Shown: one piece after another, positions 1 to 40,886 of the stretch | How the letters are laid out: the number at the start of each line of letters is the position of its first letter | Numbering within the stretch: position 1 is the stretch's first letter | DNA from: Bacteroidales bacterium | GTDB lineage: Bacteria; Bacteroidota; Bacteroidia; Bacteroidales; UBA932 | Assembly (NCBI GenBank): GCA_024401855.1 | Contig: JAKSKH010000020.1 | Location: forward strand, 1 to 40,886 | DNA: 40,886 nt | Direction of reading: 5' to 3' | Translations under genes and position numbers: made by a program | The notes under the pieces: model-generated | Database searches by the model: none | The model's input: only the letters and a program-made list of their open reading frames with translations | Told to the model about the DNA's origin: nothing

Positions 1-23
1 GCCAGGATCAAACTCTTCTTTGT
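1..23 (-). rRNA. rrs: 16S rRNA gene, 5' end only
   Basis: Read on the minus strand, the first bases end in AGAGTTTGATCCTGGC, the universally conserved 5' segment of bacterial 16S rRNA (the classic 27F primer site). The rest of the gene lies outside the window to the left. The exact mature 5' end is estimated from alignment to typical 16S starts. The promoter and leader that feed it lie between about 24 and 200. Confidence 0.93.
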
Positions 24-168
24 ATATTCTTTATACTTCCAGCTTGATGCCTGACAATTCTTAATTCTTTCAGAATTAACGTTCTCGATTAATTAAATTA
101 TTCGGTACTTGCTTGTACTTTCTTTCCAATATTTTCAATGAACTTGTCCCTTCCTTTCGTTTGGGGAT

Positions 169-200
169 GCAAAGATAAAGCTCTTTTTGATTCTTCCAAA
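169..200 (-). promoter_or_regulatory. rRNA operon promoter (Bacteroidota sigma-ABfr type)
   Basis: On the minus strand TTTG (200-197) is followed by 19 bases and then TATCTTTGC (177-169). This is an exact match to the Bacteroidota consensus TTTG-N19-TAnnTTTGC. Transcription should start near 162. The ~140-nt leader down to the 16S start contains a boxA-like GTTCATTGAA and an AAGTACCG segment of the kind I associate with Bacteroidota 16S leaders. Confidence 0.88.
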
Positions 201-273
201 ATTTTTCTCACTTTTTTTACAATATTTCTATGACTTTCCCGGAGAATGGGTGTATTTTGACTATATTAGCAGA

Positions 274-1338
274 ATGAAACGAGCGATTTTTCTGTTTTTC
301 TTGTATTTTCTGCCCGTATTGTGCAGGGCGGAAGCCCCCGGAGACATAATACCTTCCCCTTCTATTTTCGAAGTGACCAAAGGAAGCCTCAGGATGTCGG
401 GCATCTCGGTCAAATGCGATTCCGAGATAGGAGAAAGGGCAACGAGAGCGGCAGGCCTCTTTGCATCGAAACTGAGCATGGCCTGCGGAAAAGTCTCTGC
501 GGTATCCTCCCCCGTCGGTTTGAAAGCCACTGTGGAAAGCAATTCGGCAAAGGGCCTCATAATTATGAAAGACAGCGGAATGGGAGCAGAAGAGTATTCC
601 ATTGCAGTTGACACGCACTGCGCCATTGTGAAGGCGGGCGGATTCAACGGGTTCCTTTATGCATTCCAGACCCTGATGCAGATGCTCCCGGAGGAAATCT
701 ATTCCGGCAGATTGAACGAGAAAGCGCGGTGGTCAGTTCCCTGCTGCACAATAAAGGACGCACCACGGAGCCGGAAACGCACGGTGTTCCTTGACTCCGG
801 GAATGACTTCCACCCTGTCAAGGATGTCAAGAAATGCATTGACCTGATGTCAATCTTCAAGATGAACGTGCTGGAGCTTAACATCGCCGGAAAGAAAGGA
901 TGGAGAATGGAGATTCCGGAATATCCCCTTCTTACCCAGATAAGCGCATATCATTACGAAAACGACGAAAGGACAGGTGGATACTACAGCAAGGAAGACA
1001 TAGCATCCATATTGAATTACGCCTCGGCTTCCGGAATCGAGGTGGTTCCGATAGTGGATTTCGACGGATGCGCGGAGAAGATAGCATCGGCCTATCCCAA
1101 AAACGATGAGGCCTTCCGCGATGACGTAAGAAGTGGAATCGAAACCGTTTTCGCAAGGAAGGGAGCAGGGATCCGTTCCGGGGAAAGTCCGGAAGCGCTC
1201 CGCATTGAAAGCGTGGACAAAGTTTCCTTTTCTTTCATCGAGGCGGCCGCCGCACTGTGGAGTGACGGTGCCCCTAATGCAATGATGGAGCACGAAAAAG
1301 CCGTACTCCATCACGCAGGTTTCATTTATACCGAATAA
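274..1338 (+). CDS. GH20-like secreted protein, degenerate and truncated
   Basis: A 354-residue protein starting at ATG 274, chosen because a signal peptide (MKRAIF followed by a hydrophobic stretch ending near residue 20) begins there. Residues ~25-160 resemble the GH20b N-terminal domain of beta-N-acetylhexosaminidases. Residues ~165-270 resemble the first third of the GH20 barrel, including an IKDAPR motif, a GWRMEIPEYPLLT segment and a GYYSKEDI helix. The usual HLTDDQGWR is replaced by NIAGKKGWR and the usual PEIDMPGH by PIVDFDGC. The catalytic Asp-Glu pair and the rest of the barrel are absent; ~85 unrelated C-terminal residues follow. Family knowledge predicts no hydrolase activity; a binding or scaffold role is inference. 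It is divergent from the rRNA promoter and ends 6 bases before the convergent SIS gene. Confidence 0.7.
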   Translation: MKRAIFLFFLYFLPVLCRAEAPGDIIPSPSIFEVTKGSLRMSGISVKCDSEIGERATRAAGLFASKLSMACGKVSAVSSPVGLKATVESNSAKGLIIMKDSGMGAEEYSIAVDTHCAIVKAGGFNGFLYAFQTLMQMLPEEIYSGRLNEKARWSVPCCTIKDAPRSRKRTVFLDSGNDFHPVKDVKKCIDLMSIFKMNVLELNIAGKKGWRMEIPEYPLLTQISAYHYENDERTGGYYSKEDIASILNYASASGIEVVPIVDFDGCAEKIASAYPKNDEAFRDDVRSGIETVFARKGAGIRSGESPEALRIESVDKVSFSFIEAAAALWSDGAPNAMMEHEKAVLHHAGFIYTE

Positions 1339-1344
1339 GGCGGA

Positions 1345-2346
1345 CTACATTTCGTTTCCTACCTTGCGGGCACGCTCAGGCTTGTCGAGGTTGATTCCGT
1401 CTGAAATTCCCACCTCAACGAGGATGTTCCATCCGGCGCAGAGATCGACGTACTGCTGAAGGTCTCCCGCATCGGGAACAACTATGGTGGTGAACGGTGT
1501 CTGCTTGGGAGCAATGGCAACCACATGGACATTCGCGCCTCCGAACACCGCCTGATACTTCTGGTATTCGCTCTCGATCGGTTCTACTACAAAGACGATA
1601 TCGCCGTCCTGCATCACCTCCTCAGGTCCGTGGAGAGCATAGGTACCTTCGAGGAAATCGCTCTTGCGACGGGTGATTTCATTGGTCTTGAGGGTGAGCT
1701 CCTCTGCAACTCCGTCATTCATTCCGGCAAAATATATGGTCTTCGCACCTTTGACCCACTCCACAATTTCTGCGGGAACTTCAATGGTAAGAGCCTCTTG
1801 GACCTTGTCGGCAAGAGCGGCGACGTCCATGGTCTTTCCGGCAAGATGACGGACAACCGATTCATTGAAGAGCACCTGCTCGACGACGCTCTTTGTGGCG
1901 GCTACGGCATTCTCCCATCCGCATTTGAGGACATAGGTTCCATTGCATGCCGCCTCCAGAGGGGTGTTTTCGTTTGCAGTGACACCGAAGCGGCGCTCGT
2001 TTCCTTCCGCCTTGAGCTGGTTGGCAAGCATCAGGGTCTCTTTTGTCCTGCCCGAATTGGACGCAAGGACTACAGCGTAATCGTCAAGCTTATACTCACA
2101 GCACTGATGCGCACCATCGGTATGGATAAACTCCCTGACACCCCATGTCATGGCTTTGCGTATGGCATTCTTTGCAGGCATTATTCTGCTGGAACCTTCT
2201 CCGGCAAGCAGGAGCTTGCCGCAGGTGGAAGCGGCATCAGCCACATTGCGTGAGCATTCGGGATTGAATTTCCTGATGGCATCGACCGTGCTCATCATCT
2301 CCTGGACAAGAAAAAACCGGGAGTACTTGTTGTCTTTAAGATTCAT
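1345..2346 (-). CDS. SIS-domain sugar-phosphate isomerase/deaminase-like protein
   Basis: 333 residues with two SIS (sugar isomerase) domains, the architecture of the isomerase half of GlmS and of the AgaS/FrlB group, without a glutaminase domain. The first domain shows GEGSSRIMP and the phosphosugar-binding loop ASNSGRTKETL. The second shows YFAGMNDGVAEE and a GTYALHGPEEVM segment similar to the KHGP region of GlmS. It probably isomerises or deaminates an amino-sugar phosphate in the cytoplasm; the substrate cannot be read from sequence. It is monocistronic: its own promoter lies at about 2385 and a terminator separates it from the upstream PPIase gene. Confidence 0.8.
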   Translation of the reverse strand: MNLKDNKYSRFFLVQEMMSTVDAIRKFNPECSRNVADAASTCGKLLLAGEGSSRIMPAKNAIRKAMTWGVREFIHTDGAHQCCEYKLDDYAVVLASNSGRTKETLMLANQLKAEGNERRFGVTANENTPLEAACNGTYVLKCGWENAVAATKSVVEQVLFNESVVRHLAGKTMDVAALADKVQEALTIEVPAEIVEWVKGAKTIYFAGMNDGVAEELTLKTNEITRRKSDFLEGTYALHGPEEVMQDGDIVFVVEPIESEYQKYQAVFGGANVHVVAIAPKQTPFTTIVVPDAGDLQQYVDLCAGWNILVEVGISDGINLDKPERARKVGNEM

Positions 2347-2384
2347 TTCTTCTTATGTTAAATTTAAGTTTTTTCACCGCGTAT

Positions 2385-2393
2385 GCAAATATA
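2385..2393 (-). promoter_or_regulatory. -7 element upstream of SIS gene
   Basis: Minus strand TATATTTGC matches TAnnTTTGC exactly, about 38 bases before the ATG at 2346. No convincing TTTG lies at the -33 distance. The element sits just downstream of the terminator at 2404-2437. Confidence 0.6.
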
Positions 2394-2403
2394 CATTTTT
2401 TTA

Positions 2404-2437
2404 TAAAAATAAGCCCTCGACTCACGTCGAAGGCTTA
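2404..2437 (-). terminator. Rho-independent terminator after PPIase gene
   Basis: On the minus strand a ~12-bp stem (TAAGCC...GGCTTA outside, GTCGA...TCGAC inside, one C/A mismatch) is closed by a 4-nt loop and followed by ATTTTTAT. It ends the minus-strand flippase-PPIase transcript before the SIS promoter. Confidence 0.8.
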
Positions 2438-2510
2438 TTCACAATTCTAACCTAATTTAACCTATGAAAAAACTATTTCGACATAGTGTTTTGCAAGCAC
2501 CGTGCCAGAA

Positions 2511-3200
2511 TCAATTCTCTTCATCAAGTTTAACGGTGATTATTTTTATATTCCTGACCGGACGGTCCCTGCGGCCCGTCTCAACAGCTGCAATCCTGTC
2601 TATGATGTCGATGCCCTCAACGGTCTCTCCGAATACGGTATAATCTCCGTCAAGCTGCGAGCAGGCATAGGCATCCTGAACCAGATAGAACTGGGAGCCT
2701 GATGATTCCTTGAACGGATTGACGGCATCTCCGCGCCTTGCCGCCGCTATGGCACCCTTCTTATGAGTATACTCGGGCACGAATTCGGCCTCAATGGTAT
2801 ATCCGGGGCCGCCGGTCCCGAATTTTTCCGCATTTGCCTCATCCTTCGTAAGGGGGTCTCCGGCCTGAATCATGAATCCGTTGATCACGCGATGGAAAAG
2901 GATGTTGTCATAAAAACCCTCGAACGCAAGTTTTGCAAAGTTCTCACGATGCTTGGGGGTCTTTGAATAAAGTTTTACCTTGATGATACCCTCTGTGGTG
3001 ACGATATCAAAAACCGGCTCTTCCGGCAGTTCAGCTATTTTTTTCATGATGCTCTTGGTTTGTTCCACTTTGGCGACGGAATCGGCTTCGGCCTGCCCGG
3101 AAGCTCCGTCATTGTCCGCCTTCTTCCCGGAGTTTCCGCAGGAAGAGACCAGTGATGCCGCACAGATGCAGCACATTGCGACTGTAAATATTCTTTTCAT
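2511..3200 (-). CDS. Cyclophilin-type peptidyl-prolyl isomerase, lipoprotein
   Basis: 229 residues from ATG 3200. The start is chosen because the reading frame there opens with a lipoprotein signal (lipobox LVSSC, Cys21) and because ATG overlaps the flippase stop as TAATG. After a ~40-residue polar linker, residues ~60-225 form a cyclophilin domain with FHRVI, GFMIQAGD, GTGGPGY and SSGSQFYLV motifs. The catalytic Arg of FHR is present. It should be anchored in the periplasmic face of the inner or outer membrane and assist proline isomerisation in exported proteins. Co-transcribed with and translationally coupled to the flippase. Confidence 0.9.
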   Translation of the reverse strand: MKRIFTVAMCCICAASLVSSCGNSGKKADNDGASGQAEADSVAKVEQTKSIMKKIAELPEEPVFDIVTTEGIIKVKLYSKTPKHRENFAKLAFEGFYDNILFHRVINGFMIQAGDPLTKDEANAEKFGTGGPGYTIEAEFVPEYTHKKGAIAAARRGDAVNPFKESSGSQFYLVQDAYACSQLDGDYTVFGETVEGIDIIDRIAAVETGRRDRPVRNIKIITVKLDEEN

Positions 3201-4660
3201 TATATTGATTGTTTGATATGTTTCCATATGAAATAGGCATAGCTGGCAAGGAACAGCGTTCCAGCCGTAAGCAGAAGCCATGTCCCGGCACCGAAGTCCC
3301 GGAGTTCGGCATACAGGAAATAATATACGCCGGCTATGAGCGCAAAGGTTAAGATAGTGTGCAGGTCGTAGTTGATGGGGTATTTTTTCTGGCCGAGAAA
3401 ATAACTTATGAGCATGGCCAGACCGTATCCGACCAATCCGCCCCAGGCACAGGCCCAGTAGCCGATTCTGGGCACGAAGGCAACATTGATGCCTATCATC
3501 ACGGAAACAGCTATGGCATTTATGATGGCTCCCCACCATGTCTGGTCGGTCAGTTTGTACCAGAACGAGAGATTGAAGTAGATGCCCATGAACAGCTCGG
3601 CCAGCATGACCACCGGAACGACATCCAGGCCCTCCCAATATCCGCTTCCGATTATATGCTTGAGCAGAGGCATATAGAATACCACGGCAAGGTAAGCCAG
3701 CAGAGAAAAGATTATGAACCACTTCATCCCGTCGGCAAGTGTCCTGTCGTTGCTGCGGTTCTTTGCCTCACCGAACACGATGGGTTCGTACGCATAGCGG
3801 AAGGCCTGCACAAGCATCGACATTACCATTGCTATCTTCACACAGGCTCCATATATTCCCAGCTGGACAAGCCCATCCCTGCCGGGCATGAGTTCAGGCA
3901 GGAGAATCTTGTCCGCAACCTGATTGAGTACGCCCACCACCGACATGAGAAGAAGGGGCCATGTATATCTGAGCATCCTGAGGCTGAGATCCCTGTCGAA
4001 CCTGACGCCCAGGCCTTTCATTTCAGGGATGAACGCGAATGTAACTATAGATGTGCAGATGAGGTTTATCAGGAATATGAAGCCTACTCCGTAGTCATAT
4101 CTGACAAAAACCTGCTCCAGGTCCGGGAATCTGCCGAAGAACCGGGGCAGCACGAGGAACACCAGCAGATTGAGCAATACACTGAAAAAGATGAACGTCA
4201 TCTTCAAACTCAGGAACTTGAGAGGACGTCTCTGCTGCCTCAGGCGGACGAACATTATGGCCTGGAATGCATCGAGGGCGGTAATCAGGGCAAAACATCC
4301 TATATATTCGGGATGCGCTTCATATCCAAGCATTCCGGCTATGGGCTTGAGAAAACCGAACACTGCAGCGAGAAACACAAGAGAAACGCCCAGCACCATC
4401 TTCAGAGCGGTGGAGTACACCTTCTCGGGGTTCTCTTCCTCCTTGTTGGCAAAACGGAAGAAGGTCGTCTCCATTCCAAAGGTCAGGAATGCCAGCAGAA
4501 GCGCCGTCCATGCATACAGATTGGACACTATGCCATATCCGCCGCTTTCCATCGGGATTACCCTGGTATGGAGTATGACAAGCAGGTAATTCAGGAATCT
4601 GCCCACTATGCTGCTCAAGCCGTAGACTGCCGTATCCTTTGCCAGAGATTTAAGGTTCAT
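3200..4660 (-). CDS. Wzx/MATE-like polysaccharide flippase
   Basis: 486 residues, almost entirely hydrophobic with about 12-14 predicted membrane segments. It begins MNLKSLAKDTAVYGLSS, typical of the oligosaccharide flippase / polysaccharide biosynthesis protein family, and has an N-terminal FGMETTFFRFA segment common in that family. It probably translocates an undecaprenyl-linked glycan across the inner membrane. No glycosyltransferase cluster is adjacent, so the substrate is unknown. ATG 4660 is chosen because family homology begins there; the open frame continues upstream into tsf but without flippase-like sequence. It overlaps the downstream PPIase gene by one base. Confidence 0.85.
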   Translation of the reverse strand: MNLKSLAKDTAVYGLSSIVGRFLNYLLVILHTRVIPMESGGYGIVSNLYAWTALLLAFLTFGMETTFFRFANKEEENPEKVYSTALKMVLGVSLVFLAAVFGFLKPIAGMLGYEAHPEYIGCFALITALDAFQAIMFVRLRQQRRPLKFLSLKMTFIFFSVLLNLLVFLVLPRFFGRFPDLEQVFVRYDYGVGFIFLINLICTSIVTFAFIPEMKGLGVRFDRDLSLRMLRYTWPLLLMSVVGVLNQVADKILLPELMPGRDGLVQLGIYGACVKIAMVMSMLVQAFRYAYEPIVFGEAKNRSNDRTLADGMKWFIIFSLLAYLAVVFYMPLLKHIIGSGYWEGLDVVPVVMLAELFMGIYFNLSFWYKLTDQTWWGAIINAIAVSVMIGINVAFVPRIGYWACAWGGLVGYGLAMLISYFLGQKKYPINYDLHTILTFALIAGVYYFLYAELRDFGAGTWLLLTAGTLFLASYAYFIWKHIKQSI

Positions 4661-4664
4661 AAGT

Positions 4665-4673
4665 GCAAATATA
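4665..4673 (-). promoter_or_regulatory. -7 element of flippase gene, inside terminator tail
   Basis: Minus strand TATATTTGC, a perfect -7 element, ends only 4 bases before the flippase ATG (4660) and begins inside the T-tract of the tsf terminator. If used, the mRNA would be leaderless or nearly so. Confidence 0.5.
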
Positions 4674-4704
4674 ACAAAAATGGCCCGCAAACAGCGAGCC
4701 ATTT
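4674..4704 (-). terminator. Rho-independent terminator after tsf
   Basis: Minus strand AATGGCTCGC, loop TGTTT, then GCGGGCCATT: a 10-bp stem with one wobble, followed by TTTGTTAT. It ends the rplM-rpsI-rpsB-tsf transcript. Confidence 0.85.
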
Positions 4705-4724
4705 CCTGTATTTGGAAAGAACAA

Positions 4725-5720
4725 TCAGTCTGTAAGGGAGAAGCGGCGGGTAACGGTAACCTTTGCTTCCTTGTCTTCTGCCTGGATAGCTTCCTTGACG
4801 GACTTCTTGTCGTCTGACATCTGGTACTCCTGCTCCTCGAGAGTATTCTCCTTGAGGAACTTCTGGACGCGGCCCTTGGCAATGTTCTCAATCATCACGG
4901 GATTGAGGTTTGCAGCCTTCTCCGCACCCACGGTCCTGATGATCTCACGTGCCTTGTCCGCCTGTTCGGGAGTAAGCCATCCCTTAGCGGTGTTGGACTC
5001 GATATGATCCTCAGAATCAACGTGTGCAGGGTTGATGCCGACCTTCTTGAGAGCAGCCTCGACTGCCTTGAGAACCTGCTCTTCCTTGGTCTTCTCAACT
5101 GCTACCTTGTACTCGCCGTCAAGAACCTCCTTGGGGCAGGACTCCGCTGATATGGCAACGGGGTTCATGGAAGCGACCTGCATGACCACTCCCTTGGCGA
5201 GTCCCTCGGAGACAGCCTTGTTGAAGCCCACGAGAGCTCCAAGCTTTCCGTTCAGCTTATGAACGTAAGCGGCAACGAAGGGAGCCTCAACCTTTGCATA
5301 GTATGCAAGGACATGCTTCTCACCGGTCTTTCCTGTCTGAGCCTCAACGGCCTCGGCAACGGTATATCCGTCGGGCATCTTGCAAGCCTTGAGACCTTCG
5401 AGGTCCTCGGGGCAGTTTGCAATGGCAACATCTGCGATTGCTTCTGCAAGATTCTGGAAATCAGCATTACGGGAAACGAAGTCGGTTTCACATCCGAGGC
5501 ATACAAGAACTGCCTTGTTGCCACTGATACGGGACTTTACAGCACCCTCCGATGTTTCGCGGTCGGCCCTCTTTGCTGCAACCATCTTGCCCTTCTCGCG
5601 GATGATGTTGATGGCTTTGTTGAAGTCGCCTTCTGCTTCTTCAAGAGCCTTCTTGCAATCCATCATGCCTGCGGAAGTCATCTTACGTAATTTCATTACG
5701 TCTGCTGCGGTAATAGCCAT
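4725..5720 (-). CDS. tsf: Translation elongation factor Ts
   Basis: 331 residues. EF-Ts catalyses GDP release from EF-Tu in the cytoplasm. The N-terminal UBA-like domain has the signature MTSAGMMDCKKALEEAEGD; the EF-Tu contact motif TDFVSR lies near residue 80 within LVCLGCETDFVSRN. Two core subdomains follow, and the C-terminus is the longer Bacteroidota form, ending in a ~40-residue charged region. It lies 28 bases downstream of rpsB, the near-universal rpsB-tsf pair, and is followed by a strong terminator. Confidence 0.98.
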   Translation of the reverse strand: MAITAADVMKLRKMTSAGMMDCKKALEEAEGDFNKAINIIREKGKMVAAKRADRETSEGAVKSRISGNKAVLVCLGCETDFVSRNADFQNLAEAIADVAIANCPEDLEGLKACKMPDGYTVAEAVEAQTGKTGEKHVLAYYAKVEAPFVAAYVHKLNGKLGALVGFNKAVSEGLAKGVVMQVASMNPVAISAESCPKEVLDGEYKVAVEKTKEEQVLKAVEAALKKVGINPAHVDSEDHIESNTAKGWLTPEQADKAREIIRTVGAEKAANLNPVMIENIAKGRVQKFLKENTLEEQEYQMSDDKKSVKEAIQAEDKEAKVTVTRRFSLTD

Positions 5721-5748
5721 AATATTCTTTTCTTATAAAAATGGAACT

Positions 5749-6564
5749 TTATTCTGCACTTGCTTCTGCCTCTTTCTCTACGTCAACAGGCTTCGCTCCC
5801 TTGCGGGCACGGAGTTTCTTTCCTGTTGCAGGAGCTTCTTCAGCCTCCTCGGCGGGAGCTTCCTTGTCCTTCTCGAGCTTGCGCTCCTCAAGGCCTTCGC
5901 TGATTGCCGCACAGAGGATATTCATAATGCACTCAATAGACTTGGTTGCATCGTCATTTGCCGGAATCACATAATCAATAGGGGTAGGATCGCAACATGT
6001 ATCAACCATTGCGAATACCGGAATGTTAAGACGATTGGCTTCCTTGACTGCATTTGATTCCTTCTGGACGTCGATCACGAAGAGTGCTGAGGGGAGACGG
6101 CTCATATCACGGATAGAACCGAGGTTCTTCTCGAGCTTAGCTCTCTGACGGTCAATCTGGAGACGCTCTCTCTTTGCGAGCTTGTCGAATGTTCCGTCCT
6201 CCTTCATCTTGTCGATGACGCTCATCTTCTTGATGGCCTTACGGATTGTAGGGAAGTTGGTGAGCATACCACCGGCCCAGCGCTCGGTGATGCAAGGCAT
6301 TGTTACGGCAGTGGCCTTCTCTTTCACGAGGTCTTTTGCCTGTTTTTTTGTAGCCACAAAGAGAATCTTGCGGCCTGACTTTGCAAGCTGCTTCATTTCC
6401 TCTGCGGCCTCGTCTATCTTGACGATGGTCTTGTGCAGGTCGATGACGTGGATTCCGTTCTTCTGATCGAAGATATAGGGAGCCATCTTAGGATTCCACT
6501 TGCGGGCCAGATGACCGAAGTGAACACCTGCATCAAGCAATTCTTGGAAATTTGTACGTGACAT
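5749..6564 (-). CDS. rpsB: 30S ribosomal protein S2
   Basis: 271 residues. S2 begins with the family signature FQELLDAGVHFGHLARKWNPKM and contains IDLHKT, RWAGGMLTNFPTIRK and the second signature IPVFAMVDTCCDPTPIDYVIPANDDA. Residues ~225-271 are an Ala/Glu/Lys-rich extension often seen in Bacteroidota. It is preceded by a 157-base structured spacer after rpsI and followed by tsf. Synthesis is probably autoregulated, as in other bacteria, but the element here is only inferred. Confidence 0.98.
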   Translation of the reverse strand: MSRTNFQELLDAGVHFGHLARKWNPKMAPYIFDQKNGIHVIDLHKTIVKIDEAAEEMKQLAKSGRKILFVATKKQAKDLVKEKATAVTMPCITERWAGGMLTNFPTIRKAIKKMSVIDKMKEDGTFDKLAKRERLQIDRQRAKLEKNLGSIRDMSRLPSALFVIDVQKESNAVKEANRLNIPVFAMVDTCCDPTPIDYVIPANDDATKSIECIMNILCAAISEGLEERKLEKDKEAPAEEAEEAPATGKKLRARKGAKPVDVEKEAEASAE

Positions 6565-6589
6565 TTCTAATTTCTTGTTTTTAAATAAC

Positions 6590-6715
6590 TGTCCTCATTG
6601 CGAGGTCTCTTTTCTTCAAGGCGGAGTAGCGGACTGTCTGCCGGTCTCCGGCCTTTTCCGCAGTGTGGCAACCTTCCCCGGGAAGGTTTGGAACCACTAC
6701 TGTACCATAAATCGG
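6590..6715 (-). promoter_or_regulatory. Structured rpsI-rpsB spacer, putative r-protein leader
   Basis: The 157-base spacer between rpsI and rpsB encodes no protein. On the minus strand it can form a long hairpin, GTGG around a 9-bp AACCTTCCC/GGGAAGGTT stem closed by CCAC (about 6650-6690), and then GCCGG-AGA-CCGGC. Neither has a T-tract, so they do not look like terminators, and no TAnnTTTG promoter is visible. A cis-regulatory RNA for S2/EF-Ts expression, or an RNA-processing site, is the best guess. Confidence 0.5.
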
Positions 6716-6721
6716 CAATAA

Positions 6722-7111
6722 CTAACGCTTGCTGAACTGGAAGCGGCGGCGTGCACCGGGCTGGCCAGGTTTCTTGCGCTCAACCTCGCGGGCATCGCGG
6801 GTGAGGAATCCTGCCGCCTTAAGTGCAGAGCGATATTCTTCTCTGTTCAGATCACTCATAGCGCGGGCGATACCGAGACGGATGGCCTCTGCCTGACCTT
6901 TGATTCCGCCACCAACGACGGTAACCTTTACGTCAAACTGACCTTCGGTTGCGGTAACCTCGAAAGGCTGGCCTACGATATAACGGAGAGACTCGAGTGA
7001 GAAATACTCCTCGAGGGGACGGCCGTTGATCGTGACATTGCCTTTTCCGGCTGTGAGATAAACGCGAGCTACAGCTGCTTTACGTCTTCCAAGGGCGTGT
7101 GTCTGTTCCAT
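6722..7111 (-). CDS. rpsI: 30S ribosomal protein S9
   Basis: 129 residues, normal for the family. It shows ALGRRKAAVARVYL at the start, GQAEAIRLGIARAM in the middle and the basic tail ARRRFQFSKR, whose terminal SKR reaches the P-site tRNA. It follows rplM by 9 bases, the standard rplM-rpsI pair. Confidence 0.98.
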   Translation of the reverse strand: MEQTHALGRRKAAVARVYLTAGKGNVTINGRPLEEYFSLESLRYIVGQPFEVTATEGQFDVKVTVVGGGIKGQAEAIRLGIARAMSDLNREEYRSALKAAGFLTRDAREVERKKPGQPGARRRFQFSKR

Positions 7112-7120
7112 TTGCTCTGT

Positions 7121-7573
7121 TTAAATTTCGTTCAACTTGATTGTTTTGGGGTTCTGTGCCTGATGAGGATGCTCGGGTCCTGCGTAGATGAAGAGGTTTC
7201 CGAGAATATCGTCACCAAGACGTGTCTTGGGGAGCATACCCTTTACTGCTCTCCTGACAAGTTCTGTAGGCTGCTTCTGAAGAATCTCCTTGGGAGTCGT
7301 GAATCTCTGGCCACCCGGATATCCGGTGTAGCGGGTATAAACACGGTTTGTCATCTTCTTGCCACCGAGAGCCACTTTCTCTGCGTTTACCACGATAACG
7401 TTGTCACCGCAGTCAACATGAGGAGTGAATCCGGGCTTGTTCTTGCCACGAAGGACAAGAGCAACGCGGGCCGCAAGACGACCAAGAGCGAGATCCGTTG
7501 CGTCAATGACAACCCACTTCTTGTCTACAGTCGCTTTGTTAAGCGATACGGTTTTGTAGCTTTGTGTGTCCAC
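7121..7573 (-). CDS. rplM: 50S ribosomal protein L13
   Basis: 150 residues with WVVIDATDLALGRLAARVALVLRGK and the GMLPKTRLGDDILGNLFIYAGPEHPH signature of L13. The start is GTG at 7573, because homologues begin MDTxSYKTV exactly there and no in-frame ATG is nearby. First gene of the rplM-rpsI-rpsB-tsf group, driven by the strong promoter at 7631-7663. Confidence 0.97.
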   Translation of the reverse strand: MDTQSYKTVSLNKATVDKKWVVIDATDLALGRLAARVALVLRGKNKPGFTPHVDCGDNVIVVNAEKVALGGKKMTNRVYTRYTGYPGGQRFTTPKEILQKQPTELVRRAVKGMLPKTRLGDDILGNLFIYAGPEHPHQAQNPKTIKLNEI

Positions 7574-7595
7574 TGTCTTGATCTTTAAATAGTTA

Positions 7596-7632
7596 ATAAA
7601 AAATTGCGATCCCTACACATTATAGGGGTCGC
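7596..7632 (-). terminator. Rho-independent terminator after frdC
   Basis: Minus strand 10-bp stem GCGACCCCTA / TAGGGATCGC (one wobble) around a 7-nt loop, followed by AATTTTTTATT. It terminates frdC. The upstream arm begins with the last two bases of the -7 element of rplM, so terminator and next promoter interlock. Confidence 0.8.
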
Positions 7633-7663
7633 AAAGGTATAAAAAATATTTTAAAAAATCAAA
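7631..7663 (-). promoter_or_regulatory. Promoter of rplM ribosomal operon
   Basis: Minus strand TTTG (7663-7660), 20 bases, TACCTTTGC (7639-7631): a near-perfect Bacteroidota promoter with an A/T-only spacer. Start expected near 7625, giving a leader of about 50 bases. Confidence 0.8.
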
Positions 7664-7672
7664 TCAGGGCGC

Positions 7673-8401
7673 CTATGCAATGAAATTTGCCTGAATGAAA
7701 GCATTGACCGCAACGATGACGAAAGCAAGGCAGATTATTGTGCAGACGATGATGCCTATCACCTTTATTCTCTTGAACCAGGTACTTCCGTCCCAGCCCA
7801 CTGTCTGGAACATGCTCCAGAAACCATGGCTGAGGTGATACCATACTGCAAGGAACCACGCAAAATAGAGGAGTACAACCCACCAGCGTCCGAAAGTGGC
7901 GGTAAGAAGCAGATAAGGATTGTTCTCGGCTTCTCCGAGGGAAGGACAGAACTCAAGAAGCTGCATCTTTGCCCAGAAATGGAAAAGATGGAAGACGATG
8001 AATCCGACGATGATGATTCCGAGAACGAACATGTTGCGCGAAGACCAGGAATCGGCGGCAGCCCTGCTGGGAACCTCATAACGCTTCACACCGCCTCTGG
8101 CGATGACGTTCTTGACGGTAAGCCAGCATCCGTAGAGGATATGGACGGCAAAGCCGAGCGCCAGTACAGGCACCATGATGGAGATGACCGGAGTTGACAT
8201 GAAGTCGCAGCCGAGCTTGAAAAGACCGTCCCCGGCGGAGAAGAGCTTGTCATCTGCGGCAACGGCGCCGAATTTACCCGTAAATGAATCGATTACTGAG
8301 AAGAAATTGATCGTGGCGTGAAGAAGGAGGAAAATGATAAGAAATGCTCCGCTGACTGCCTGGATGAATTTCTTTCCGATGGATGAGTTGAATATGAACA
8401 T
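7673..8401 (-). CDS. frdC: Fumarate reductase/succinate dehydrogenase cytochrome b558 subunit
   Basis: 242 residues, five hydrophobic helices, the length and pattern of the Bacteroidota (Wolinella-like) diheme cytochrome b. Candidate heme-ligand histidines sit in LLLHATINFFS, AVHILYG, VFHLFHFW and WYHLSHGFWSMFQ. It anchors the flavoprotein and iron-sulfur subunits to the inner membrane and exchanges electrons with menaquinone. In most relatives frdC is followed directly by frdA and frdB; here a terminator and rplM follow, so the partners must be elsewhere. Confidence 0.93.
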   Translation of the reverse strand: MFIFNSSIGKKFIQAVSGAFLIIFLLLHATINFFSVIDSFTGKFGAVAADDKLFSAGDGLFKLGCDFMSTPVISIMVPVLALGFAVHILYGCWLTVKNVIARGGVKRYEVPSRAAADSWSSRNMFVLGIIIVGFIVFHLFHFWAKMQLLEFCPSLGEAENNPYLLLTATFGRWWVVLLYFAWFLAVWYHLSHGFWSMFQTVGWDGSTWFKRIKVIGIIVCTIICLAFVIVAVNAFIQANFIA

Positions 8402-8430
8402 TTGATTTGAACTTTAATTCGCTTTATTCT

Positions 8431-8439
8431 GCAAATATA
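8431..8439 (-). promoter_or_regulatory. -7 element of frdC
   Basis: Minus strand TATATTTGC, 29 bases before the frdC ATG at 8401. The -33 region is weak. Confidence 0.55.
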
Positions 8440-8448
8440 CTCCGAATC

Positions 8449-8479
8449 TTGCAAGTTTCATAATTTTCAAATATTTTTG
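8449..8479 (+). promoter_or_regulatory. Promoter of pyrH-frr
   Basis: CTTG (TTG at 8449-8451), 20 bases, then TATTTTTG (8472-8479). It gives a short leader before ATG 8503 and lies back to back with the frdC promoter. Confidence 0.65.
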
Positions 8480-8502
8480 TGTAAATCAAAAAACAAGTCC
8501 GG

Positions 8503-9207
8503 ATGTACAAGAGAGTATTGTTGAAACTCAGCGGTGAGAGTCTGGGAGGATCCCAGGGAAAGGGAATAGAAGTTCCCAGCCTGAATGCTTATGCCGCAGA
8601 GATAGTGGAGGCCGTCAAGGCCGGGCATCAGATCGCCATCGTGAACGGGGGTGGAAACATTTTCCGCGGACTTCAAGGCGTGGGCAAGGGATTTGACCGC
8701 GTGACGGGAGACAGGATGGGAATGCTCGCCACCGTCATCAACGGCCTGGCACTCGCCAGCGCAATCAGATCGGCCGGCATCAAGGCCGAAGTGTTCACGG
8801 CAATACCAATGGAGCCCGTAGCCAGATACTACAACAGGGACAACGCGGTAAAACTTCTTGAAGAAGGAGGCGTGGCCATAATCACCGGCGGCACCGGAAG
8901 TCCTTTCTTCACGACCGACTCCGGAGCAGCCCTCAGGGCTCTCGAGATAGGTGCCGACGCCCTCCTCAAGGGGACGCGCGTGGATGGAGTCTATACGGCC
9001 GATCCCGAGAAGGATCCAACTGCCGTCAAATACAGGGAGCTCACTTTCACGAAAGCTCTGACAGACCATTTGAAAGTCATGGATGCGACGGCGTTCGCTC
9101 TCTGCGAACAGGGTGAGGTGCCCATTGTCGTATTCAATATAGAGCAGAAAGGCAACCTTACAAAGGTGCTTGACGGCGAAGAAATAGGTACAATAGTTCA
9201 CGCATAA
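8503..9207 (+). CDS. pyrH: UMP kinase
   Basis: 234 residues, amino-acid-kinase fold. It phosphorylates UMP to UDP for pyrimidine nucleotide synthesis. Motifs: RVLLKLSGESLGG at the N-terminus, the NGGGNIFRG phosphate loop, TGDRMGMLATVINGLAL (UMP binding), GGTGSPFFTTDSGAALRA and DGVYTADPEKDP. It begins MYKRVLLKLSG as in other bacteria. frr follows 19 bases later, the conserved pyrH-frr arrangement. Confidence 0.98.
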   Translation: MYKRVLLKLSGESLGGSQGKGIEVPSLNAYAAEIVEAVKAGHQIAIVNGGGNIFRGLQGVGKGFDRVTGDRMGMLATVINGLALASAIRSAGIKAEVFTAIPMEPVARYYNRDNAVKLLEEGGVAIITGGTGSPFFTTDSGAALRALEIGADALLKGTRVDGVYTADPEKDPTAVKYRELTFTKALTDHLKVMDATAFALCEQGEVPIVVFNIEQKGNLTKVLDGEEIGTIVHA

Positions 9208-9226
9208 TCAAAAGAATTCACATAAT

Positions 9227-9796
9227 ATGTTGACAGACAGAGCAAAAGAAATCGTTACCGGAGCAGAATCAAAAATGAAGGATACCGTATCCTTCCTTGC
9301 TGAGGATTTGAAGAACTACAGGGTGGGAAAGGCCAACCCCAACATTTTCAATCCCGTAACGGTGGATTATTACGGCACCCCCACACCTCTCAGCCAGGTG
9401 GCTTCCATAACTACTCCCGATGCCAAGACCCTCGCGATACAGCCCTGGGAGAAAAGCCTCATCCCAAAGATTGAAAAGGCAATCCTTGATGCCAATGTAG
9501 GCCTGACCCCCTCAAACAACGGGGAGATCATCCGCTGCACCGTGCCCGCCCTCACTGAGGAAAGGCGCAAGGAACTCATCAAGAAAGCGAAGGCTGCTGG
9601 AGAGAATGCAAAGATAGCGATACGCAACACCCGCCGTGACGCCGTCGACACTCTCAAGAAGGCCCAGAAGAATGAAGGACTTTCCGAAGATACCGAGAAA
9701 GAAGCGGAAGCCGAGATTCAGAAACTCACAGACGCCAAGGTGAAGGCTGTAGATGAGACCGTAAGCGCAAAGGAGAAGGAAATCATGACCGTCTGA
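9227..9796 (+). CDS. frr: Ribosome recycling factor
   Basis: 189 residues, standard length. With EF-G it splits post-termination ribosomes. Recognised by LKNYRVGKANPNIF, VDYYGTPTPLSQVASI, IQPWEKSLIPKIEKAI and the helical LTEERRKELIKKAK segment. Its last 14 bases overlap the 3' end of lpxK on the other strand. Confidence 0.98.
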   Translation: MLTDRAKEIVTGAESKMKDTVSFLAEDLKNYRVGKANPNIFNPVTVDYYGTPTPLSQVASITTPDAKTLAIQPWEKSLIPKIEKAILDANVGLTPSNNGEIIRCTVPALTEERRKELIKKAKAAGENAKIAIRNTRRDAVDTLKKAQKNEGLSEDTEKEAEAEIQKLTDAKVKAVDETVSAKEKEIMTV

Positions 9797-10916
9797 GTCC
9801 GGAAAGGAGTTCCCGGAACTTTTCCTTTTCCTCTCCGGTTACGAACTCGGAAGAAATAGGTATGTAGAACATTCTGTCCGTAAGATTTTCCGGCATACCG
9901 ACATAGTCAAGGATGCGCTGAGCATCCTTTTCTGTTGTCACGACGGCAGCGGTGGGGTTTTCTCTGATAATATCCGTTATCTTACGGATGTCTCGGTCGG
10001 AGAACTTGTGATGGTCTTCAAAATTGAAGAGCTTGAGGATTTTGTACGAATCGCTCAGATAATTCCTGAAGGGGATATTGTTGGCGATGCCTGTGAACAG
10101 GACTATCTTCTTCGCATAGAAATACCTCGGATTGGACGTGACGTAGACATTCTTAGGCGCCTCATACTTTATATAGGTGAAGAAGACATGCTGCCTTACG
10201 CCTCTGCGGTTCAAGGCTGTGGACGTGACCGGATCAAAGTCCGTATAGTGCAGTCTTTTCAGGAAGCCGGCCTTCTCCTCCTGTGTCATTCCCTGGACAC
10301 ACTTGGTTACAATGAGCGCATCCGCCTTGAAAATCCTTCCCGGAAGGTCGCGCAGACGGCCGAAGGGCAGAAGACTGTCTTCGAATACGGGCCTGTTGAA
10401 ATCTACAAGCACCACATTCAGATCCGCGGCAAGCTTGCGGTACTGGAAGGCATCATCGAGAACTATAAGATCGGATGCCGGGAAATCCCTGTTCCAGCAC
10501 TTCCTGCCGGTGCGGCTTTTTCCCAGTTCGCCGGGAGATGCGAGGAAACGGCATCCTTCCAACCTGTCCTTGTCGACGGCTACCGTCACACCGGGATTCT
10601 TCTTCTTTATCTGGAACGGCTCATCCCCGAACATCGCCGCGCTGCCACGGTCCGTCACCTGCTGGAATCCGGAGCTTTCCCTTTTGTATCCCCTTGACAG
10701 TACGGCAAGATGAGAGCCTGACCATTCTTCCGTTTCTCCAAGCATGCGCAGAATCAGTTCCACGTGAGGAGTCTTGCCGGTTCCCCCGACAGTGACATTT
10801 CCAACGCATATTGTAGGCACATCCGCCTTTCTGGATGCAAGTATTCCTTTGTCATACAACATATTGCGTATGGCAAGAACGAGATAGTACGGAGAGAGGA
10901 CAATCCTGTCAATCAT
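9783..10916 (-). CDS. lpxK: Tetraacyldisaccharide 4'-kinase (lipid A synthesis)
   Basis: 377 residues from ATG 10916. This start is preferred over one 45 bases upstream because homologues begin with the amphipathic MIDRIVLSPYYLVLAIRN helix. The enzyme phosphorylates the 4' position of the lipid A precursor at the inner membrane. The P-loop GNVTVGGTGKTPH (near residue 40), LSRGYKRES and DDAFQYRKL motifs are intact. It overlaps the end of dusB by 8 bases, so it is probably translationally coupled to it. Confidence 0.95.
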   Translation of the reverse strand: MIDRIVLSPYYLVLAIRNMLYDKGILASRKADVPTICVGNVTVGGTGKTPHVELILRMLGETEEWSGSHLAVLSRGYKRESSGFQQVTDRGSAAMFGDEPFQIKKKNPGVTVAVDKDRLEGCRFLASPGELGKSRTGRKCWNRDFPASDLIVLDDAFQYRKLAADLNVVLVDFNRPVFEDSLLPFGRLRDLPGRIFKADALIVTKCVQGMTQEEKAGFLKRLHYTDFDPVTSTALNRRGVRQHVFFTYIKYEAPKNVYVTSNPRYFYAKKIVLFTGIANNIPFRNYLSDSYKILKLFNFEDHHKFSDRDIRKITDIIRENPTAAVVTTEKDAQRILDYVGMPENLTDRMFYIPISSEFVTGEEKEKFRELLSGLRRS

Positions 10917-11904
10917 AACGTTCACAAATATAGTCAAGAATTCCGTAAAGTTCGTCCACATCCAGTGTGGTCACCATTTTCATCCTGGTCTCCTTGAAAT
11001 CGGGAAGACCTTTGAAATAGCAGGACAGGTGACGTCTCATCTCATATATGCCGCGGGGAACGCCCTTTGCCTTTATGGACAGGTCAAGATGGCGTCTGGC
11101 AAGTTCCACCCGCTCCTTCACCCCGAGAGGAGGCATCTCCTCCCCCGTATCGAGGTAATGCCTTATCTCACGGAATATCCACGGATGACCGAACGTGGCC
11201 CGTCCTATCATGATTCCGTCCACCCCGTATCTGTCGAAAGCCTGTTTTGCTCCCGGGCCGTCAGTGATGTCGCCGTTTCCTATTATGGGTATGTGCATGC
11301 GGGGATTGTTTTTCACCTCCCCAATCAGGGTCCAGTCCGCCTCCCCCCTGTACATCTGGCAGCGCGTACGCCCGTGGATGGTCAGGGCGCAGATACCGGC
11401 ATCCTGCAGCCGTTCCGCAAGTTCGACTATGATTTTGGAGTTCTCATCCCAGCCCAGACGGGTCTTCACGGTAACCGGTTTGTCCACGGCATCCACAATT
11501 GCCCTGGTTATGGCCAGCATCTTGTCCGGCTCCCTCATCATTCCGGACCCGGCGCCACGCCCCGCAATCTTCGTTACCGGACACCCGAAGTTGATGTCTA
11601 TGATGTCGGCCCCGTGCCCTCCGGCTATTTCCACGGCTTTATCGGCCATCCGGGCCGCCTCCACCATGGATTCAGGGATATGCCCGTATATCTGTATGCC
11701 AACCGGAGCCTCCTCTTCGAGAGTGCGCATCTTGTCTATTGCCTTGACGGCATCCCGGATGAGTCCGTCCGAGGGTATGAACTCGGTATAAACCATATCC
11801 GCGCCCTGTTCCCGGCACAGCACCCTGAATGACACATCAGTCACATCTTCCATCGGAGCCAGCAGAAGAGGTCTGTCTCCCAAATCCAGATTACCGATTT
11901 TCAT
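10909..11904 (-). CDS. dusB: tRNA-dihydrouridine synthase, DusB-like
   Basis: 331 residues. An FMN enzyme that reduces uridines in the tRNA D-loop using NADPH. The N-terminus has LLLAPMEDVTDVSFR, the catalytic-Cys segment DINFGCPVTKI lies near residue 105, and VKTRLGWDE, LTIHGRTRCQMY and GNGDI are all present, followed by DGIMIGRATFGHPWIF and a C-terminal helical domain. First gene of the dusB-lpxK pair; a one-mismatch -7 box (TAAATTAGC) lies only ~4 bases before the ATG. Confidence 0.95.
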   Translation of the reverse strand: MKIGNLDLGDRPLLLAPMEDVTDVSFRVLCREQGADMVYTEFIPSDGLIRDAVKAIDKMRTLEEEAPVGIQIYGHIPESMVEAARMADKAVEIAGGHGADIIDINFGCPVTKIAGRGAGSGMMREPDKMLAITRAIVDAVDKPVTVKTRLGWDENSKIIVELAERLQDAGICALTIHGRTRCQMYRGEADWTLIGEVKNNPRMHIPIIGNGDITDGPGAKQAFDRYGVDGIMIGRATFGHPWIFREIRHYLDTGEEMPPLGVKERVELARRHLDLSIKAKGVPRGIYEMRRHLSCYFKGLPDFKETRMKMVTTLDVDELYGILDYICERYD

Positions 11905-11945
11905 GCCGCTAATTTAGTCATTCTTATCCATTACACGGCAGATGT

Positions 11946-11977
11946 TTTGAAATGATTGATTAAAATCACATATTTGC
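11946..11977 (+). promoter_or_regulatory. Promoter of aminopeptidase P gene
   Basis: TTTG (11946-11949), 19 bases, CATATTTGC (11969-11977; one mismatch to TAnnTTTGC). The ATG at 11982 begins only 4 bases after the -7 element, so the transcript would have almost no leader. Confidence 0.6.
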
Positions 11978-11981
11978 GTCC

Positions 11982-13742
11982 ATGTATAAGGAAAGATTGG
12001 AATCCTTGCGCACAATGATGCGCTCAAAGGGGTGGGATGCCGTCATTATCACCGGCTCCGACCCTCACAACAGCGAATACCCTGCGGAAAGATGGAAACA
12101 GGTACAGTGGCTGTGCGGTTTTACCGGAGAAGCCGGGGACATAGTGGTCACTCTTGACCACGCCGGACTGTGGACCGACACAAGATACTTCATCCAGGCA
12201 AACATACAGCTGGAAGGAAGCGGCTTCGTGCTGCACAAGACAAGGGTGCCGGAGCAGGTCCTGATTCCGGAATGGCTTGCTCTCAATCTCGACAAGGACT
12301 CGATCGTTGCAGTGGACGGACTCTGCCAGAACGCTTCCGAAATCAGCGCCATTGCCGGGAACTTCACTGTGGCAAGCGTGCCGAACATGCTGGATGCCCT
12401 GTGGAAAGACCGCCCCGCCATTCCTCAAACCCCGGTTTTCACCATTGACCCCGGAGAGACAAGAGCATCAAAGATAGACTGGCTGAGGGATTTCATAGAC
12501 GGCAGGGAATGTGACGGAATTCTGCTGAGCTCCCTTGATGAGATTGCATGGACCCTCAACGTGAGGGCTTCGGATATTGAATACAATCCTCTGGTCATAT
12601 CTTATCTTCTTGTAAGAAGGGATGACGTGAAATGGTTTGTACTCAAAGGCAATGTAACGGATGAGGTCACACTCGCCACAATGGATATAGTCCGCTCGGC
12701 AGGAATCGAGGTCCTCCCATATGAAGACCTGGAGCTTGAACTGGGGGACATGCACTGGGGACGCCTGTTCCTGGATTCCAACACCATAAATTATCACTTG
12801 TGGACACAGGTGTCATGCGATGTGGTCATGGAGCCGAGCCCGGTGCGTCTGCGCAAGGCTGTCAAGAACCCGACCGAGATAGCAGGCATGCGGAAGGCGC
12901 ATCTGCTGGACGGAGCCGCAATGGAACGTTTTCTTTTCTGGCTGGAGAGTTCTGTGGACGCAAGGGGCGACATAAGCGAAAGAGATGCCGCAGATATGCT
13001 GGGACGCATAAGGGCTGAGATTCCCGGATACCGGGGAGACAGCTTCGAGACTATCTCTGCCTGTGGGAAAGGCGCCGCGCTTCCGCATTACATAACCCCG
13101 AAGAAAAATGCTCCGGTACTTCCTTCACACGGGCTGTATCTGTGCGACAGCGGTGCACAGTACGATTTCGGAACAACGGACATCACCCGCACGGTTCCCC
13201 TCGGGGAATGTTCCCCTCTGGAGAAGGAAGACTATACCCTTGTCCTGAAGGGGCACATAGACCTGGCCATGGCGGCATTCCCAGCAGGAACGGCAGGATG
13301 CCAGATAGATGTCCTTGCACGAAATCCTCTCTGGCAGGCAAGAAGGAACTTCGGCCATGGGACAGGTCACGGGGTCGGATACTTCCTCGGAGTTCACGAA
13401 GGACCGCAGGACATACGGCAGAACCTTAACGGAACGCCTCTCACACCGGGCATGATTACATCCGACGAACCCGGAATCTACAGGGAGGGGATGCACGGAG
13501 TACGTCACGAGAATCTGATTCTCTGTGTTGAATCCGGGAATAACGACTTCGGCAACTGGCTGGAATTCGAGACCCTCACACTCTGCCACTTCGACACTTC
13601 ATGCATTGTCCGTGAATTGCTGGACAGCAGGGAAATAAAGTGGCTGAACGATTATAACGAACACGTTTTCACCACATTGTCGCCATATCTCTCTGCCGAC
13701 GTGGCTGACTGGCTGAGGGAGAAGACCATGCCTATTCAGTGA
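11982..13742 (+). CDS. pepP: Xaa-Pro aminopeptidase (M24B)
   Basis: 586 residues, the long three-domain aminopeptidase P form. It removes N-terminal residues preceding proline in peptides, in the cytoplasm. Two creatinase-N-like domains (residues ~1-300, with a DLARDTDR-type ITGSDPHNSEY start) precede the pita-bread catalytic domain. Metal ligands are visible: Asp in LCDSGAQYDFGTTDITRT (two Asp), His in GHGTGHGVGYFLGVHEGP, Glu in SDEPGIYREG and Glu in RHENLILC. No signal peptide. Its 3' end overlaps the convergent U32 gene by 11 bases. Confidence 0.96.
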   Translation: MYKERLESLRTMMRSKGWDAVIITGSDPHNSEYPAERWKQVQWLCGFTGEAGDIVVTLDHAGLWTDTRYFIQANIQLEGSGFVLHKTRVPEQVLIPEWLALNLDKDSIVAVDGLCQNASEISAIAGNFTVASVPNMLDALWKDRPAIPQTPVFTIDPGETRASKIDWLRDFIDGRECDGILLSSLDEIAWTLNVRASDIEYNPLVISYLLVRRDDVKWFVLKGNVTDEVTLATMDIVRSAGIEVLPYEDLELELGDMHWGRLFLDSNTINYHLWTQVSCDVVMEPSPVRLRKAVKNPTEIAGMRKAHLLDGAAMERFLFWLESSVDARGDISERDAADMLGRIRAEIPGYRGDSFETISACGKGAALPHYITPKKNAPVLPSHGLYLCDSGAQYDFGTTDITRTVPLGECSPLEKEDYTLVLKGHIDLAMAAFPAGTAGCQIDVLARNPLWQARRNFGHGTGHGVGYFLGVHEGPQDIRQNLNGTPLTPGMITSDEPGIYREGMHGVRHENLILCVESGNNDFGNWLEFETLTLCHFDTSCIVRELLDSREIKWLNDYNEHVFTTLSPYLSADVADWLREKTMPIQ

Positions 13743-15459
13743 CGGAAAGGGTCATCTCGCAATTGGCACAGTCGAAATTGAGCTTGAAACGTTTCCCGTT
13801 GTTTGAAAGATAAAGAGGCTTGGGACTGCATATCCCGAGTTCGTGGCGCACGCAATATTTGGAACGCATCAGCTCGGAAGAACGCACTTCCCTCACAGGC
13901 AAAACGGGGTTGGAGATTATTTTCCGTAATCCCAGACTGTTTGACGTAACGGGTATGGCGTCGAGTTTTGCGGCGATTTCCCTGCGCATGGAATTCATGC
14001 ATGAAGCCTTGAGCAGAGGGACGGAGCCATCCTTGCTGTCAACCAGTACATCATTCACCTTGAAACAGAACTGGGAGCTACGCTTGGAGAGTTGCTCGCG
14101 AAGCATGGAAAGCATGCGTTCCGGATTGTCCGCAGCCCGGGTTTCGAAGGAGAACGAGGAAGTCAGCGTACGTCCGTCTTCCGTCTCAGCCTCTATATCG
14201 ACCGAGAAACCGTCCTTAAGCGAGACGCGGAGGTTCACGTCAACATAACGGTGGCAGGGCATTGTTTCCAGAGTCTTTTCGAAGGCTGAGTTGATGTTCC
14301 GGTAAACCGTCAGACCTTTGCGCAGGCCGGGAACATCCTTGCATCTGATGGTAAGACCGTCACACACGTCCCCGCGGAAGCCGGTGACACCATCCTTTCC
14401 GGAAAAGGCGAATCCGTCGCCGTTATGAAGCGCAAGTCCCTTATCGAAAGGCTTCAGGACAATTGCCGCCTGACCTCCGGAAACGGAAAAACGCTCAACT
14501 GTTCCGACAGCCTCCCCCATGGACTTGGGCGCATCCATCGAAGACCATTTCCCCCTTTTCCCGTCCAGATAAAGCTGGGTGTAACCCCTGTTGAAAGTCT
14601 TGACGCTGTCCGGGGTGAAACCTCCCGTCACATGACCGAAAGAAGCCCTTGCATATTTGTCCGGATATCTGTCGACAAGCGCATTCAATGCAATGTCGTA
14701 GTCCCTGACAACATTCTTCACATAAGAGACATTCTTGAGCCGGCCCTCGATTTTAAAGGAAGACACACCCGCATCCGCAAGATCTTCCAGCCTTTCTTTC
14801 AGGTTATAATCCTTAAGGGACAGAACTGCCTTGTTCTTCAGAAGGACACGTCCGTCGGAATCCGAAAGGTCGTACAGGGAACGGCAGGCCTGGATGCACT
14901 CCCCCCTGTCCGCGCTGCGTCCGTCTATATGTTCCGAAAGACGGCAGTCCCCGCTGTAGCATACACAGAGGGCTCCGTGCACGAAGAATTCGACCTCGCA
15001 CCTTACCACTGCGCATATACGGCGGATTGTCTGAAGAGAAAGTTCCCTCTCAAGAATGATTCTGGAGCATCCAAGAGCCTCGAACTGCCTGGCCCTGGAT
15101 TCGTCCCGAATGGCACACTGGGTTGACGCATGAAGGGGAATGCGGATATCTTCCCATTCCGCTATGCGCGGGTCGCGGATGATGAATGCATCCGCACCGG
15201 CCTCCTGTGCCTGAAGCATCTGGGAATGCATGGCGTCCAGTTCATCATCCCTTATCAGGATATTGTACGTCACGAAAACCCTGGCTCCGAAACGGTGCGC
15301 GTAGGAGCACAGCTGCGCGATATCGGAAAATTTGTTCCCGGCAGCCTTTCTGGCACCGAAATCGGGGCCGGCTATATATACGGCATCGGCGCCGCAGTCT
15401 ATGGCTGCGACGCCGGTTTCCATATTTCTTGCCGGAGCCAGAAGCTCGAGAGAAGTCAT
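13732..15459 (-). CDS. Peptidase U32 family protein (RlhA/YrrO-like) with DUF3656-like tail
   Basis: 575 residues. The N-terminal U32 barrel carries LELLAPARN, GADAVYIAGPDFGAR, the family signature EFFVHGALCVCYSGDC and the Cys-rich RGECIQACR segment. These cysteines are thought to bind an Fe-S cluster. The C-terminal ~200 residues fit the DUF3656 extension of RlhA, the E. coli protein needed for 23S rRNA C2501 hydroxylation. Proteolytic activity of this family is doubtful; an RNA-modification role is inferred from the family. Its ATG overlaps the stop of the TPR gene (TAATG), so the two are coupled. Confidence 0.88.
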   Translation of the reverse strand: MTSLELLAPARNMETGVAAIDCGADAVYIAGPDFGARKAAGNKFSDIAQLCSYAHRFGARVFVTYNILIRDDELDAMHSQMLQAQEAGADAFIIRDPRIAEWEDIRIPLHASTQCAIRDESRARQFEALGCSRIILERELSLQTIRRICAVVRCEVEFFVHGALCVCYSGDCRLSEHIDGRSADRGECIQACRSLYDLSDSDGRVLLKNKAVLSLKDYNLKERLEDLADAGVSSFKIEGRLKNVSYVKNVVRDYDIALNALVDRYPDKYARASFGHVTGGFTPDSVKTFNRGYTQLYLDGKRGKWSSMDAPKSMGEAVGTVERFSVSGGQAAIVLKPFDKGLALHNGDGFAFSGKDGVTGFRGDVCDGLTIRCKDVPGLRKGLTVYRNINSAFEKTLETMPCHRYVDVNLRVSLKDGFSVDIEAETEDGRTLTSSFSFETRAADNPERMLSMLREQLSKRSSQFCFKVNDVLVDSKDGSVPLLKASCMNSMRREIAAKLDAIPVTSNSLGLRKIISNPVLPVREVRSSELMRSKYCVRHELGICSPKPLYLSNNGKRFKLNFDCANCEMTLSVTE

Positions 15460-16388
15460 TACTTGAGTGAGTTCAGAAGTTTCTGTGCCTCTGCACCGTA
15501 CTTGGGATCGGAAGCCGCCTTCTGGTAGAATTCCTTAGCCTTTTCTATGTTCTTCGCACCCTGATAAAGAGCTCCGACGGTATAGGCGATCTGACCTGCA
15601 TTCTTTGCATCGGGAGCAGCCTCAAGATACTGTGTGAAATACTTGATGGCATCGTTGTTCTTGCCGGCGAGCTGGGATGCCTGTCCCGCAATCTGGAGAG
15701 CCTGAGGATTGGCAAGATATTCGTTCGCCTTGAGAGCTGCGGTCACAGCATCTCCGAAACTCTTGCTCTTGAGAGCTGCGGAAGCTTTCTTGAGGAACAA
15801 TGTGGAAAGCTGCTTGAGAGCCATCTTTTCCTGACCGTTGGCTGCTGCCTGCTCGAAAGCGGCGACAGCTCCGTCAGAATCTCCTGAAGCTCCGAGAGCC
15901 TGTCCGAGACGGAGTGCGGCCATTCCGTTGGTGGCGTCCGCATCTATTATCTCCTTGTATATCTCGGCAGCGGCTGCGGGATTCTCCTTGAGAAGACCGT
16001 TTCCTTTCTGCATCTTGACCTGAGGGATCAGGCCTTCAGCCTCGGCGAGGATGTCCTCTGCACCGAAGTTCTTCGCAATCTCAAGAACAGCCACAAGCTT
16101 CTGAATGGCGGAATCATAGTCTGAAGCCTTGATGAAATCCTTCGCTATGGAAAGATTGATGTTGGGGATGATATTCTTGCAGTTCTCGACGATGTCCTTG
16201 CCTTCCTCTCCGAGAGCGGTCGCCTTCTCGAGAGCTTCCTCGAAAGAAGCAAGCGCACCCGCCTTGTCCCCTGCGGTGAGAGATGCGGCACCATTATTGT
16301 AAATTTCTGTAATCCCGGCGAAGTCCTGCGCTCCGACCAAACCTGCAGCGAAAACGACTGCTGCCAAAGATGCAATGATTTTCTTCAT
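15459..16388 (-). CDS. Secreted TPR-repeat protein
   Basis: 309 residues. A clear signal peptide (MKKIIASLAAVVFAAGLVGA) directs it to the periplasm. The mature part is Ala-rich and helical, with several tetratricopeptide-like units (for example residues ~120-155, ~205-245 and ~250-290, ending KAKEFYQKAASDPKYGAEAQKLL). TPRs mediate protein-protein contacts; the partner is unknown. It precedes and is coupled to the U32 gene, an association I cannot explain functionally. Confidence 0.85.
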   Translation of the reverse strand: MKKIIASLAAVVFAAGLVGAQDFAGITEIYNNGAASLTAGDKAGALASFEEALEKATALGEEGKDIVENCKNIIPNINLSIAKDFIKASDYDSAIQKLVAVLEIAKNFGAEDILAEAEGLIPQVKMQKGNGLLKENPAAAAEIYKEIIDADATNGMAALRLGQALGASGDSDGAVAAFEQAAANGQEKMALKQLSTLFLKKASAALKSKSFGDAVTAALKANEYLANPQALQIAGQASQLAGKNNDAIKYFTQYLEAAPDAKNAGQIAYTVGALYQGAKNIEKAKEFYQKAASDPKYGAEAQKLLNSLK

Positions 16389-16409
16389 GTAAATATGTTT
16401 TTCTTATTT

Positions 16410-16439
16410 GCAAATGTAATAAATTTTGTCTTACTTTTG
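16410..16439. promoter_or_regulatory. Divergent -7 elements, TPR and M16 genes
   Basis: Minus strand TACATTTGC (16418-16410) lies 22 bases before the TPR gene ATG; plus strand TACTTTTG (16432-16439) lies 20 bases before the M16-like gene ATG at 16459. A TTTG at 16407-16410 could serve as the plus-strand -33 at a slightly long spacing of 21. Confidence 0.6.
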
Positions 16440-16458
16440 TAAACTATTCGGCACTATT

Positions 16459-19041
16459 ATGAGAAGTTTTTCCAGATATCTGACAATAATCTTCATTTCG
16501 TTCTGCTCTGTTTATCCCTCGGGGGCCCAGAGCCTGCCACCCCTGCCGAAAGCCGCTGAAATCGTGACCGGGGAGCTGGACAACGGAATCAGCTACTATC
16601 TCATAAACAACAGTCATGCCAAAGGATTTGCCGACTTTGCCCTGGTACAGAGCGGTGTACCGGATGTCGGCGTGGCCAGGCGCGCCCTGGCGGAGGCTCC
16701 CCACTTCCGCAGCAGGGTGCCTTTCCGTTTCCTTGCGGATTCCGGGATAGCCTGCACGGAGCGCGGATACATTTCTTATCTGCCCGAGTCGGTCCGTTTC
16801 GATTTCAGACAGGTTCCCGTCTTCAGGCGCAGCGTCTCGGACTCAACTCTGCTTCTGCTCATGGATATTGCAAGCACGTCCAGATACAAGCAGGCGATTG
16901 TGATAAGCGGAGACATTCCGGTAAATGAAACGCTTGACAGGATGAAAGTTCTGTCAATGGTTCTGGACAGCAGGGAAACATACAGGAGTCCGGAACCGTA
17001 TTCCTGGAAACCGAAAGACAAGGCCATAGTGAAATTGACCGGGAACCATACCTCCGACATTGCCGCAATACACGTCATTTACAGTTCCGAGCGTGTCGCA
17101 AGGGAGAACATGAACACATCCATCCCCTTGGTAATGGACATGTACGCTTATCAGCTGGGGTCCATTCTTTCAAGGAAGATAAAGGAAGCCTTCCGCAACG
17201 AGGGCATACCTCTCGCGGACATACGGTACAGCTACCAGAACAGCGCAAAAGGGCCCGAGGACGAGAGATACAGGCTGACCGTATTCACGGGATGCGGATA
17301 CGCAGACAGAGCAACGGCCCTGCTGGCATCGATTCTGGGCCAGACAGACAATTTCGGATTGAGCCCCGAGGAAGTCCAGGAAGCAAGAGACCGGATGATT
17401 TCGAATTCCCTTGTGAAACGCGGCAAACTGAGCAACTCGGAATATGTTGACAAATGCGTCGCGTCCTGGCTCTACGGTGCTTCCCTTGCTCCGGAATCGA
17501 CCATGAACAATTTTGTTTCCGACAAGCGTCTGTCAGGAGAAAGGGAGGGCCAGCTTTTTAACAATTATGTTTCCACACTGCTTGACCCGGAAAAGAATCT
17601 GGTAATCCGCTGCGACAGTCCCTCACCCATTGCCGACGAATCCGTAATCCTGAATAGTTTCAGCAAGAATTGGAATTCCGTTAAAATGCCTGAGAAACAG
17701 GCATTCAAGGCAAGTTTTTCCGACACCTTGAAACTCTATGCCCCGACCCAGAAGGTCAAACTCCGTTCGGAATCCCCGGACCCCATGACCGGAGGCAAAC
17801 TGTGGACATTCCAGAACGGGATAAAGGTACTTTTCAAGAAAACCTCAACTCCCGGGGAGTTCCACTATGCCCTCATGCTCAGAGGCGGATATTCAAATGT
17901 CCCCGGCATCAAGAACGGCGAAGGGGCTTTTGTGGGCGACATGCTTGCCCTGAGCAGCATTGCCGGAGTCAGCGGGAATGATTTCTTCGAGATTCTCTCA
18001 GCCAATGGGATAGAAATGAAAAACAGCGTTTCCCTTTCCGACATGAGGATTACAGGCAAGGCTCCGCGGAACAAGCTTGACCTGACACTGCGCGCCCTTC
18101 TTTCCGTTGCCAACCTCAGGCAGACCGACAAGGATGCATTTGAAACATACAGGAAAGAGGAGGCCATGCGCATAGACATGGCAGCCTTATCTCCCAGGGA
18201 CGTCAACGCGCAGATGGACAGCATCATAAACAAGGGGAACGGTTATCATTCCCCAAAAAGGATATCCAATCTTGGGAAAGATCTGAATGAGCGTTGCGAG
18301 AAATATTTCAAGGAACAGTTCGGTAAAGTAACGGACGGGGTCCTGGTCCTGACAGGGGATCTGAGCGAGGATGACACCAAGAAGGAGTTGTGCCGTATAC
18401 TCGGGGACTTCTCTGTCTCCAAGAAATTCTCCCCACGCCCGAGTTCAGGAATCAGAACACCTTCAGGGACCACCACGCTTATGGCCGAATCTGTCACCGG
18501 GACAATCGGAGGCAGGGAGACGGGTGTAAATGTAATGAACAGCGCCAATATTGATTTCACGCCCAACAGCTATATGTCCTTCAAGATAGCGGCTCTGCTT
18601 GTGGAGAAGGCACTGGCCAAAGTGCTTGCAGAATACGGAACCTACGCGGAAGTGACTGAAAAGGTGGAGATTCTCCCTTCTGAGAAGTTCAGCCTTTTCA
18701 TCAACTGCCACCCCTGTTACCGCGACGGTGTTCCCGAAAACGTGGAACCGGAAGATCCGATGATAATTCTAGGTGCGGTAAGAAGGGCTCTTGACGAGGT
18801 CTGCAGAGGGAACGTTACGGATGCCGAATTGGCCGCCTTCAAGGATTTGCTTACGCACCGGGAGGACGTGGCCCTGGATGACCCCGATACATACATCGGC
18901 AGAATCCTAACCCGTTTCAGCGAAGGTAAAGATACCATTTCCGGATACAAGTCAGCCATAGGTTCAGTGACAAAAGAGAGCGTCAAAGCAGTTCTGAAGG
19001 CGTTGGACAATGGAGCAAAGGTTGAATACGTCATAATATGA
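16459..19041 (+). CDS. M16 (pitrilysin)-like protein, zinc site missing
   Basis: 860 residues from ATG 16459, chosen because a signal peptide (MRSFSRYLTIIFISF, cleavage near SGAQ) begins there. The layout is four tandem M16-type alpha/beta domains: residues ~35-200, 200-420, 450-640 and 650-860, with family phrases such as LDNGISYYLINN and TFQNGIKVLFKK. Active M16 enzymes have HxxEH in the first domain; here the corresponding region (FALVQSGVPDVGVARRAL) and that of the third domain (MLRGGYSNVPGIKNGEGAF) lack it. It is probably a periplasmic non-catalytic partner or chaperone-like relative. It overlaps the DUF3109 gene by 4 bases (ATGA). Confidence 0.85.
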   Translation: MRSFSRYLTIIFISFCSVYPSGAQSLPPLPKAAEIVTGELDNGISYYLINNSHAKGFADFALVQSGVPDVGVARRALAEAPHFRSRVPFRFLADSGIACTERGYISYLPESVRFDFRQVPVFRRSVSDSTLLLLMDIASTSRYKQAIVISGDIPVNETLDRMKVLSMVLDSRETYRSPEPYSWKPKDKAIVKLTGNHTSDIAAIHVIYSSERVARENMNTSIPLVMDMYAYQLGSILSRKIKEAFRNEGIPLADIRYSYQNSAKGPEDERYRLTVFTGCGYADRATALLASILGQTDNFGLSPEEVQEARDRMISNSLVKRGKLSNSEYVDKCVASWLYGASLAPESTMNNFVSDKRLSGEREGQLFNNYVSTLLDPEKNLVIRCDSPSPIADESVILNSFSKNWNSVKMPEKQAFKASFSDTLKLYAPTQKVKLRSESPDPMTGGKLWTFQNGIKVLFKKTSTPGEFHYALMLRGGYSNVPGIKNGEGAFVGDMLALSSIAGVSGNDFFEILSANGIEMKNSVSLSDMRITGKAPRNKLDLTLRALLSVANLRQTDKDAFETYRKEEAMRIDMAALSPRDVNAQMDSIINKGNGYHSPKRISNLGKDLNERCEKYFKEQFGKVTDGVLVLTGDLSEDDTKKELCRILGDFSVSKKFSPRPSSGIRTPSGTTTLMAESVTGTIGGRETGVNVMNSANIDFTPNSYMSFKIAALLVEKALAKVLAEYGTYAEVTEKVEILPSEKFSLFINCHPCYRDGVPENVEPEDPMIILGAVRRALDEVCRGNVTDAELAAFKDLLTHREDVALDDPDTYIGRILTRFSEGKDTISGYKSAIGSVTKESVKAVLKALDNGAKVEYVII

Positions 19042-19619
19042 CAAAAGATTTCGGAACAATAATCCAGATAGGCGACATTCTTGTATCTGAAGATGTCATC
19101 ATGGAATTCTTTGCATGTGACTACGGTGCTTGCAGGGGAGCCTGCTGCATTGAAGGAGACAGCGGTGCACCATTGGAAGAGTGGGAGCCTGAGAACATCG
19201 AAAGGGACTACCCCGGCTTTTCCCCGCTGATGGAACCCGGGGGCAGGCGCGGAGTGGACAAGAAGGGTTTCTTTGAGATAGACCGTGAAGGGGATATGGT
19301 CACAACGCTATCCGACGGATCGGAAGAATGTGCCTACTGCCATTTCGGGCCATCGGGAGAATGTCTCTGCTCAATAGAGAAATGCGGTTTCAAAAAACCG
19401 ATATCGTGCAGTCTTTATCCGATAAGGGTTACGAAACTGACAGGGGGAGGGCAGGCTCTCAACCTTCATCGCTGGGATATCTGCAAAGCGGCCTTCGAAA
19501 AAGGGAGAAGAGACGGGACAAGAGTGTACCAGTTTCTGAAAAAACCTCTCACCGACATTTACGGAGGAGAGTTCTATGAGGCGCTGGAAGCGGCGGCAAA
19601 CCACCTGTTAAAGGTCTGA
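19038..19619 (+). CDS. DUF3109 family Cys-rich protein
   Basis: 193 residues, conserved in Bacteroidota. It has many conserved cysteines: FACDYGACRGACCIEGDSGAP near the N-terminus, ECAYCHFGPSGECLCSIEKCGF near residue 100, and SCSLYPIR after it. The pattern resembles YkgJ-type zinc/iron-chelating proteins and suggests a bound metal or Fe-S cluster. No signal peptide. Function is unknown. Coupled to the M16-like gene by ATGA overlap; its 3' end overlaps the convergent membrane protein gene by 12 bases. Confidence 0.88.
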   Translation: MTKDFGTIIQIGDILVSEDVIMEFFACDYGACRGACCIEGDSGAPLEEWEPENIERDYPGFSPLMEPGGRRGVDKKGFFEIDREGDMVTTLSDGSEECAYCHFGPSGECLCSIEKCGFKKPISCSLYPIRVTKLTGGGQALNLHRWDICKAAFEKGRRDGTRVYQFLKKPLTDIYGGEFYEALEAAANHLLKV

Positions 19620-20069
19620 CGTCCTGTATTCCAGCGCGGAAACAAGCCTTGGAAGATCTCTGGTAAGACCCTCGAGTTCAAACCCGGTCACATCTCTTGT
19701 ATATGTGATTCTGTCTTCACACATCTTAAGGACACGGGACAACGCCGACTTCTTTCTGAAAGTCAGGTTTTCCCCATCCTCACTCTCAAGAACATAGCCG
19801 TGGTTTCCCATAACTTCCATGACAGCGGGTCTGAGTTCTTCATATGCGCCCTTGAGATATGCTTTGCGCGACGAGAACCCGAAACGCGGATAAACAGCGG
19901 AGAACACGGCCAGAAGCAGAGCCATCTGCCAATAGGAATCATATCCGTTGACAAACATGGTGGAAAGATCGCCATCGATGACCTTAAAGGCAACCAGCGC
20001 AGAAATTACAATAGCAAGAATCACCACCAGGTAAACATAATACTTTACGGCACGAAGTAAATATTTCAT
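19608..20069 (-). CDS. Small membrane protein of unknown function
   Basis: 153 residues, two membrane segments (residues ~8-28 and ~48-64) followed by a ~85-residue soluble domain beginning GAYEELRPAVMEVM and including LTFRKKSALSRVLKMCEDRITYTRD. The soluble part looks like a small cytoplasmic domain. I do not recognise the family; it reads like a conserved Bacteroidales hypothetical. A -7 element TAATTTTGC (20101-20093) precedes it. Confidence 0.75.
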   Translation of the reverse strand: MKYLLRAVKYYVYLVVILAIVISALVAFKVIDGDLSTMFVNGYDSYWQMALLLAVFSAVYPRFGFSSRKAYLKGAYEELRPAVMEVMGNHGYVLESEDGENLTFRKKSALSRVLKMCEDRITYTRDVTGFELEGLTRDLPRLVSALEYRTSDL

Positions 20070-20092
20070 ATTTCATTTATTATCATTCATCT

Positions 20093-20123
20093 GCAAAATT
20101 AAGTACAATTTTTACTATTTTTG
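20093..20123. promoter_or_regulatory. Divergent -7 elements for 20069(-) and 20149(+) genes
   Basis: Minus strand TAATTTTGC at 20101-20093 and plus strand TATTTTTG at 20116-20123, both matching TAnnTTTG, 14 bases apart in an A/T-rich divergent spacer. Confidence 0.6.
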
Positions 20124-20148
20124 TAAAGTATAACCATAAATTTCAATC

Positions 20149-21093
20149 ATGGAAAAAGAAGATCCCCTCGAGAGACTCGAACGCCTGGAGCGTGAAAAAC
20201 AGGAAAAAAAACTGAGAAGGACAGGCGGAACCGGAGGAGGTTCTCTCCAGACCGTTATGTATGCGATGATGGCAATTGCCGCAGTGCTTGCCATAGCCCT
20301 AATATACACTCTGGTCAGCAAAGGACGTCTGGTCAAGGACCTCAAGGCGGAGAAAGCCGATCTCACAGAGCAGATTGTCGCCCTTCAAAGTGATTATGAG
20401 AACCTCTCATCAGACTATGACATGATCAACGCACAGCTGGATTCTTCACGCGAGGAAATAGCGCAGCTGGTAGAAAGGGTGAAGAAAACAGAGGCCACCA
20501 ACCGTTCCAAGATACGTCAGTACGAAAAGGAACTCGGAACGCTCCGCTCCATCATGCGCAGCTATATAGTCCAGATAGACTCCCTCAACACCCTTAACCA
20601 CAAACTCACGGTAGAGGCTGCTACGGCCCGCAAGGAAGCCGCCACACAGAAGAAACGCAATGAGCAGCTCACGCATCAGGTTCAGGATCTGTCCGGCAGA
20701 GTATCGGCAGGTTCCGTTCTCAAGGCCCGCGGACTCAAGATGGATGCATACAATTCTGCAGACAAGGTCACGGACAAGAGCAACAAGGTTGCCCGTCTTC
20801 TCGTAAACCTCAGCCTGCTTGAAAATGACATAGCGGAAAGGGGGCCCGTTCGCATCTATGTACGTGTCACAGCTCCGGACGGAAGTCTGCTTCAGGACGG
20901 AAAGGGAGCAAGTTTCACATTCAACGGAGAGACACTTGACGCCACCGCTTCCCGCGAAGTGGATTATGAAGGCAAGGAGGTTGACCTTGGAATTTACGTA
21001 AACAACGTCCAGGTATTCAGCAAAGGCGTATACACTGTCCAGGCATACACCACACAGTCGCTGCTCGGTTCAGCTGAACTTCTGCTCAGATAA
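20149..21093 (+). CDS. Membrane-anchored coiled-coil protein, unknown function
   Basis: 314 residues. A charged cytoplasmic start (EKEDPLERLERLEREKQEKKLRR type) with a Gly-rich linker is followed by one membrane helix (residues ~37-57). A long coiled coil (residues ~60-185) then leads to a C-terminal beta-rich domain (~190-314) with VRIYVRVTAPDGSLLQD and GVYTVQAYTTQSLLGSAELLLR. The topology suggests a periplasmic coiled coil tethered to the inner membrane. No family assigned. Its stop overlaps the hemW start (TAATG), so they form an operon. Confidence 0.8.
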   Translation: MEKEDPLERLERLEREKQEKKLRRTGGTGGGSLQTVMYAMMAIAAVLAIALIYTLVSKGRLVKDLKAEKADLTEQIVALQSDYENLSSDYDMINAQLDSSREEIAQLVERVKKTEATNRSKIRQYEKELGTLRSIMRSYIVQIDSLNTLNHKLTVEAATARKEAATQKKRNEQLTHQVQDLSGRVSAGSVLKARGLKMDAYNSADKVTDKSNKVARLLVNLSLLENDIAERGPVRIYVRVTAPDGSLLQDGKGASFTFNGETLDATASREVDYEGKEVDLGIYVNNVQVFSKGVYTVQAYTTQSLLGSAELLLR

Positions 21094-22103
21094 TGATATA
21101 CATCCATATCCCTTTCTGCAGGAGTTTCTGCACATACTGTGATTTCTATTCGGAACTGGCCTGCAAGGGAAAGGACAATGAAAATTTCGACTCATTTACC
21201 GGGAGGATTCTCGATGAAATCGATGCCAGAAGGGATGAGATGGAAAAAACTCTGGGTTTGAACACCCTTTACATAGGAGGCGGCACCCCATCGGTGCTGC
21301 CTCTTTCCTTGTTGAAAAAGATTGTAGGGCATCTGGGATATGGTCCTTACGAGGAATTCACCGTGGAGGTGAATCCCGAAGACATTCTGGAAAAAGGGCC
21401 GGAATACGCCTCCGGGCTGCTTGACCTCGGAGTGAACAGAATAAGCATGGGAGTGCAGTCGCTTGATGACGGCGTTCTGCGATGGATGAACCGAAGGCAT
21501 AATGCCGAGGGAGCGGAAAAAGCATTCAGAATTCTGAGGGAGTCAGGCTTTGACAACATAAGCGTTGATGTGATATTCGGAATCGGAGGCCTGTGCAATG
21601 CCGTCCTGGCCGATTCCATTGAGAAAATCCTGAAGTGGAAGCCGGAACACATTTCCGCCTACCAGCTTTCCATAGAAGAAGGCAGCGCACTTGCCGGGCT
21701 TGAAGCCAGTGGCAGATACACCCCCGCAGAAGACGAGCATTGCCGGGAGCAGTATGACCTGATATGCTCAAGACTGTCGGAAGCGGGATACAGCCATTAT
21801 GAAATTTCCAACTGGGCACTGCCGGGCAGGGAGGCTGTCCATAACTCCGCTTACTGGCGGAGGATACCATATGCAGGTCTGGGACCGGGAGCCCATTCAC
21901 TTAAGGGCATGGACACACGGTCCTGGAATTCGGAAGAGCTGAGCGGATGGACTTCGGATGAGGAGCATCTCTCCGAAGAGGAGATACGTGAAGAAAGGCT
22001 TATGCTCGGTCTGAGGACTTCACACGGTGTGGATGGGAAACGCATACCGGAATCGGACTGGTTCATTTCAGACTCGATAATCCGGGACATCATTCTTTCC
22101 TGA
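21093..22103 (+). CDS. hemW: Radical SAM heme chaperone HemW (CPDH-like)
   Basis: 336 residues. The 4Fe-4S/SAM motif is C9-x3-C13-x2-C16 (CRSFCTYC), followed by YIGGGTPSVLP, VEVNPEDI, NRISMGVQSLDD and ISAYQLSIEEG. HemW delivers heme to cytoplasmic targets; it lacks true coproporphyrinogen dehydrogenase activity in characterised cases. The C-terminal HemN domain is shortened: from GLRTSHGVDG it jumps almost directly to the usual terminal FISDSIIRDI, so the protein is ~40 residues shorter than normal. The 3' end overlaps the convergent lipoprotein gene by 14 bases. Confidence 0.9.
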   Translation: MIYIHIPFCRSFCTYCDFYSELACKGKDNENFDSFTGRILDEIDARRDEMEKTLGLNTLYIGGGTPSVLPLSLLKKIVGHLGYGPYEEFTVEVNPEDILEKGPEYASGLLDLGVNRISMGVQSLDDGVLRWMNRRHNAEGAEKAFRILRESGFDNISVDVIFGIGGLCNAVLADSIEKILKWKPEHISAYQLSIEEGSALAGLEASGRYTPAEDEHCREQYDLICSRLSEAGYSHYEISNWALPGREAVHNSAYWRRIPYAGLGPGAHSLKGMDTRSWNSEELSGWTSDEEHLSEEEIREERLMLGLRTSHGVDGKRIPESDWFISDSIIRDIILS

Positions 22104-23208
22104 AACCTATCTCCACGTCTCCGAAGTGACCGACTACATTCTTCCTTGAGGGGAACATGGACATTGAAAGCTGCCCCCTCCACACAATATCGTCCTTGTC
22201 TTTGTACGGTATGTCGATGTCAAAGCCGTAGGTCTTGGATTTGAATTTGACCTGGGCCTCACATTTCCAGTTCTTGGTTTCTCCGCCGTCATCCTCTGTT
22301 ATGAGGAAAGCAACCTTGTCCATCTGGTCCGTGACCTCGGACAACAGCAGAACCTCGAAAGGAAGTTCCTTCCCCACATCCCTTCTCCTGACTGAAATCA
22401 TGAAATCGGTAACGGTGGGTGTATACAGCCTGAGATCTTCATCGGAAGATGCCTTGAAGCCATCCACAGCCCCGATCTTGACGAAGTATTCACTGGCTCC
22501 CCCGAACCAGGAATCGTAATTCCGCTTTGCCTTGAACGTTTTCATATAGAGGGATTCACCGGAAGTTTCCGATTTTGTCCCCGTGTACATCTCGAGAGGG
22601 GTGAAGGCGCTGTCGTCGTTGGTGTTTATAACCCATACGGGCCTCTGTTCCGCAACGCTCTCGTCAACATATACGGAATCGATGACACGCACACCGTCTT
22701 TCCCCACCTTGATTTCATATCCGTAATTGGATTCCGCTCCGTATCCGGGATCGAAAGTTACAATAGGATAGGTTTTTCCGTCCCAGTCTTCTGAAAAGGG
22801 CCAGTACAGCTGGGCCGAGCTGTTAATCAGGCTGTTGATATAAGCTTCCACATCCGCATGCGTACTACCGGCCTTGGTTCCGCCGGCAAGAAGGTAATCC
22901 CTGAAAAGGTCCCTTAGGGGATGCGGATAGCTTCCGGCCTTCGTGGTCGAAGAACCGACCCCGCAGCCCGGGGCATTGAACAGACTGGACATCAGGTATT
23001 CCTCGTCATATCCGTTCCCCGAGGAGGAGCATACTGCATCATGCACCTCCGCCAGATGCTCAGGCCCAAGCGGCAGGTCTGAAAGAATCCTGGCAACCTC
23101 CGACAAAGAGACATCCTGAATTTCATCACTTTCACCCACTTCCTGAATACGTGAGCACGAACAGAGCAATAACGTAAAAAACAGTTTAAACACATAATTC
23201 CACTTCAT
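22090..23208 (-). CDS. Putative lipoprotein, unknown function
   Basis: 372 residues from ATG 23208; an ATG four codons upstream (23220) is also possible. The signal MKWNYVFKLFFTLLLCSCS ends in a lipobox (LLLC), so the protein should be membrane-anchored. The mature protein is acidic, with an N-terminal helical region and a C-terminal beta-rich part with KVGKDGVRVIDSVYVDE and DFMISVRRRDVGKELPFE. No known domain recognised. A weak -7 element (TCAATTTGC, 23239-23231) lies ahead of it. Confidence 0.72.
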   Translation of the reverse strand: MKWNYVFKLFFTLLLCSCSRIQEVGESDEIQDVSLSEVARILSDLPLGPEHLAEVHDAVCSSSGNGYDEEYLMSSLFNAPGCGVGSSTTKAGSYPHPLRDLFRDYLLAGGTKAGSTHADVEAYINSLINSSAQLYWPFSEDWDGKTYPIVTFDPGYGAESNYGYEIKVGKDGVRVIDSVYVDESVAEQRPVWVINTNDDSAFTPLEMYTGTKSETSGESLYMKTFKAKRNYDSWFGGASEYFVKIGAVDGFKASSDEDLRLYTPTVTDFMISVRRRDVGKELPFEVLLLSEVTDQMDKVAFLITEDDGGETKNWKCEAQVKFKSKTYGFDIDIPYKDKDDIVWRGQLSMSMFPSRKNVVGHFGDVEIGFRKE

Positions 23209-23251
23209 ATCAATTCGCATTTTTCTTTCTGCAAATTGACACAGAATTATC

Positions 23252-23273
23252 CGTTTATTCCGTATTATAAACG
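23252..23273 (-). terminator. Possible terminator after prmC
   Basis: A 7-bp inverted repeat CGTTTAT/ATAAACG with an 8-base loop lies just after the prmC stop. There is no proper T-tract, so this is weak. Confidence 0.3.
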
Positions 23274-23282
23274 TTTAGTTGC

Positions 23283-24161
23283 TCAAAGAGGCCGTGCAGA
23301 CGGGCTCAAACCCTGTTTCCGGGCCTTTACAAACCTGTCTTTCCCGAAGAAATCCCGGATAATCTCCACTTTCTGCAGTCCGCTGCCGGAAAGCAGGGCG
23401 GCGGTTTCGGAAGAAAGCGACTCGTTGATTTCCGCTATCACGCATCCGCCGGGGACAAGAAGTCTGTCCGCCCAAAAGGCTATGGCCCTGTAGAACAGCA
23501 AAGGGTCTGAATCCGGGACAAAGAGCGCCAGGCCGGGCTCATAATCAAGTACATTGCTGCGCATAAGCGTTTTTTCACTTTCCATTATGTATGGAGGATT
23601 GCTGGCAATGACATCGAAACGGCCGTGCGGAAAATCCAGGGAGGTATCAAGAATATCCATCTCGAAGAACACGGGGGAAGGACCCAGTCCCTGGGAGGAA
23701 GCTACGGAGAGTGCCGGTATCGATTTGTCCGCCGCATAAACATCGGCCTGCGGAATCTCAAGTTTCACGCTCCAGGCTATGCAGCCGGACCCTGTACACA
23801 AATCCAGAACCCTGGGTTTTTCTCCGAATCCGACGGCCGCATCAACGGTTTCGCGCACAAGCATCTCAGTCTCAGGCCTGGGAATCAGGACGTTTCTGTC
23901 TACCTTGAACCTGTGTCCGCAGAAATCGGAACAGCCAAGTACATACTGTACCGGCTCCCCTTTGCACATGCGTGAAAGATCATCCATAATCTCATCAAGC
24001 CTGTCCTGAGGTATCTGATACTGAGGCTCCACTATATGCGTGTAGCTTTGCACTCCGAGTTTCTCCGTGCAGAGCATCAAAACCATACCCCTCGCCTCAG
24101 GCGAAGGGTACAGCTTTTCCAACATTTCAGTGCCGTCTTTTATGAATGATGAAAGAAGCAC
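23283..24161 (-). CDS. prmC: Peptide chain release factor glutamine methyltransferase
   Basis: 292 residues. PrmC methylates the Gln of the GGQ motif of release factors RF1/RF2. Residues ~1-85 are the helical N-terminal domain ending GEPVQYVLG; the methyltransferase domain has LIPRPETEMLV, VLDLCTGSGCIA (SAM binding, ~residue 116) and the catalytic NPPY (~residue 190). GTG start at 24161 overlaps the ddl stop as TAGTG, indicating coupling. Final gene of the PBP1A-ddl-prmC group. Confidence 0.94.
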   Translation of the reverse strand: MLLSSFIKDGTEMLEKLYPSPEARGMVLMLCTEKLGVQSYTHIVEPQYQIPQDRLDEIMDDLSRMCKGEPVQYVLGCSDFCGHRFKVDRNVLIPRPETEMLVRETVDAAVGFGEKPRVLDLCTGSGCIAWSVKLEIPQADVYAADKSIPALSVASSQGLGPSPVFFEMDILDTSLDFPHGRFDVIASNPPYIMESEKTLMRSNVLDYEPGLALFVPDSDPLLFYRAIAFWADRLLVPGGCVIAEINESLSSETAALLSGSGLQKVEIIRDFFGKDRFVKARKQGLSPSARPL

Positions 24162-25156
24162 TATGAATTCTCAATGATAGCAGTAAGGAATGTTGTCATG
24201 TCCATACCGGCCGTCCTTACCATCTTGGGAACAAGCGACGCGCTTGTCATGCCGGGAATTGTGTTGACTTCGAGAAAATAAAGTCCGTCCCCGGACATGA
24301 TGTAGTCCATTCTCACAACACCCTTGCATCCGAGCGCGGCATAAATCTTACAGGTCGTGTCCTGTACCAGGGTCTTTACACCGTCATCCACGGGCGCGGG
24401 GCATATTTCACTGCTGTGCCCGTTGTACTTGGCGTCATAGTCGAAATATTCGTTCTCAGTTACTATCTCAATCAGAGGAAGAGCTGAGACCTTCTCCCCG
24501 TCAAAATACGCGGCACAAGTAAGCTCCCTGCCGGATATTCCCTGTTCCACGAGCACGGTCGAACCTTCGGAGAAAGCGAAACGGATAGCCGAAGGAAGTT
24601 CCTCCGCAGTTTTCACCATCGTTACGCCGAAGCTTGATCCCCCCTGCGTGGGCTTCACGAAAACGGGGAATTTCAGATCCACTTTATAATCAACCCCCTC
24701 GCGGACAAACACATCGGGAGCGCACTTGACTATTCCAAGATTACGGATAAAACTCTTGCAGGCGAACTTGTCGAACGCTATGGTGGACGAATATGCTCCG
24801 CAGGAGCTGAAAGGAACGCCGAGCATTTCCAGATAGCCCTGAAGAAGGCCGTTCTCGCCAGGCGCTCCGTGCTGTACTATGTATGCATAATCGAATTTTG
24901 TCTTTTCTCCCATAACGGTGACGGAAAAGTCCGTCTTGTCGACCTCCGGACGGGAGCCCTCCGGGAAGGTGATACGCATTGAATCCTTCTTCTTGCAGGC
25001 GACAAGCTGCCATTTCCCGAAACGGGCGAAAATTTCGTAAATGTCGTATTCCTGGCCGTCTATTCTTGAAGCCACGAACTCCCCGCTTCTGCAGGACACT
25101 TCCCACTCGGAGGAATCACTGCCGTAGATAACGGCTATCTTGCTGAATCTTCCCAT
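24161..25156 (-). CDS. ddl: D-alanine--D-alanine ligase
   Basis: 331 residues, ATP-grasp. It joins two D-Ala for peptidoglycan precursors in the cytoplasm. Motifs: QHGAPGENGLLQG, KPTQGGSSFGV, VLVEQGISGRELTC, the omega-loop EYFDYDAKYNG with the Tyr/Lys typical of D-Ala-D-Ala rather than D-Ala-D-Lac enzymes, and FLEVNTIPGMT. It begins 12 bases after the PBP1A stop and overlaps prmC by one base. Confidence 0.95.
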   Translation of the reverse strand: MGRFSKIAVIYGSDSSEWEVSCRSGEFVASRIDGQEYDIYEIFARFGKWQLVACKKKDSMRITFPEGSRPEVDKTDFSVTVMGEKTKFDYAYIVQHGAPGENGLLQGYLEMLGVPFSSCGAYSSTIAFDKFACKSFIRNLGIVKCAPDVFVREGVDYKVDLKFPVFVKPTQGGSSFGVTMVKTAEELPSAIRFAFSEGSTVLVEQGISGRELTCAAYFDGEKVSALPLIEIVTENEYFDYDAKYNGHSSEICPAPVDDGVKTLVQDTTCKIYAALGCKGVVRMDYIMSGDGLYFLEVNTIPGMTSASLVPKMVRTAGMDMTTFLTAIIENS

Positions 25157-25168
25157 ATGTCTGGAAAA

Positions 25169-27559
25169 CTAATTAAAGTAATAATCTTCTTCGCTGTTGC
25201 GCGGGCCTCCGTTATCCTGGCCTTCGAGGTCCTCGGCATCACCGCCCAGGAACACGCCGCTGCCCTCACAATCCATATTGAGTCCCCCTCCTGCAGGTGC
25301 GCGGAACACGGCCGCGGCATTCAGATGGGTCTTCGGGTCTGCAAGGCATTTCTTCATCCAGATACCCCAGATGGGAAGAGCCATATTGGAACCTCCTCCG
25401 AGTGCAAGAGAATTGAAGTGGACCTGCCTGTCCTCGCCTCCTACCCACACGCCGGCAGTAATCTCCGGTGTGTATCCGATGAACCATCCATCAGAATTGT
25501 CATTGGTGGTTCCTGTCTTTCCTGCAATTTCCCCACGGAGGTTATATACGGAACGGAGCCTGCTGCCGGTTCCGTTGTCAATCACTCCGCGCATCATCTG
25601 AACCATGGTATATGCGGTAGACTCTGAAATCGCCTCACGCTTGGAAGTATTCATAGTTGTGATGACCTTCCCGGAGCTGTCTTCTATGCGGAGAACATAC
25701 TGCGGATACACATAGGTTCCTCCTGAAGGGAAGGTGTTGTAGGATGAAACCATCTCGAATACGGGGACCTCGGCGGCTCCTACACAGATGGAATACACTT
25801 CATCTATGTGAGTGCTCACACCCATCTGATGCATCTGCCTTACCATGGCCTCGGGCCCTATCCTCTTCATGAGGAAGGCGGAGATGTTATTGGAACTGTG
25901 GGCAAGACCCCACTTGAGAGTCACGGTCTGTCCTATCCATTCTTCCTTGTCCGTGCTTCGGGGAGTCCATATCTCACCGGTGGGAAGAAGGAAATTCTGA
26001 GCCTTGTTCACAACCCTGTCGCAAGGGGTATAGTAATCCTGCATTGCCAGAGTGTACAGGAAAGGTTTGATGGTGGACCCTACCTGACGCTTTCCCTGAC
26101 GCACGTTGTCATACTTGAAATAACGGTAGTTGGGACCTCCGACATAAGCTTTTATATAGCCGCTCCCCGGCTCTACGGCCATGAAGCCGCACCTGAGGAT
26201 GGATTTGTAGTAGCGGATGGAATCGTCCGGAGTCATGGTGGTGTCGACGTAGCCTTTCCTGTTCCAGGCGAAAACCCTCATCTTGACGGGTTTGCGGAAC
26301 TGGGCAAGAATCTCGGCATCGCTCTTCCCGGCACGTTTCTGCAAACGGTAGCGGTCGCTCCAGCGACGGGCCTGCTTCATTATGAACTCGACGGTGTTTT
26401 CATCGACGTCGTTGGCGAACGGCTTGTGCGTCTTGTATCTCAATTCTGCATTGAAGTCCTTCTGGAGACGCTTCCCGAGATGTTCCGCCACAGCCTCCTC
26501 GGCATACTGCTGCATCCTGCTGTTTATGGTGGTATAGATGCGCAGTCCGTCCCTGTCAAGGTCATAGTCGGTCCCATCGGGCTTCTTGTTCTTCCTTAGC
26601 CATCCGTACAGGGGGTCGTCCCTCCATCTTATGGAATCGGCGGCGTAATCCTCCTGATACTGATATTTTGAGCGCTTGGGCTTGTCGGCCATCATCTCAC
26701 GTCTGAGCATGTCCCTGAAATACGGGGCCAGACCGGCGTTATGGTCCTGGACCTCATATTTCAATTCTATGGGAAGAAGCTGGAGGGAATCTCTCTCGGC
26801 CTTGGTTATATATTTGTACTTGGCCATCTGTGAGAGGACAAAATTCCTCCTGTTCAAAGAGTATTCGGGATTGAGGACGGGATTGTACTTGGTCGTCTTG
26901 TTCAGCATACCTATAAGGACTGCGGACTCTTCCGTCTTGAGGTCGATGGGGGCCTTTGAGAAAAACGTCTCCGACGCCGCCTTTATTCCATAGGCTCCGC
27001 TTCCAAAAAATGCGGAGTTAAGGTACATGTCGAGAATCTCTTCCTTCGTATATTCCCTTTCTATCTTGACGGCGGTGATCCATTCCTTGAACTTGATGAA
27101 AACCGTAACCACCTTGGACCATCCGGGTATCCTGCTTTCCACCTTGCGGCGGGGGTAAAGCGTCTTGGCAAGCTGCTGGGTGATGGTGCTTCCTCCACCC
27201 TGGCTGGCGTTGTTGAGCAGGAGGGTCTTGACGGCAACCCTGGCCAGGCCCCTCATATCTATTCCGGAATGCTTGTAGAAGCGGACATCCTCGGTAGCCA
27301 CAGCGGCACTGACCAGACTGGGAGCAAGCTCCTCATAACTGACATATGTCCTGTTCTCCACATGAAAAGTGGCAAGGACTTCCCCGTCTTCTGAAATGAC
27401 CTGCGTCGCAAGCTTGTTGTCGGGGTGCTCGAGTTCTTCAAACGAAGGGATTCTTGCGAAAATTCCCACGAATACAAGAAGCACCGCCACAATCACGAAA
27501 GGCGCAGTGACAATAATCCAGAACCACTTTGTCGCTTTTTTCCGTGTTATCTCATTCAT
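25169..27559 (-). CDS. mrcA: Penicillin-binding protein 1A (bifunctional)
   Basis: 796 residues, class A PBP. A single N-terminal membrane helix (~residues 12-34) is followed by a GT51 transglycosylase domain (EDVRFYKHSGID near residue 93, GGSTITQQLAKTLYPR, EILDMYLN). A transpeptidase domain follows with SxxK (GSTIKPF, ~residue 495), SxN (SSNN, ~555) and KTG (GKTGTTND, ~680). The tail is Gly/Asp/Glu-rich. It polymerises and crosslinks peptidoglycan at the periplasmic face of the inner membrane. First gene of the mrcA-ddl-prmC operon. An unusually SD-like CAGGAG lies ahead of the ATG. Confidence 0.97.
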   Translation of the reverse strand: MNEITRKKATKWFWIIVTAPFVIVAVLLVFVGIFARIPSFEELEHPDNKLATQVISEDGEVLATFHVENRTYVSYEELAPSLVSAAVATEDVRFYKHSGIDMRGLARVAVKTLLLNNASQGGGSTITQQLAKTLYPRRKVESRIPGWSKVVTVFIKFKEWITAVKIEREYTKEEILDMYLNSAFFGSGAYGIKAASETFFSKAPIDLKTEESAVLIGMLNKTTKYNPVLNPEYSLNRRNFVLSQMAKYKYITKAERDSLQLLPIELKYEVQDHNAGLAPYFRDMLRREMMADKPKRSKYQYQEDYAADSIRWRDDPLYGWLRKNKKPDGTDYDLDRDGLRIYTTINSRMQQYAEEAVAEHLGKRLQKDFNAELRYKTHKPFANDVDENTVEFIMKQARRWSDRYRLQKRAGKSDAEILAQFRKPVKMRVFAWNRKGYVDTTMTPDDSIRYYKSILRCGFMAVEPGSGYIKAYVGGPNYRYFKYDNVRQGKRQVGSTIKPFLYTLAMQDYYTPCDRVVNKAQNFLLPTGEIWTPRSTDKEEWIGQTVTLKWGLAHSSNNISAFLMKRIGPEAMVRQMHQMGVSTHIDEVYSICVGAAEVPVFEMVSSYNTFPSGGTYVYPQYVLRIEDSSGKVITTMNTSKREAISESTAYTMVQMMRGVIDNGTGSRLRSVYNLRGEIAGKTGTTNDNSDGWFIGYTPEITAGVWVGGEDRQVHFNSLALGGGSNMALPIWGIWMKKCLADPKTHLNAAAVFRAPAGGGLNMDCEGSGVFLGGDAEDLEGQDNGGPRNSEEDYYFN

Positions 27560-27607
27560 CTCCTGAAAAATTTGTCATAATATAATTATGACTACTCATA
27601 CAAACTA

Positions 27608-27615
27608 CAAATTTA
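27608..27615 (-). promoter_or_regulatory. -7 element of mrcA operon
   Basis: Minus strand TAAATTTG, about 49 bases before the ATG at 27559. No clear -33. The same spacer carries a weaker plus-strand candidate for topA (TTTCTTTGC near 27650-27658). Confidence 0.45.
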
Positions 27616-27677
27616 GCACTTAATTTTTGAATTATTGCGAGTTTGTGATTTTCTTTGCACTCTAAATCAATAGAAGA

Positions 27678-29948
27678 ATGGAGGGGAACTTAGTAATAGT
27701 CGAGTCGCCTGCAAAGGCTAAGACCATACAGAAATTTCTTGGAAAAGACTTCGTGGTTAAATCCAGTTACGGACACATCCGTGACCTTCAGGAGAAGAAT
27801 CTGAGCGTGGACATAGAAGCCGGATTCAGGCCGGAGTATGTCATTCCTGCGGAGAAGAAGAAGGTCGTTTCCGAGCTCAAGGCCGCCTCAAAGGGCAGGA
27901 CAGTATGGCTCGCATCCGATGAGGACCGCGAAGGGGAAGCCATTTCCTGGCATCTGACTGAGGCCCTGGGCCTGGATGCATCCACAACGCACAGGATAGT
28001 GTTCCATGAAATCACGAAAGAAGCCATATTGAACGCCATAGAGAACCCCAGAGTCATCGACATGGATCTGGTGAACGCGCAACAGGCGCGAAGGGTGCTC
28101 GACAGGCTCGTCGGATTCGAGCTTTCTCCCGTCCTGTGGAGAAAGATACAGCGCGGACTGTCGGCGGGGCGCGTGCAGTCGGTAGCCCTCAGGCTCGTGG
28201 TAGACCGCGAAAAGGAGATAATGTGCTTCAAGAGCGAGTCGTCCTACAGGGTCGAAGGCATATTCTCCTCCGGGAGAACCCGGATAAAGGGCGTTCTCGA
28301 CACGAAGTTCCAGAGCCAGGAAGAGGCGGAAGCATTTCTCCGGGACAGCATCGGAGAGGAATACGCCATATCGGGAGTGGAAAAGAAAGACGGCGTACGC
28401 GTGCCCTCCGCCCCGTTCACGACCTCCACTCTGCAGCAGGAAGCGGCAAGAAGGCTTCATCTCCCCGTAGGGGTAACCATGAGAGTGGCGCAGAGTCTTT
28501 ACGAAAAGGGTCTTATCACCTACATGCGTACCGACTCGACCAACCTTTCTTCGCTGGCGATCAACACGGCCAAGCAGTTCATAATTGACAATTTCGGCCA
28601 GGAGTATTCACACCCGAGACAGTACAAGACCAAGTCAAAGGGGGCGCAGGAAGCCCACGAAGCCATCCGTCCCACATATATTTCAAATACGGACATAGAA
28701 GGAACCGCACAGGAGAAAAAGCTCTACGAGCTCATCTGGAAGCGGACCGTCGCATCGCAGATGGCCGAAGCAAGGCTCATCAACACCGTTATAAAGATAA
28801 AGGGCGGCAGACGTCCGGAGTATTATTCCGCACAGGCTTCCGAGATCGTCTTCGACGGATTCCTGAGGCTCAGCGCAAACGGAGATGACGACGAAAATGC
28901 TGAAGGAGGGAACGCAGTCCTTCCTCTGGCGCCTTCCGCAGGAGACGTTCTCAAGGCTGTTGAGATTCATGCCGAATGCAAATTCTCCCAGCCTCCCTAC
29001 CGGTACACGGAAGGAACGCTTGTAAAGAAACTTGAGGAACTCGGCATAGGCAGGCCCTCGACCTACGCCCCTACGATAAGCACACTGACCACAGGACGCG
29101 GATATATCGTAAAGGGAGACAAGGAAGGAACGAAGAAGGAGGTTACCGACCTCGTTCTCAAGAACGGGACCGTCTCCCTGAATACCAGAACGGAGACCAT
29201 AGGAGCGGAGAAGGGGAAGTTGCTGCCTCAGGAAATAGGAATGATAGTCACAGACTATCTGCTTGAAAACTTTTCTGACATAATGGGTTACGATTTTACG
29301 GCAAAGGTCGAGAAAGACTTTGACGGAATCGCGGACGGTGAGCTTGAATGGGACAAGGTGATAGCCTCGTTCTACGCTCCATTCCACAACAGAGTGTCGG
29401 AAACCATGAGCGTAAGGGAATTCAAGCACGTGGAAAGGGAACTCGGGACCGACCCGGCTGACGGTCAGATTATCGTTGCCAAATTCGGGCAGTACGGGCC
29501 CTATGTACAGAAGGGAGAGGGAGAAAACAGGCAGTTCGCAAGCCTGGGAAAGGACCAGCTGATAGAAAACATCACCCTTGAAGATGCCCTCAAACTGTTC
29601 GGACTGCCAAGAAACGTGGGGCAGCTTGACGGTATTGACATAACTGTTCTCAAGGGGAGATTCGGGCCTTACATAAAATACGGAGGAAAGAACATTTCAC
29701 TTCCGCGCAAGACCGACCCCATGACCGTCAGTCTGGAGGAATGCGCCGCGATAATACGGGAAAGCTCCAACGCCGCCGCATCCGGCCCCATACGTGAGTT
29801 CAGCGCATCGGGCATCCGGATTCTCAAAGGGCGCTATGGCCCTTATATCAAGCAGAACGGCGCCAACTACAAGATTCCGAAGGGTTTCGACATAAACGCC
29901 CTCACGGAAGAGGAGTGTCTGGATATAATCAGCAAATCAAAGAAATAG
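27678..29948 (+). CDS. topA: DNA topoisomerase I (type IA)
   Basis: 756 residues. It relaxes negative supercoils. The Toprim domain begins VIVESPAKAKTI and contains the metal-binding SDEDREGEAISWH; the catalytic Tyr is in TYMRTDSTNLS (~residue 282). The C-terminus has Topo C repeats of the form KFGQYGPYVQKG, LKGRFGPYIKYGG and LKGRYGPYIKQNG instead of the zinc fingers of E. coli TopA, as usual in Bacteroidota. The Lrp gene follows 3 bases after the stop. Confidence 0.98.
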   Translation: MEGNLVIVESPAKAKTIQKFLGKDFVVKSSYGHIRDLQEKNLSVDIEAGFRPEYVIPAEKKKVVSELKAASKGRTVWLASDEDREGEAISWHLTEALGLDASTTHRIVFHEITKEAILNAIENPRVIDMDLVNAQQARRVLDRLVGFELSPVLWRKIQRGLSAGRVQSVALRLVVDREKEIMCFKSESSYRVEGIFSSGRTRIKGVLDTKFQSQEEAEAFLRDSIGEEYAISGVEKKDGVRVPSAPFTTSTLQQEAARRLHLPVGVTMRVAQSLYEKGLITYMRTDSTNLSSLAINTAKQFIIDNFGQEYSHPRQYKTKSKGAQEAHEAIRPTYISNTDIEGTAQEKKLYELIWKRTVASQMAEARLINTVIKIKGGRRPEYYSAQASEIVFDGFLRLSANGDDDENAEGGNAVLPLAPSAGDVLKAVEIHAECKFSQPPYRYTEGTLVKKLEELGIGRPSTYAPTISTLTTGRGYIVKGDKEGTKKEVTDLVLKNGTVSLNTRTETIGAEKGKLLPQEIGMIVTDYLLENFSDIMGYDFTAKVEKDFDGIADGELEWDKVIASFYAPFHNRVSETMSVREFKHVERELGTDPADGQIIVAKFGQYGPYVQKGEGENRQFASLGKDQLIENITLEDALKLFGLPRNVGQLDGIDITVLKGRFGPYIKYGGKNISLPRKTDPMTVSLEECAAIIRESSNAAASGPIREFSASGIRILKGRYGPYIKQNGANYKIPKGFDINALTEEECLDIISKSKK

Positions 29949-29951
29949 AAT

Positions 29952-30434
29952 ATGCCCTCTAACCTGATAGACGAAACCGACAGGAAAATCCTATCCTTTC
30001 TGTCAAGAGATGCAAGGAAGCCTTTCCTCGAAATCGCAAGAGAATGCGGCATATCAGGTGCCGCCGTACATCAGCGCGTCCGCAAAATGGAGGCAAGCGG
30101 AGTAGTTACAGGCTCCCAGATGACAGTCAAGCCGTCGACACTCGGCCTCAATGTCTGTGCATTCATCAGCCTTTCCTTGTCTGAGAACAACAAGTACCCG
30201 GAGGTGATTGCCGCTCTCAAGCATATCCCGGAAGTGGTCGAATGCCACTTTGTCACAGGAAAGGCGGCATTGCTTCTCAAAGTGTACTGCTACGACAACA
30301 ACCACCTGATGGACATTCTCCTCACGACCATACAGAGGATTCCTTACGTCCTGTCAACCGAAACGATAATCTCCCTTGACGAGGCCTTCAAGAGAGAGGT
30401 ATGGGTCAAAGACCATCGGAAGAAGCAAGAATAG
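29952..30434 (+). CDS. Lrp/AsnC family transcriptional regulator
   Basis: 160 residues. An N-terminal winged HTH (LIDETDRKILSFLSRDARKPFLEIARECGISGAAVHQRVRKME, residues ~5-50) precedes a RAM ligand-binding domain (~66-145, with VIAALKHIPEVVECHFVTG). These proteins form dimers/octamers and respond to amino acids or related effectors; the target genes are not known here. Only 3 bases after topA, so co-transcribed. The last 29 bases overlap ispD on the other strand. Confidence 0.93.
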   Translation: MPSNLIDETDRKILSFLSRDARKPFLEIARECGISGAAVHQRVRKMEASGVVTGSQMTVKPSTLGLNVCAFISLSLSENNKYPEVIAALKHIPEVVECHFVTGKAALLLKVYCYDNNHLMDILLTTIQRIPYVLSTETIISLDEAFKREVWVKDHRKKQE

Positions 30435-31086
30435 CCTTCGCCAGCACCAGATCCTCAGGGGTGGTGATTTTAAGATTGAATCTCTCTCCGTTAATGAAAG
30501 AAACCGGGATTCCTGACTTCCCGGCAACTGACGCGTCGTCGGTAAATCCGGTGTCGTAGGGTTGTCCGTAGGCCTGTTTTATCTCTTCTGAAAGAAAGAC
30601 CTGCGGTGTCTGGACGGCAACTACGGAATTCCTGTCTACCGGAGGGCCTTCAGGGTCCCGGCTTCTGAGAGTATCGACCACGGGGACCACGGGAATCAGA
30701 GCCCTGCATCCTTTTTCCATTTCTTCAAGCATGGAGCGGATAAGATTGACGCTCAGCAGCGGACGCACGCCGTCGTGGATCATAACGACCGCACCGTCGG
30801 GCACCTTTGCAAGGGCATTTTTCACGGAATGGAACCGGGTTATTCCTCCGGGCACCAGAATCTGCGGACAGTCCATCGACCCGGCCACACATATCTCTTT
30901 CCACGTTCTCATGTGAGCCTGTGGAAGAACCGTGACAACATGCATCTGCGGCACAGCTTCAAGGAATCTTTCAATGGTACGCTGCAGAATGGTCTTACCG
31001 TCGATTTCTATAAACTGCTTGGGTATGTCCGCTCCCATACGGGAGCCTGAACCGCCTGCCGTGAAAATACCGTAAATTGCTTTCAT
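30406..31086 (-). CDS. ispD: 2-C-methyl-D-erythritol 4-phosphate cytidylyltransferase
   Basis: 226 residues. It couples CTP with MEP in the non-mevalonate isoprenoid pathway. The nucleotide-binding start GIFTAGGSGSRMGADIPKQF, the VVMIHDGVRPLLS segment, DTLRSRD and NLKITTPEDLVLAKAIL are all present. A -7 element TAATTTTG (31111-31104) lies ahead, back to back with the mreB promoter. Confidence 0.96.
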   Translation of the reverse strand: MKAIYGIFTAGGSGSRMGADIPKQFIEIDGKTILQRTIERFLEAVPQMHVVTVLPQAHMRTWKEICVAGSMDCPQILVPGGITRFHSVKNALAKVPDGAVVMIHDGVRPLLSVNLIRSMLEEMEKGCRALIPVVPVVDTLRSRDPEGPPVDRNSVVAVQTPQVFLSEEIKQAYGQPYDTGFTDDASVAGKSGIPVSFINGERFNLKITTPEDLVLAKAILASSDGL

Positions 31087-31103
31087 GTATAAATTTGTCT
31101 TTA

Positions 31104-31131
31104 CAAAATTAAGGATTTTTACTTATATTTG
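31104..31131. promoter_or_regulatory. Divergent -7 elements, ispD and mreB
   Basis: Minus strand TAATTTTG (31111-31104) for ispD and plus strand TATATTTG (31124-31131) for mreB; the mreB leader would be ~20-25 bases. -33 elements are poor. Confidence 0.55.
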
Positions 31132-31158
31132 TAGATAATCATAATTACGCATTTTTAA

Positions 31159-32181
31159 ATGGCTATCTCATTTTTAACCCAGGAACTTGCGATAGACCTC
31201 GGAACGGCCAACACCGTCATTTACCAGAACGGCCAGATAGTTCTGGACGAACCGAGCATCGTGGCTCTGGACAACAATACAGGCAAATGCATCGCCATCG
31301 GGCAGAAAGCCAAACTGATGCATGAAAGGATAAACCCCGGAATCAGGACTGTAAGGCCTTTGAGGGATGGTGTGATAGCGGACTTCAATGCCGCAGAAAT
31401 GATGATCCGCGGATTCATCAAGCAGTCCAGCAGAAAGAATCACAGTCTTTTCACCCCTAACCTCAAGATGGTGGTGGGCATCCCTTCCGGATCCACGGAG
31501 GTAGAGATACGCGCAGTGCGTGACTCTTCCGAGCACGCCGGTGGCAGGGACGTGTTCCTGATTTACGAACCCATGGCCGCCGCTCTGGGAATCGGTCTTG
31601 ACATAGAGGCTCCCCGGGGCAACATGGTTGTGGACATAGGCGGCGGCACCACGGAAATAGCCGTCATCTCTCTTGGCGGACTGGTCCAGCAGAACAGCAT
31701 CCGCACCGCCGGAGACGTTTTCACAAGCGACATCCAGTATTATCTCCGCCAGCAGCACAACATCAAGGTGGGAGAGATAACCGCAGAGAAGATCAAACTT
31801 GGGGTCGGAGCCGTCCTCTCCGAGCTTGAAGACGAACCGGAGCCGTTCATCGTACGCGGTCCAAACCTTATGACCGCCCATCCGATAGAGGCCGCAATAA
31901 CATATCAGGAAATCGCCCACTGTCTGGACAAGTCAATTGCCAAAATAGAGACCTCCATCCTTCATGTTCTCGAGAACACTCCTCCCGAACTGTATTCGGA
32001 CATAGTGGAGAACGGTATCTACCTTTCCGGCGGAGGCGCCCTCCTCAGAGGCCTTGCCAAGAGATTCACGGACAAAGTCAACATACCCTTCCACGTTTCC
32101 GAAGACCCCCTGCACGCGGTGGGACGCGGAACATGCGAGGCCCTCAAGCATACGGACCACTATTCATTCCTCATGCGCTGA
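31159..32181 (+). CDS. mreB: Rod shape-determining protein MreB
   Basis: 340 residues, actin-like ATPase. Signature segments: LAIDLGTANTVIY (phosphate 1), IREFIKQ-like RGFIKQSSR, VVGIPSGSTEVEIRAV, IYEPMAAALGIGLDIEAP and VVDIGGGTTEIAVISLGG (phosphate 2), and LSGGGALLRGL (adenosine). It organises lateral wall synthesis under the inner membrane. First gene of a complete rod operon; its stop overlaps mreC (TGATG). Confidence 0.98.
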   Translation: MAISFLTQELAIDLGTANTVIYQNGQIVLDEPSIVALDNNTGKCIAIGQKAKLMHERINPGIRTVRPLRDGVIADFNAAEMMIRGFIKQSSRKNHSLFTPNLKMVVGIPSGSTEVEIRAVRDSSEHAGGRDVFLIYEPMAAALGIGLDIEAPRGNMVVDIGGGTTEIAVISLGGLVQQNSIRTAGDVFTSDIQYYLRQQHNIKVGEITAEKIKLGVGAVLSELEDEPEPFIVRGPNLMTAHPIEAAITYQEIAHCLDKSIAKIETSILHVLENTPPELYSDIVENGIYLSGGGALLRGLAKRFTDKVNIPFHVSEDPLHAVGRGTCEALKHTDHYSFLMR

Positions 32182-33008
32182 TGTCACAGGCAGGGAAAGC
32201 TTTGAATATACTCATATATGCAGCAATCTTCATTCTCCTGGAGATTGCTGCTCTTGCTATGCTCAAGAGCAGTTCTTCCCTGCAGAACATATGGATCAAC
32301 AGGGCATCGCACCGGACCATGGCCTTCCTGTGGAGTCACGGAGAGAAAATACGCTACCGTTTCCAGCTGCAGGAAATCAACGAAAGGCTGGCGCAGGAGA
32401 ATTTCCTCCTGAACCAGGAGCTGCGCGCCTACAGAGCTTCCGATACCGCTTTGCTGAAGAAGGGCATAGAGCCGTACAAGGAGGCTGACGGCTTCAGGTA
32501 CATTCCTGCTTCAATAGTCAAGATGAGCAGGAACACCGCACACAATTACATAATCCTGAACAAGGGCTCGGATGACGGAGTGACCCCTCATTCCGGAATA
32601 ATCACATCAAAAGGAGTGGTAGGCATAATAGATGCCGTAGGCAGGCATTATTCCTACGGTCTCACCTTCATGAACAACAATGTCAGCATAAGCGCGCGTG
32701 TAAAGAAAAACGGAGTGATGGGCCCGCTCGCATGGGACGGAAAAAGAAGGAACGGCGCCGTGCTCAGAGATCTGCCCCTTCATTTTGAAGTGAATCAGGG
32801 CGACACCGTCATCACGAGCGGAATATCCACCATATTCCCTCCGGACATTCCCCTCGGCACGATCGGAGAATCCAAAACCGTAAACGGAGCCCTTCATTTC
32901 ACGGCCGTGAATATGTTCCAGGACTTCTCCTCGATAAAAAACGTCACCATAGCGATAAATACGGGAAGGGAAGAGATAGAATCGTTGGAAAAAAAGGAAG
33001 AGCAATGA
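32181..33008 (+). CDS. mreC: Rod shape-determining protein MreC
   Basis: 275 residues from ATG 32181, chosen because it overlaps the mreB stop and starts MSQAGKALNILIY. One membrane helix (~residues 7-27), a coiled coil (~residues 55-85, with QLQEINERLAQENFLLNQELRAY), then two beta-barrel domains with NKGSDDGVTPHSGIITSKGVVGIIDAVG and GDTVITSGISTIFPPDIPLGTI. It bridges MreB to the periplasmic synthases. Confidence 0.95.
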   Translation: MSQAGKALNILIYAAIFILLEIAALAMLKSSSSLQNIWINRASHRTMAFLWSHGEKIRYRFQLQEINERLAQENFLLNQELRAYRASDTALLKKGIEPYKEADGFRYIPASIVKMSRNTAHNYIILNKGSDDGVTPHSGIITSKGVVGIIDAVGRHYSYGLTFMNNNVSISARVKKNGVMGPLAWDGKRRNGAVLRDLPLHFEVNQGDTVITSGISTIFPPDIPLGTIGESKTVNGALHFTAVNMFQDFSSIKNVTIAINTGREEIESLEKKEEQ

Positions 33009-33514
33009 AAAATCCGGAGCTTGCATTGAAGTACGCGATATTCGTGACGGCACAGGTCCTCATCTGGAATTTCTGTGATTTTTCGCAGTACGTGATGCTG
33101 TGCTTCCTTCCTGCACTCATCATGTATCTTCCAATAAACCATGGGTACATTTATTCCATGGTCTTTGCCTTCGCCATCGGTTTCGCCGTTGACTTCCTTT
33201 CAAGCGGAATGCTCGGTCTGACGGCGGCGGCCCTGCTTCCCGTGGCTTTCATGAGAGTGGCCATCATTAACATGGTCTTCGGCTCAGAACTGTTCTCGCG
33301 CGAGGAAAACCTGTCGCTCAGAAAACAGGGCGCGCCCAAAATGCTCACCTGCATAGTCCTGTCGACAGCACTGTTCCTGGCAGTGTATATATGGGCCGAC
33401 GGAGCAGGGACCAGGCCTTTCCTGTTCAACCTGCTGAAGTTCTTCCTCTCCCTGGGTCTGAGCTCTCTGGTTTCCTATTTCGTTATCCGCATCCTGGAAT
33501 CTGAAAACCGCTGA
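33005..33514 (+). CDS. mreD: Rod shape-determining protein MreD
   Basis: 169 residues, about five membrane helices. Sequence conservation is low in this family; the call rests on the hydrophobic pattern, the IGFAVDFLSSGMLGLTAAALLPVAFMR segment (GxxxD...GxxAL motif of MreD) and its position between mreC (4-base ATGA overlap) and the PBP2 gene (2-base gap). Confidence 0.92.
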   Translation: MKNPELALKYAIFVTAQVLIWNFCDFSQYVMLCFLPALIMYLPINHGYIYSMVFAFAIGFAVDFLSSGMLGLTAAALLPVAFMRVAIINMVFGSELFSREENLSLRKQGAPKMLTCIVLSTALFLAVYIWADGAGTRPFLFNLLKFFLSLGLSSLVSYFVIRILESENR

Positions 33515-33516
33515 CA

Positions 33517-35340
33517 ATGGAAGCTAGCCGGAAAAACAAGTTGCTGATAGGGCTGTGGATCTTTCTCGCCGTTCTCATAGGAAAGATTTTCTATATCCAG
33601 ATCATAAATGACAAGTACAAGAGAGACGCTTCGAACAACTCCATGTACTACGAATACATTTATCCGACAAGAGGAGTCATTTATGACCGGAACGGGGAAA
33701 TACTCGTAGGCAACAACGTCTGCTACAATATCATCGTAACACCGCGCGAAGTCGGGGAATTCGACACGCTCGCTCTTGCTGCGGCGCTGGACATATCGCC
33801 CGACTACATAAGGGAGAAGATGGCCTATTACAAGAAATACCGCACCAGGATAGGATTCCAGCCGCAGACGTTCCTGAAGCAGATTTCTCCGGAAACCTAT
33901 ATGCGCTTTGCAGAAGAGGAATACCGCTTCCGGGGGTTCAAGGCGCAGACAAGAAGCTTGCGCAATTACCCTTTCAATGCGGGGGGCAACCTGCTCGGGT
34001 ATGTTTCAGAGGTTGACGCCGACTTCCTGAAGACACACTCGGACGAGTACCGCCCCGGAGATTTTATCGGCAAAACCGGAATAGAGGCCGCCAGGGAGGA
34101 AGACCTGCGCGGCGAGAAAGGGTACCGGATATTCCTGAGGGATTCGCGCAACAGGGTGCAGAACTCATACGCGGACGGAGCCTATGACAAGGATGCCGTC
34201 CCCGGCAAGAACATCGTGACTACCATCGACGCCCACCTCCAGCAGTACGGGCAGGAGCTGATGGAGGGGAAAGTGGGGAGCGTGGTGGCGATAGAGCCCT
34301 CCTCCGGAGAAATTCTGGCCATGGTGTCCAGCCCCGGCATAGATGTGGAATATCTTGCAGACATCGGAAAGCACTACCAGGAGATATCCAGGAACCCGTA
34401 TAAGCCCATGTTCAACAGAACCGTGATGGCCTCTTATCCTCCGGGTTCCGTATTCAAGCTCATAAACGGTTTGATAGGTCTCGATGAAGGAATACTGCAC
34501 ACCTACGAGATGTACCCCTGCAACCACGGATTCCCCTACGGAAATTCCAGGAAGCTCGGATGCCACGGGCACGCATCTCCTCTGGCTCTTCTCGATGCAA
34601 TCGCAACCTCCTGCAACGGCTTTTTCTGCTATGTTTTCAGGAACATCCTGAACAACAAGGATTACAAGACAATACAGGAAGCTTTCGACAAGTGGAGGGA
34701 GTACGTGCTCAGTTTCGGTTTCGGAAGGAAGCTCGGGAGCGACTTCCCATCCGAACTCGGAGGAAATATCCCGACATCGGCATACTACGACAAGATATAC
34801 AGGAAGCACTGGAGCTTCCAGACAATCATCTCTCTGTCCATAGGCCAGGGAGAAATAGGCGCCACACCTCTTCAGATTGCGAATCTTGCCGCCACGGTCG
34901 CCAACAGGGGATACTATTATATCCCCCACATCATCAAGGATTCGGATGAGGTTTCCATAGATGAGAAATACCACGAGAAACAGTTCACCATGGTCAAGCA
35001 GGAGCATTTCGAAACCGTAGTGAAGGGAATGTACATGGCGGTGAACGGAGGAGGTTCCGCCGGAGGTACGGCATTCGGAGCGGCCATTCCGGGACTTGAC
35101 GTATGCGGAAAGACGGGAACGGCGCAGAATCCGCACGGAAAGGACAACTCGGTTTTCATCTGCTTCGCCCCGAAGGACAATCCCAGGATTGCCGTGGCCG
35201 CCTATGTTGAAAATGCCGGATTCGGAGCCACCTGGGCCTGCCCGATAGCATCCTTGATGCTGGAGAAATATATCAATGGTGAAATTTCCCCTTCCCGTCA
35301 GTGGGTGGAGGACAGAATAATGAGTACTCACTTCTTCTGA
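33517..35340 (+). CDS. mrdA: Penicillin-binding protein 2
   Basis: 607 residues, class B PBP. One N-terminal membrane helix, a pedestal domain starting RGVIYDRNGEILVGNN, and the transpeptidase with SxxK (PPGSVFK, ~residue 310), SxN (SCN, ~364) and KTG (CGKTGTAQ, ~531). It crosslinks peptidoglycan in the elongasome with RodA, which follows with a 1-base overlap (TGATG). Confidence 0.97.
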   Translation: MEASRKNKLLIGLWIFLAVLIGKIFYIQIINDKYKRDASNNSMYYEYIYPTRGVIYDRNGEILVGNNVCYNIIVTPREVGEFDTLALAAALDISPDYIREKMAYYKKYRTRIGFQPQTFLKQISPETYMRFAEEEYRFRGFKAQTRSLRNYPFNAGGNLLGYVSEVDADFLKTHSDEYRPGDFIGKTGIEAAREEDLRGEKGYRIFLRDSRNRVQNSYADGAYDKDAVPGKNIVTTIDAHLQQYGQELMEGKVGSVVAIEPSSGEILAMVSSPGIDVEYLADIGKHYQEISRNPYKPMFNRTVMASYPPGSVFKLINGLIGLDEGILHTYEMYPCNHGFPYGNSRKLGCHGHASPLALLDAIATSCNGFFCYVFRNILNNKDYKTIQEAFDKWREYVLSFGFGRKLGSDFPSELGGNIPTSAYYDKIYRKHWSFQTIISLSIGQGEIGATPLQIANLAATVANRGYYYIPHIIKDSDEVSIDEKYHEKQFTMVKQEHFETVVKGMYMAVNGGGSAGGTAFGAAIPGLDVCGKTGTAQNPHGKDNSVFICFAPKDNPRIAVAAYVENAGFGATWACPIASLMLEKYINGEISPSRQWVEDRIMSTHFF

Positions 35341-36650
35341 TGAATATGTTCGAAGGACAGTCCACAATAAGACGCGATTTGAGGAGGTCAATAGACTGGC
35401 CTCTGATTTTCTGCTATCTGGCCCTTGTACTCATAGGCTGGGTAAGCATCTATGCATCCATCCATTCTTCGGAACCGGGAAGCATTCTGGACTGGAACTG
35501 CCGCAGCGGAAAACAGGCTGTATGGATTCTGACTGCTTTCGTCCTGGATATCCTCATATTGTTTGTCATCAACCCGAGACTCTGGGAAGTCATATCGGCG
35601 CCCGCCTATCTGTTTGTGCTGGGCCTGCTGGTTGCGGTGATATTCCTCGGAGTGGAAGTCAAGGGTTCGCGGTCGTGGTTCGCCCTCGGACCTGTAAGGT
35701 TCCAGCCTGCGGAGATATCAAAGATTACGACTTCGATGCTGCTGGCCATGGTGATGAGCAAACCGTATTACAAGATAAGCAACAGAAAATATTTCCTGAT
35801 TACGGCGGGGATAATATTCCTGCCCATGCTTGTGATTCTTGGAGAGAGTGAAACCGGTTCCGCCCTCGTATATGTGGGATTCCTTTTTGCCCTGTATCGC
35901 GAAGGCCTGTCCGGATGGTTCCCCTTCTTTCTGGGCATGGCCATTCTGCTGTTCATTGTCACCCTGACCACAAACGTATGGATTTCCATGGCAATCATTG
36001 CCGCAACGACAGGAGTGGTGCTGTGGATATTTTTCAAGAGTACGGAAAGGGAAAGCAGGATTGTGCGGTTCAGGATAATACGCAATACCATTCTGTCCGT
36101 GATTGCAGGCGTGAGCCTTGTGTTTGCTACAAACTTCATTTTCCAGAACGTGCTGCAGGACCATCAGAGAAAGAGAATCGAGGTGCTGCTCGGCATGAAG
36201 GAAGACCCTTCCGGCGTTGGATACAATGTCATTCAGTCCAAGATTGCCATCGGTTCAGGAGGGCTGTTCGGAAAAGGTTTCCTCAACGGCACACAAACCG
36301 CCTACGGATTTGTGCCGGAACAGAGTACGGATTTCATCTTCTGCACTGTGGGGGAAGAGACCGGCTTCATAGGATGCCTGACGGTTATTCTCCTCTACGC
36401 TTTCATGATTACCAGAATCATCCAGGATGCGGACAGAAGCCGGGAGGCATTCACAAGGATATACGGTTATTGTCTTGCAAGCTGTCTTTTCATGCATCTG
36501 TTCATCAACATAGGCATGACCGTGGGACTGATGCCCGTGATCGGAATCCCCCTGCCTCTGCTTTCCTATGGAGGCTCGTCTCTATGGGCGTTCTCTGTGA
36601 TGATATTCATCTTCGTCGCCCTGTACAAGGAGGAGAAAAAATATTTCTAG
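35340..36650 (+). CDS. rodA: Peptidoglycan glycosyltransferase RodA
   Basis: 436 residues from ATG 35340 (an ATG two codons later is also possible). SEDS family with about ten membrane helices. Family motifs: KGSRSWFALGPVRFQPAEISKI, the catalytic-loop Asp/Glu region ILGESETGSALVY (usually QPDLGTA) and LFGKGFLNGTQTAYGFVPEQSTDFIFCTVGEETGF, then GIPLPLLSYGGSS. It polymerises glycan strands with PBP2. Last gene of the mreBCD-mrdA-rodA operon; the 3' end overlaps the HAD gene by 4 bases. Confidence 0.96.
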   Translation: MNMFEGQSTIRRDLRRSIDWPLIFCYLALVLIGWVSIYASIHSSEPGSILDWNCRSGKQAVWILTAFVLDILILFVINPRLWEVISAPAYLFVLGLLVAVIFLGVEVKGSRSWFALGPVRFQPAEISKITTSMLLAMVMSKPYYKISNRKYFLITAGIIFLPMLVILGESETGSALVYVGFLFALYREGLSGWFPFFLGMAILLFIVTLTTNVWISMAIIAATTGVVLWIFFKSTERESRIVRFRIIRNTILSVIAGVSLVFATNFIFQNVLQDHQRKRIEVLLGMKEDPSGVGYNVIQSKIAIGSGGLFGKGFLNGTQTAYGFVPEQSTDFIFCTVGEETGFIGCLTVILLYAFMITRIIQDADRSREAFTRIYGYCLASCLFMHLFINIGMTVGLMPVIGIPLPLLSYGGSSLWAFSVMIFIFVALYKEEKKYF

Positions 36651-37261
36651 AGCTCGCTTTCCACAAGTTGGGACAGGCTGGTGTCAACATCATAGAAAAC
36701 AGCCCTTATGCCTTGTGCAAGAGCGGCATCAATGTTTTTCATGGAATCATCTATGAAAAGTATCTCGCCGGGCTGGAGGCCGGTTCGGCGTATCACCTCC
36801 CTGTAAATCTCCGCAGAAGGCTTCAGCATCTTCATTTCGCTGGAGATGAAGAGATCCTTGAAAGTCTCCTCAAACGGTATTCCCAGGCTCTTGAAGAGTT
36901 CAGCTATGTCTCTCATCGAGATAGGGTTGTTGTTGCTCAGGAGGTAAAGGTCGTAATGCCCCTTCAGGCGATTTATCAATTCTATTTTCTCATCATTGAC
37001 CCCGTCCAGAAGTTCGCAGAAGCACTCAGCCACGGTCTTTGCAGTCGTACCGGGCCTGCAATGGGATAGCGCACTCGCATAGAACTGTTCTTCAGTGGAT
37101 TCTCCGGACTCCAGATCTTTTATGAATCCGCGCTGATGATACATGTCAAGATACTCCTCTATGTCCTCGAGCCCGGCCCTTTCCTTGAATGCCCTGAGGC
37201 AACGGTCCATGTTGAGGTTTACAAGCACACCCCCTATATCAAATATTACAGCCTTGATCAT
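36647..37261 (-). CDS. HAD superfamily hydrolase, YihX-like
   Basis: 204 residues from ATG 37261; an ATG at 37273 is equally open. Motif I FDIGGVLVNLN (nucleophile Asp, DxGG variant), motif II LLSNNNP, motif III Lys in MLKPSAEIYRE and motif IV FIDDSMKN are all present, so it should be an active small-molecule phosphatase, most like the YihX/epoxide-hydrolase-N branch. Substrate unknown. It is convergent with rodA and divergent from the tRNA-Leu gene. Confidence 0.9.
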   Translation of the reverse strand: MIKAVIFDIGGVLVNLNMDRCLRAFKERAGLEDIEEYLDMYHQRGFIKDLESGESTEEQFYASALSHCRPGTTAKTVAECFCELLDGVNDEKIELINRLKGHYDLYLLSNNNPISMRDIAELFKSLGIPFEETFKDLFISSEMKMLKPSAEIYREVIRRTGLQPGEILFIDDSMKNIDAALAQGIRAVFYDVDTSLSQLVESEL

Positions 37262-37281
37262 ACTTTCTTTCATTTTGCAAT

Positions 37282-37319
37282 GCAAAGTTAAAATATTGTC
37301 GGGGATTTTGTATCTTTGC
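37282..37319. promoter_or_regulatory. Divergent -7 elements, HAD gene and tRNA-Leu
   Basis: Minus strand TAACTTTGC (37290-37282) serves the HAD gene. Plus strand TATCTTTGC (37311-37319), identical to the -7 element of the rRNA promoter, serves the tRNA gene. Clear -33 boxes are not seen. Confidence 0.6.
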
Positions 37320-37322
37320 GGT

Positions 37323-37348
37323 GCGGACCCCGCAGGGTTCCGGTCCGC
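37323..37348 (+). other. Hairpin in tRNA-Leu 5' leader
   Basis: GCGGACC (37323-37329) pairs with GGTCCGC (37342-37348), a perfect 7-bp stem that occupies almost the whole precursor leader and ends 4 bases before the tRNA. It may shield the 5' extension before RNase P processing; that is inference. Confidence 0.5.
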
Positions 37349-37386
37349 TTCTGCCTTGGTGGTGGAATGGTAGACACGAGGGACTT

Positions 37387-37781
37387 AGACAAGCTCTTTG
37401 AGATAAATGATTTGTAAAACACGCAGATTATACTTAACTTTAAGTATTACAATAATTGTATGAGAAAGGTTTCGTATAGTCTTGATGATGTCAGGAAAGC
37501 TGTCATAGAAAACAAATCTTCAGCCGGTTTGTCCGAATTGCCATGCTTTAACAAATTATTACCGAGGAAGAGCAACATTGAGTGCTCGCTCTGAAAAGAG
37601 AGAAGTAGAATGTCGTAAATTCAAGGAAGCCTTAACGGATAATGCCGATGGTAATCTTGAGCCAAGCCTTCAGGATATGAAGGAAGGTGCAGAGACTAGA
37701 CACGACACACCTAAAACGAAAGTCATGGTGAAGGAATAGTCCGGACCACAAACGAGAGGTGGCGAAAGCCATAGTGGCAAG
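37387..37781 (+). ncRNA. Group I self-splicing intron (IC3-like) in tRNA-Leu anticodon
   Basis: 395 nt inserted after U34, the same site as in cyanobacterial and plastid tRNA-Leu(UAA) introns. P1: exon CUU pairs with GAG at 37400-37402, giving the required U.G pair at the 5' site. The UUU just before it (37397-37399) can pair with the exon-2 AAAA (P10). The core contains TTGAGCCAAGCC (P4/P5 start), a perfect P5 hairpin CCTTC/GAAGG (37667-37671/37679-37683) and GGTGCAGAGAC. P7 is GACTA/TAGTC (37694-37698/37737-37741), P8 CACC/GGTG (37708-37711/37727-37730). P9 is CCAC/GTGG, with a GGC-GAAA-GCC hairpin inside. The last base is G (37781). P7 differs from the Anabaena GACUC/GAGUC by a compensatory change. 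An extra hairpin (37430-37447) and an HNH remnant sit in the 5' half. Base composition is more A/T-rich than the flanking genes. Confidence 0.9.
37460..37739 (+). pseudogene. HNH homing endonuclease remnant inside the intron
   Basis: From ATG 37460 a frame reads MRKVSYSLDDVRKAVIENKS, like the N-terminal segment of intron-encoded HNH endonucleases, then runs into TGA at 37592. Shifted by +1, from 37530, a second frame reads CPNCHALTNYYRGRAT, the typical C-terminal half of the HNH/zinc ribbon motif. That frame continues through ECRKFKEALTDNADG into the intron core, as such ORFs often do, stopping at TAG 37737-37739. The ~100 central residues including the first zinc pair are gone. A deletion plus frameshift has destroyed a former homing enzyme. 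The N-terminal match is weaker than the C-terminal one. Confidence 0.7.
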
Positions 37782-37824
37782 AAAATCCCTTGGGCAGTAA
37801 TGTCCGTGTGAGTTCGAGTCTCAT

Positions 37825-37835
37825 CCGAGGCACAG
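37825..37835 (+). repeat. attL-like core: tRNA-Leu 3' end
   Basis: CCGAGGCACAG, the acceptor 3' strand plus three bases, is repeated exactly at 40005-40015. Over the 23 bases ending here, 18 match the downstream copy, the match reaching back to the T-loop TCGA. This is the usual direct repeat left by tyrosine-recombinase integration into a tRNA 3' end. Confidence 0.65.
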
Positions 37836-37840
37836 AATTA

Positions 37841-37878
37841 AGAGCTAACTTATTGATTTTCAATGGTTAGCTCTTTTT
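37841..37878 (+). terminator. Terminator after tRNA-Leu
   Basis: A perfect 9-bp stem AGAGCTAAC/GTTAGCTCT (37841-37849/37866-37874), with inner ATTGA/TCAAT pairing possible, is followed directly by T5. By the integration model this terminator came with the inserted element. Confidence 0.88.
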
Positions 37879-37883
37879 GTATC

Positions 37884-38495
37884 TCAATTTTTGGCGACAT
37901 TTTGGCGACTTAGTCCCTGACTTGGTCCCGACTTGGTCCCTGCTTGGTGCATTTGGAAAAGCGTTGTTAAGCGCTCTAGATACTCCCGTCTCCTCACCGG
38001 CGTGGTAACCATCTCCCTGGCCTTGCGGAAGCAGCGGCGGACCCAGAGGATGTCGTCCTCGTTCTCGTCACGCCCCCAGTCCTTATCGGGAGCGGAGCCT
38101 CCGCCTCCGCAGTTTTGCGCGAAGGTGGTGGCGGTATCGACTTGATTGGTAAAGAGAAGAAAGGCAGTTTTGAAGATATTGTTGCTCTCTTCCCGCGGAA
38201 AAGATTGTTCTACTTCTCTACTCTCTTCAGCGAAGACCCGTGCAACTCTTCCGGGAACCATCTGTTCAGAGCTTGTTCCATCCACTGTGATAACAAAGGG
38301 AAAAAGATAATTCAGGCCGTCATCGGATAGCATAAATGCGACGCGCTCCTTTGGTGCCATCTGTCCGTATCTCTTCTCCGGACGCATCTTCTCCCAGGTT
38401 TCCCGAATCCGTGAAGGTGTCAGACCGCGACCGATAACAGATGACTTATACACGGAGTTTCCGCTCTGGAGCCTCTTATGGACTACGCAAAGCAA
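37884..38495 (-). pseudogene. Element gene fragment, mobilization-protein-like C-terminus
   Basis: A 203-residue frame with no ATG at its 5' end (TTG at 38495; a stop lies six codons further up) and no promoter. It is therefore probably a 5'-truncated gene. Residues ~130-165 carry CGGGGSAPDKDWGRDENEDDI...WVRRCFRKAREM. A Gly run followed by a WGR/acidic/RRC segment is reminiscent of the tails of Bacteroidales relaxase/mobilization proteins. The rest I do not recognise. The last ~18 codons are made of short tandem repeats. It lies between the att repeats, fitting a degraded mobilizable element. Confidence 0.45.
37889..37941 (+). repeat. Short tandem repeats beside attL
   Basis: Two copies of TTTTGGCGAC(A/T) (37889-37910) run into three copies of GACTT(A/G)GTCCC (37907-37918, 37919-37929, 37930-37941), followed by a partial GCTTGGTGC. 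Arrays like this next to an att core can be arm-type integrase binding sites; that role is inferred from position only. Confidence 0.6.
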
Positions 38496-38553
38496 ATGAG
38501 AGTGCTGTCATATATTAATGAAAAGCATTGAACGATTTTCAATTTTTTCTATT

Positions 38554-38576
38554 AAAGGTGGTGAGTTACCACCTTT
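38554..38576. promoter_or_regulatory. Palindromic operator candidate upstream of fic
   Basis: AAAGGTGGT-GAGTT-ACCACCTTT: perfect 9-bp arms around 5 bases, ending 4 bases before the fic -7 element and thus covering the -33 region. A protein bound here would block transcription. The fic product has a C-terminal winged HTH, so autoregulation is plausible. Confidence 0.65.
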
Positions 38577-38580
38577 TTAT

Positions 38581-38589
38581 TATTTTTGC
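38581..38589 (+). promoter_or_regulatory. -7 element of fic
   Basis: TATTTTTGC, an exact TAnnTTTGC match, 14 bases before ATG 38604. Confidence 0.65.
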
Positions 38590-38603
38590 AAAAAACATGG
38601 CGT

Positions 38604-39668
38604 ATGAATTTGGAAGAGACATACAAAGCATGGCGCGCTTTACAGCCACTTTCATTGAAGGACAGGGATCGGCTGAGCCGTAAATTCACCGTGGAATTCA
38701 ATTATAACAGCAATCACATTGAAGGAAATACGCTGACCTATGGGCAGACCGAACTCCTGTTGCTGTTCGGTAAGGTTGTCGGTGAGGCCGAGATGAAAGA
38801 CTTTGAGGAAATGAAAGCCAGCAACGTCGGACTGATGATGATGAAAGAGCAAGCCTCTTTGAAGGACAAAACTCTAACGCAAACATTTATCCGGCAGCTG
38901 CATCAGACTCTTCTTCGTGAGGACTACACGGTTTACCGAACTCTCCCGGATGGTACTGTGACAAGCTATGTCATCCATGCTGGATGTTATAAGACACGCC
39001 CCAATAGTGTCATCACCCGTTATGGTGACCGATTTGAGTATGCTGCACCGGAAGAGACAACAGCGTTGATGACAGACTTGGTGGATTGGTATAATCAAGC
39101 AGAAGTCTCAGGCGAATACACTCCGGTCGAACTGGCTGCTCTCTTCCACTATAGATATATCAGGATTCATCCATTTGAGGATGGGAACGGACGAATAGCA
39201 CGCCTATTGGTCAATTTCATCCTTGCCCGCCATGGTTATCCGATGGTTGTCGTTCGGAGCCGGAACAAGAAAGATTATCTTGAAGCACTGCACCAGGCTG
39301 ACCTTGTAGTTGGACCTGTACCAAGTGACGGTTCGCACGCCAGTATCCGTGAAGCACGCAAGTTTGTGAACTGGTTCAAGAAGATGGTGACAGAAGAAAT
39401 TCAGAATGACATTGACTTTATTCAAACCCGGGAACCGAACATCTGGTGGTATGATGGCCAACGTATTCTATTCAGAAGCCCTAACTCGGGAAAGATTTTG
39501 AATTTGCTGATCGCAGACCCTGGAATCACCATCGCGGCACTGGCCAAGACAATAGGTATCAACACTTCTGCAATTCAGAAACATCTGAAGTCCATGTCTG
39601 ATAAGGGATACATTGCACGCAGGGAAAAAGACGGGGAATGGGATGTATTTATTATCCCATCAGCATAA
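38604..39668 (+). CDS. Fic-domain protein (class II) with winged HTH
   Basis: 354 residues from ATG 38604; the frame opens earlier but the promoter fixes this start. Fic enzymes usually transfer AMP from ATP to a hydroxyl of a target protein. The inhibitory helix motif SxxxEGN (SNHIEGN, ~residue 36) lies N-terminal, defining class II. The catalytic loop HPFEDGNGRIAR (~residue 188) is complete, with the His and all nucleotide-binding residues. Residues ~290-354 form a winged HTH (LIADPGITIAALAKTIGINTSAIQKHLKSM...KGYIARR). It sits alone inside the tRNA-Leu island, exactly bracketed by inverted palindromes. The target protein is unknown; it may be a regulated modifier or solitary toxin-like gene. 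Confidence 0.93.
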   Translation: MNLEETYKAWRALQPLSLKDRDRLSRKFTVEFNYNSNHIEGNTLTYGQTELLLLFGKVVGEAEMKDFEEMKASNVGLMMMKEQASLKDKTLTQTFIRQLHQTLLREDYTVYRTLPDGTVTSYVIHAGCYKTRPNSVITRYGDRFEYAAPEETTALMTDLVDWYNQAEVSGEYTPVELAALFHYRYIRIHPFEDGNGRIARLLVNFILARHGYPMVVVRSRNKKDYLEALHQADLVVGPVPSDGSHASIREARKFVNWFKKMVTEEIQNDIDFIQTREPNIWWYDGQRILFRSPNSGKILNLLIADPGITIAALAKTIGINTSAIQKHLKSMSDKGYIARREKDGEWDVFIIPSA

Positions 39669-39705
39669 GAGTTACCGCCTTCAAAGGTGGTAACTCACCA
39701 CCTTT
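39669..39705. repeat. Inverted copy of the palindrome downstream of fic
   Basis: AAAGGTGGT-AACTC-ACCACCTTT (39683-39705) is the exact reverse complement, loop included, of the upstream palindrome. A further half site GAGTTACCGCCTT (39669-39681) begins directly at the fic stop and can pair with it as a hairpin ending CCTTTATT, so this block could also terminate transcription. Confidence 0.75.
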
Positions 39706-39880
39706 ATTCCAACTTCATGATGGTCTACTTGGCCAATTCCTCGTCAATGTCGCTGTAGCGATTGAAAGCGCGGGAGTTCTAGACGTGACCGGATATCTTC
39801 GCAATCAGGTTCGGGTCCTTGACCTCCTTGTAGAGGTTGCCGACGAGGACGATATCCATCAATTGACGTTGCGGCTATGG
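39704..39880 (-). pseudogene. Tyrosine recombinase C-terminal remnant
   Basis: Read on the minus strand, one frame gives LYKEVKDPNLIAKISGH, an in-frame TAG, then SRAFNRYSDIDEELAK, a second TAG, TIMKLE and a final TAA at 39704. The ISGH...RY..IDEE pattern resembles the last catalytic His and the nucleophilic Tyr of integrases. The upstream part (catalytic Arg box) is not recognisable. Presumably the leftover integrase of the element that targeted the tRNA-Leu end. Confidence 0.45.
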
Positions 39881-40004
39881 GATTCCCTACCGATTGGAAT
39901 CTTGAGCCTATTTGGAAATAATAACTATCAAATTACAAATTGTAAACGAAACCGTAAACGAAAACAGATAACCGGCTGAAACACAGAGGTATATCGATTC
40001 CCGC

Positions 40005-40015
40005 CCGAGGCACAG
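40005..40015 (+). repeat. attR-like core
   Basis: CCGAGGCACAG, an exact copy of the tRNA-Leu end at 37825-37835, preceded by TCGATTCCCGC, which looks like a tRNA T-loop/T-stem 3' strand. No complete tRNA can be folded from the bases upstream. It marks the right end of a ~2.2-kb insertion. Confidence 0.65.
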
Positions 40016-40052
40016 GTCCAACTAATTAAATATTAATTAGTTGGACCTTATT
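40015..40052 (+). terminator. Displaced original tRNA-Leu terminator
   Basis: A perfect 15-bp stem (GGTCCAACTAATTAA and its complement, 40015-40029/40033-40047) with a 3-base loop, followed by TTATTC. Directly after the att core, it is best explained as the terminator that followed the tRNA before insertion. Confidence 0.7.
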
Positions 40053-40287
40053 CTTTGCCAGCACGGACCGGACTGTAATTTCTCTAGAGCTTTCTTGATG
40101 TTTTCTCGCTTCGGAGGTTCGAAGCGAAATGCGCCTCGATAATCACCCGTTCCGCTTGCTTGGTGACAGGGGCTTTCTCTTTGACGGCAGGAGAGGACAA
40201 GCGAGCGAGATCAATGCTCCAACGCCCATTAATGCGATAAACGCGACGAATACTTATCGTGGAAGATGGCGGTTATAACAGCCACCA
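40053..40287. other. Non-coding gap between att scar and hipA-like gene
   Basis: No convincing gene. A ~60-codon minus-strand frame (about 40090-40270, with VKEKAPVTKQAERVIIEAHF) has no recognisable start or homology and may be debris. An 8-bp inverted repeat TCGCTTCG/CGAAGCGA lies at 40106-40113/40120-40127; on either strand it lacks a T-tract. Confidence 0.4.
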
Positions 40288-40886
40288 CTATACTCTCATT
40301 CTCCTATGAAGAAGGTCGATGTACGAGGACTTGAGTTCTTCTGACAGGAAAGAATTCTGTATTTCCTCTTCAAACTTAGGGAGAATGTCAACGTACTTCT
40401 TCTTAATCCTGTCGAATACAATTTCAGGAACGCCACAAGTCTTGAATACAGCGATGAAGTCTGAGTCTTTGATGTGTTTCTTTTTTCCATTAAGGTTCAG
40501 GGCCAATTCTTCATCATCAGCGGGATTGCTTATGGCAGCGCTTAACAGATCATATGCGGGAGAAAGAACTGGTTCGCCGGATGGAGAATACAGAGAGAAG
40601 TTCTTCAGATGCATGTCGTTATTCCCGGTAAGCCAGGAGAAATACACCAGCTCCAGGAAATCTACCATGTCCAATTGAGGGATGGCAGAGTATTTCCGGA
40701 TGGCTTTCCCGATCTGCTCGTATGAGCTCCGGTATTTATGCTCTGTCTGCCGCTCCGTAAGTTGGCACATGTCTTCCATAGCTATTTTCTCTCCGTTTTT
40801 CGTTCGGTCAATACGCTTAGTCAGGTAGCCGATGCTGCCGTCCTTCATCCGGATAAGTGAATGAGGAACGATTTTCAGTCTGGCGA
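40288..40886 (-). CDS. HipA-family serine/threonine kinase toxin, C-terminal part
   Basis: The frame is open to the right edge, so the 5' part is outside the window; about 199 residues are visible. The segment VPHSLIRMKDGSIGYLTKRIDR matches the HipA lobe linker, GNNDMHLKNFSL is the catalytic loop (Asp and Asn) and LSPAYDLL is the metal-binding DFG equivalent. HipA toxins phosphorylate glutamyl-tRNA synthetase or other targets and are neutralised by HipB-like antitoxins. In Bacteroidota such short HipA_C proteins often sit beside a separate HipA_N protein and HTH, which would lie upstream outside the window. Confidence 0.88.
   Translation of the reverse strand, partial: ARLKIVPHSLIRMKDGSIGYLTKRIDRTKNGEKIAMEDMCQLTERQTEHKYRSSYEQIGKAIRKYSAIPQLDMVDFLELVYFSWLTGNNDMHLKNFSLYSPSGEPVLSPAYDLLSAAISNPADDEELALNLNGKKKHIKDSDFIAVFKTCGVPEIVFDRIKKKYVDILPKFEEEIQNSFLSEELKSSYIDLLHRRMRV

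Follow-up and report, generated by a model that had tools for sequence, protein, structure and literature searches.

The window analysed in this study, a 40,886-nt stretch of a Bacteroidales genome, carries at positions 37353–37832 (+ strand) a tRNA-Leu(UAA) gene interrupted after U34 by a group I intron, and this identification is confirmed. We put at roughly 80 % the probability that this is an intron of homing ancestry, which would since have been immobilised. With less assurance, we also favour the view that its lineage entered the host family, which we take to be UBA932, from the tRNA-Leu(UAA) genes of large phages. The intron is of a known kind, tRNA-Leu(UAA) introns being familiar chiefly as an ancient trait of cyanobacteria and plastids; what is new is the host range and the decayed HNH passenger, and the link to phage tRNA genes was unexpected.

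The 5′ exon (37353–37386, +) ends in GGGACUU, up to U34, and the 3′ exon (37782–37832, +), delimited by its match to other genes and by ARAGORN with introns allowed, starts with AAAAUCC; in DNA letters, the junction reads ...GGGACTT^AAAATCCC. Between the two exons lies an intron of 395 nt (37387–37781, +), in agreement with the insert of about that length after U34 described in an earlier note made from the sequence alone. The covariance search proposed there gave a match to the group I intron family RF00028 above its gathering score (53.0 bits against 50; positions 37569–37764; model positions 1–253; E=7.8e-11 over the window). RF00028 alone among Rfam families exceeded its cut-off in the window, and it was the sole Rfam match up to E=1 within 37300–37900. 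The joined exons, which the note had wished to see tested as a tRNA, were 100 % identical to four uninterrupted genes typed as Leu(taa) by ARAGORN. Its expectation that tRNA finders may miss or mis-split the gene was also borne out: default ARAGORN reported zero tRNAs in the window, and ARAGORN with introns allowed mis-split the gene and typed it as Ser(AGA) or Leu(TAG).

Most of the group I signals named in the note were recovered, all on the + strand. The internal guide GAGU (37580–37583) pairs with exon ACUU (37383–37386) to form P1, with U37386·G37580 at the 5′ splice site, and the intron ends with G37781. P3 (37611–37616 with 37702–37707) shows two-sided changes in all six pairs. It is accompanied by P4 (37621–37625 with 37656–37660), a P5a hairpin CGG/CCG (37636–37647), P6 with a P6a hairpin (37661–37688), P7 (GACUA 37694–37698 with UAGUC 37737–37741), a P8 hairpin (37708–37730) and a P9 region (37746–37777) with a GAAA-capped hairpin (37760–37771). 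U·G, P4/P5, P7, P8, P9 and the terminal G were thus present, but P10 was weak, at about 2 bp by eye. By its core motifs, the intron would be IC3-like; the core wording of the Azoarcus tRNA-Ile(CAU) intron is similar.

Covariation was analysed in an alignment of 54 introns, composed of 28 host-family rows (the window included; one row, L057, has wrongly set ends) and 26 others, mainly from Proteobacteria and Acidobacteria, with pairing scored on a hand-drawn P1–P9 structure. Across the 54 sequences, 97.7 % of paired cells could pair, compared with 81.3 % after shuffling and at most 41.1 % in slid controls, and both sides changed in 36 of 54 pairs. The covariation score was 0.430, compared with 0.138 for shuffled and at most 0.099 for slid alignments. 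U-G was present at the 5′ splice site in all 52 scored rows, two rows being gapped, and the window intron kept every residue invariant in the 54 sequences. P7 itself was nearly invariant, with one of its five pairs compensated, in a single row. These results are strong evidence that the P3–P9 core, including the P3/P7 pseudoknot, is conserved and backed by compensatory change. Since the core structure is conserved, the pre-tRNA most likely splices itself to a functional tRNA: guanosine would attack after U34, and the exons would join as CUU^AAAA, restoring the anticodon UAA. In the third pair of P5 (e.g. in L057 and L063), A-C and G-U alternated jointly by eye, the letters reading GGAAACC..GGCAAT or GGAAGCC..GGTAAT, as if an A·C pair substitutes for G·U.

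The host genome (2.03 Mb in 67 contigs, 85 % complete, 2.5 % contaminated) gave one group I match and 36 matches to RF00005, 34 of them above the cut-off. ARAGORN typed Leu(CAA), Leu(TAG), Leu(CAG) and Leu(GAG) among these loci, none more than 64 % identical to the joined exons of the window. The other tRNA-Leu(UAA) gene for which the earlier note had asked was not found among the 36 tRNA matches of this 85 %-complete genome. These data bear on the reading that the intron is dead and the locus a pseudogene, with UUA and UUG read by another tRNA. The Leu(CAA) gene speaks for it, though it could read UUG only, and the finding of a single UAA gene in this incomplete genome, the retention of all invariant residues and the identity of the joined exons to intronless genes of other species make this reading very improbable. 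Downstream of the tRNA, 38586–39668 and 40288–40848 encode a Fic-domain-like protein and a HipA-like kinase fragment, as judged by eye. No att-like copy of the 3′ exon of 14 nt or more was detected elsewhere in the window.

Next to the single intron of this genome, we set the distribution of such introns in the genus, Candidatus Cryptobacteroides. RF00028 was matched in 126 of 400 genus genomes, of which 112 had loci with both exons, 7 had the 5′ exon only, at a contig end, and 7 had matches elsewhere; the intron was thus located in tRNA-Leu(UAA) in 119 of 400, and 100 further stretches of the genus were included. Among the 112 fully bounded copies, 67 were shorter than 300 nt, 11 were remnants of 305–451 nt, the class into which the window intron falls, and 34 were of at least 563 nt. 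The exon junction read ACGAGGGACTT^AAAATCCCTTGG in 115 of 125 host-family introns, and the insertion site was constant across the family. Intronless genes with at least 84 % identity to the joined exons of the window, counted from matches spanning the junction, were present in at least 138 of the 400 genomes. All 30 intronless loci examined, chosen as the most similar to the exons of the window and not at random, were uninterrupted tRNA-Leu(UAA) genes by ARAGORN, the four with 100 % identity among them. Both forms were found in five of the 400 genomes (G047, G082, G153, G221 and G240), perhaps from contamination.

Within the host family, RF00028 was matched in 26 of 249 genomes and 5 of 25 genera; the corresponding counts were 4 of 295 for the order and 26 of 296 for the phylum, the three draws overlapping with the genus set. 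The intron is therefore a polymorphic element of the genus and of other genera of the host family, not an isolated oddity. The earlier note knew of no established report in Bacteroidales. In open-licence papers, no group I intron in tRNA-Leu of Bacteroidetes or Bacteroidota was found, nor any relevant report of an intron in Cryptobacteroides, a weak indication of absence. An assembly artefact or contamination of the metagenome-assembled genome would fit the incompleteness, contamination and fragmentation of the host assembly. Its probability is negligible for the window, and for the lineage it is already refuted: rodA is again found beside the tRNA in further genomes (RodA matched at 45 loci), the intron is present in 119 of 400 genus genomes, and JAGHSA010000006.1 (Candidatus Cryptobacteroides onthequi) carries it, with a 1-kb stretch identical to a locus of the same genus, on which the genus name rests. 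At one site in one genus, HNH-bearing, decayed, HNH-free and empty alleles thus occur together, making gain, decay and loss traceable over hundreds of species, and, judging from ARAGORN on the window, this tRNA may be missed or misnamed in a genus in which so many genomes carry the intron.

Some further loci of the genus deserve mention. One genome, G207, has five group I matches (labels L038, L067, L068 and L069), of which L068 is the Leu(UAA) intron and the four others lie on one 203-kb contig, two of them typed as tRNA-Gln by ARAGORN. An exact 54-nt copy of the tRNA-Leu 3′ half was found at G159:C5:34694–34747, and many intron-bearing contigs end shortly downstream of the tRNA; these two observations suggest that the tRNA-Leu gene serves as an integration site for mobile elements.

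About 180 extra nt in L1 of the window intron represent the decayed remains of a gene for an HNH homing endonuclease, a feature absent from the earlier note. The insert is closed by a stem (GCUCUU 37393–37398 with AAGAGC 37568–37573, +), and similar arms were seen by eye in the long introns. The N-terminal piece, MRKVSYSLDDVRKAVIENKS (37460–37519, +), is comparable to the ORFs of L144 and L156, and the C-terminal piece, ending in VCPNCHALTNYYRGRA (37509–37574, +), lies in a different frame. The His-His...Asn part is missing, the two out-of-frame fragments leave no intact ORF, and the window intron lacks about 330 nt compared with the 725-nt introns. In the long introns, the P1 loop contains an ORF of the type ...LEIHHINGxNTDNRLENLxLLCPNCHALTNNYRGRA, open from Met to YRG in 30 of 37 long host-family introns (27 of 34 in the genus and 3 of 3 in other genera). 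Two open HNH ORFs matched phrog_10822 (E=1e-41 and 6e-45). Scores of the relatives' ORFs with the Pfam HNH_3 and HNH models lay near the cut-offs: the L144 ORF reached 25.2 bits for PF13392 (cut-off 24.8) and 23.8 for PF01844 (21.4), and the L102 ORF reached 25.4 for PF13392, no other Pfam HNH model passing.

Pairwise identity among five HNH proteins was 35–52 %; that of L144 was 50 % identical to that of L247, from another member of the Bacteroidota, and 35 % identical to that of phage L375. The HNH gene appears to share its history with the ribozyme only in part, because the order of these identities disagrees with the ribozyme tree and the insertion loops differ. Values of dN/dS (NG86) were obtained for 16 of 150 sampled pairs, two of them usable, with synonymous sites saturated; the claim for the HNH gene is therefore restricted to the 58 invariant columns of the 153 in its alignment. 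The HNH frame continues through the ribozyme core; we also considered whether selection maintains this overlap and rejected the idea, since the same frame stays open over 30 codons or more in 76 of 77 HNH-free host-family introns and in 75 of 92 named-set introns of up to 290 nt, some Bacteroidales among these; the overlap is thus a by-product of the core. Under the homing reading, L1 would formerly have coded for an HNH endonuclease, now two fragments, leaving the window copy immobile. The open HNH of the relatives would cut intronless tRNA-Leu(UAA) at its anticodon-loop sequence, and the intron would be copied into the cut gene through repair. Such HNH-driven homing is probably at work in the full-length relatives.

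A pattern scan of named genomes gave at least 120 stretches, with tRNA-Leu(UAA) interrupted after U34 in Alpha-, Beta- and Gammaproteobacteria, Acidobacteria and Bacteroidales, the classes being partly assigned from genus names; three of the 120 listed loci, in which no 5′ splice site was found, were left out. Introns of this set outside the host family were at most 270 nt long, too short to hold the HNH gene. The same insertion site is also occupied in other Bacteroidota, and tRNA-Leu(UAA) introns are thus widespread outside cyanobacteria. Many RF00028 matches in Bacteroidota lay inside tRNA genes, namely Leu(UAA), Arg(UCU) and an initiator-Met-like tRNA (the last by eye), and two matches in genus g6 were unlike tRNA introns. 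In other Bacteroidota, tRNA-Arg(UCU), the initiator-Met-like tRNA (by eye) and Ile(UAU) (by ARAGORN) are group I intron hosts (L225, L228–L230, L233, L234, L245; L231, L237, L241, L248–L250; L220). Two Elusimicrobia introns (L276 and L329) are inserted one nucleotide earlier, apparently after U33 by eye, as is the 724-nt tRNA-Leu(UAA) intron L247 (G1087), which contains an HNH gene. A plasmid search with the core of the window intron gave four Bradyrhizobium records, 62 % covered.

A core phylogeny of the kind suggested in the earlier note was run. Host-family introns formed one clade with respect to 100 other introns (support 100/100). This tree sampled 59 of 122 host-family rows; a first version with long-branch rows showed 13 changes of genus label, and eight rows were then left out. 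Proteobacterial tRNA-Leu(UAA) introns have the P7 and the site in common with the window intron, but belong to a separate clade (100/100) and do not exceed the length given above for the named set. With up to one mismatch, the P7/P3 signature was found in 1 of 315 class genomes (163 genera), the window's own. A bacterial sister group of the host-family clade may be unsampled, because the search patterns select a single P7 type and 120 stretches were analysed from the named-genome scan, which gave at least that number; the single class genome with the signature speaks against this.

Next, the intron was compared with its host genes, with RodA, encoded upstream of the tRNA and matched at 45 loci, as the host marker; an upstream HAD-like gene was dropped because it was matched in only 20 loci. 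The RodA tree, in which rows are often fragments, contained 44 loci, 30 with and 14 without the intron, one of them from another genus. Intron presence changed 11 times on this tree, at least seven changes being forced by well-supported branches, and shuffled presence gave a mean of 12.1 changes, with 146 of 500 shuffles as low as 11. For 26 taxa, the intron data rejected the RodA topology (log-likelihood difference 98.8, p-AU 1.8e-9), as they did for 14 taxa in which 150 or more RodA residues could be aligned (p-AU 0.020). Conversely, for these 14 taxa the RodA data fitted the intron topology worse, with a difference of 463 log units (KH/SH p 0; AU 0.152).

An intron history following the host species tree would agree with the single host-family clade and the constant insertion site, and the frequency of intronless alleles fits it as well. 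We regard it as distinctly improbable, in view of the conflict with RodA (in part for the 14 taxa), the unclustered presence, the P7/P3 signature confined to the window's genome among the class genomes and the persistence of open HNH genes. The traits of a mobile intron were found: alleles that lack the intron but have the same flanks, a patchy occurrence and conflict between intron and host trees. Lateral movement of the intron, one of the possibilities raised in the earlier note, is supported by these comparisons and by the relatives on viral contigs.

In searches of IMG/VR, a same-type pattern identified 38 viral contigs, with tRNA-Leu(UAA) in 32 of them by ARAGORN with introns allowed, and a pattern for the P7/P3 signature of the window identified 38 stretches, nine of them shared with the first set. 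HNH-motif ORFs were present in nine of the 38 signature-bearing stretches, and also in L375, which the motif search had missed; a peptide-pattern scan for HNH in viral contigs gave two relatives. The HNH proteins of L375 and L402 matched phrog_10822, and by eye the ORF of L375, L402 and L407 is located in L1, upstream of the internal guide. A terminase passed the cut-off in 7 of the 19 records examined, compared with 6 of 14 control genomes, and the T4-type capsid protein Gp23 in 5 of 11, compared with 0 of 14. Both were found in L380, L384, L385, L387 and L407; L385 and L387 carry an identical intron, so the five records may represent only four phages. The HNH-bearing L375 and L402 had no match to terminase or capsid. 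Proteins of the L385 and L375 loci contain T9SS sorting domains, which suggests that these phages infect Bacteroidota. The GTGC wording of the host family was absent from all 38 first-pattern contigs and present in five signature-pattern rows (L424, L426, L429, L432 and L435), in which the P3 letters differ and three of which lie outside any recognised tRNA.

We then built a tree of 121 introns, limited to the final 185 nt of the cores, with 36 host-family rows and a sample of bacterial rows. It omits 18 bacterial rows, which were long branches or Bacteroidota introns from tRNAs other than Leu, and five viral cores that seemed not to be in tRNA-Leu(UAA). The host family and the viral rows were separated from 40 other bacterial introns (100/99). 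Within this group, the host family (96/82) joined one viral row (100/95), the viral rows were paraphyletic, and the starred branches forced two changes of viral label. A group of the family with all 27 signature-bearing viral rows was absent from the best tree, though the test did not reject it (p-AU 0.327), and an earlier tree with 39 host-family rows and a sample of other bacterial rows grouped the family with 12 viral rows (100/99). As judged from these trees, the closest relatives found for the host-family introns are tRNA-Leu(UAA) introns on viral contigs.

Phages commonly acquire tRNA genes, and a transfer from Bacteroidota hosts into phages that merely pick up host tRNA genes would also agree with the putative Bacteroidota hosts of L385 and L375. 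We consider this direction unlikely, since the host family is nested among paraphyletic viral rows with a bacterial outgroup and two forced changes of viral label, and since the viral introns occupy varied tRNA bodies. Under entry from phages, the direction that we favour, the intron would have come from tRNA-Leu(UAA) genes of large phages, spread in the family and then repeatedly lost its HNH gene, or been lost itself.

Among known systems, the cyanobacterial tRNA-Leu(UAA) intron is likewise inserted after U34 and has IC3-like core motifs; cyanobacterial Leu introns are not known to contain endonuclease genes, whereas the host-family clade has an HNH gene in L1. An intron with the endonuclease I-Ssp6803I in cyanobacterial tRNA-fMet is said to have been described by Bonocora and Shub in 2001. 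It likewise interrupts a bacterial tRNA gene and comes with a homing endonuclease directed against an anticodon region, but differs in the tRNA and in the endonuclease, which is of the PD-(D/E)XK type, not HNH. A section of PMC4476775 places the cyanobacterial tRNA-Leu intron in most cyanobacterial genomes and in plastids, and part of PMC5733544 summarises its gain and loss; the window intron occupies the same gene in a different host phylum. In a passage of PMC4853749, tRNA-Leu(UAA) and tRNA-Arg(UCU) of Thiomargarita and Beggiatoa are interrupted, the former by a putative group I intron. These introns share the gene and the location outside cyanobacteria with the window intron, but their hosts are Gammaproteobacteria and that passage leaves their type undetermined.

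Sections of PMC11878797 and PMC12363816 concern phages, among them huge ones predicted to infect Bacteroides, whose group I introns contain HNH genes. Those introns lie in protein-coding genes, whereas the viral introns found here lie in tRNA-Leu(UAA) genes. A passage of a 2014 review (PMC3984707) states that all observed phage introns were in protein-coding genes, despite the many phage tRNA genes; the phage tRNA-Leu introns contradict that statement, and offer a possible vehicle for the intron. By ARAGORN, three deposited phages carry an intron in tRNA-Leu(UAA): LR756511.1 (595 kb; 700-nt intron), LR756501.1 (735 kb; 205 nt) and Agrobacterium phage Atu_ph07 (278 nt). In LR756511.1 (L411), the HNH gene lies directly before P7 and not in L1. 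A search of annotated phages with the core of the window intron gave 49 records, none with 80 % coverage and, in the best 25 of the 49, at most 40 %.

Part of PMC11878797 describes how the HNH of a phage intron nicks a gene of a competing phage, and this provides the model for a more tentative and rather doubtful reading, in which phage tRNA-Leu(UAA) genes shuttle the homing intron between phages and chromosomes. The HNH of an infecting phage would cut the host's single intronless tRNA-Leu(UAA) at the anticodon loop. If so, the cut would both spread the intron and disable a tRNA of the host, for which the phage supplies its own, and an intron in the host gene, even one decayed as in the window, would remove the target and act as an immunity allele.

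Two features of the viral tRNAs were noted in addition. The huge phages L411, L412 (LR756501.1) and L413 (Atu_ph07) include one isolate; in the Atu_ph07 stretch the intron-bearing tRNA-Leu(UAA) is unannotated, and the records of the two others carry no annotation. A short (class I) variable arm is unusual in leucine tRNA, and six viral loci (L379, L391, L392, L399, L404 and L410) have such an arm, as judged by eye, in tRNA genes that contain a related intron and the anticodon UAA.
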